Assembly: GCA_949285455.1 (NCBI GenBank)
Contig: CASDXP010000009.1
Coordinates: 1 to 34,244, forward strand
Direction: 5' to 3'
Length of the DNA: 34,244 nt
Source of the DNA: an uncultured bacterium
GTDB lineage: Bacteria > Bacillota_I > Bacilli_A > RFN20 > CAG-826
A program made the translations under genes and the position numbers. Shown here piece by piece: positions 1 through 34,244 of this stretch. The number at the start of each line of letters is the position of its first letter. Within the stretch, counting starts at the first letter, position 1. The notes below the pieces were generated by a model. It searched no databases and had not been told where the DNA came from. It saw only the letters and a program-made list of their open reading frames with translations.

Positions 1-1
1 T

Positions 2-19
2 TTGTCAAAGAAATGACAA
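2..19. repeat. short inverted repeat TTGTCA-N6-TGACAA
   Basis: Six-base arms TTGTCA (2-7) and TGACAA (14-19) flank a 6-base spacer. The TTTGTCA word recurs at 85-91 inside the longer terminal repeat, so this may be a second copy of the same binding site or a small hairpin. No U-tract follows, so it is not a terminator. Function unknown. Confidence 0.35.
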
Positions 20-70
20 GGTAAATGCAACACATTTCTTAAAATGATAGAAAAGGACTAATAATTTTTT

Positions 71-91
71 TTCGTTGCAATGAGTTTGTCA
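71..91 (+). repeat. left arm of a 21-bp inverted repeat shared with the far end of the window
   Basis: The 21 bases here (TTCGTTGCAATGAG followed by TTTGTCA) are the exact reverse complement of 34155-34175. Similarity continues imperfectly for about 11 further bases (both copies then read two mismatches, TAACA, A at alternate positions). The arm is intergenic, about 100 bases upstream of the first lipoprotein gene. It could be a dispersed regulatory site, a mobile repeat, or a repeat near a contig edge. No gene or known element explains it. Confidence 0.8.
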
Positions 92-119
92 CCTAACAAA
101 ATAACGTTTGAACTCTCTT

Positions 120-163
120 TATAATAAAAAATAATAGATTAAATTTTATATTTATTTTATAAT
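120..163 (+). promoter_or_regulatory. candidate -10 elements upstream of the lipoprotein operon
   Basis: Two perfect TATAAT hexamers lie at 120-125 and 158-163, in a gene-free leader before the start at 190. Neither has a convincing TTGACA at 16-18 bases upstream, so the true promoter is uncertain. AAGGAC at 173-178 is the likely ribosome binding site. The context TATAAT-NNN-TTGCGGAAG resembles the region before rpmF (15286-15302). Confidence 0.4.
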
Positions 164-189
164 TTATTGCGGAAGGACATTTACGTACT

Positions 190-1458
190 ATGAAGAAAAA
201 AATCTTGTTAGCTGTAACACCTTTGCTTTTAGGTGTTATAGGTTGCTCTCCTATGGGTAATTTTCACCCTGTTGGCGATATTGGTGAAAAGATTTCTATC
301 GACGACGCAAAAAAAGTTGCGAGAGAAATTATCCAAGCTCAAGCAAGCTCGACCTATCAAGTACATGATAGTGCAAAAATCGATATCAAGTTGAGTCTTA
401 GCGGTTCTATTACGCCTAACCAATATTCCGCGAGTGCGACTGGAAAAGCTCTCTTTTCTAACACGCATCGTCGTGTCGTCTATAATCTCGACGGTTATAG
501 CATTTCTGATTTTACCAATTTAGGTAGCGCGCGATATCTCGTCGAAGAAGCACGTGCATTCTACGTTGGAGATGATGATGTTTATTACGTGACGACCGAA
601 ACAGATGTCACGCCTGATGTTAAAGACGCAGCGACATCATCATTTAAACAATATGCGACTAGCAGCTTACCGACGCTCGATGCGGAATATTATCTCGTCG
701 GTGGTGGTCAATTCAGCGGACCGCAAAAATGGCAACCCATCGGAGGCTATGCCTTAGAAGAAGTGACGAGTGAAGATCCTAACATCGTCAGTTCTTACAC
801 GATTCTTAACGTGAGATTTACCGCCTATGATCAATGGGCGATTAGCGACGCTACAGGCGAAAATAAATGGGGTGCTACAATCGCTACCGGAACAGCTTTC
901 GATGCTGGTATGAGTAAACTTGCTAATGGTGATATTCTCGTCAATACCACTGGTAAATATGACATTACTTTCAACGTTTTAGCGGATGATACTTATACCA
1001 TTAACGTGAGTGCAAACGATAGCCAAGATGCCGCATTAGCGGTGAACAATAACACCTATTGGTCGAATGCTCAAAACGCTCTCGGCTTCCCGACTGGTAA
1101 TGATGCACTTACTCTTCTCGATGCTATCCAAACGGAAATCGATCGTAATCCAACGCAAAAAAATTATGCAAATTATAATTTCTATTCGAATGGTGAAGGT
1201 AGTTTATACATCAACTATCTCATGAATGATGTAAATTACGCTATGCAATTCGTTAATAACGAATTTGTCTATGGTATCGTCCGTGTCCGTTCGACTAATT
1301 CATCGTTATATTCCGTCCGCGAATACATCATTTCTTATGAAGATGTGACCTTAGATGAACTAGATGTTCCTACGATCGACGATACTTGGACTAACATCGA
1401 TAATCCTTTTGACGATTATCCGAACCAAGAAGTCGAAGAAGAAGGAGGAATCAACTGA
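190..1458 (+). CDS. putative lipoprotein, function unknown
   Basis: A 422-residue predicted secreted lipoprotein. The N terminus has three lysines, a hydrophobic stretch and a lipobox ending Gly18-Cys19 (GVIGC), so Cys19 should be lipidated by Lgt, whose gene lies 1.9 kb downstream. The mature chain has no further membrane segment. It is rich in Asp, Asn, Tyr and Thr and probably largely beta-structured, with an acidic tail of Glu residues. I recognise no enzyme motif or named family. The start is set by the signal peptide and by AAGGAC 11 bases upstream. It overlaps the next lipoprotein gene by one base (TGATG), so the two are translationally coupled and probably work together on the cell surface. 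Confidence 0.8.
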   Translation: MKKKILLAVTPLLLGVIGCSPMGNFHPVGDIGEKISIDDAKKVAREIIQAQASSTYQVHDSAKIDIKLSLSGSITPNQYSASATGKALFSNTHRRVVYNLDGYSISDFTNLGSARYLVEEARAFYVGDDDVYYVTTETDVTPDVKDAATSSFKQYATSSLPTLDAEYYLVGGGQFSGPQKWQPIGGYALEEVTSEDPNIVSSYTILNVRFTAYDQWAISDATGENKWGATIATGTAFDAGMSKLANGDILVNTTGKYDITFNVLADDTYTINVSANDSQDAALAVNNNTYWSNAQNALGFPTGNDALTLLDAIQTEIDRNPTQKNYANYNFYSNGEGSLYINYLMNDVNYAMQFVNNEFVYGIVRVRSTNSSLYSVREYIISYEDVTLDELDVPTIDDTWTNIDNPFDDYPNQEVEEEGGIN

Positions 1459-2330
1459 TGAAAAAATTTGTTCCTTTATTAGCATTAGCTATCCTCGTGA
1501 GTGGATGCGGACTTCCTAATGCTGGCGATGATCGAGTTTATCACGTCGAAGAATATCCTGTCGACCTCATCGTCCGTGAACTTTCCTTACCGGCGACAAA
1601 TATTCCTAATTTTACCGGTGGTTCATCTTATTCTTATCAAAAAGTTATTAGTCAATCTGAATTGAATCGTGAACCGCCAACTGAATCGTTGATCGTCACA
1701 GCTTACGATTGTGATGCGAGCGATTTAGATACATTCGTCCAATCTTATCGCGATGTTAGTGCTATCACGTGGCGTATCGATGATAGAGACGAAAATATTG
1801 TTTATTTAAACAATAACTTCAATATGACTACGCAAGCTATCAATATTCAAGCAAGTTTAGATGATGATTGTTTAAATATTCTTTTCGAAAAAGTTAATAA
1901 CGTCGTCAATCGTGTTTTCCCAGGACAAGTCAATCCTTTTACTGGCGAAGAAACATTCGATATTTTCGAACATTGGGTCGGCAGCGATATTCCTGTTTAT
2001 GACCGTGGGACAGTTTACAATTATCAACGCGGAATCAACGAACAAGGTTATCGTAGCGTCATGTTAAATATCTATGGTATTCACGTCCTCGATGGTGCGC
2101 ATACGACGATGATTGAAGATTACGTCGAATTCATGGATGATTATCCTTCATTCGTCCACACTCGTACACCTGTTTACAGTGGTGCAGGTATATGCACGAG
2201 CATAGTTGATGAATGGCGCGAAGTAGAAGGCGATTTAGCCACTGTCATCCGTGTGACGACTAGTAGTGGATCTTGGCAAAATTACGTTCAACTTCTTGTC
2301 TGGAGTGAACCTGTCACGGGAGGCAACTAA
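1458..2330 (+). CDS. putative lipoprotein, function unknown
   Basis: A 290-residue second lipoprotein of the operon. Two lysines, a hydrophobic core and a lipobox (LVSGC) place the lipidated Cys at residue 17. The rest is soluble, acidic and rich in Val, Asp, Asn and Tyr, without a motif I can assign. The GAAGGAGGA sequence at the end of the upstream gene provides a strong Shine-Dalgarno site, and the start overlaps the upstream stop by one base. A membrane protein follows after one base. Three consecutive envelope genes suggest a surface complex, but this is inference from layout only. Confidence 0.8.
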   Translation: MKKFVPLLALAILVSGCGLPNAGDDRVYHVEEYPVDLIVRELSLPATNIPNFTGGSSYSYQKVISQSELNREPPTESLIVTAYDCDASDLDTFVQSYRDVSAITWRIDDRDENIVYLNNNFNMTTQAINIQASLDDDCLNILFEKVNNVVNRVFPGQVNPFTGEETFDIFEHWVGSDIPVYDRGTVYNYQRGINEQGYRSVMLNIYGIHVLDGAHTTMIEDYVEFMDDYPSFVHTRTPVYSGAGICTSIVDEWREVEGDLATVIRVTTSSGSWQNYVQLLVWSEPVTGGN

Positions 2331-2331
2331 T

Positions 2332-3225
2332 ATGTCGAAGAAATTAGGTATTGGAATCGTCTTTATCGGTGCATATCTTGGCTTACTTGGCTCCTTGACT
2401 TGGCTTATGTGTGCACCCCAAAATCTCACTAATTACATCGGTCTAACCGATTGGCTTTATGGCTTACTTGTTTCCATCGCTTTAATCGTTGGAGCAGCCT
2501 TAAGCTTTAAACGTCCTTTCATCGGCGGTATCATCGCTTTAACTTGTAGCATCTGGTACTTTGCTTTATTTGGTTATGGCCAAACAAGTTATGGTTTAGT
2601 CGTCTACCTTATCTTGACTGGTGGTGTCTTCGCTACGCTAGGTAGTATCATCATCTTACTTAGAAGTGAACATAGTCGCGACATCGTGGCAACTGGCATT
2701 ACCACCGGTCTTATCTTAGGTGTGCTCGGCTTCATGATTTTACCGATCGTCGATATGCAAGAAATTTATACGACAAATCAAGGTATTACTTACGTTTCCG
2801 ATTATTACAAAATCTCTTATTTTGATATCATCTTCGGTACGCAAGGTAACGCTCCTAGTGCTCTAGGTATCGTCGGCTTCATCTTTATGCTCATCACTTT
2901 ATGTGGTATTTGGGGCCTACTCTTCATCAAAAATAAATTAATAAAATTTATCTTACAACTTTCTAGCGTCATCCTTTTAGTGTTCCAAGTGATCGCTTCT
3001 TCGATGACTTGGGAATTATTCGTCCAAGGTGGAGGACAAGATATTACACAAGCTGTAGCTTCAGGAAATTTATTTACTTCCTCGATGTTTTATTCCTTCG
3101 CTAGCCCAATTGCTATCGGTATGAGCATCATCATCTGCGCTGCTATCGCTTCGCAAATTGGTCTCACCTTATTAGAAAAATTCCATCCATACATCAAACC
3201 AGAAAAGACATTGTTCGACATTTAG
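2332..3225 (+). CDS. polytopic membrane protein, function unknown
   Basis: A 297-residue integral membrane protein when started at ATG 2332 (Met-Ser-Lys-Lys-Leu). An upstream in-frame ATG at 2266 would lie inside the previous gene, but GGGAGG at 2318-2323 is well spaced for 2332. I count about seven hydrophobic segments: residues about 6-25, 38-58, 62-80, 86-105, 115-135, 180-230 (two) and 250-285. Two extracytoplasmic stretches are likely, one around the Tyr-rich loop near residues 145-165. No family is recognised. It is the last gene of the lipoprotein operon, one base after the preceding stop, and a strong terminator follows at 3260. Confidence 0.75.
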   Translation: MSKKLGIGIVFIGAYLGLLGSLTWLMCAPQNLTNYIGLTDWLYGLLVSIALIVGAALSFKRPFIGGIIALTCSIWYFALFGYGQTSYGLVVYLILTGGVFATLGSIIILLRSEHSRDIVATGITTGLILGVLGFMILPIVDMQEIYTTNQGITYVSDYYKISYFDIIFGTQGNAPSALGIVGFIFMLITLCGIWGLLFIKNKLIKFILQLSSVILLVFQVIASSMTWELFVQGGGQDITQAVASGNLFTSSMFYSFASPIAIGMSIIICAAIASQIGLTLLEKFHPYIKPEKTLFDI

Positions 3226-3259
3226 TTGTTTCGTTAATGTCGAATTCTCCTTTCGTCGG

Positions 3260-3292
3260 AAAAAGTAGACTTCGGTCTATTTTTTCTTTTTT
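3260..3292 (+). terminator. Rho-independent terminator with UUCG loop
   Basis: The stem A5-G-TAGAC (3260-3270) pairs with GTCTA-T-T5 (3275-3285) around a C(TTCG)G tetraloop, with one G-U pair, followed by a T-rich run. It closes the lipoprotein operon just before lgt. Confidence 0.9.
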
Positions 3293-3296
3293 AATT

Positions 3297-3305
3297 TGCT
3301 AAAAT
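3297..3305 (+). promoter_or_regulatory. extended -10 promoter of lgt (TGcTAAAAT)
   Basis: TG at 3297-3298, one base, then TAAAAT at 3300-3305. Seven bases separate its end from the ATG at 3313, so transcription would begin at or one base before the start codon, giving a leaderless mRNA. No Shine-Dalgarno is visible in front of lgt. The same TGcTAAAAT element lies at the same place before ispH. Confidence 0.55.
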
Positions 3306-3312
3306 AAGACAT

Positions 3313-4086
3313 ATGTTTCCTACGATCGATTTTGGTGCATTTAAAATTTCTACTTTCTCGTTTCTCATCGGCTTAGGAGTAAGCATTCTTCTACTAGGCT
3401 TTTTTCTCATCGTTAAATATGTGAAGAAAGTCAATTTTGAAGAAACGATGTTAGTGACGATATTTTTATCTTTATCTTTAATTATGGGTTATCTTGGTGG
3501 TTATTTGTTTGATGGCTTACTTAAAATCGGTGAAAGAGGTGGCTTATATTTTGTTTCTACTGCCTTCTATGGTGGTTTCCTATGTGCTTTTGGTTTCTTC
3601 GTCTTACTGATGTTCATCTTTAAAAAAGTCCATCCCAAATTAAATACTTTGACATATTTAAATATTCTTACGCCTTTCATCGTTTTTGCTCACGCTCTTG
3701 GAAGACTAGGGTGTTTTGCTGCTGGTTGTTGTTTTGGCCGCCCATGCGATAGTTGGGCAGGGGTAGTGTTTCCAAGCGATGCACCAGCTTCAATTTATTA
3801 CGGGGCGGGGACGAAAGTATACGCGACGCAAATTTATGAGATGAGTGCGCTTCTAGCCATTTTAGTTTTAGTTCTTACTTTATTTAGAAAAAGACCTTTC
3901 GTCGCTTATTTATTACTTTACGCTATCGCGCGTTTTATCATCGAATTTTATCGAGGAGATGATAGGGGTGCAAGTCTATTACTTTCACCTTCACAATGGG
4001 TCGCTATCATCGTCTTTTTGGGCACGTGTGCATATCTTATTTATACTTATTTTAAAAAGAAAAAAAGTCCTATTGTGGACAAATGA
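3313..4086 (+). CDS. lgt: prolipoprotein diacylglyceryl transferase
   Basis: Lgt transfers a diacylglyceryl group from phosphatidylglycerol to the lipobox cysteine of prolipoproteins in the plasma membrane. The 257-residue length and about seven hydrophobic segments fit the family. The signature block HALGRLGCFAAGCCFG is present near residues 128-143, and the late arginine/aspartate motif RFIIEFYRGDDRG lies near residues 205-217. The C terminus is lysine-rich and cytoplasmic. The gene follows a terminator and has its own extended -10, so it is transcribed apart from the upstream lipoproteins even though they are likely substrates. No Shine-Dalgarno is seen; the start is supported by the typical N terminus (MFPTIDFGAFKISTFS). 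Confidence 0.95.
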   Translation: MFPTIDFGAFKISTFSFLIGLGVSILLLGFFLIVKYVKKVNFEETMLVTIFLSLSLIMGYLGGYLFDGLLKIGERGGLYFVSTAFYGGFLCAFGFFVLLMFIFKKVHPKLNTLTYLNILTPFIVFAHALGRLGCFAAGCCFGRPCDSWAGVVFPSDAPASIYYGAGTKVYATQIYEMSALLAILVLVLTLFRKRPFVAYLLLYAIARFIIEFYRGDDRGASLLLSPSQWVAIIVFLGTCAYLIYTYFKKKKSPIVDK

Positions 4087-4116
4087 GAAATATTACTAAA
4101 AATCTACTAATTAGTG

Positions 4117-4145
4117 TTTAAAATACTTTTAAAAAAGTATATACT
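4117..4145 (+). promoter_or_regulatory. candidate promoter of the Fic-like gene
   Basis: TATACT at 4140-4145 is preceded 17 bases upstream by TTTAAA (4117-4122), a partial match to TTGACA. The GGAGGG ribosome site at 4156-4161 serves the ATG at 4170. The -35 is weak, so the call is tentative. Confidence 0.4.
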
Positions 4146-4169
4146 AACAATAAGTGGAGGGATTTAATT

Positions 4170-5606
4170 ATGGCTGATAAACGTCTCGTCTTAAGATTTA
4201 GCGAAGAAATGTATGCGACAAAAGAAGATGTTAAGCGTGAATTACGTATTTCACTCGTCGATAATTTTTGGAATGATATTTTAGATTATCGCGAAAATTT
4301 TATGCGCCCACTTGCCTTATATGATGCGGAACAAAAAAGCTTATATTTGACGATGTGTGGTCTCGTCCAAAATCAAGTTAATCAAATCGAACGTAAACTT
4401 TCGAAAAATATGATGCAATTTAACAAGAGTAAGAATCTACGTTATTCATCTTATTTTTATCTAAAAGATAAACTTGACTTCGATATCTTAAAAAAATATG
4501 CGGAAGTGAAAGGGATTGATATCGATGATGAAACGATCATCAAATTGCTTTCACCTCATCCAGTTCCAACTTATGAAAGACATATGCGTCTAGCAAGATT
4601 TAATGAAACTTTAAAACTTGTAAAAAAATCTTATTTAAATCCAATCGATGAAGATTATTTAGCTAAATTATATTCTTCTATAAGTGGGAATGATGAATTG
4701 ACTTATCTATATCGATATTACGATCCTAAAACTTCTTCCTCGAATGTTCTAGTTAATAAAATCTATGATTACATGCCGGCGAGGCTATTAGAAAAATCGA
4801 TGGGTGAGTTGCTCAATTTTATCAAATCTTCAGCCTTGCCTTCTCTACTTAAAGCCATCGTATTTGCTTATTATATAAATTATGCGAAACCGTTCGATGA
4901 TTTTAATGACGAATTAGCGATCTTACTCGCTTTATCAATTTTTGCCTCTTCCGATTTAGATGAATCTGCGTTCAGTTTAAATATCATCGATTTATTCGTA
5001 AGAAATGATAGACTTGACGCTCTATTAAAAGAAGTGCAAAAAAGTGGAGATGTAACGTATTTCTTACTCTATGCTTTGAAGAAAATTGAGGCTAATTTGG
5101 ATGAATTAAATAAACTTTACGTCGAAACGACTTTAAACGAAGTGAAGAAAGAAAGTTTAGAAGATGTACCTTCTAAACCTCTAGTCCAAACAGAACCTAC
5201 TTCCTTATTTGATTTTGAGCCAGAAGATGTAGGAGAAGTAGAAAATGTCGAACTAGCGAAACCTAAAGAAGTAGTAGAAGAGAAAAAAGAAGAAATTAAA
5301 CAATATGACGCAAGTGCTCATCAAGCGATCAATCTTTCTTCTTTAGCCTTAGGTTTAGATGAAAAAGATGCACAAAAATTAGAAGAACATCTTTTAGAAT
5401 CTAATCCTCGTCTAAAAAGAGGCGAAGCTTATTTCTACGCTAGGCACTGTACGCTTGGTAAGTTTTACACTATCGCACAATATAAGAAAAATTTAGGTTG
5501 TGCTTACGAAACAGCTAGAACTTCCATGGATACGTTAGTAAGCGAAGGATATTACGAAAAACAAAAGATTAAAAATAAATACATTTACACGCCTAAAAAA
5601 CGTTAG
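4170..5606 (+). CDS. Fic-fold protein with degenerate active-site motif and C-terminal winged helix
   Basis: A 478-residue protein. Residues about 130-260 read like a Fic domain: a YRYYDP segment, a Tyr-x-Pro loop (YDYMPARLLEKSM), a helix, then AYYINYAKPFDDFNDELA where Fic enzymes carry HxFxDGNGRxxR. Here the catalytic His is Lys240, both glycines are gone (Phe245, Asp247) and Arg is Glu248, so AMP transfer is unlikely. Residues about 330-375 are acidic and disordered. Residues about 420-478 form a winged helix (GKFYTIAQYKKNLG, YETARTSMDTLVSEGYY) like the wHTH at the end of many Fic proteins. It may therefore be a DNA-binding or adaptor protein. A DnaB/DnaD-type replication protein was considered, but the middle fits Fic better. 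A Shine-Dalgarno GGAGGG precedes the ATG. Confidence 0.6.
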   Translation: MADKRLVLRFSEEMYATKEDVKRELRISLVDNFWNDILDYRENFMRPLALYDAEQKSLYLTMCGLVQNQVNQIERKLSKNMMQFNKSKNLRYSSYFYLKDKLDFDILKKYAEVKGIDIDDETIIKLLSPHPVPTYERHMRLARFNETLKLVKKSYLNPIDEDYLAKLYSSISGNDELTYLYRYYDPKTSSSNVLVNKIYDYMPARLLEKSMGELLNFIKSSALPSLLKAIVFAYYINYAKPFDDFNDELAILLALSIFASSDLDESAFSLNIIDLFVRNDRLDALLKEVQKSGDVTYFLLYALKKIEANLDELNKLYVETTLNEVKKESLEDVPSKPLVQTEPTSLFDFEPEDVGEVENVELAKPKEVVEEKKEEIKQYDASAHQAINLSSLALGLDEKDAQKLEEHLLESNPRLKRGEAYFYARHCTLGKFYTIAQYKKNLGCAYETARTSMDTLVSEGYYEKQKIKNKYIYTPKKR

Positions 5607-5623
5607 AAATGAGGAATTAATTT

Positions 5624-5896
5624 ATGTCAAATATATTGCTAACTCTTGATTGGTACGATAATCCTGGTGTCATCATCGTCTTCATCTTGCTCGGTGTGAC
5701 CATCATCGGTGTCATCGCTTATTTACTTTATCGCTTCTTTTTCCGTAACCGTGCGCCAAAGATTGAAAATCGTCTCGATGAAGAGAAGATAGCGGAAGAT
5801 GAATTAAGTCGCATCTTAGAACCTATCGAAGATGAAAAGACGCTTAAAGCTATCAAGGATTATGAGGAAAAGCAAAGCGAAAAAGAGAAGAAATGA
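5624..5896 (+). CDS. small single-pass membrane protein, function unknown
   Basis: A 90-residue protein with one transmembrane helix (about residues 15-40, VIIVFILLGVTIIGV), a short Arg/Phe-rich junction and a charged, helical Glu/Lys-rich cytoplasmic tail. GAGGA lies about nine bases before the ATG. It lies 17 bases after the Fic-like gene and its 3' end overlaps the apparent start of hemW, so it is in the same transcript. No family is recognised. The fold resembles many small Bacilli membrane proteins (YneF-like in shape only). Confidence 0.65.
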   Translation: MSNILLTLDWYDNPGVIIVFILLGVTIIGVIAYLLYRFFFRNRAPKIENRLDEEKIAEDELSRILEPIEDEKTLKAIKDYEEKQSEKEKK

Positions 5897-6989
5897 GGAA
5901 GTTACTTCCTTATATATCCACATTCCTTTTTGTTTAGATATTTGTTCTTATTGTTCATTTTTACATTGTTTTTACGTGGAAAAATTAGCCGCTTCTTACA
6001 TGGAAAAATTAAATGAGGAATTTGATAAATTAAATATAAAATATTTAAAAACCATCTATATAGGTGGAGGGACGCCTTCTTGTTTACCGCCTTATCTAAT
6101 AGAGCCATTATTAAAGAAACTAAGCGCTATTAAAAAAGATGAAGACTACGAATTTAGCATCGAGTGTAATTTTGATTCGATCAACTTAAATAAACTCTCA
6201 CTTTATCGCCATTACGGGGTCAATAGATTATCTTTTGGCGTCGAATCATTCGACGAAAATATTTTAAAAGATATGCATCGTCATCACGATGAAAGAAAAG
6301 TTAAAGAGACGATAGCTCTAGCGAGGTCGCTTGGTTTTTCTAATATTAACGTCGACCTAATTTATGGCTATCCTAAACAAGATATGCGCATTTTAAAATC
6401 TGACGTCAAAAAGATTTTATCCTTAGGCGTCGAACATATTTCAACTTACGCTTTAAGTATCGAAGATCGTTCAGAACTTTACGCAAAGAAAGTAAAAGAA
6501 GCAGATGAAGATACTTTAAGAACGATGTTCGATTACATCTATGAAAGTTTGACAAGTCATGGCTACGTTCGTTATGAAACTTCCAATTTTTCTAAGCCGA
6601 ATTACACTTCAAAACATAATTTAGTCTATTGGAAAAATTTACCTTACTATGGTATTGGTGCGGGAGCGGCTTCTTACGTTAACGGAAGTCGTTATCAAAA
6701 TACGGAAAATATTTCCAAATATTTAAAAGGCATCACTATAGAAGAGAAGAAAGAGAAATTATCGAATGAAGATAAATTATTTTATCAATTTATGCTCGGC
6801 TTAAGATTGAAAGAAGGCTTATCGACAAAAGATGTTTATAAGGATGTGGATGAAAAGATCAAAAATAAGTACGAAAAAGTTATCGATCATTATTTGAAAA
6901 CAAATTTATTAAAGAAAGATAAAGACCGATTGATGACGACTTACGAAGGTTCTTTGTTACTCGATTTAATTTTAAAAGATTTGCTTTAA
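5862..6989 (+). CDS. hemW: HemW-type radical SAM protein (coproporphyrinogen oxidase-like, heme chaperone)
   Basis: HemW is a HemN-like radical SAM protein that binds heme and inserts it into target proteins. The radical SAM motif C-x3-C-x2-C is intact (HIPFCLDICSYC), followed by the SAM-binding YIGGGTPS and the later YGYPKQD and GIGAGAASY motifs. The C-terminal HemN_C part is present. The 375 residues fit the family. The start is a problem: conserved sequence begins at Val-Thr-Ser-Leu-Tyr-Ile-His just after the stop of the upstream gene, yet no ATG, GTG or TTG lies there. In-frame ATGs are only at 5862 and 5832, inside that gene. I chose 5862 (AAGGA two bases upstream). In B. subtilis hemW directly precedes hrcA; here one orphan gene separates them. 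Confidence 0.88.
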   Translation: MRKSKAKKRRNEEVTSLYIHIPFCLDICSYCSFLHCFYVEKLAASYMEKLNEEFDKLNIKYLKTIYIGGGTPSCLPPYLIEPLLKKLSAIKKDEDYEFSIECNFDSINLNKLSLYRHYGVNRLSFGVESFDENILKDMHRHHDERKVKETIALARSLGFSNINVDLIYGYPKQDMRILKSDVKKILSLGVEHISTYALSIEDRSELYAKKVKEADEDTLRTMFDYIYESLTSHGYVRYETSNFSKPNYTSKHNLVYWKNLPYYGIGAGAASYVNGSRYQNTENISKYLKGITIEEKKEKLSNEDKLFYQFMLGLRLKEGLSTKDVYKDVDEKIKNKYEKVIDHYLKTNLLKKDKDRLMTTYEGSLLLDLILKDLL

Positions 6990-7001
6990 TTTATATTAAT
7001 A
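6989..7001 (+). repeat. 13-base AT direct repeat, copy 1
   Basis: ATTTATATTAATA here is identical to 7797-7809, on the other side of the orphan membrane gene. It overlaps the perfect palindrome TATATTAATATA (6992-7003). Being all A and T, it may be chance. Confidence 0.3.
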
Positions 7002-7028
7002 TATAAAATAGAAACGAGGAACGAAGAG

Positions 7029-7790
7029 ATGGATTCTACAATTAGAGTAATAAATGAGACGATAAATGGTATCACTCCAACGAGAAATTTTAACGTATTA
7101 TACATCATTATCGATTGTATCTTTTTAGCGATATTTCTCGCTTTTCTCATTTGGAAAAAAAGATATGCGACTCTCATCTTTGCTCTTTTTGGCGGCGTCT
7201 TATATACGATCGTCGACTATTGTGGTTTTTATCTTTGGGCGGGCTCACGCACAGTTAGCATCGATGGGGTCGTACAAGGGCCGTTAAATACTTTTTTAGT
7301 TTTGCTTTGGATGTCTATGAGTTACGGTATCACTAATTTTGCTTTCATCTGGGTTTTAATCGCGAAAGATAAATACGCTAAATACTGGATTCTTATGATC
7401 GTTATGTGGTGGCTCATCGCACCTTCGATTGCTGAACTTGGTGGCGAAGCTAGCATTCAAACGTATCGTACGACCGGCAAGTATCATGGCATCATGGGCA
7501 TTTTCTTAGTCGTTTCTTATCTCATTTTAATTTTCTTCTTATTGCGAGCCAAAAAGCCTTTCGTCAACATCATCGTTTTATTCCTCATCGGTTTCTTCGT
7601 TCAATTTAGTTGGGAATTCTCCTTATTAATTAATGGTATTCGACCGATGGATGAAGAATCGATTAGAACTTTATTAGTAAATTCCTGCCTTGAAACGAAT
7701 TTAGGCATGCCAGCAATCTATGGAATTTATTATTTATTTAATCGTAAATTCAACGAAGATTTATCTAAAAAAGTTACGCAATCTGCCTAG
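7029..7790 (+). CDS. multi-pass membrane protein, function unknown
   Basis: A 253-residue protein with about seven predicted transmembrane helices (roughly residues 20-40, 47-68, 85-108, 114-134, 150-172, 178-200 and 225-240). Polar residues lie in or near membrane segments: Asp in FGGVLYTIVDYCGFYLW, the PSIAELGGE loop, HGIMG, and FSWEFSLLINGIRPM. These could form an active site or ion path, but I recognise no family. GAGGA lies before the ATG. It lies between hemW and hrcA, which are neighbours in other Firmicutes, so it looks inserted. A 13-base all-AT direct repeat (6989-7001 and 7797-7809) flanks it. A terminator follows at 7819. Confidence 0.7.
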   Translation: MDSTIRVINETINGITPTRNFNVLYIIIDCIFLAIFLAFLIWKKRYATLIFALFGGVLYTIVDYCGFYLWAGSRTVSIDGVVQGPLNTFLVLLWMSMSYGITNFAFIWVLIAKDKYAKYWILMIVMWWLIAPSIAELGGEASIQTYRTTGKYHGIMGIFLVVSYLILIFFLLRAKKPFVNIIVLFLIGFFVQFSWEFSLLINGIRPMDEESIRTLLVNSCLETNLGMPAIYGIYYLFNRKFNEDLSKKVTQSA

Positions 7791-7796
7791 TAATAT

Positions 7797-7809
7797 ATTT
7801 ATATTAATA
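7797..7809 (+). repeat. 13-base AT direct repeat, copy 2
   Basis: Identical to 6989-7001; the two copies bracket a single gene. Low sequence complexity weakens the case. Confidence 0.3.
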
Positions 7810-7818
7810 AGGAATAAT

Positions 7819-7847
7819 GTGCTAAAAGAAAAATTTAGCACTTTTTT
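7819..7847 (+). terminator. Rho-independent terminator before hrcA
   Basis: GTGCTAAA (7819-7826), a 7-base loop, TTTAGCAC (7834-7841), then six T. It separates the hemW/membrane-protein transcript from the heat-shock promoter. The arms resemble CIRCE half-sites but in the opposite order, so this is not a HrcA site. Confidence 0.85.
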
Positions 7848-7848
7848 A

Positions 7849-7876
7849 TTGACACTGCTAAAAAGTTCACTATAAT
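7849..7876 (+). promoter_or_regulatory. SigA-type promoter of the hrcA operon
   Basis: A perfect TTGACA (7849-7854), 16 bases, and a perfect TATAAT (7871-7876). The CIRCE operator begins six bases downstream, so bound HrcA would cover the transcription start. Confidence 0.9.
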
Positions 7877-7881
7877 TATTG

Positions 7882-7908
7882 GTAGCACTTAAGAAGTAAG
7901 AGTGCTAA
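7882..7908 (+). promoter_or_regulatory. CIRCE operator (HrcA binding site)
   Basis: The inverted repeat GTAGCACTT - 9 bases - GAGTGCTAA matches the CIRCE consensus TTAGCACTC-N9-GAGTGCTAA at all but two bases of the left arm. It lies between the promoter and hrcA. The hrcA ribosome site AAAAGGA overlaps the edge of the right arm. Confidence 0.95.
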
Positions 7909-7917
7909 AAGGAATGT

Positions 7918-8976
7918 ATGAAACTAACTAGACAAGACCAAATTCTCAAAATGATCGTCGAAACGTTCATCAAGACGTGCGAACCAGTGGGCTCTAATAC
8001 ACTTTTAGAAACCTATGGGCTCGATTATAGTTCAGCGACTATTCGTAACGAGATGAAAGCTTTAGAAGAAAGAGGGCTCATCGAAAAGACGCATACTTCT
8101 TCTGGAAGAGTACCATCTTCAAAAGGATATCGTTACTACGTCGAAAATTTAAGAGATCATAGCTTAGATGATGAATTCAAATATCAAATTCAACAAATCT
8201 TCGCAGATCAAAGTAAATCGATCGATGAAATTTTGACACAAAGTTGTGAAATTCTTTCTGAGATGACAAGTCTCGCTAGTGCGGTCTTAGGTCCTAATAC
8301 GAACGAAGAAAGCCTCATCTCTTTACAAATTATTCCTATTAACGATAAGACGATTACGGCTATCTTTGTCACCGATAAAGGCTACGTTGAAAATAAGACC
8401 TACGCTTTAAAAGAATCAATTAACATTGATTCACTCGTCAATTGCGTCAAGATTATCGAAGAGAGAATCAAGGGGACGAAAATTCAAGATTTGATGGAAA
8501 AGGTCGAAGCTTTGAAACCGATCATCCAAGACTACTTACTCGATTCGAGTCTCGTCTATCAATTCATCATGGAAGCGTTCGTCAAATTCGCAAGCGCAAG
8601 GGTAAATTTCTACGGGCAAGATAAACTACTTGAACGTCCAGAATATCGTCAAGACTTAGCGAAACTTAAAAAGATGGTTTCAGCCTTACATTCCCCTGAT
8701 ATTATCAAAGAAATTTATGATCAAAGTCGTCATGAAGATGATATAAATGTCTACGGTGAAGATGATGATTTAACTATCATTACTTCTAAACTTCATCTTC
8801 CTGGCGTCGGCCAAGGCCACATCGCTTTGCTCGGCCCATCGCGTATCGATTACGATCGCGTCTTAAGTGCAATCGATTATCTTAATGAGACGTTAGATCA
8901 TTATTTTGATGAAAGGAGTGAACTCACGTGGAAGAAGAAAAACTCGAACAAGAAGTACAAGAAGAAGAGAATCTAA
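7918..8976 (+). CDS. hrcA: heat-inducible transcription repressor HrcA
   Basis: HrcA represses chaperone operons by binding CIRCE and is itself stabilised by GroEL. The 352 residues match the family. The N-terminal winged helix is clear (DQILKMIVETFIKTCEPVGS, SSATIRNEMKALEERGLIEK, TSSGRVPSSKGYRYYV), followed by the GAF-like middle domain and the C-terminal IALLGPSRIDYDRVLSAIDY block. The ATG at 7918 has AAAAGGA six bases upstream, inside the CIRCE right arm, so the repressor and ribosome sites touch. The 3' end overlaps grpE by 49 bases and codes for an unusual lysine-rich tail. Confidence 0.97.
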   Translation: MKLTRQDQILKMIVETFIKTCEPVGSNTLLETYGLDYSSATIRNEMKALEERGLIEKTHTSSGRVPSSKGYRYYVENLRDHSLDDEFKYQIQQIFADQSKSIDEILTQSCEILSEMTSLASAVLGPNTNEESLISLQIIPINDKTITAIFVTDKGYVENKTYALKESINIDSLVNCVKIIEERIKGTKIQDLMEKVEALKPIIQDYLLDSSLVYQFIMEAFVKFASARVNFYGQDKLLERPEYRQDLAKLKKMVSALHSPDIIKEIYDQSRHEDDINVYGEDDDLTIITSKLHLPGVGQGHIALLGPSRIDYDRVLSAIDYLNETLDHYFDERSELTWKKKNSNKKYKKKRI

Positions 8977-9503
8977 AAAAAGAAGATAAGAAAACTAAAA
9001 AGGATCGTAAGCGTGAAGAAGAAATAAGCGCTTTAAAAGAAGAAATTCATCATTGGAAAAACGCATATTACAAATCTTACGCGGATACGGAAAACTTACG
9101 TAAATCTCTCGAGAAGGATTACCGCGACGCTCTCAAATATCGAAGTGCATCCTTCATCGAAGATTTAATTCCTATCTTAGATGCTTTCGATAGTGCCTTA
9201 TCAATCCCGGTCGAAGACGAAAAATTGAAGAACTACTTAGTGGGATTTACTTACATTCATAATCAGCTTTTAAGCCTTCTAGATAAGGAAGGAATAAAAG
9301 TCTTAGATGCAAAAGCGGGCGATAAGTTCGATGAAAAATCGATGCACGCAATCGAAGTTGGTGAAGAAGAAAGTGACATAGTCACAGTGCTCAAAGTTAA
9401 CGCGAAAGGTTATAAACTTCATGATCACCTACTTAGACCGATCCTTGTCAAAGTCACCAAGAGCAAGAATGACAATAAAGAAGAAAAGAAGCTAGATGCT
9501 TAA
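8928..9503 (+). CDS. grpE: nucleotide exchange factor GrpE
   Basis: GrpE releases ADP from DnaK. The 191-residue protein has the expected charged N terminus (Glu/Lys-rich, residues 1-35), a long coiled-coil helix (residues about 36-90, with YADTENLRKSLEKDYRDALKY) and the C-terminal beta-wing (FDEKSMHAIEVGEE, HDHLLRPILVKVTK). The start is GTG at 8928, set by AAAGGAG at 8912-8918; it lies inside hrcA with a 49-base overlap. The dnaK start follows 18 bases after the stop. Confidence 0.96.
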   Translation: MEEEKLEQEVQEEENLKKEDKKTKKDRKREEEISALKEEIHHWKNAYYKSYADTENLRKSLEKDYRDALKYRSASFIEDLIPILDAFDSALSIPVEDEKLKNYLVGFTYIHNQLLSLLDKEGIKVLDAKAGDKFDEKSMHAIEVGEEESDIVTVLKVNAKGYKLHDHLLRPILVKVTKSKNDNKEEKKLDA

Positions 9504-9521
9504 AAAGGAGGAAATTAAATT

Positions 9522-11366
9522 ATGGCAAAAGAAGTAATTTTAGGTATCGACTTAGGTACGACTAATTCTGTCGTATCTTACTTACAAGCGGATGGCAAAG
9601 TTAAAGTCATCCCTAATCCAGAAGGCACGATGACCACACCATCCGTCGTCGCTTTCAAAAATAATGGCGAAGTTATCGTCGGTAATGCAGCGAAAAGACA
9701 AGCTCTCACTAATCCTGACACCGTCACATCGATCAAACGTAAGATGGGTAGTGCGGAAAAAGTGCACATCGCTTCGCAAAATAAAGATTTTACGCCACAA
9801 GAAATTAGCGCCAAAATCTTAGCGTACATGAAAAAATATGCCGAAGAAAATATCGGTCATAAAGTTGAAAAAGCTGTCATCACCGTTCCTGCTTACTTTA
9901 ACGATGCGCAAAGACAAGCGACGAAAGATGCTGGCCAAATTGCTGGATTAGACGTCGTTCGTATCATCAATGAACCAACAGCAGCCGCTTTAGCTTACGG
10001 CTTAGATACGAACAAATCTGAAAAGATCTTAGTGTTCGATTTAGGTGGTGGAACGTTCGACGTTTCAATTCTTGATATCGGCGATGGTACTTTCGAAGTC
10101 ATCTCGACCGCCGGCGATAACCGTTTAGGCGGTGACGATTGGGACCAAGTGCTCGCTGATTATTTGAAAAATGAAGTGAAAATTAAACATGGTATCGACA
10201 TTTCCGATAAGATGGCCTTACAACGTTTCTTAGATGCAGCAGAAAAAGCTAAAATTGAACTTTCAAGTTCACTTGAAACGACCGTTTCCTTACCATTTAT
10301 TGGTATGTCTTCAAGCGGCCCAGTCTCCTTTGAAACGACGATCACCCGTGCGAAATTCCAAGAACTTACCAAACATCTTCTCGCACGTTGTGAAGTACCA
10401 TTTAAACGTGCTTTAGAAGACGCGAAGATGAGCGTGAACGAATTAGATCAAATCTTACTTATCGGTGGTTCAATTAGAATGCCGGCTGTCCAAGAACTCG
10501 TCAAGAGATTGAGCGGTGGTAAGACTCCTAACTTATCAGTTAATCCTGATGAAGCTGTCTCCATCGGTGCAGCTATTCAAGGCGGCGTCTTCTCCGGTGA
10601 AGTCAAAGATGTCGTTTTACTCGACGTCACACCTTTAACCTTAGGTATCGAAACCTTAGGTGGTATCATGACACCTCTCATCCAAAGAAATACGACGATT
10701 CCGACGACAAAATCGCAAATTTTCTCGACAGCTGCGGATAATCAACCAGCTGTGGACATCATGGTCTATCAAGGTGAACGTCCTTTAGCGCACGATAATA
10801 AACTTCTCGGTCACTTCCAACTTACTGGTATTAAGCCCGCTCGTAAGGGTGAACCAAGAATTGAAGTGACGTTCAATATTGACGTTAACGGTATCGTCAA
10901 AGTCACAGCGAAAGATTTAGATACGCAAAAAGAACAAGAGATTACCATCTCTGGATCGAACGGCTTATCGAAAGAAGAAATTGACCGTATGGTCCGCGAA
11001 GCGGAAGAAAACCGTGAAGCTGATGAAAAACGTCAACAAGAAATCGAACTTAAAAATAAAGCTGAACAATACATCTCGACGATCGATGTCGCTTTGAATG
11101 AAAAAGGCGCGAGCATGGATGAAAATCAAAAGAAACAAACTGAAGATTTAAGAGATGAACTCAAGAAAGCTTTAGAAAATAACGATATGGAAACACTTAA
11201 GAACCGTATCGATGAGCTTGAAAAAGCTGCGCAGATGATGGCTTCCATGAATAGCGATGGAAAGACTAGTCAAGAAGCAAGAGAATCTACGCAAGCCGAG
11301 GCTGATGCTTCCGCTAATAAAGATGATGATGTCATCGATGCTGATTTCAGCGATAAGAAAGCTTAA
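9522..11366 (+). CDS. dnaK: chaperone DnaK (Hsp70)
   Basis: A complete 614-residue Hsp70. The ATPase domain (residues about 1-365) shows the phosphate-1 motif [45 protein letters not shown] and [12 protein letters not shown]. The substrate domain follows ([16 protein letters not shown]), then a helical lid. The tail ends in the acidic [11 protein letters not shown], the typical EEVD-like bacterial end. AAAAGGAGG precedes the ATG. It is the third gene of the HrcA-controlled operon; an intercistronic hairpin separates it from dnaJ. Confidence 0.98.
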
Positions 11367-11401
11367 TTATCATTAATATTAAAAATATTAAATTGACACT
11401 G

Positions 11402-11420
11402 AAGGGGCATTTTGCCCCTT
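11402..11420 (+). other. intercistronic hairpin between dnaK and dnaJ
   Basis: AAGGGGCA (11402-11409), loop TTT, TGCCCCTT (11413-11420) form a perfect 8-bp GC-rich stem. Only three T follow before GG, so it is a poor terminator. It more likely protects or attenuates the dnaK message, lowering dnaJ expression. A TTGACA at 11393-11398 has no -10 at a usable distance. Confidence 0.7.
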
Positions 11421-11447
11421 TGGTGCTTATCTTAGAAAGGAGAAAAT

Positions 11448-12590
11448 ATGGCCCAAAAAAGAGATTATTACGAAGTCTTAGGTATCGCTAAATCCGCTTC
11501 GAAAGATGAGATTAAATCGGCTTATCGTAAATTAGCGAAAAAATATCATCCTGACCTCAATAAAGCTCCAGACGCTGCCGATAAATTTAAAGAAGTGCAA
11601 GAAGCTTACGACATCCTTTACGATGATCAAAAAAGACAAGCCTACGACCAATTTGGGCACGCTGCTTTCGAACACGGTGAAGGCATGGGCTCTAATCCTT
11701 TCCAAGGAGCAGGTTTCCAAGGCCAAGGATTTGGCGATGTCAACTTTGGTGATTTCGGTGACTTATTTTCCTCTATTTTTGGTGGAGGAAGAAGAAGTAG
11801 GCAAAGTTATGGTCCAAGAAAAGGCGACGATGAACTCATCGATATTAGATTATCTTTCATGGACGCAATTAGAGGAAAAACTATCTCTTTTCCTTTAGAT
11901 TACGAAGAAATATGTGAGACGTGCCACGGTAGTGGAGCAAGAAGTGCAAGTGATGTTATCACTTGTCCAGACTGCCAAGGCCGAGGATACGTGCGCACTC
12001 AAACTAGATCTTTATTCGGCATGATGTCGCAAGACGTCACGTGTCCTCGCTGTAACGGTAAAGGCAAAATTATCAAAAATCCGTGCGATAAATGTGGCGG
12101 CAAAGGTTATACGCGCATCAAGAAAAATGTCGACGTCAATATTCCCGCTGGCATCGCAAGTGGACAACAAATCCGTCTACAAGGTAAAGGCTCGCGTGGG
12201 GAAAATGGTGGACCTAATGGTGACTTATACATAAGAGTAAACGTCATGTCGCATAAATACTTTACAAGGGATGGGAACGATATTCATATCGAAGTGCCAA
12301 TCTCTAGTCTCGATGCGATGCTGGGCGCAGATATCGAAGTACCGACAGTTTACGACAATGTGACGCTCAACATTCCTGCCGGTATCGCTCCGAATCAAAT
12401 CTTACGTATGAAAGCTAAAGGCGTCAAAGCGATGCGCGGAAGTGGAGCGGGAGATGAATACGTCCACGTCAAGATCGTCACACCTTCCAAGTTGACGAAA
12501 GAACAAAAAGAATTACTCACGCGTGTAAGAGCAAGTCTCAACGCGAAAGATGATCCACAAAACGATTTTAAACGCAATTTCAGCCGTTAA
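11448..12590 (+). CDS. dnaJ: chaperone DnaJ (Hsp40)
   Basis: A full-length type I Hsp40 of 380 residues that delivers substrates to DnaK and stimulates its ATPase. The J domain (residues 4-68) contains YHPDLNK with the HPD triad. A Gly/Phe-rich linker spans residues about 75-118. The zinc domain has all four CxxCxGxG repeats ([32 protein letters not shown]), followed by two beta-barrel substrate domains. AGAAAGGAG is eight bases before the ATG. A terminator follows the stop. Confidence 0.98.
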
Positions 12591-12598
12591 ATTTAATA

Positions 12599-12630
12599 GA
12601 AAGATGCTTGAAAATTCAAGCGTCTTTTTT
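12599..12630 (+). terminator. terminator of the hrcA-grpE-dnaK-dnaJ operon
   Basis: AAGATGCTTGA pairs with TCAAGCGTCTT (one T-G pair) around an A-rich loop, followed by a T run to 12630. It lies nine bases after the dnaJ stop. Confidence 0.88.
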
Positions 12631-12667
12631 AAAATTATATATAAGGAGCAAGAAAGGGGCGAAAATT

Positions 12668-13099
12668 ATGCCGAATTGTCGTCAATGTGGAAGCCGTCTA
12701 TCGAAACTTGATAAAGATATTTGTCCTGTCTGCGGGCTTAAACATCCTTTCGAAGATGCGGTGAGTCAAGATACAGTCGAATTTACCCAAACGATTGGTG
12801 TCATCAAAGATGACATTCCTAAGGTTAAATCCCGTAAGCTCGCCATCCGCCTAGCAGTGTTCGCTAATTTGTTAGGCTTAGATTTCTATTATTTACATTT
12901 CTATCTCGCATTTTATCTGAATCTTGCTTACCTTTTGATCTTAGGTATCATTTTACCGACGGTTTTAACGATATTTTTTGGTCTATGGTATCTATTTATA
13001 ATTTTCTTAGGGTTTCAGGCGCTTACGCATATTGCTTACGGTATCTATTTAAAACAGGCGATCGATTTGAAAGATGGTCGAGGAGAATTCCTTCGTTAA
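12668..13099 (+). CDS. zinc-ribbon membrane protein, function unknown
   Basis: A 143-residue protein started at ATG 12668 (MPNCRQCGSRL). A longer reading from 12608 would begin inside the dnaJ terminator and is rejected; AAAGGGG at 12654-12660 supports 12668. The N terminus is a zinc ribbon: C4-x2-C7 and CPVCG about residues 23-26. A polar linker follows, then two to three hydrophobic helices (about residues 58-80, 82-105 and 108-130). Proteins of this layout usually anchor a cytoplasmic zinc ribbon to the membrane; the function is not known. It and the next gene occupy the place of prmA-rsmE in B. subtilis. Confidence 0.7.
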   Translation: MPNCRQCGSRLSKLDKDICPVCGLKHPFEDAVSQDTVEFTQTIGVIKDDIPKVKSRKLAIRLAVFANLLGLDFYYLHFYLAFYLNLAYLLILGIILPTVLTIFFGLWYLFIIFLGFQALTHIAYGIYLKQAIDLKDGRGEFLR

Positions 13100-13102
13100 T
13101 TT

Positions 13103-13888
13103 ATGAAACTTTATAAGCTTTTAGAAAATAAGAAGAAACGCATCAAACATCTTTGGAAGACGAAAGAATATGCTTTATTTTACGATAAAAAAGACTGGCT
13201 TTTAAAATTTCCTAATGTAAGTAAAGATGTTCTCGAGACGAATGATGATTTTAAAATTATTCAAGCTAATATTCTCATCTTATCTTTGCTCAATAAAAAT
13301 AAAATTGAAAAAAGAGCGAAAAAATATCTCACTTTGAGCGATGAAGAAAAAAATAATTACGATATATATCATGATTTACCTTACTTTGTAAGTAAGGAAG
13401 GAGAAGTGATTTACATTCCTTGCTTTCCTAAAGCCTTGAATATGATTTACGCAAAAGATGCGATGAAATTAAATGAACCGCCTTACGATGCCTTGAAAAA
13501 AGATTTTGTCGCTTCTTTGATCGACCCATTCGACGAATATGGTTTCCAAATTTACGATTCTTTATTTTCACGTCTTTTAAAAGTTGGTGAAAAAGATGAA
13601 GTCGCCTTCTTTTATCATGTCGATTTCGCTAATATCTACGTCATAAATGACCAAGGTAGGCTAGATGTTAAAATTTCATTATTCGATAAATATATGCATC
13701 ACATCAATAAAAACGGTATGGTGGAAAGAATTAAACCAATTATCGATGCTTATAATCAAAACGATAAAAAAGCATTGGTAGATGCTTTGCTCACCCAAGA
13801 TTTGATTTCTGGAAGAATGCACCATCTCATCTACAAAAAAGAACGCAAGTTCAAACGTAATCAATTCCGCATCAAAGGAACGAAATGA
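13103..13888 (+). CDS. conserved-looking soluble protein, function unknown
   Basis: A 261-residue basic protein with no signal peptide, membrane helix or motif that I can assign. Notable segments are the Lys-rich N terminus (residues 1-25), LSDEEKNNYDIYHDLPYF near 78-95, SLIDPFDEYGFQIYDSLFSRL near 138-158, FFYHVDFANIYVIN near 170-183 and a strongly basic tail. It starts three bases after the zinc-ribbon gene with no nearby Shine-Dalgarno (GAGGAG lies 19 bases upstream), so translation is probably coupled. It overlaps the mtaB start by four bases (ATGA), suggesting co-expression with a tRNA modification enzyme. Confidence 0.65.
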   Translation: MKLYKLLENKKKRIKHLWKTKEYALFYDKKDWLLKFPNVSKDVLETNDDFKIIQANILILSLLNKNKIEKRAKKYLTLSDEEKNNYDIYHDLPYFVSKEGEVIYIPCFPKALNMIYAKDAMKLNEPPYDALKKDFVASLIDPFDEYGFQIYDSLFSRLLKVGEKDEVAFFYHVDFANIYVINDQGRLDVKISLFDKYMHHINKNGMVERIKPIIDAYNQNDKKALVDALLTQDLISGRMHHLIYKKERKFKRNQFRIKGTK

Positions 13889-15174
13889 TGAACGTCTATC
13901 TTACTTTTCTTGGCTGTAAAGTTAACGACTACGAAGTAGAGGCTCTAAAAGCCTCATTTTTAAAAGCTGGCCAAAAAGTTGTCGACGATGTAAAAGAGGC
14001 TAATCTCATCCTCGTCAACACGTGCGATGTGACCGAAGTAGCGAAAAACAAATCTTTGAAGACATTACGCTCACTCCATAAGCTTAATCCAAAGGCAAAA
14101 TGTGTGGCTATGGGTTGCATCGTCGAAGATTTAAAAGAAGAAATATTTACTAAACTTCCCTTTTTAGATTTCGCTATCGGGACAAAAGGGCGTAAAGAAG
14201 TGCTTAAAATCGCCCAAAATGAGCCTTTAGAGGCTAAATTGATGCTAAATGATAAAACTAATCGAACATATGAAGAATTAGGCCATATCGCTACATTTAA
14301 AGGCCATGTTAGAGCTTATGTTAAATCTAGCGATGGCTGCGATAAATTTTGTACTTATTGCATCATTCCTTACGTGCGCGGTAGGACGCGTATCAGGAAG
14401 CGCGAAGATATCATCCTAGAAATTGGTCAATTGCTCTCTAATGGGGTAAAAGAGATAGTTTTAACTGGTATAGATACAGTGGCCTATCACGATGAAAAAG
14501 GCGATTTAGTCTCATTACTGCAAGATATATTAGAAACCTATCCAAACTTATATAGACTACGTCTATCAAGTATCGAATTAGCAACCTTAAGCGATGAATT
14601 TATCGCTCTATTAAAAAAAGATTCTCGCCTTTGTCGATATTTGCATCTTTCTTTGCAAAGTGGATGTGATCGCATCTTGAACTTGATGCATCGTCATTAC
14701 GACACGAAAACCTTTTTAGCGCGCATTAAAAAAGTAAGAGAAGAAGTAGAAGATGTCAGTTTCGCTACCGATGTCATCGTCGGCTTTCCTAGCGAAAGCG
14801 AAGAAGAATTTGAAGAGACTTTAAATTTTGTTAAAGAAGTGAACTTTTTTAAAGTTCATGTCTTTCCTTATTCCGAACGAAAGGGTACTTATGCACAAAG
14901 ATTTTTAAAAGACGATATTAGTAAAGAATTGAAAAAAGCTAGAGTTCACGCTCTATTAAATGTCGAACAATGCTTAAGAGAAAATATTCTTTCTAAGATG
15001 CTTTTAAAAGAAGTTGAAATATTAATTGAATCTTACGATGCGAAAAATGATATTTATTATGGTATGAGCGACAATTATATTATGCTTGGAGTTAAAAACG
15101 TTCACATCGGTGACATCGTCAAAACAAAGATTACGCAAAGTGATATAGATTTTAATGTTAAAGTTAGATTTTAG
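13885..15174 (+). CDS. mtaB: tRNA (N6-L-threonylcarbamoyladenosine37-C2) methylthiotransferase MtaB
   Basis: MtaB converts t6A37 in ANN-decoding tRNAs to ms2t6A using two [4Fe-4S] clusters and SAM. The 429-residue protein has the N-terminal UPF0004 domain with cluster cysteines (TFLGCKVNDYE, NTCDVTEVA, AMGCIVED), the radical SAM motif CDKFCTYC followed by IIPYVRGRTRIRK, then a C-terminal TRAM-like region. The CKVN signature near the N terminus distinguishes it from MiaB. Two tandem ATGs (13885, 13888) are possible; the second is better spaced from AAAGGA. In B. subtilis the orthologue yqeV also lies downstream of dnaJ. Confidence 0.93.
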   Translation: MMNVYLTFLGCKVNDYEVEALKASFLKAGQKVVDDVKEANLILVNTCDVTEVAKNKSLKTLRSLHKLNPKAKCVAMGCIVEDLKEEIFTKLPFLDFAIGTKGRKEVLKIAQNEPLEAKLMLNDKTNRTYEELGHIATFKGHVRAYVKSSDGCDKFCTYCIIPYVRGRTRIRKREDIILEIGQLLSNGVKEIVLTGIDTVAYHDEKGDLVSLLQDILETYPNLYRLRLSSIELATLSDEFIALLKKDSRLCRYLHLSLQSGCDRILNLMHRHYDTKTFLARIKKVREEVEDVSFATDVIVGFPSESEEEFEETLNFVKEVNFFKVHVFPYSERKGTYAQRFLKDDISKELKKARVHALLNVEQCLRENILSKMLLKEVEILIESYDAKNDIYYGMSDNYIMLGVKNVHIGDIVKTKITQSDIDFNVKVRF

Positions 15175-15241
15175 TAAATAATAAGTATTTAATTAGTAAA
15201 AATATCATTGATAAAATACGAGTAACATAATGTAAAAAAAC

Positions 15242-15269
15242 TTGACTAAGTCAAAAAATGACTTTTCTT
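15242..15269 (+). terminator. weak hairpin(s) after mtaB / before rpmF
   Basis: AAGTCA (15248-15253), loop A5, TGACTT (15259-15264) followed by TTCTT could end the mtaB transcript. The same AGTCAA also pairs with TTGACT at 15242-15247, so two mutually exclusive stems share one arm. Both are AT-rich and short. Confidence 0.4.
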
Positions 15270-15285
15270 AATTACTTTATTTATT

Positions 15286-15291
15286 TATAAT
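15286..15291 (+). promoter_or_regulatory. -10 element of rpmF
   Basis: A perfect TATAAT, 26 bases before the rpmF ATG. The -35 position (15263-15268, TTTTCT) is poor. The ribosome site is GAGGTGAAGG, directly upstream of the gene. Confidence 0.55.
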
Positions 15292-15316
15292 ATTTGCGGA
15301 AGTGAGGTGAAGGAAA

Positions 15317-15526
15317 ATGGCAGTTCCATTCAGGCGTACATCTAAATCCGCAAAACGTTTGAGACGTACACATTTCAAATTAGAAGTTAGCGGCCTCGTC
15401 ACTTGCTCCCATTGTGGTGCGATGATCAAGGCTCACCAAGTGTGCCCCAGCTGCGGCTATTACGATGGTCGCCAAGTCATCGTCAAAAAAGAAAAGAAAA
15501 CTGAAGAAGAATCTTCAAAAAAATAA
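15317..15526 (+). CDS. rpmF: 50S ribosomal protein bL32
   Basis: The 69-residue bL32 begins with the typical [17 protein letters not shown] and carries an intact zinc ribbon, Cys30-x2-Cys33 and Cys43-x2-Cys46, so it is the zinc-binding (C+) form. A charged Lys/Glu tail follows. It has its own -10 and a strong terminator overlapping its stop codon, so it is a single-gene unit. The common Firmicutes partner gene yceD is not upstream. Confidence 0.97.
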
Positions 15527-15547
15527 GTTAGGTTTACCTAACTTTTT
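15525..15547 (+). terminator. terminator of rpmF
   Basis: AAGTTAGG (15525-15532), loop TTTA, CCTAACTT (15537-15544), then more T. The stem begins inside the rpmF stop codon. Confidence 0.88.
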
Positions 15548-15568
15548 ATTTAATTAAAAGGAGCATAT

Positions 15569-16204
15569 ATGAATTACAACAAACTAATCGATCACACTTT
15601 ATTGAAACCTGATGCTTCGAAAGACGCTATTTTAAAGTTATGTGAAGAAGCTAGAGCTTACGATTTTAAGAGCGTATGCGTCAATCCAGGTTTTGTTAGC
15701 CTAGCTAAAGAAGCGCTTAAAGGTAGCGATGTATTAGTGTGTACAGTCATCGGTTTTCCTCTCGGCGCGAATACGAGCGAAGTTAAAGTTTTTGAAACGA
15801 AAGATGCTCTTGCTAATGGCGCGGATGAAATTGATATGGTCATCAACATTTCTAGATTGAAAGATCACGATGATATTTACGTGGAAGAAGAAATCAAACG
15901 TATCAAAGATACGTGTGGCGCACACACTTTAAAAGTCATCATCGAAACTTGCTTACTAACCGATGAAGAAAAAGTTCGTGCTTGTAAATTAGCGAAAGCT
16001 GCTGGAGCAGATTTCGTTAAGACTTCGACTGGTTTTTCTAGCGGTGGCGCAACTGTTCACGATGTTAAACTTATGCGCGAAACCGTCGGAAAAGAAATGG
16101 GCGTCAAAGCTAGTGGCGGAGTGAGAAGTCACGAAGACCTCTTAGCGATGGTCGAAGCTGGTGCAAATCGTATCGGAACTTCTTCCGGACCAAAAATTAT
16201 TTAA
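15569..16204 (+). CDS. deoC: deoxyribose-phosphate aldolase
   Basis: DeoC cleaves 2-deoxyribose-5-phosphate to glyceraldehyde-3-phosphate and acetaldehyde, the last step of deoxynucleoside catabolism. The 211-residue TIM barrel has [10 protein letters not shown] at the N terminus, the Schiff-base lysine Lys151 in [15 protein letters not shown], and the second active-site lysine Lys180 in [18 protein letters not shown] precedes the ATG. It sits alone between rpmF and rpsU; the other deoxynucleoside enzyme here, cdd, is 6 kb away. Confidence 0.96.
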
Positions 16205-16222
16205 TCAAATGATGATATTTTA

Positions 16223-16251
16223 TTGATAAAGTATCATTCTATCTTTATAAT
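16223..16251 (+). promoter_or_regulatory. promoter of rpsU
   Basis: TTGATA (16223-16228), 17 bases, and a perfect TATAAT (16246-16251), a near-consensus SigA promoter. Transcription would start about 27 bases before the rpsU ATG. Confidence 0.85.
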
Positions 16252-16285
16252 TACTTTCGAACGACTTAGTGAAGGAGATGATAAG

Positions 16286-16462
16286 ATGCCGAAGACAGTC
16301 GTACGTGAAAACGAATCATTAGATGAAGCTCTTCGCCGTTTCAAACGTCAAGTGAACAAAGCTGGTACCCTTCAAGAAGCCAAGAAACGCGAATACTATC
16401 TAAAGCCTGGTCTCAAAAGAAAATTGAAATCTGAACAGGCTCGTCGTAAAAATCGTAAATAA
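16286..16462 (+). CDS. rpsU: 30S ribosomal protein bS21
   Basis: The 58-residue protein starts [19 protein letters not shown] and is basic throughout, as expected of bS21, with the LKPGLKRK stretch and a Lys/Arg tail. The start at 16286 rather than the upstream ATG at 16223 is set by AAGGAGATG six bases before it and by the family N terminus; 16223 lies in the promoter. It has its own promoter and terminator. Confidence 0.97.
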
Positions 16463-16467
16463 GTCTC

Positions 16468-16500
16468 AAAAGCGGTCAAGAAATTGGCCGTTTTTTCTTT
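16468..16500 (+). terminator. terminator of rpsU
   Basis: AAAAGCGGTCAA (16468-16479), loop GAAA, TTGGCCGTTTTT (16484-16495) with two G-U pairs, then T-rich sequence. Strong intrinsic terminator. Confidence 0.9.
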
Positions 16501-16520
16501 TTTCTAGGACAAGAAAGAAG

Positions 16521-16547
16521 ATGAAATCACGTATTAATACTATGTGA
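16521..16547 (+). CDS. possible 8-codon leader peptide coupled to the C39 gene
   Basis: ATG at 16521, eight sense codons (MKSRINTM), stop TGA at 16545-16547. The stop overlaps the GTG start of the next gene in a GTGA arrangement, the usual form of translational coupling. AAGAAAGAAG just upstream is the only purine-rich site near, while the GTG itself has none. Too short to judge by composition. Confidence 0.3.
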   Translation: MKSRINTM

Positions 16548-17737
16548 TACATACGATTTCTCAACTTTACCCAGATGATTGTGGTTACACTTGTTTGAAG
16601 ATGCTCCTCGCTAATTTGAAGAAAGACCGTGGCTATCTATATTTGAAACACCCAAAAACGAGCGGTGCTTATTCTTTTCTCGAACTAAAAGAAATTGCTG
16701 CTAGTTACGGTGTTTCTTTAAATGGCTACCGTTTTTTAAAAAACGAAGATTTATTGACGATCCACGTTTTTCCTTTCATTGCTCAAATTAAAAAAGGTGA
16801 GATAGGGCACGCTGTTCTCGTTTATAAAATTAAGAAAAATAACATCTATTTTGTCGATCCTTTAGAAGGGAAGAAAAAGATGGGATTAGAACAATTTTAT
16901 TGTTTGTTTGCGAATACATGCCTCATCTATGATGAAGTGAAGGAAGATAAGAAGCGAATGAGCGTCTATAAATTTATACCGAAGAAGGAAAGAAGGACGC
17001 AAATAATATTGAATGCTTTGACTAGTTTAACTTTTTTCTCTTTCATCTTCATCATTTCACCTAATATTCCATTTTTCCTGCCTATTTTGCTTCTCATGTG
17101 TTTCGTCATTTTAGAAATCATCTACCGTACTTATTCTTTATCTTTGTCGAAGAAGTTTGATGAAACTTATCTTGCTAATTATTTATATAAAGCAGATGGT
17201 AGTGAAAAATCTTTGAAGACGATCATCGAATTAAAAACTTTTAGCATTAATGCACCTATTACTTTCATCACTAATTTGACGAGCATTCTCGTCTTACTTG
17301 TTTTAGCCTCATTAAGTAACTTAGTGTTCATCTATTTATTTTTCATCATTTTCCTCGTCCATCTTTGTTTCTTCTTCGTCGAAAAACGTTACGTCGAGCC
17401 TAAGAAATTACAAATTTTGCAAAAAGAAAGTATGCTCGAAGTCACGAAGAAAGAAAATTACACACAATTCAAGGCACTAGTGGAAGAACTTAGCAATCTT
17501 AGTGAAGAAGTAGGTAAGCTTTATTTGTTAAAGAAATATATTATTTGGTTCTTAATCGCTCTTCTAGCTTGTTTTATCACCCTAGCGTCAAGTAGTTTTA
17601 ATTTCACTGAGTTATTGTTCGCTTACGTTTTACTTTTCTATTCTTCCGAATCGATCGCTAAGATGTTTAGCTTCACCAGCGCATTTAAAAATTATCAAAT
17701 TGCGTACATGTCATTTATCAACATTTACTTCGCTTAA
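16544..17737 (+). CDS. C39 peptidase / ABC-transporter membrane domain protein lacking the ATPase domain
   Basis: A 397-residue protein built like the front two thirds of a peptidase-containing ABC transporter (PCAT). Residues 1-140 are a C39 cysteine peptidase with Gln7, Cys13 (QLYPDDCGYTCLKM), His89 (GHAVLVY) and Asp105 (FVDP), so the catalytic set is complete. C39 domains cut double-glycine leader peptides. Residues about 150-395 hold six transmembrane helices in three pairs, as in an ABC exporter domain. The chain ends where the nucleotide-binding domain should begin; no Walker A, Walker B or LSGGQ sequence follows in any nearby gene. The start is GTG with no Shine-Dalgarno. It lies after the rpsU terminator, before the DUF362-lar operon. 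No double-glycine peptide was found nearby. Confidence 0.75.
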   Translation: MIHTISQLYPDDCGYTCLKMLLANLKKDRGYLYLKHPKTSGAYSFLELKEIAASYGVSLNGYRFLKNEDLLTIHVFPFIAQIKKGEIGHAVLVYKIKKNNIYFVDPLEGKKKMGLEQFYCLFANTCLIYDEVKEDKKRMSVYKFIPKKERRTQIILNALTSLTFFSFIFIISPNIPFFLPILLLMCFVILEIIYRTYSLSLSKKFDETYLANYLYKADGSEKSLKTIIELKTFSINAPITFITNLTSILVLLVLASLSNLVFIYLFFIIFLVHLCFFFVEKRYVEPKKLQILQKESMLEVTKKENYTQFKALVEELSNLSEEVGKLYLLKKYIIWFLIALLACFITLASSSFNFTELLFAYVLLFYSSESIAKMFSFTSAFKNYQIAYMSFINIYFA

Positions 17738-17778
17738 TTATTATTAGATGAATAATAAATATTGACAATATTGGTCTT

Positions 17779-17807
17779 TTGATATGAAAATAAATATTGA
17801 ATTTAAT
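17779..17807 (+). promoter_or_regulatory. candidate promoter of the DUF362-lar operon
   Basis: TTGATA (17779-17784), 17 bases, TTTAAT (17802-17807), with GAGGAAA before the ATG at 17828. A second -35-like TTGACA lies at 17762-17767 but has only a weak -10 (TATGAA) at 15 bases. Confidence 0.6.
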
Positions 17808-17827
17808 ACTTTTTAGCGAGGAAAAAT

Positions 17828-18697
17828 ATGCCGAGTAAAGTTTATTTTACAAAATCAATTAATAAAGAGGCGCTCGTCAAACTTTACGATGCTTTAGGCA
17901 AGAAATTAAAAGGCAAAGTTGCTTGCAAATTACATTCTGGTGAAGCCGGCAATAAAAATTATCTTCGCCCTACATTCGTCGAAGAAATTATATCTTTATT
18001 AGACGCTACTGTCGTCGAATGTAATACCGCTTATGAAGGCGAGAGAAATACGAACGAAAAACATAAAAAATTATTAAAAGATCACGGTTGGAGTACGCAT
18101 TTTAAAGTCGATTTGTTAGATGAAGAAGGTCCTGATTATAAATTTGACATACCTTATGGTAAACAAATAAAAGAAAATTTTGTTGGTAAGCATCTTTTAA
18201 ATTATGATTCTTTGCTCGTCATCTCACATTTTAAAGGCCATGGGATGGGAGGCTATGGTGGAGCTTTAAAACAATTATCCATCGGCTGTGCATCTTCGTT
18301 TGGCAAAAGATATATTCATGGTGCAGGTGATGCGACGATGGATATGTTTAAAACTGAACAAGCAAAATTCGTCACTTCAATGGGTGATGCTGCGAGTAGC
18401 GTCCACAAATATTTTAAAAGCCGTGCTGTTTACATTAATTGCATGGTTAATATTTCCATCGATTGCGATTGCGATGCGAACGCTCACGCACCTTGCATGC
18501 AAGATATCGGCCTTCTCATCAGCGAAGATCCAGTCGCTATCGACCAAGCATGTCTAGATATCATCTACAATTCTAAAGACCTAGGAAAGGAACAATTGAT
18601 CGAAAGAATCGAATCTCGACTTGGCCATCTCATCATCGATACAGCGGAAGAAGATGGCTGTGGGAGTTCTAATTACGAACTTATTAGCATCGATTAA
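17828..18697 (+). CDS. DUF362 family protein heading the lar operon
   Basis: A 289-residue DUF362-type protein. Recognisable family blocks are the N-terminal VYFTKSINKEAL, KLHSGEAGNKNYLRP, the central VISHFKGHGMGGYGGALKQL, and the C-terminal IDCDCDANAHAPCMQDIGLL followed by SEDPVAIDQACLD. The Cys cluster C-D-C-x7-C could bind a metal. No separate ferredoxin domain is present, unlike longer DUF362 proteins. Biochemical function of the family is not established to my knowledge. The next gene, larC, starts seven bases downstream, so it is very likely co-transcribed with larC-larB-larE. Its position suggests it uses, stores or loads the nickel-pincer cofactor; this is inference. Confidence 0.8.
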   Translation: MPSKVYFTKSINKEALVKLYDALGKKLKGKVACKLHSGEAGNKNYLRPTFVEEIISLLDATVVECNTAYEGERNTNEKHKKLLKDHGWSTHFKVDLLDEEGPDYKFDIPYGKQIKENFVGKHLLNYDSLLVISHFKGHGMGGYGGALKQLSIGCASSFGKRYIHGAGDATMDMFKTEQAKFVTSMGDAASSVHKYFKSRAVYINCMVNISIDCDCDANAHAPCMQDIGLLISEDPVAIDQACLDIIYNSKDLGKEQLIERIESRLGHLIIDTAEEDGCGSSNYELISID

Positions 18698-18704
18698 ACA
18701 GTTT

Positions 18705-19874
18705 ATGAGAATTTTATATTTTAATGCTTCTAGTGGTATAAGCGGCAATATGACCTTAGCCGCCTTATTAGAAATTATCGGCGATGATAATTATCTTTTA
18801 GATGAATTGAAAAAATTACATTTGGATGGCTATGAAATTATCATTGAACAAGTGAACAAAAATCACATTCACGCGAAGCACGTGGAAGTGAAAGTTGAAG
18901 AAAGTCACGTCCATAGACATTTGAGCGATATTGATAAGATAATCGATGGAAGCGATTTAAAAGTTTCTATCAAAGCTTTGGCGAAAAAAATGTTTCTTGC
19001 GGTAGCGAAAGCAGAAAGTAAAGTACATGGTATTCCATTAGAAGAAGTACATTTTCACGAAGTAGGAGCATTAGATTCCATCATCGATATCGTCGGGACA
19101 GCAATTTTGATCGATAAAATTCATCCCGATAAGATTTACGGTGGGGAATTAAATGAAGGGAAAGGCTTCATCACTTGTAAGCACGGTCTCATGGCTGTTC
19201 CTGTACCCGCTACTTTAGAAATTTTAAAAGAAGGACAAATCCCTTTTAAACAAATCGATATCGAAACAGAACTTATCACTCCGACGGGGGCCGCTATTTT
19301 TGCTACCTTAGTAGAAAAAATCCAAGATATACCGCATGGTAAAATAATTAAGCGTGGCTTTGGAGCGGGCACAAAAGATATTAAAATTCCCAATATCTTA
19401 ATAGCTCTATTGATGGAAGAAGAAGATGAAATGAACGAAGAAGACGTTTACGTCTTAAACACGAACATTGACGATAGCAATGGGGAAATTTTAGGCTACG
19501 TTCAAGAAAAACTTTTAGCCTTAGGAGCCTTAGATGTTTCTTTTATTCCTCTCTACATGAAAAAGAATCGCCCAGCTTATAAACTTGAAGTTATTTTAAA
19601 GCCGAATGATTTAGCTAAGATTAGCGACCTTATCTTTTTAGAAACTTCTTCTATAGGAGTAAGATATCGTAAAGAAAAGCGTCTCATCTTGAAAAGGGAA
19701 GAGATGAGCGTCGATTCAATTTATGGGCCTCTTAAAGGGAAGAAAGTTTATACTTCGAATGGAACAAAGATTTATCCAGAATATGAATCATTGAAAGAAA
19801 TTGCTAAGAAAAAAGATATTCCCTTAAAAGATTTATACGATTTATTTATTATTTTGACGAATTATGGAAATTAA
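18705..19874 (+). CDS. larC: nickel insertion protein LarC (pincer cofactor synthesis)
   Basis: LarC is the CTP-dependent cyclometallase that inserts nickel into the pyridinium-3,5-bisthiocarboxylate mononucleotide to form the NPN cofactor. The 389 residues contain MRILYFNASSGISGNMTLA at the N terminus, a His-rich segment (SHVHRH), the FHEVGALDSIIDIVG block and the C-terminal VLNTNIDDSNGEILGY and SIGVRYRKEKR parts. LarC1 and LarC2 regions are in one uninterrupted frame; in Lactiplantibacillus plantarum they are joined by frameshifting. An upstream ATG at 18621 lies inside the DUF362 gene and is rejected. No Shine-Dalgarno is seen; coupling is likely. The 3' end overlaps larB by 11 bases. Confidence 0.93.
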   Translation: MRILYFNASSGISGNMTLAALLEIIGDDNYLLDELKKLHLDGYEIIIEQVNKNHIHAKHVEVKVEESHVHRHLSDIDKIIDGSDLKVSIKALAKKMFLAVAKAESKVHGIPLEEVHFHEVGALDSIIDIVGTAILIDKIHPDKIYGGELNEGKGFITCKHGLMAVPVPATLEILKEGQIPFKQIDIETELITPTGAAIFATLVEKIQDIPHGKIIKRGFGAGTKDIKIPNILIALLMEEEDEMNEEDVYVLNTNIDDSNGEILGYVQEKLLALGALDVSFIPLYMKKNRPAYKLEVILKPNDLAKISDLIFLETSSIGVRYRKEKRLILKREEMSVDSIYGPLKGKKVYTSNGTKIYPEYESLKEIAKKKDIPLKDLYDLFIILTNYGN

Positions 19875-20604
19875 AGAAATATTAAGACGATACAAAAATG
19901 ATGAGATAAATGAAGAAGAAACTTTGAAATTATTGAATAAAGTTTCTTTTGAAGATTTAGGTTTCGCTAAAATCGATCATGATCGTAAAGAAAGAACAGG
20001 CGTAAGCGAAGTTATATATGGCGAAAATAAAAGCGAAGAACAACTCGCTAAAATCTTTCTAAATTTATACGAGAAAAATGGCGAAGTTTTAGCCACGAGA
20101 GTAAATGAAAAACAATTTAACTATGTTAAAAGTTATCTTCCTCAAGTAAGTTACGATAAAGATTCGCGCATTTTAAAAATTGCTAAGGAGAAGAAAAAAG
20201 TTGGTAAGATTATCATTCTTAGCGCTGGAACTGCGGACTCCAATGTGGCAAATGAAGCATACGAAGTAGCAGATTTTCTTGGTTCAAACGTCGAAAAAAT
20301 TTACGATGTCGGTGTCTCTGGTATCCATCGACTTTTAGCTTATGAAGAAGAAATTAAAACTGCCCATGTCATCATCTGCGTGGCTGGGATGGAAGGTGCT
20401 TTAGCAAGCGTCGTCGCCGGGTTAGTTAAAGTTCCTGTCATCGCTTGTCCAACTTCGGTCGGCTACGGTTCTAATTTCCACGGTTTAAGTGCATTATTAA
20501 CGATGCTCAATTCTTGTGCGAACGGGGTGAGCGTCGTCAATATCGATAATGGTTTTGGAGCGGCTTACATCGCTCATCAAATTAATTTATTAGCGGAAAA
20601 ATGA
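19864..20604 (+). CDS. larB: pyridinium biscarboxylic acid synthase LarB
   Basis: LarB carboxylates and hydrolyses nicotinic acid adenine dinucleotide to give the biscarboxylated pyridinium mononucleotide, the first step of NPN cofactor synthesis. The 246-residue protein has an N-terminal helical part and a C-terminal PurE-like domain: SAGTADSNVANEAYEVADFL, DVGVSGIHRLLAY, VAGMEGALASVVAGLV, CPTSVGYGSNFHGLSALL, NIDNGFGAAYIAHQ. It overlaps larC by 11 bases and larE by four (ATGA), so the three are tightly coupled. Confidence 0.95.
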   Translation: MEIKEILRRYKNDEINEEETLKLLNKVSFEDLGFAKIDHDRKERTGVSEVIYGENKSEEQLAKIFLNLYEKNGEVLATRVNEKQFNYVKSYLPQVSYDKDSRILKIAKEKKKVGKIIILSAGTADSNVANEAYEVADFLGSNVEKIYDVGVSGIHRLLAYEEEIKTAHVIICVAGMEGALASVVAGLVKVPVIACPTSVGYGSNFHGLSALLTMLNSCANGVSVVNIDNGFGAAYIAHQINLLAEK

Positions 20605-21392
20605 AAGATATTAAATTAAGTAATTTAAAACAGTATTTAAAAGACGAAGGTAAACTCGCTATCGCATATTCTGGCGGTATCGATTCTTTGTTCTTATTAA
20701 AAATTGCTACGCTTACTTTAGGAAAAGAAAATGTTAAAGGTTACCTTGTTAGTCATCCTTTATTAGGAAAAGAAAATTTAAAAGCTGCCATCAAACTTTT
20801 AGATAAATATTCTCTTCCTTACGAAGTAATTGACGTGGATACTTTAAAAGTCGCAGCGATTAAATCCAATAGCCTTACTCGCTGCTATCATTGTAAGAAA
20901 ACGATGATGAACGCTATTTTAGAAGCGATGAAAAAAGATGGCTTTTCTAAACTTTTAGTCGGCGAAAATAAAAGCGATACGTTAGAAGAAAATAGGCCAG
21001 GTAAAAAAGCTCTTGAAGAATTAAAAATTCTTACCCCTCTTAGCGATCTAGATTTTTATAAAGAAGATATTAGAAAATGTGCAAGAAAAATTGCCATAAG
21101 TGAATTCGATATGCCTTCTAATAGTTGTTTAGCGACGAGGTTTCCTTATAACCATACTCTAATGATAAAGAAATTAAGACGCGTCGAGAAAGTGGAAACA
21201 ATTTTAAAAATTTTAGGTTACAAAGTTATCAGGGCTAGAGAAGAAAATGACATCTTACGTTTGGAGATAAGAAAGAAAGATTTTTCTAAATTGGTGAAAG
21301 ATGAAGAAGCGATAAGTGCTCTTAATAAACTTGGTTATAGATTTATTACTCTCGATTTAAATGGCTACCGTAAAGGAAGTTACGATAAATAA
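20601..21392 (+). CDS. larE: sacrificial sulfur transferase LarE
   Basis: LarE activates the LarB product with ATP and replaces carboxylate oxygens with sulfur. The 263-residue protein carries the PP-loop SGGIDS at residues 24-29 and the motif SNSCLATRF with Cys176, the same number as the sacrificial cysteine of L. plantarum LarE. That version gives up its own cysteine sulfur, whereas others use a [4Fe-4S] cluster. Additional cysteines (TRCYHCKK near residues 94-98, and one before IAISEF) could matter. It is the last gene of the operon; no poly-U terminator follows, only a short hairpin at 21398. Confidence 0.94.
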   Translation: MKDIKLSNLKQYLKDEGKLAIAYSGGIDSLFLLKIATLTLGKENVKGYLVSHPLLGKENLKAAIKLLDKYSLPYEVIDVDTLKVAAIKSNSLTRCYHCKKTMMNAILEAMKKDGFSKLLVGENKSDTLEENRPGKKALEELKILTPLSDLDFYKEDIRKCARKIAISEFDMPSNSCLATRFPYNHTLMIKKLRRVEKVETILKILGYKVIRAREENDILRLEIRKKDFSKLVKDEEAISALNKLGYRFITLDLNGYRKGSYDK

Positions 21393-21397
21393 AATCG

Positions 21398-21414
21398 CCT
21401 ATCTATAAGATAGG
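21398..21414 (+). other. short hairpin between larE and ybeY
   Basis: CCTATCT (21398-21404), loop ATA, AGATAGG (21408-21414): a perfect 7-bp stem with no T run. It ends six bases before the ybeY extended -10, so it could be an operator or a weak transcript end. Confidence 0.45.
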
Positions 21415-21419
21415 GAAGG

Positions 21420-21428
21420 TGTTATAAT
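21420..21428 (+). promoter_or_regulatory. extended -10 promoter of ybeY (TGtTATAAT)
   Basis: A perfect extended -10, TG-T-TATAAT. Only six bases separate it from the ATG at 21435, so +1 would fall on the start codon (leaderless mRNA). GGAAGG at 21414-21419 is too far upstream to serve as a Shine-Dalgarno and would not be in the transcript. Confidence 0.6.
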
Positions 21429-21434
21429 TAAAAT

Positions 21435-21905
21435 ATGAATTTACATTTTGAATATAGTGACTTAGTAAGCCAAAAAAATTATGAGCCGTTACTGCGCTTT
21501 TATCTCGAATTAACTTTAAAAACTTTGCGTATCGATTGTGACGATTTATTTTTATCTTTATCGATCGTCGATGATGAACTTATGCATACGTTAAATTTAT
21601 CTTATCGAAAAGTTGATCGTTCCACGGATGTTTTATCCTTTGCATTTTTAGAAGGTGAAAAACTTAATTACCAAGATAAGATGTTAGACTTAGGGGAGAT
21701 TTATATTTCCTTAGCAAAATGTGAAGAACAAGCACCGATGTATAATCTTACAGTAGAAGAGGAATTAGCCTATCTTTTCATCCATGGATTATTACATCTA
21801 TTTGGTTACGACCACGACACGGAAGAAAAAAAGCAAACTATGTTTGCCTTACAAGATGAAATATTTAAGAAAGGAAAAGATTATGGATTACCAAAAATTG
21901 ATTGA
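21435..21905 (+). CDS. ybeY: endoribonuclease YbeY (16S rRNA 3' processing)
   Basis: YbeY is a zinc-dependent endoribonuclease needed for 16S rRNA 3'-end maturation and ribosome quality control. The 156-residue protein has the signature H117-x3-H121-x5-H127 in HGLLHLFGYDH, and the upstream YRKVDRSTDVLSFAF and DLGEIYISL blocks. It opens the ybeY-cdd-era-recO block known from Firmicutes; phoH upstream and dgkA downstream are missing here. It overlaps cdd by 23 bases. Confidence 0.95.
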   Translation: MNLHFEYSDLVSQKNYEPLLRFYLELTLKTLRIDCDDLFLSLSIVDDELMHTLNLSYRKVDRSTDVLSFAFLEGEKLNYQDKMLDLGEIYISLAKCEEQAPMYNLTVEEELAYLFIHGLLHLFGYDHDTEEKKQTMFALQDEIFKKGKDYGLPKID

Positions 21906-22284
21906 AAAAGCAAAGGAAGCAAGAAAATTATCTTATACGCCTTATTCCCATTTTCCAGTAGGGGCGGCCTTATTGACGAAAGAAGGAAAAGTTTACGTGG
22001 GGGCAAATATCGAAAATGCTTCTTACCCTCTTTGTATGTGCGCGGAAAGAAATGCCATTTATCAATCGTATTTAGATGGAGTAAGAAAAGATGATATTGC
22101 CGCTATCGTTATCGTCGCAGATACGCCTAATCCATGTTCTCCTTGTGGCGCATGCCGCCAAGTCATAAGTGAATTAATGGATGAAAACGCTGATGTCATC
22201 ATGACGAATTTGAATGACGACACCTTAGTGGTAAAGGTGAAAGATATCTTACCTTTCGCTTTTAGCGAAGAGGATTTAAAGTAA
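21883..22284 (+). CDS. cdd: cytidine deaminase
   Basis: Cdd deaminates cytidine and deoxycytidine for pyrimidine salvage. The 133-residue protein starts at ATG 21883, preceded by AAGGAAAAG; an earlier in-frame ATG at 21784 lies deep in ybeY and does not match the family. Zinc ligands are Cys53 (CAERNAIY, with catalytic Glu55) and Cys88/Cys91 in SPCGACRQV. The tetrameric-type length and the N-terminal SYTPYSHFPVGAALL are typical. Confidence 0.96.
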   Translation: MDYQKLIEKAKEARKLSYTPYSHFPVGAALLTKEGKVYVGANIENASYPLCMCAERNAIYQSYLDGVRKDDIAAIVIVADTPNPCSPCGACRQVISELMDENADVIMTNLNDDTLVVKVKDILPFAFSEEDLK

Positions 22285-22285
22285 G

Positions 22286-23152
22286 ATGAAAACTGGTTTC
22301 GTTGCACTTTTAGGGCGCACTAACGTCGGTAAATCTTCAATTTTAAACGAAATTATTCAAGAAAAAGTTTCCATCGTCACTTATAAACCACAGACGACGC
22401 GTAATAAGATACGTGGTATCTATACGGATAATGAAGCGCAACTCGTCTTCTTAGATACGCCAGGAATTCATCATCCTTATAAAGAATTAGGAAAGAAGAT
22501 GAACCATCTTGCTTTCGAAGCTTTAAAAGATGCGGATGTGATAGTTCTAGTCATCGATGTCAAAGCTAAAAAAGATGAATTAGATGAAGAAATTATCGAA
22601 AGATTAAAAAAGATTAAAAATCTTATCATTTGTTTCAACAAAATCGATTTAGCAAGCGTTATTGAAGTGGAAGAAAAGAAAAATTATTACAAAGAAAAAC
22701 TTGCTCACGCAAAGATGATTGAAACAAGTGTGAAAGATCATTTTAATTTAGATGGTTTAATTAAATTAATTAAAGATGATTTAAATGAAGGTCCTTTATA
22801 TTACGATCCAAACGATAAAAGTGACGCTTCTTTATCTTTTAAAATAAGTGAGACAATCAGGGAAAAAGCTCTCAATTTTTTACGCGATGAAGTTCCGCAC
22901 GCCCTCTACGTCGAAATTGAAAATATTGAATTTAAACCAAAGAAGATGATCATCAACGCTTCACTCATCTTAGAAAATGAAGGACAAAAAGGTATCGTCA
23001 TTGGAAAAAATGGCCGGATGATTCAAAAAATTGGAAGAAGCGCAAGATTAGATTTAGAAAATATGTTCCATAAGACGATATATTTAGAACTTTTCGTCAA
23101 AGTGAAAGAAGATTGGCGAGATAAGAATAGTTTCGTCAAAACTTTCCAATAA
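22286..23152 (+). CDS. era: GTPase Era
   Basis: Era binds 16S rRNA and acts in 30S assembly. The 288-residue protein has the G1 loop GRTNVGKS (residues 10-17), the TTRNKIRG switch region, G3 DTPGIHHP, G4 NKID, and a C-terminal KH domain with the VIGKNGRMIQKIG motif (IVIGKNGRM). It starts one base after the cdd stop, with GAGG inside the end of cdd. Confidence 0.97.
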   Translation: MKTGFVALLGRTNVGKSSILNEIIQEKVSIVTYKPQTTRNKIRGIYTDNEAQLVFLDTPGIHHPYKELGKKMNHLAFEALKDADVIVLVIDVKAKKDELDEEIIERLKKIKNLIICFNKIDLASVIEVEEKKNYYKEKLAHAKMIETSVKDHFNLDGLIKLIKDDLNEGPLYYDPNDKSDASLSFKISETIREKALNFLRDEVPHALYVEIENIEFKPKKMIINASLILENEGQKGIVIGKNGRMIQKIGRSARLDLENMFHKTIYLELFVKVKEDWRDKNSFVKTFQ

Positions 23153-23157
23153 TCAAT

Positions 23158-23886
23158 ATGAAAGAAATAGAAGGTATTATCATCCATCAAATTGCGCAGA
23201 AAGAAAAAGATGCGATGTTATCTTTTCTAACGAAAGAAGGCTTATTATCAATTTATGCAAGAGGTATCAAAGATAATAAGAGCAAGAACGCACACGCTGT
23301 AAGTGTTGGCTGTCTATCTTCTTTAGAAATTAACGAAGGTCGTCTAGGTGGCAAATCCTTAAAGAGCGCAACTTTAATTACTTATCTAGGAGAAAATTTA
23401 AAATCATTGTTGGATTATGCTTGTTTTAATTATGCTTTAGAACTAGCAAGAAAAGCTGACGAAGTAATAGAAGATAAAAGTCGTGCTTTTGAAACGCTTC
23501 ACACTTTTTTATCAATTGAAAAAATAGATGATAGCGTCGCTCATCTATTAGCCTACATCACACAAATTTTAATTCTTTTAGGTGAGAGAATAAAAATTGA
23601 TGGTTGCGTCTATTGCGATAAAAAAAGTGAAATCGTTTCTTATTCATTAGATGATGGCGGATTAATCTGCCAAAATCATTTCGATAAGGGGAGAATGGAA
23701 AAAGAAAGTAATGATCAAATTAATCTTTTACGTTTTTTATTTATGGCTAAACAAGAAGAAGCGAGGCGATTAAATCTTACTTTGAAACAATATCTTCATC
23801 TATTAAATCAATATCATATCTTATTAAAAGATAATTTAGGAATTGACATCAAATCATTCGCTTTATTTAAACCATTTTTTCAATAA
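23158..23886 (+). CDS. recO: DNA repair protein RecO
   Basis: RecO helps load RecA on SSB-covered single-stranded DNA with RecR/RecF. The 242-residue protein has an N-terminal OB fold (EGIIIHQIAQKEKDAML, LSIYARGIKDNKSK), a helical middle and a C-terminal zinc site (CVYCDKK and later ICQNH). It lies directly after era as in most Firmicutes. No Shine-Dalgarno is evident five bases after the era stop, so coupling is likely. Confidence 0.92.
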   Translation: MKEIEGIIIHQIAQKEKDAMLSFLTKEGLLSIYARGIKDNKSKNAHAVSVGCLSSLEINEGRLGGKSLKSATLITYLGENLKSLLDYACFNYALELARKADEVIEDKSRAFETLHTFLSIEKIDDSVAHLLAYITQILILLGERIKIDGCVYCDKKSEIVSYSLDDGGLICQNHFDKGRMEKESNDQINLLRFLFMAKQEEARRLNLTLKQYLHLLNQYHILLKDNLGIDIKSFALFKPFFQ

Positions 23887-23945
23887 TTATTTAATTTTAT
23901 TCAATTTACGTAGTAAAAAGTACATAAAATAACACTTATAATGGG

Positions 23946-23974
23946 TTGACAAGACTTTTAAAAATCCTTATTCT
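23946..23974 (+). promoter_or_regulatory. promoter of glyS
   Basis: A perfect TTGACA (23946-23951), 17 bases, TATTCT (23969-23974). The predicted leader is about 25 bases, with AAGGAG (23994-23999) before the ATG. That is too short for a T-box. An additional TATAAT at 23937-23942 lacks a good -35. Confidence 0.7.
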
Positions 23975-24006
23975 TTTAAGCGTGTTTATTTTAAGGAGCA
24001 AAATCT

Positions 24007-25374
24007 ATGCATAAATTTGAAGATATCGTCAATCACCTCATCACGCAGGGCTTCGTTTTTCCTGGCTCAGAAATTTATGGTGGGCTCGCTAATTCGTGGG
24101 ATTATGGTCCGCTTGGATTCTTACTTAAAAATAATGTGAAAAGAGCATTTTATAAAAAATTCGTGCAAGAATCGCCGACGAATGTCGCTATCGATAGCGC
24201 CATCATCATGAACCCAAAAGTTTGGGAAGCGACAGGTCACGTCAAAGCATTTAATGATCCTCTCATCGATTGTAAAGAATGTAAGGCGAGATTACGCGCG
24301 GATGAAATTATTAAAGAATTTGATCTAAATTTGGAAGTGGAAGGTAAAAGTTCAGAAGAACTAATGAACATTATCAAAGATAAACATATTCCTTGCCCTA
24401 ACTGCGGCAAGCATAATTTTACTGATGTTCGTCAATTTAACATGATGTTTCAAACGCACATTGGCCCATCTTCCTCTAATGAATCGCTCGTCTATTTAAG
24501 ACCGGAGACAGCCCAAGGAATGTTCGTCAATTTTAAAAATGTCGTCCGTACGACGAGAAGAAAACTTCCTATCGGCATCGTCAACATCGGTAAATCATTC
24601 CGTAACGAAATTACGCCCGGGAATTTCACTTTCCGTACGCGTGAATTTGAACAGATGGAGATGGAATTTTTCTGTAAGCCGGGTGAAGATTTGACGTGGT
24701 TTGCTTATTGGCGAGAATATATGATGAACTTCTTACTTTCTTTGAAAGTAAAAGAGGAGAATTTACGTTTTAGAGACCACGCGAAAGAAGAACTTGCTTT
24801 CTATAGCGTCGCTACGACCGACATCGAATATCATTATCCTTTCGGTTGGGGCGAATTGTGGGGTATTGCTGATCGTACGGATTACGATTTAAAAAGGCAT
24901 ATGGAATATTCTAAACAAGATTTAACTTATCTTGATCAAGAGACGAATGAAAGATTCGTTCCATATTGTGTCGAACCAGCTTTAGGTTTAGACCGTCTAA
25001 TGCTCGCTTTACTTTGCGATGCTTACGATATTGAAACGCTAGATAATAACGATTCTAGAATCGTTTTACATTTACATCCTGCTATCGCACCTTATAAAGT
25101 TGCAGTCTTACCATTAAGTAAACAGTTGAGTGAAAAAGCTAAAGAAGTGTACAAGATATTATCTAATTATTTCTCCGTCACATTCGATGCCTCTAGTAGC
25201 ATCGGCAAAAGATATCGTCGTCAAGATGCGATCGGCACACCATTTTGTATCACGATCGATTTTGATACATTAGAAGATAATCAAGTGACGATTAGAGAAA
25301 GAGATACGATGCAACAAATTCGCTTGCCTATAAACGATTTAGTAAACTATTTTAATGTAAAAGTATTTTTCTAG
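24007..25374 (+). CDS. glyS: glycyl-tRNA synthetase (dimeric type)
   Basis: This class II synthetase charges tRNA-Gly. The 455-residue single-chain form is the homodimeric, eukaryote-like type found in Staphylococcus and Mollicutes, not the alpha2-beta2 GlyQ/GlyS of B. subtilis. Motifs: [18 protein letters not shown] at the N terminus, a zinc-like insertion with CKECKA and CPNCGK, motif 2 in [12 protein letters not shown] with [14 protein letters not shown], motif 3 in [15 protein letters not shown], and a C-terminal anticodon-binding domain ([14 protein letters not shown]). It lies between recO and dnaG, the same slot as glyQS in B. subtilis. Confidence 0.97.
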
Positions 25375-25389
25375 TAGATAATTAGTAAG

Positions 25390-27189
25390 ATGATAGATAA
25401 TAACGTAACCGAAGAAATTTTAAAAAAGACGGATATAGTAGACATTATTTCTCGCTATATCCAAGTGACGAAAAAAGGGCGAAACCACGTCGCTTTATGT
25501 CCTTTTCATGACGATAAAAATCCTTCGCTTATGATTTCTAGAGATAAACAAATTTTCAAATGTTTCGTCTGTGGGGTAGGAGGAAACGCTTTCACGTTCG
25601 TCGAAAGAATAGAGAAGATATCTTTCTTAGATGCCGTAAGAAAAGTTGCTTCTTACGTTGGTTATAGCGATGTAAGACTTAATAAGTCTTCCTTAGAAAA
25701 AAAGGTAGATGAAGTTAAAGAGAAGATGTATCTTGCTCATCAAGAATTAACTGCTTACTATCAATATAGTCTATCTACTAAACAAGGAACGATCGCTAAA
25801 GAATATTTAGAATCGCGTCATCTTGATCGCGATTTACAACGTAAATATAGCTTAGGCTACGCTCCAGAAGATGGTTTTCAAACTATCGAATATTTGATTA
25901 AAAAGGGGTTCTCTTATAAAACTTTAGAAGATGCTGGGATTGCTTTACATGTCGAAAATGGTTACATGGACCGTAATCAAGGCCGAGTCATCTTTCCCAT
26001 CTTTGATGAAAATGATCGCCCAATCGCTTATAGCGCAAGACGTATCAACGAAGATGAAAACCAACCTAAATATATCAATTCTGTCGATTCGACAATCTTT
26101 CATAAATCGGACATTTTATATAATTACTCTAGAGCGTTAGATGCTTCCATCAAAGAAAAACGCGTCTACGTCGTCGAAGGCTTCAATGACGTCTACGCTT
26201 TTGCTAGGGTAGGCTTAGATTCGGCAGTAGCCTTAATGGGGACAGCATTTTCAGAAAAGCACGTCGCTTTATTAAGAGCTTTAAAAGCAGAAATTGTCTT
26301 ATGTTTCGATCCTGATGAAGCAGGAAAAAAAGCGATGATTCGCGCGAGTGATATTTTAGATAAGGCTCATATCGATTACACTATGAAAGCCTTCCCGCGT
26401 GATGAAAAACGTGACTTAGATGAATATCTAAATGATGAGGGAAAAGATAAATTCTTCGCTTACATTAACGATGTATGTGATAAATTCACTTTCTTATTAA
26501 GCATGTACGAAAGTGGGGATGCACTTAAAACAGCAAAAGATAAGCAAAGGTTCATCAATGTTTTCCTTCCGAAACTCGTCGCATTAGATGAAAGTTTAGA
26601 AAAGGATGATATCATCCTCAAATTAGCCCGTATCACCGGTTTTGAAGTCGAAGCAATTAGACGTGCAGTTATTACTTTTAGTAAGCAAAGTGAAAAGAAA
26701 GAAGTACTAGTGGACACTGCACCGACCTTTCAAAGAAAAGAACAAGTCAAACGTTATTCACGTCTTAAAAGAGCGGAAAGAAGCATGCTCTTCTACATGT
26801 TAAACGAGATGAAAGCGGTCGAATTTTTTGAGAAGAATATTTCTTTCTTCATCGACGATATTTATCGTAATATTGCAAATTTCATCATCGCTTACGCAAA
26901 AGAGCATGAAAATGTCAGTAGCGAGGATATTATCTCGTTACTGTCACTTAGCGAACTTACGAATAAAGAGGAACTAGTGAAGACGATATGCGATTTAGAT
27001 TTAGACGAAACTTTAAGAAAAATTCCTTATAGCGAAGAGGCGATGAAAGAATATCTTAACGTCATCCAAGAAGAGAAAGAAAAATTGTCGGAAAGAGATT
27101 TCTTATCGCGATCTTTACAAGGCAAAGCGACGGAAGAAAAAGCTCGCATCATCAAAGATTACACCGCTGAACGTGATCGACATAAATAA
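25390..27189 (+). CDS. dnaG: DNA primase
   Basis: DnaG makes RNA primers at the replication fork. The 599-residue protein has the CHC2-type zinc finger Cys37/His40/Cys58/Cys61, the RNA-polymerase core with SLGYAPEDGF and GRVIFPI, and the TOPRIM catalytic motifs VVEGFNDVYAF and CFDPDEAGKKA. The C-terminal helicase-binding part (from about residue 445) is less conserved. It directly precedes rpoD, as in the macromolecular-synthesis operon. Confidence 0.97.
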   Translation: MIDNNVTEEILKKTDIVDIISRYIQVTKKGRNHVALCPFHDDKNPSLMISRDKQIFKCFVCGVGGNAFTFVERIEKISFLDAVRKVASYVGYSDVRLNKSSLEKKVDEVKEKMYLAHQELTAYYQYSLSTKQGTIAKEYLESRHLDRDLQRKYSLGYAPEDGFQTIEYLIKKGFSYKTLEDAGIALHVENGYMDRNQGRVIFPIFDENDRPIAYSARRINEDENQPKYINSVDSTIFHKSDILYNYSRALDASIKEKRVYVVEGFNDVYAFARVGLDSAVALMGTAFSEKHVALLRALKAEIVLCFDPDEAGKKAMIRASDILDKAHIDYTMKAFPRDEKRDLDEYLNDEGKDKFFAYINDVCDKFTFLLSMYESGDALKTAKDKQRFINVFLPKLVALDESLEKDDIILKLARITGFEVEAIRRAVITFSKQSEKKEVLVDTAPTFQRKEQVKRYSRLKRAERSMLFYMLNEMKAVEFFEKNISFFIDDIYRNIANFIIAYAKEHENVSSEDIISLLSLSELTNKEELVKTICDLDLDETLRKIPYSEEAMKEYLNVIQEEKEKLSERDFLSRSLQGKATEEKARIIKDYTAERDRHK

Positions 27190-27209
27190 AAATGAGGAGG
27201 TAAATGTAT

Positions 27210-28478
27210 ATGGCCAAAGCAAAAAATGAAAAAAAGAAAGTAAAAGACGAGGAAAAAGATATCGAAGAAGAAGGTATCGAATCGCTCGATTCTATCAAAT
27301 CACGTTTTGAAAAACGTGGTAAGAAAGATGGTTACATCAACCAAGGCGATTTATTCGACGCAATATCGCATCTAGATTTAAGCGATGAAGATTTTGCTGA
27401 ACTTATCAAATATTTTGAAGACAAACATATCAAAGTGGAAAACGATGACATCGACGAAGAAGAAGATTTTCCTGATAATATCGACGAAAGCGAACTCGAA
27501 AGAGATTTAGAGTCGGATGATTTTGGCGACGATGACGATTATCTTCCTTACGACGATGAAAATTACGACGAAGATGAATTAGATGAAGACGAAGAACTTC
27601 GTGAAGTACAAGATATGTTCTTGCCAGGTGATGCCAAGACGCAAGATCCAGTCAAGATGTATCTAAAAGAAATTGGACGAGAAAATTTATTGAAGCCAGA
27701 AGAAGAACCAGAACTCGCTAAGCGTATATTAGAAGGGGATAAAGAAGCGAAAGATAAACTTATCTCTGCGAACTTAAGGCTCGTCGTCAACATCGCTAAA
27801 CATTACGTCGGACGCGGTATGCAACTTTTGGATTTGATCCAAGAAGGAAATTTAGGTTTGATGAAAGCGGTCGAAAAATTCGATTACACGAAAGGTTTCA
27901 AATTTTCAACTTATGCGACGTGGTGGATTAGACAAGCAATCACCCGTGCGATCGCTGACCAAGCAAGAACGATTCGTATTCCTGTCCACATGGTGGAAAC
28001 GATCAATAAAATCACAAGAGCGCAACGCCAACTAGTGCAAGAATTAGGTAGGGAGCCAAACGCCGAAGAAATTAGTGATAAATTAGGTGGTATTTTATCT
28101 CCTGAAAAGATTAGAGAAATTCAACGCATCGCTGTCGAACCGATTTCTTTAGAGACACCAATCGGGGAAGAAGATGATTCTCATCTTGGCGATTTTATCG
28201 AAGATAAAGATACTCTTTCTCCTAGCGAACATACGACGAAAGTATTATTACGTGAACAACTTTATAAAATTTTAGGTGACTTGACTGATCGTGAAGAAAA
28301 AGTCATCAGATTACGTTACGGTCTAGATGATAATCATCCTCGCACTCTAGAAGAAGTTGGTAAAGAATTTCACGTCACCCGTGAAAGAATTCGTCAAATA
28401 GAAGCCAAAGCTATCCGCAAATTACGTCATCCAACACGCATTAAAACTTTAGGCGACTATCGCGATACGAATAAGTAA
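27210..28478 (+). CDS. rpoD: RNA polymerase primary sigma factor SigA/RpoD
   Basis: The housekeeping sigma factor. From ATG 27210 it has 422 residues; ATG 27204 is only three bases from GAGGAGG, whereas 27210 is nine bases away, so I prefer the latter. Region 1.1 is followed by a very acidic Asp/Glu stretch (residues about 70-125). Region 1.2 ([11 protein letters not shown]), region 2 ([18 protein letters not shown] and [14 protein letters not shown]), region 3, and region 4.2 ([20 protein letters not shown]) are complete. This fits the TTGACA/TATAAT and extended -10 promoters seen in the window. Confidence 0.98.
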
Positions 28479-28481
28479 AAT

Positions 28482-29135
28482 ATGATTTTATCGAAAAGAT
28501 TGGAGACGATTCTTACTTTCATTGCACCTTGCGATCTATTAGTCGATGTCGGAGCGGACCATGGTCTCGTAAGCATCGCTGCCGTCGAAAGAAATTTAGC
28601 AAAGCACGTCATCGCTATCGAAAATAAGGAAGGTCCCTATCTTCGGCTAAAAGAAGCGATTGATAAAAGACGAAAAAACGACGTTATAGAAGCGATTTTC
28701 TCCGATGGCTTAAAATCTAACGATGCAAGAATTAAAACGTGTCTCATCGCTGGGATGGGCACAAAAAACGCTATTTCTATCTTAAAGGAAGCGAAAAATA
28801 TTTCTTCCATCAATGCTTTGATCATCGATTCGCATACGAATCTAGAAGAATTACGAAGATATGTCACTTCCATCGGTTTTAAAATAACGAATGAAAAAAT
28901 CGTCTATGAGGACCGTGTCTTCTATGAAATTATCGTCTTTGAAAAAGGTCACGCTCACTATAGCGATTTAGATTATATTTATGGGCCACTTGAAATAAAA
29001 AAGCGTGATCCATTGTTCGAGAAAAAATTAGAGAAAAGAGTAAAAGAAATTAATGCTATATTAAATAAACCTCATCTTTCTTCTTTGCGAATCAAAACAT
29101 TGAATGAGGAACTTGAAAGGATTGCTAAGTTATGA
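28482..29135 (+). CDS. trmK: tRNA (adenine22-N1)-methyltransferase TrmK
   Basis: TrmK makes m1A22 in bacterial tRNAs. The 217-residue protein has the SAM-binding LVDVGADHGLVSIAA near residues 20-34, the following AIENKEGP acidic strand, and the IAGMGTKNAI motif, with a helical C-terminal coiled domain. It starts three bases after rpoD and overlaps the next gene by four bases (ATGA), matching the Firmicutes order sigA-trmK-yqfO. Confidence 0.93.
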   Translation: MILSKRLETILTFIAPCDLLVDVGADHGLVSIAAVERNLAKHVIAIENKEGPYLRLKEAIDKRRKNDVIEAIFSDGLKSNDARIKTCLIAGMGTKNAISILKEAKNISSINALIIDSHTNLEELRRYVTSIGFKITNEKIVYEDRVFYEIIVFEKGHAHYSDLDYIYGPLEIKKRDPLFEKKLEKRVKEINAILNKPHLSSLRIKTLNEELERIAKL

Positions 29136-29899
29136 AAACGATTACTTTATTAAGAAATCTAGCCAAATATTTTCCAAAAAAGATCGCCGTGAGAGAAAAA
29201 GATTACGTCGGTCTTATGTGTGGCAAACTAAAGGAAAAGACGCATAAAATTTTACTTTGTTTAGATTTTGATCAAACATTGTTTGAAAAAGTAAAAGATG
29301 GCAAATATGACTTAATTCTTACCCATCACCCTTTCATCTACGGTAAAAAAAGTCTCGTCTTCAAATATGACGAAGCTAAAAAAGCCCTCTATGACGCTAT
29401 GGAAAAAGTGGGAACACCGATTTATTCTATGCACACAAATTTCGACGAAGGAAAAAATGGGATGAACGATGCATTAAGTGAAGCATTAGAACTAAAAGAT
29501 ATTCATCCAGTCGAAGAAATGCCTATGATGCGCGTGGGTCGACTTTCTTCACCGATGGAAGTCGAAGAATTTGCAAAATATGCAAAAGAAAAATTAAATG
29601 TTCCTTACGTAGCTTTGATAAACGAAGGAAAAAAGATGATTGAAACTGTTTCCATCATCGGTGGGGGTGGCTCTAGAGCTTTCGCACTTGCGAAAAAGCT
29701 TGGTTTCGACATCTATATTTCCGGCGATGCGCCACATCACGTAAGAAGAGATATCGTCATTTCTCATTACAATTATTTAGATGTCCCGCACGAAGTAGAA
29801 AATATTTTCATGCCGCAGATGAAAAAAGTACTTTTAAGTATCGATCCTAGTTTAGAAATCGACACTATCGTGCATGAAATTCCACCTAAAATCTTATAG
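29132..29899 (+). CDS. Nif3-like dinuclear metal-center hexameric protein
   Basis: Nif3/YqfO-type proteins form toroids with a two-metal site; a cellular function is not settled, although some are annotated as GTP cyclohydrolase type 2. The 255-residue protein has the metal motif THHPFIYG near residues 65-72, YSMHTNFDEGKNGMND near 97-112 and the C-terminal SGDAPHHVRRD and HYNYLDVPHEVE with the remaining His/Glu ligands. It lacks the extra middle domain of longer B. subtilis YqfO. It is coupled to trmK and ends convergent with ispH, overlapping it by six bases. Confidence 0.9.
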   Translation: MKTITLLRNLAKYFPKKIAVREKDYVGLMCGKLKEKTHKILLCLDFDQTLFEKVKDGKYDLILTHHPFIYGKKSLVFKYDEAKKALYDAMEKVGTPIYSMHTNFDEGKNGMNDALSEALELKDIHPVEEMPMMRVGRLSSPMEVEEFAKYAKEKLNVPYVALINEGKKMIETVSIIGGGGSRAFALAKKLGFDIYISGDAPHHVRRDIVISHYNYLDVPHEVENIFMPQMKKVLLSIDPSLEIDTIVHEIPPKIL

Positions 29900-30760
29900 A
29901 TTTTCTAAATAATTTTTAATTTCTTCAATAACTTCAAGAGGAGAAGATGTCGCTGACACTAAGGCGACATTTTTTCTATCTTTCAGATCATTTATATCAA
30001 TATCTTCTTTAGAAGTAATCAATTTCACTAAAGAATGAGAATGCTCATTTGTAGCTATCATTTTTAATTCGTTTGCATTCGAACTATTCTTACTTCCGAT
30101 GACGTAGATTAAATCGTAATCATAAGAAATATTTTTTAATGCATTTTCTCTTTTCATCATCTCTAAACAAGCACGTGGCGCGATGTCGAATGAAACATAT
30201 TTTTTCTTCAAAGTTTCAATTGCATCTAGATAAGTATCTTGTCCTAAAGTCGTTTGAGCAAAAGCGATAGCCCGACTATGACTTGGCTTCTCATTCATTT
30301 CTTTCGTCTTCACATCGTAAAGCAAAATATTTTCATCGATCGATAATGCTCCTAAAGTTTCTGGATGATGGGATTTACCGATATAAATCGTATCTTTTTT
30401 AATATCTAAAGAATTTTTAATTCTTTCATTGTTAACCTTTACGCTAGGGCAAATAGCATCGATACTTTTAAATCCTAAATTAGCGACGATTTCATCGTAA
30501 TGCTTAGGATGACCATGAGCGGTGAAAAAAACGATAGTGGAGCGATCTAACTTTCGAAGATTTTCTTCTAAAAATTCATCGAGTTTTATCGTCTCGACAC
30601 CAAGTTCTTTCAATTGCTTAGAAACAATTTCATTATGGACGAGTTCGCCTAAGATGACAATAGGAGTGCCAGGATGCTCTTTTCTTGCTTCTTTAACAAG
30701 ATTTAGAGCGTGACTTACGCCATAACAGAATCCAGCGGGATAAATAATTTCAACGTGCAT
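29894..30760 (-). CDS. ispH: 4-hydroxy-3-methylbut-2-enyl diphosphate reductase
   Basis: IspH performs the last step of the MEP pathway, giving IPP and DMAPP. From ATG 30760 it has 288 residues; an ATG two codons earlier (30766) abuts the -10 element and is less likely. Cluster cysteines are Cys12 (AGFCYGV), the one in AICPSVK, and the one in APRACLEMM. GKSHHPETLG, QTTL and KNSSNANELK (the SNS motif) are present. The third cysteine context is unusual: most enzymes read C-x-x-T-x-x-R-Q there. It is the only minus-strand gene of its area, divergent from cshB. Confidence 0.9.
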   Translation of the reverse strand: MHVEIIYPAGFCYGVSHALNLVKEARKEHPGTPIVILGELVHNEIVSKQLKELGVETIKLDEFLEENLRKLDRSTIVFFTAHGHPKHYDEIVANLGFKSIDAICPSVKVNNERIKNSLDIKKDTIYIGKSHHPETLGALSIDENILLYDVKTKEMNEKPSHSRAIAFAQTTLGQDTYLDAIETLKKKYVSFDIAPRACLEMMKRENALKNISYDYDLIYVIGSKNSSNANELKMIATNEHSHSLVKLITSKEDIDINDLKDRKNVALVSATSSPLEVIEEIKNYLENL

Positions 30761-30766
30761 AAGCAT

Positions 30767-30775
30767 ATTTTAGCA
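30767..30775 (-). promoter_or_regulatory. extended -10 promoter of ispH (TGcTAAAAT)
   Basis: On the minus strand TG (30775-30774), C, TAAAAT (30772-30767), identical to the lgt element. Six bases then lead to the ATG at 30760, so the message would be leaderless. Confidence 0.55.
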
Positions 30776-30793
30776 TTCTTGCTAATAATTTTG

Positions 30794-30799
30794 TATAAT
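30794..30799 (+). promoter_or_regulatory. -10 element of cshB
   Basis: A perfect TATAAT nine bases before the ATG at 30809, leaving a leader of only about three bases and no Shine-Dalgarno. No clear -35. Divergent from the ispH promoter in a 48-base intergenic gap. Confidence 0.5.
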
Positions 30800-30808
30800 T
30801 TAGGCAAG

Positions 30809-32110
30809 ATGAAATTTGCTGAACTGAATCTCGACAACTCACTAGTGGAATCCTTAAAAAGACAAGGCTACGTCAACATGACGAAAGTGCAGGAAAATAT
30901 TATTCCTCTCGCTTTAAAAAATAAATCGCTCATCGTCAAAGCTATGACGGGCTCAGGTAAGACGCATGCCTTTTTAGTGCCAATCATCCAGAGGATGGAT
31001 TTCGCTAATACTTCGTTAGAAGCTATCATCATCGTCCCGACGAGGGAATTAGGCTATCAGACATTAAATTTTATCAAAGGATTTAAACAAGATTATCCTA
31101 CTCTTAACGTCAATCTCGCTATCGGAGGGGAAAAAGAAAAAGAAAATAAAGCAAAAATATTGATTGCAACACCATCAAAATTTTTAAAACTTTATCCTAG
31201 GATAAAAGGGCAATTAACGAATATCAAAACCTTAGTGTTAGACGAGATGGATATGCTATTTGATTTAGGCTTTTATGAAGATGTCGATAAAATTATCAAA
31301 TTATTTCCAAACACTCAAACCTTAGTGTTTTCAGCGACCATTATGCGTCAGCTTCGTACGTTATTTAAAAAATATTTAAAAGCGGATGCTGTAAAGATTA
31401 TCGATGAGACGAACGCGAACGTCAAAATCGCCCATTATCTTATCGATATTAGACACCAAGACGTCGCAAAATGCGTCATGAATTTCATCGATATCATCCA
31501 TCCTTACATGTTACTTATATTTGCAAACACTATCGCAAAAGTTGATAGTTTATATAAAAAATTAGTAGAAAATAAGTATATTGTTGGTAGAATGCACGGC
31601 TCCTTAGAACCACGTGAAAGAAAGAATACATTAAAAGATATTAAAGATCATAAATATCCAATCGTCATCATGAGCGATGTCGGTTCACGCGGCATCGATA
31701 TAAATGATGTAACACACATTTTAAACATCGATTTTCCTAGCGATATGGCATATTATTTCCATCGCGTTGGAAGGACAGCGAGACATTTAGAATGGGGAAA
31801 AGCTTATACTTTCGTCAACCGTGATGAAGATGAAAAAGAAATTTTAGCGTTAAGTGAAAAAGGCATCCATTTTGAAACGCTAAGATTTAAGGATAATGAT
31901 CTAGTGGAAACTAAGCCCTTTATCTTTAAAGATAAAAAGGAGACAGTAGAACTTTCAAGAGATATCAAAAAAGCTATTTCTAAGACGAAAGGTAATAAAG
32001 TTAAACCAGGCTATAAAAAGAAGATGAAACTTGCGGTGGAAAAAGTCAAACGTCGTCATCGTTTCGTCGAGAAAAGGAAAGCGAGGAACGAAATTAAAAA
32101 TGCAAGATAA
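30809..32110 (+). CDS. cshB: DEAD-box-family RNA helicase (CshB-like)
   Basis: An ATP-dependent RNA helicase of 433 residues, probably in cold adaptation, ribosome assembly or RNA decay. An upstream in-frame ATG at 30710 would lie in the ispH coding region and is rejected in favour of MKFAELNLDNSL. The Q motif (GYVNMTKVQENIIPLAL), motif I (MTGSGKTHAF), PTRELGYQ, motif III SAT, and motif VI HRVGRTAR are present. Motif II reads Asp-Glu-Met-Asp (residues 145-148) instead of DEAD. The C terminus is a basic Lys/Arg tail. CshB (yqfR) followed by nfo (yqfS) is the B. subtilis order; here they overlap by 11 bases. Confidence 0.93.
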   Translation: MKFAELNLDNSLVESLKRQGYVNMTKVQENIIPLALKNKSLIVKAMTGSGKTHAFLVPIIQRMDFANTSLEAIIIVPTRELGYQTLNFIKGFKQDYPTLNVNLAIGGEKEKENKAKILIATPSKFLKLYPRIKGQLTNIKTLVLDEMDMLFDLGFYEDVDKIIKLFPNTQTLVFSATIMRQLRTLFKKYLKADAVKIIDETNANVKIAHYLIDIRHQDVAKCVMNFIDIIHPYMLLIFANTIAKVDSLYKKLVENKYIVGRMHGSLEPRERKNTLKDIKDHKYPIVIMSDVGSRGIDINDVTHILNIDFPSDMAYYFHRVGRTARHLEWGKAYTFVNRDEDEKEILALSEKGIHFETLRFKDNDLVETKPFIFKDKKETVELSRDIKKAISKTKGNKVKPGYKKKMKLAVEKVKRRHRFVEKRKARNEIKNAR

Positions 32111-32984
32111 ATTATTGATTGGTTCGCACGTTTCGATGAACCGCCCCAAATATTTTTTAGGATCAGTCGAAGAAGCTTTAAGTTATGGTTCGACGACATT
32201 TATGTTCTATACCGGCGCGCCACAAAATTCATTCCGTGTTCCTTTGGAACAGTGCATGATAGATGAAGGTAGAACTCTCATGAAAGAAAAGGGAATGGAT
32301 GAATCTAAAATTATCGTGCACGCACCTTACATCATCAATTTAGCCTCTATAAAAGAAGAAACTTTTGAGATGAGTGTAAGAATTCTTACTAACGAACTTA
32401 TTAGAACGGAGGCATTCGGGGCTAAAACTTTAGTTTTACATCCTGGTTCACACGTTGGTGCAGGCCTTGAATTTGGTATCGAAAGAATCGCTGAGGGATT
32501 AGATTTAGCCTTAAGTTCAGTCGATAACGATGTCATCATCGCTTTGGAGACGATGGCGGGCAAAGGAAGTGAAATTGGTTCACGTTTCGAAGAACTAGCG
32601 GAAATTATTAAACGCTGTAAACATCAAGAAAGACTAGGTGTATGTCTCGATACTTGCCACATGTCCGATAGTGGCTACGATATCAGTGACATCGATGCGT
32701 TAATGCAGGAATTTGATTCTATTGTTGGTCTCAAACGAATTAAATGTTTGCATATTAACGATTCGAAAAATATGCGTGGTGCAAGAAAAGATCGTCACGC
32801 GAACATCGGTTATGGAGAAATCGGTTACGATATATTAAATAAATACGTTCATTGCGAACTTTTTAAAGGCGTCGCAAAGATTCTAGAAACTCCTTACATC
32901 GACGATTTAGCGCCTTACAAACAAGAAATTTCCATGTTTAAAAATGGTTACGTCGACCATTGGATGGATGAATTTAAAAAATAA
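32100..32984 (+). CDS. nfo: endonuclease IV (AP endonuclease)
   Basis: Nfo cuts abasic sites in base-excision repair with a three-zinc centre. The 294-residue TIM barrel begins IGSHVSMNRPKYF and has LHPGSHVGAGLEFG, ALETMAGKGSEIGS, VCLDTCHMSDSGYD, HINDSKNMRGARKDRHANIGYG and ILETPY, covering the zinc ligands. The start at 32100 matches the family and has GAGGA upstream; an ATG at 32031 is inside cshB. The 3' end abuts convergent ispG. Confidence 0.97.
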   Translation: MQDKLLIGSHVSMNRPKYFLGSVEEALSYGSTTFMFYTGAPQNSFRVPLEQCMIDEGRTLMKEKGMDESKIIVHAPYIINLASIKEETFEMSVRILTNELIRTEAFGAKTLVLHPGSHVGAGLEFGIERIAEGLDLALSSVDNDVIIALETMAGKGSEIGSRFEELAEIIKRCKHQERLGVCLDTCHMSDSGYDISDIDALMQEFDSIVGLKRIKCLHINDSKNMRGARKDRHANIGYGEIGYDILNKYVHCELFKGVAKILETPYIDDLAPYKQEISMFKNGYVDHWMDEFKK

Positions 32985-34040
32985 TTAAATTTTATAATTT
33001 AATATTTCTTCTTTTAGACGAGCGAAAGCCTCGTCTTCATTTAATGTAGCTATAACTTTTCCATCTTTAAATAACGCCCAATGATTCTTCCCACCCGCTA
33101 GGCCAAGATGCGCGCCTTTAGCTTCGCCTGGACCATTGACGATGCAGCCCATGATAGCGACTTTTAAAGGCTTATGAATTTCTTCTAAAAAAGAAGAAAC
33201 TTTTTTTGCCATAGGAATTAAATTCACTTGCGTTCTTCCACACGTGGGACAAGAGATAAAAGTTGGATAATTAGGATAGAGCCCTAAGTCATGTAAAAGT
33301 CGTTTGCACGCTTTTACTTCTTCTTCTGGTTCATCGCTCAAAGAAATGCGTAAAGTATCGCCTATACCTTCTAAAATCAAAGGAGTAAGACCAGCGCTTG
33401 AACGAATTAAACCAATATCTTTGATACCGGCCTCGGTAATGCCGATATGAAGAGGATAAGGGAAAGTTTTTGCGGCGAGTCGATAAGCCTCGATCGTCTC
33501 TAGAATTGAAGAACATTTTAAAGATAACACTAGATCGAAGAAATTTTCATCTTCGAAAATTTTGACCATTCTTTGCATTTCGTTGATTAAATCTTTGCTC
33601 GTAATTTGATTTTTTATCGATACATCATTCTTTTTTAAAGAACCAGAATTGATGCCAATTCTAATTGGCACTTTCTTTTCTTTCGCCACTTTGATTACCG
33701 CTTTGATATTATCGATACTTCCGATATTGCTAGGGTTGATACGAATCTTAGCAGCGCCATTTTCCATCGCTAAAATAGCGAGTTTATAATCGAAATGAAT
33801 ATCAGCAATTAATGGAATAGGAGAATTCTTAGAAAGATAAGCGAAAGCTTTTGCATCTTCTTCATCTAGACAAGAAAGGCGAAATAATTCCGCACCAAGA
33901 TTTGCGCATCGTTTAATTTCTTCTAGTGCTCTTAATTTATCTTTAGGTGGAATTGTGCCCATCGTTTGAATGACGATTTTATTTTGTCTTCCAATTTGAA
34001 CATCTTTTATAAATACTGGGTGTGTTTCATTTCTTTGCAT
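32985..34040 (-). CDS. ispG: 4-hydroxy-3-methylbut-2-en-1-yl diphosphate synthase
   Basis: IspG (GcpE) converts the cyclic MEcPP to HMBPP, the step before IspH. From ATG 34040 it has 351 residues, starting MQRNETHPVFIKDVQIG as family members do, with AGAAGG just upstream. An ATG at 34082 would add 14 residues and is less likely. The TIM-barrel part has IQTMGTIPP, IADIHFDYKLA and RINPSNIGS; the C-terminal cluster domain has ISCPTCGRTQVNL and MGCIVNGPGEAKGAHLG, giving the three cysteines. It is convergent with nfo, with no gap between the stops. Confidence 0.96.
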   Translation of the reverse strand: MQRNETHPVFIKDVQIGRQNKIVIQTMGTIPPKDKLRALEEIKRCANLGAELFRLSCLDEEDAKAFAYLSKNSPIPLIADIHFDYKLAILAMENGAAKIRINPSNIGSIDNIKAVIKVAKEKKVPIRIGINSGSLKKNDVSIKNQITSKDLINEMQRMVKIFEDENFFDLVLSLKCSSILETIEAYRLAAKTFPYPLHIGITEAGIKDIGLIRSSAGLTPLILEGIGDTLRISLSDEPEEEVKACKRLLHDLGLYPNYPTFISCPTCGRTQVNLIPMAKKVSSFLEEIHKPLKVAIMGCIVNGPGEAKGAHLGLAGGKNHWALFKDGKVIATLNEDEAFARLKEEILNYKI

Positions 34041-34093
34041 AAATACCTTCTTTACATCTTCCTTTAAAATATGTAATAACATATTTATCTTTC

Positions 34094-34102
34094 ATTATAA
34101 CA
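34094..34102 (-). promoter_or_regulatory. extended -10 promoter of ispG (TGtTATAAT)
   Basis: On the minus strand TG (34102-34101), T, TATAAT (34099-34094), a perfect extended -10. The leader to ATG 34040 would be about 45 bases, so this gene is not leaderless. Confidence 0.65.
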
Positions 34103-34154
34103 TATAAACAATTCTTTTTCGCTGCTATTTTCATTAATACTTTAATGTGTTAAC

Positions 34155-34175
34155 TGACAAACTCATTGCAACGAA
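34155..34175 (-). repeat. right arm of the 21-bp inverted repeat
   Basis: TGACAAACTCATTGCAACGAA is split here as TGACAAACTC and ATTGCAACGAA; it is the exact reverse complement of 71-91. It lies between divergent ispG and an unseen gene beyond the window. Read towards ispG, it has the same orientation as the left arm has towards the lipoprotein operon. Confidence 0.8.
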
Positions 34176-34207
34176 ACTGTTTTTAAGTTTGTTATCTTTC
34201 TTTGTTT

Positions 34208-34244
34208 TATAATCTAATCGTCTTCTTTGCCTGTTCGAAAGGAG
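34208..34244 (+). promoter_or_regulatory. -10 and ribosome site of a gene starting beyond the window
   Basis: TATAAT at 34208-34213 with no firm -35, then AAAGGAG at 34238-34244 as the last bases. A plus-strand gene should start a few bases after the window ends. Confidence 0.6.

Follow-up and report, generated by a model that had tools for sequence, protein, structure and literature searches.

What a peptidase-containing ABC transporter (PCAT) might do once its ATPase is gone is the question raised by a gene in a 34,244-nucleotide stretch of DNA from an uncultured bacterium, which was analysed as a whole and is referred to here as the window. A preliminary description had reported an intact C39 peptidase followed by six membrane helices in a chain that ends where the nucleotide-binding domain (NBD) should start, and it offered three options for the product, namely a membrane-tethered double-glycine (GG) protease, a protein that borrows an ATPase in trans, or a stand-alone processing enzyme. 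The gene and its parts are located in the window as follows.

16544–17737, + strand: protein of 397 aa with C39 and membrane domain (TMD), GTG start, no NBD (translation, Pfam)
16553–16933, + strand: peptidase C39 domain, aa 4–130 (Pfam PF03412, 1.1e-18)
16562, 16580, 16808 and 16856, + strand: catalytic residues Q7, C13, H89 and D105, respectively (positions in the translation)
16994–17734, + strand: exporter-like membrane domain, about six helices, intracellular loops shortened (hydropathy)

A C39 protease and membrane domain without an ATPase

The 397-aa frame at 16544–17737 ends in a stop codon, and its start and length are kept in two relatives (L031/L032). Peptidase_C39 was the sole Pfam domain found in the protein, ABC_tran was absent, and the translation halts at the boundary where the NBD would begin. 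All four catalytic residues are present at the positions given in the preliminary description, and the C39 domain is alignable to 6mpz and 7n87, two PCAT protease domains of solved structure. A six-window hydropathy fit placed six helices beyond aa 150, five of them strong and the sixth weak, in agreement with the number described earlier. An AlphaFold run with three close sequences as input gave a pLDDT of 41. The window protein is the only C39 protein of its 1.1-Mb genome. The observation of a C39 domain with membrane helices and no NBD was thus confirmed.

The protein shares with the PCAT/AMS group (PCAT1, LahT and ComA; bacteriocin exporters) an N-terminal C39 domain with the same Gln, Cys, His and Asp set; it appears to have an exporter-like membrane part as well, and it may recognise GG-type leaders in the same way. 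Unlike the PCATs, it has shortened intracellular loops, and the C-terminal NBD with its Walker A and signature motifs is missing. Judged by the NBD, it is not a PCAT but a derived, motor-less variant of one.

The short form is conserved across the order

Three further genomes of the genus and about 180 across the order carry orthologues of the same length (59–89% identical). These orthologues end at the same point, which answers the earlier doubt over whether relatives stop here and excludes an assembly error at 17737. A single-sequence search found NBD-less orthologues of about 400 aa in most genomes of the genus, family and order, and a profile of 40 orthologues found the gene in 181 of the 192 order genomes, each at least 85% complete. 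The best-match open frames across the order span about 360–490 aa and are essentially the NBD-less form, and the form of about 400 aa was ATPase-free wherever it was seen. A full ATPase domain in close relatives, which the preliminary description had named as grounds for regarding the gene as a simple truncation, was absent within the order and present only in other orders. Seven order genomes had neither a C39-TMD protein nor a Pfam C39 match; the ybeY region is apparently missing in several of the C39-less genomes, these being weak negatives obtained with an approximate YbeY query (43% identical to that of the window).

Across 40 divergent orthologues with a mean column identity of 32%, Q7, C13 and H89 are invariant and D105 is kept in at least 90%; the counts for Asp were 39/40 and 29/30. 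The dN/dS of the gene was 0.047 and 0.077 against two congeners, with synonymous sites near saturation in one pair, and it was alike for the C39 and the membrane domain in the own-genus comparison. In a tree of C39 domains, the 40 short forms all fall on one side of a single branch (support 85/99). The suggestion that selection has kept the protease and membrane parts is borne out by these residues and ratios together with the near-universal occurrence of the gene. A recently truncated, decaying gene or an assembly artefact would agree with the coincidence of the chain end with the TMD/NBD boundary and with the existence of full-length relatives in other orders, but it is at odds with the common end in so many genomes, the invariant catalytic residues, dN/dS below 0.1, the remodelled loops (see below) and the single clade of short forms. 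The gene is not truncated because its NBD-less form is conserved order-wide; such a reading is already refuted within the order and retains next to no probability.

The gene occupies a housekeeping slot

In 40 of 40 order loci, the gene lies in the same slot, which runs from the dnaK cluster through the C39 gene to ybeY-cdd-era-recO-glyS-dnaG-rpoD, with mtaB-deoC-rpsU present or absent between the dnaK cluster and the C39 gene. In the window, the slot is bounded as follows.

8928–12590, + strand: grpE-dnaK-dnaJ cluster, upstream syntenic anchor (synteny)
16286–16462, + strand: rpsU, found upstream of the C39 gene in some members of the family (PF01165, 2.6e-21)
17828–21392, + strand: DUF362 and lar-like (nickel cofactor) genes, outside the system, inserted only in some genomes of the own genus
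21435–23886, + strand: ybeY-cdd-era-recO, downstream syntenic anchor (synteny), directly after the C39 gene in most relatives

Full C39-TMD-NBD proteins stand directly upstream of ybeY-era in the families f11, f22 and f20, the first two of which comprise mollicute-like genomes with in-frame TGA codons. In f17 the full protein is found near the slot, in the order PCAT ... rpsU ... ybeY. The Mbov_0121 family (NF045998) also shares the slot upstream of ybeY-era. The window gene is best explained as a housekeeping gene of vertical descent from a PCAT, with the ATPase discarded on the way. It differs from PCAT genes in its housekeeping locus, its lack of linkage to a precursor and its near-universal presence in the order. 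The preliminary description was right about selection on the protease and membrane parts, but it overlooked the class-wide housekeeping status and the matching precursor that is described below.

Several other features of these genomes were noticed. The insertion at 17828–21392, which contains DUF362, LarC-like nickel insertion, AIRC/LarB-like and PP-loop/LarE-like genes, is absent in the relative L036. Between dnaJ and mtaB (12608–13888) lie two ORFs, of 163 and 261 aa, that are kept in several relatives and gave no Pfam match at 0.001. In f8, a 429-aa C39-TMD protein lies outside the ybeY slot (L093:1238–2527, + strand), and the ybeY slot carries no C39 gene (L310). Three loci of the own family (L099, L100 and L101) encode a second, full-length PCAT of 722–726 aa, with a Nif11-like GG-leader peptide beside it in two of the three; this second PCAT is a separate RiPP-type system.

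Probable reduction of the transporter around a persisting protease

The proteins of this locus can be arranged in a series of decreasing size. Full C39-TMD-NBD proteins of 605–700 aa, with Walker A and PF00005, occur in the slot or its neighbourhood (for example, L095). Several f11 genomes encode a C-terminal region that retains a length of about 200 aa yet lacks Walker A, and the three scanned f11 proteins (L092, L098 and L154) were PF00005-negative with C39 intact in all. The NBD is absent in the own order. The f2 proteins are 167–171 aa long, consist of C39 and one C-terminal hydrophobic helix, and stand directly before ybeY-cdd-era; f4 has C39-only proteins of 127–131 aa, one of them directly before ybeY. 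The protease is the part that persists at the locus, since other orders have the full protein, some mollicutes an NBD in decay, and a sister family only C39 with a tail helix. The sequences suggest that the NBD decays independently in mollicutes. We infer loss as the simpler direction for this unrooted series because full proteins are spread over many families.

The intracellular loops were shortened as well. The medians for the short and the full forms are 45 versus 59 aa for ICL1 and 46 versus 71 aa for ICL2, with non-overlapping distributions; the loops of the window protein measure about 45 and 46–53 aa, and the Walker-A-less proteins have medians of 52 and 54 aa (range to 78). Three charged residues in these loops, D206, K231 and E295, hardly vary among the ATPase-less proteins but are not conserved in full PCATs, and they possibly form a new contact network in place of the NBD interface.

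The f2 and f4 relatives share the stand-alone form with excised or stand-alone C39 proteases. LahT150 has C39 activity without transport, but it is an artificial excision (PMC10885120), and FapD and FilB are stand-alone C39 proteases of other systems, for which the window protein scored far below cut-off.

A candidate precursor between valS and radC

No peptide precursor was found adjacent to the C39 gene in the 40 order loci; the statement that the gene is not beside any precursor therefore holds at the locus, but a candidate exists elsewhere in the genome. Regex and matrix scans covering about 96% of the own genome found no canonical GG leader, and the best score in it with an f17-trained matrix was 6.3, compared with 24–36 for real leaders and 6–16 for shuffled controls. 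These scans missed the own-genome peptide because its leader is of the VG type. Two GG-leader peptides lie alongside each of the nine f17 full PCATs examined (nine of nine), and the profile of one f17 peptide type matched other GG proteins of the class via the leader alone. In own-order and f20 genomes, the cross-match was a peptide of 54–60 aa beside radC, with valS on the other side in the order; in mollicutes, it was a larger GG protein that often neighbours rplU-prp-rpmA. The own-genome peptide was then identified at 5e-20 with a profile of the radC peptides. The genome search for double-glycine leader peptides proposed in the preliminary description was thus empty with generic scans and productive with the profile of relatives.

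Contig C18, about 12054–12233, − strand: candidate precursor peptide, between valS and radC (Pfam-verified)

The f17 pair itself (L083–L091, for example L091:11112–11401, + strand) is class-IIb-bacteriocin-like and consists of type A (..DGhhRPxKC) and type B (..GxxxGSAxRR..C) peptides beside the full PCAT. It occurs in nearly all f17 genomes with a match and, in several of them, has rpsU or another housekeeping gene nearby. These peptides were rejected as the general substrate, being absent from the own order.

The own-genome peptide, whose gene is preceded by a strong ribosome-binding site, reads MQALKMKDEEMKMTEVG↓SGITLTSVMAILTIGIIAVIAFKLFMSKEGKTTIPGGFKFEWN, where the arrow marks the inferred cut. 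The peptide was found in 184 of the 192 order genomes, in 148 of the 150 high-quality ones, and in at least four of the seven genomes without C39. The consensus of 45 aligned copies is xxxLxxxE(M/L)xxIxGG↓EAITLTAVMAVLAxAIVAVIVYRLFMSxKGxTTLPGGFKFxW. Among these copies, Leu or Met at −12 occurs in 42, Glu at −8 in 42, Gly at −2 in 36 (Val in 6) and Gly at −1 in all 45. The leader consensus of PCAT1 is L(−12)xxxE(−8)L(−7)xxxxG(−2)G(−1) (PMC6959990), and the leader of the peptide appears to match it across the order. In the own genus, GG is replaced by VG (P2 Gly to Val), followed by Ser or Ala, and the P1 Gly, E−8 and the hydrophobic residues at −7 and −12 are kept; the dN/dS of the peptide in this genus was 0.02–0.08. 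On the enzyme side, H36 is common only to the lineages with Val at −2 (own genus and g9), a possible enzyme-substrate co-variation that, as one column, is too little to count.

The peptide scored below the cut-off of every specific Pfam or NCBIfam family model that it matched. Among curated bacteriocin families it was likewise below every specific cut-off, and the generic leader model TIGR01847 was passed by one relative. Class II bacteriocins (PF10439, TIGR03949) have the same kind of leader and gave weak matches; unlike them, the valS-radC peptide is encoded once in each genome, within a housekeeping operon, and has a conserved KGxTTLPGGFKFxW tail. Where PCATs secrete a bacteriocin, the candidate product here would be a membrane peptide.

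Probable function of the window protein

Read from sequence, the window protein is probably a membrane-tethered C39 leader peptidase that works independently of ATP, its main substrate probably being the valS-radC peptide. The leader would dock on the C39 domain via the hydrophobic residues at −12 and −7, and Cys13, His89 and Asp105 would cut after the invariant Gly at −1, freeing a short N-terminus ahead of one transmembrane helix. With basic residues C-terminal to this helix, the peptide would insert with its N-terminus out and stay in the membrane. Because of this short N-terminus and the single helix with a basic C-side, the insertion could proceed without ATP-driven export. The membrane domain may serve as an anchor, a dimeriser or a lateral insertion path, and in f2 a single helix would suffice. 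Of the three options offered earlier, the membrane-tethered double-glycine protease fits best and the ATPase in trans is disfavoured, so that the earlier interpretation is partly supported overall.

The genes for protease and peptide are not linked. Because two near-universal genes co-occur trivially within the order, support for the pairing comes from the leader motif and from the Erysipelotrichaceae-like family f20, in which the 16 genomes with a C39 match are identical to the 16 with the peptide. The active-site cleft of PCAT1 is described as very narrow and GG-specific, and its transporter core is reportedly required for cleavage (PMC6959990). Cleavage is therefore least certain in the own genus, where VG meets what in PCAT1 is a narrow, GG-specific cleft.

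A half-transporter that still exports peptides, powered by an ABC ATPase borrowed in trans, would account for a retained membrane domain under selection equal to that on C39 in the own genus, and the genome does offer about 30 ABC ATPase domains (35 PF00005 matches). Both would-be coupling-helix loops are, however, shorter than in all full-length relatives, and each free-standing ABC ATPase examined in the genome has a permease or partner gene of its own next to it (FtsX/MacB-like, Ecf, ABC-2, Opp, Suf, sugar or polyamine type), so that the search for an orphan ATPase found none. These two results disfavour the borrowing of an ATPase, and the loss of the membrane domain as well in f2 and f4 and the apparently independent NBD decay in mollicutes point the same way; we consider it improbable.

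The membrane-tethered protease could also have another main substrate, with the valS-radC peptide cut by a different enzyme or left uncut. The replacement of GG by VG at the expected cut in the own genus, the separate location of the two genes and the presence of the peptide without a detected C39 in some genomes fit such a view. Against this, the genome has no second C39 enzyme, the canonical GG-leader scans gave no better candidate, G−1, E−8 and L/M−12 are retained in the peptide throughout the order, and the co-occurrence in f20 is exact, which leaves another main substrate unlikely. Non-proteolytic C39-like domains are known in type I secretion exporters, where the catalytic Cys is absent, and by this precedent the window protein might be a catalytically silent docking or immunity protein with the leader bound by its C39 fold. 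Here Cys and His are invariant and Asp is almost always kept, and a silent protein is very improbable. The ATP-independent leader peptidase is the reading that we retain.

Relation to mollicutes and the minimal cell

Mollicute-like GG-leader proteins of about 80–140 aa were seen at many loci (L211–L216, L219 and L280–L302), frequently next to rplU or in the interval from rsmI to rplU. A profile of the mollicute GG proteins matched 23 of the 28 f11/f22 genomes, the weakest of them marginally, and genomes with a decayed NBD are included; one mollicute genome, G172, gave no match to the peptide profile although it carries the C39 gene. No significant direct match was found between the order and mollicute peptide profiles. 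Several mollicute GG proteins have a G-x-(hydrophobic)-K ... W-D tail that resembles the KGxTTLPGGFKFxW tail of the order, and this likeness and the common valS-radC ... rplU region suggest that the peptides of the order and the mollicute GG proteins may be one family.

In the published reconstruction of JCVI-syn3A, gene 0401 is described as encoding a SunT-like C39 protein, and 0405 is listed as glyS (eLife 2019; PMC6609329). The gene order of the mollicute loci is C39-ybeY-era-recO-glyS, and since this order fits 0401 and glyS at 0405, 0401 fits the same slot, being placed there by gene order and published annotation. An f22 slot protein scored 526.6 bits for NCBIfam Mbov_0121 (NF045998; cut-off 500), whereas the window protein scored 52.4 bits over its N-terminal part only, below the 500-bit cut-off. 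The authors of the syn3A study tentatively proposed lipoyl import for 0401 and stated that no double-glycine candidate is known in syn3A or other mycoplasmas (PMC6609329). The present results lend no support to lipoyl import, and the mollicute GG proteins make the statement on double-glycine candidates worth revisiting.

We give about even chances to a wider proposal, in which the C39 protein at ybeY-era and the GG-leader membrane peptide at valS-radC ... rplU would be an ancient class-wide pair, inherited vertically from Erysipelotrichaceae-like families to mollicutes, with the transporter pared down stepwise as only leader cleavage matters. The paring would have passed from an active NBD to a dead NBD, to no NBD, to a protease with a tail anchor and finally to the protease only. 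If true, the pair would provide the first candidate substrate for the minimal-cell gene 0401, and a concrete, testable one for mollicute C39 proteins in general. In the PCAT1 work, the cutting of the leader is portrayed as tied strictly to ATP-driven transport; the relatives of the window protein offer a natural deletion series that separates processing from export, in which the motor is lost order-wide and the protease is always left. They also draw attention to a small membrane peptide that is near-universal in these bacteria.
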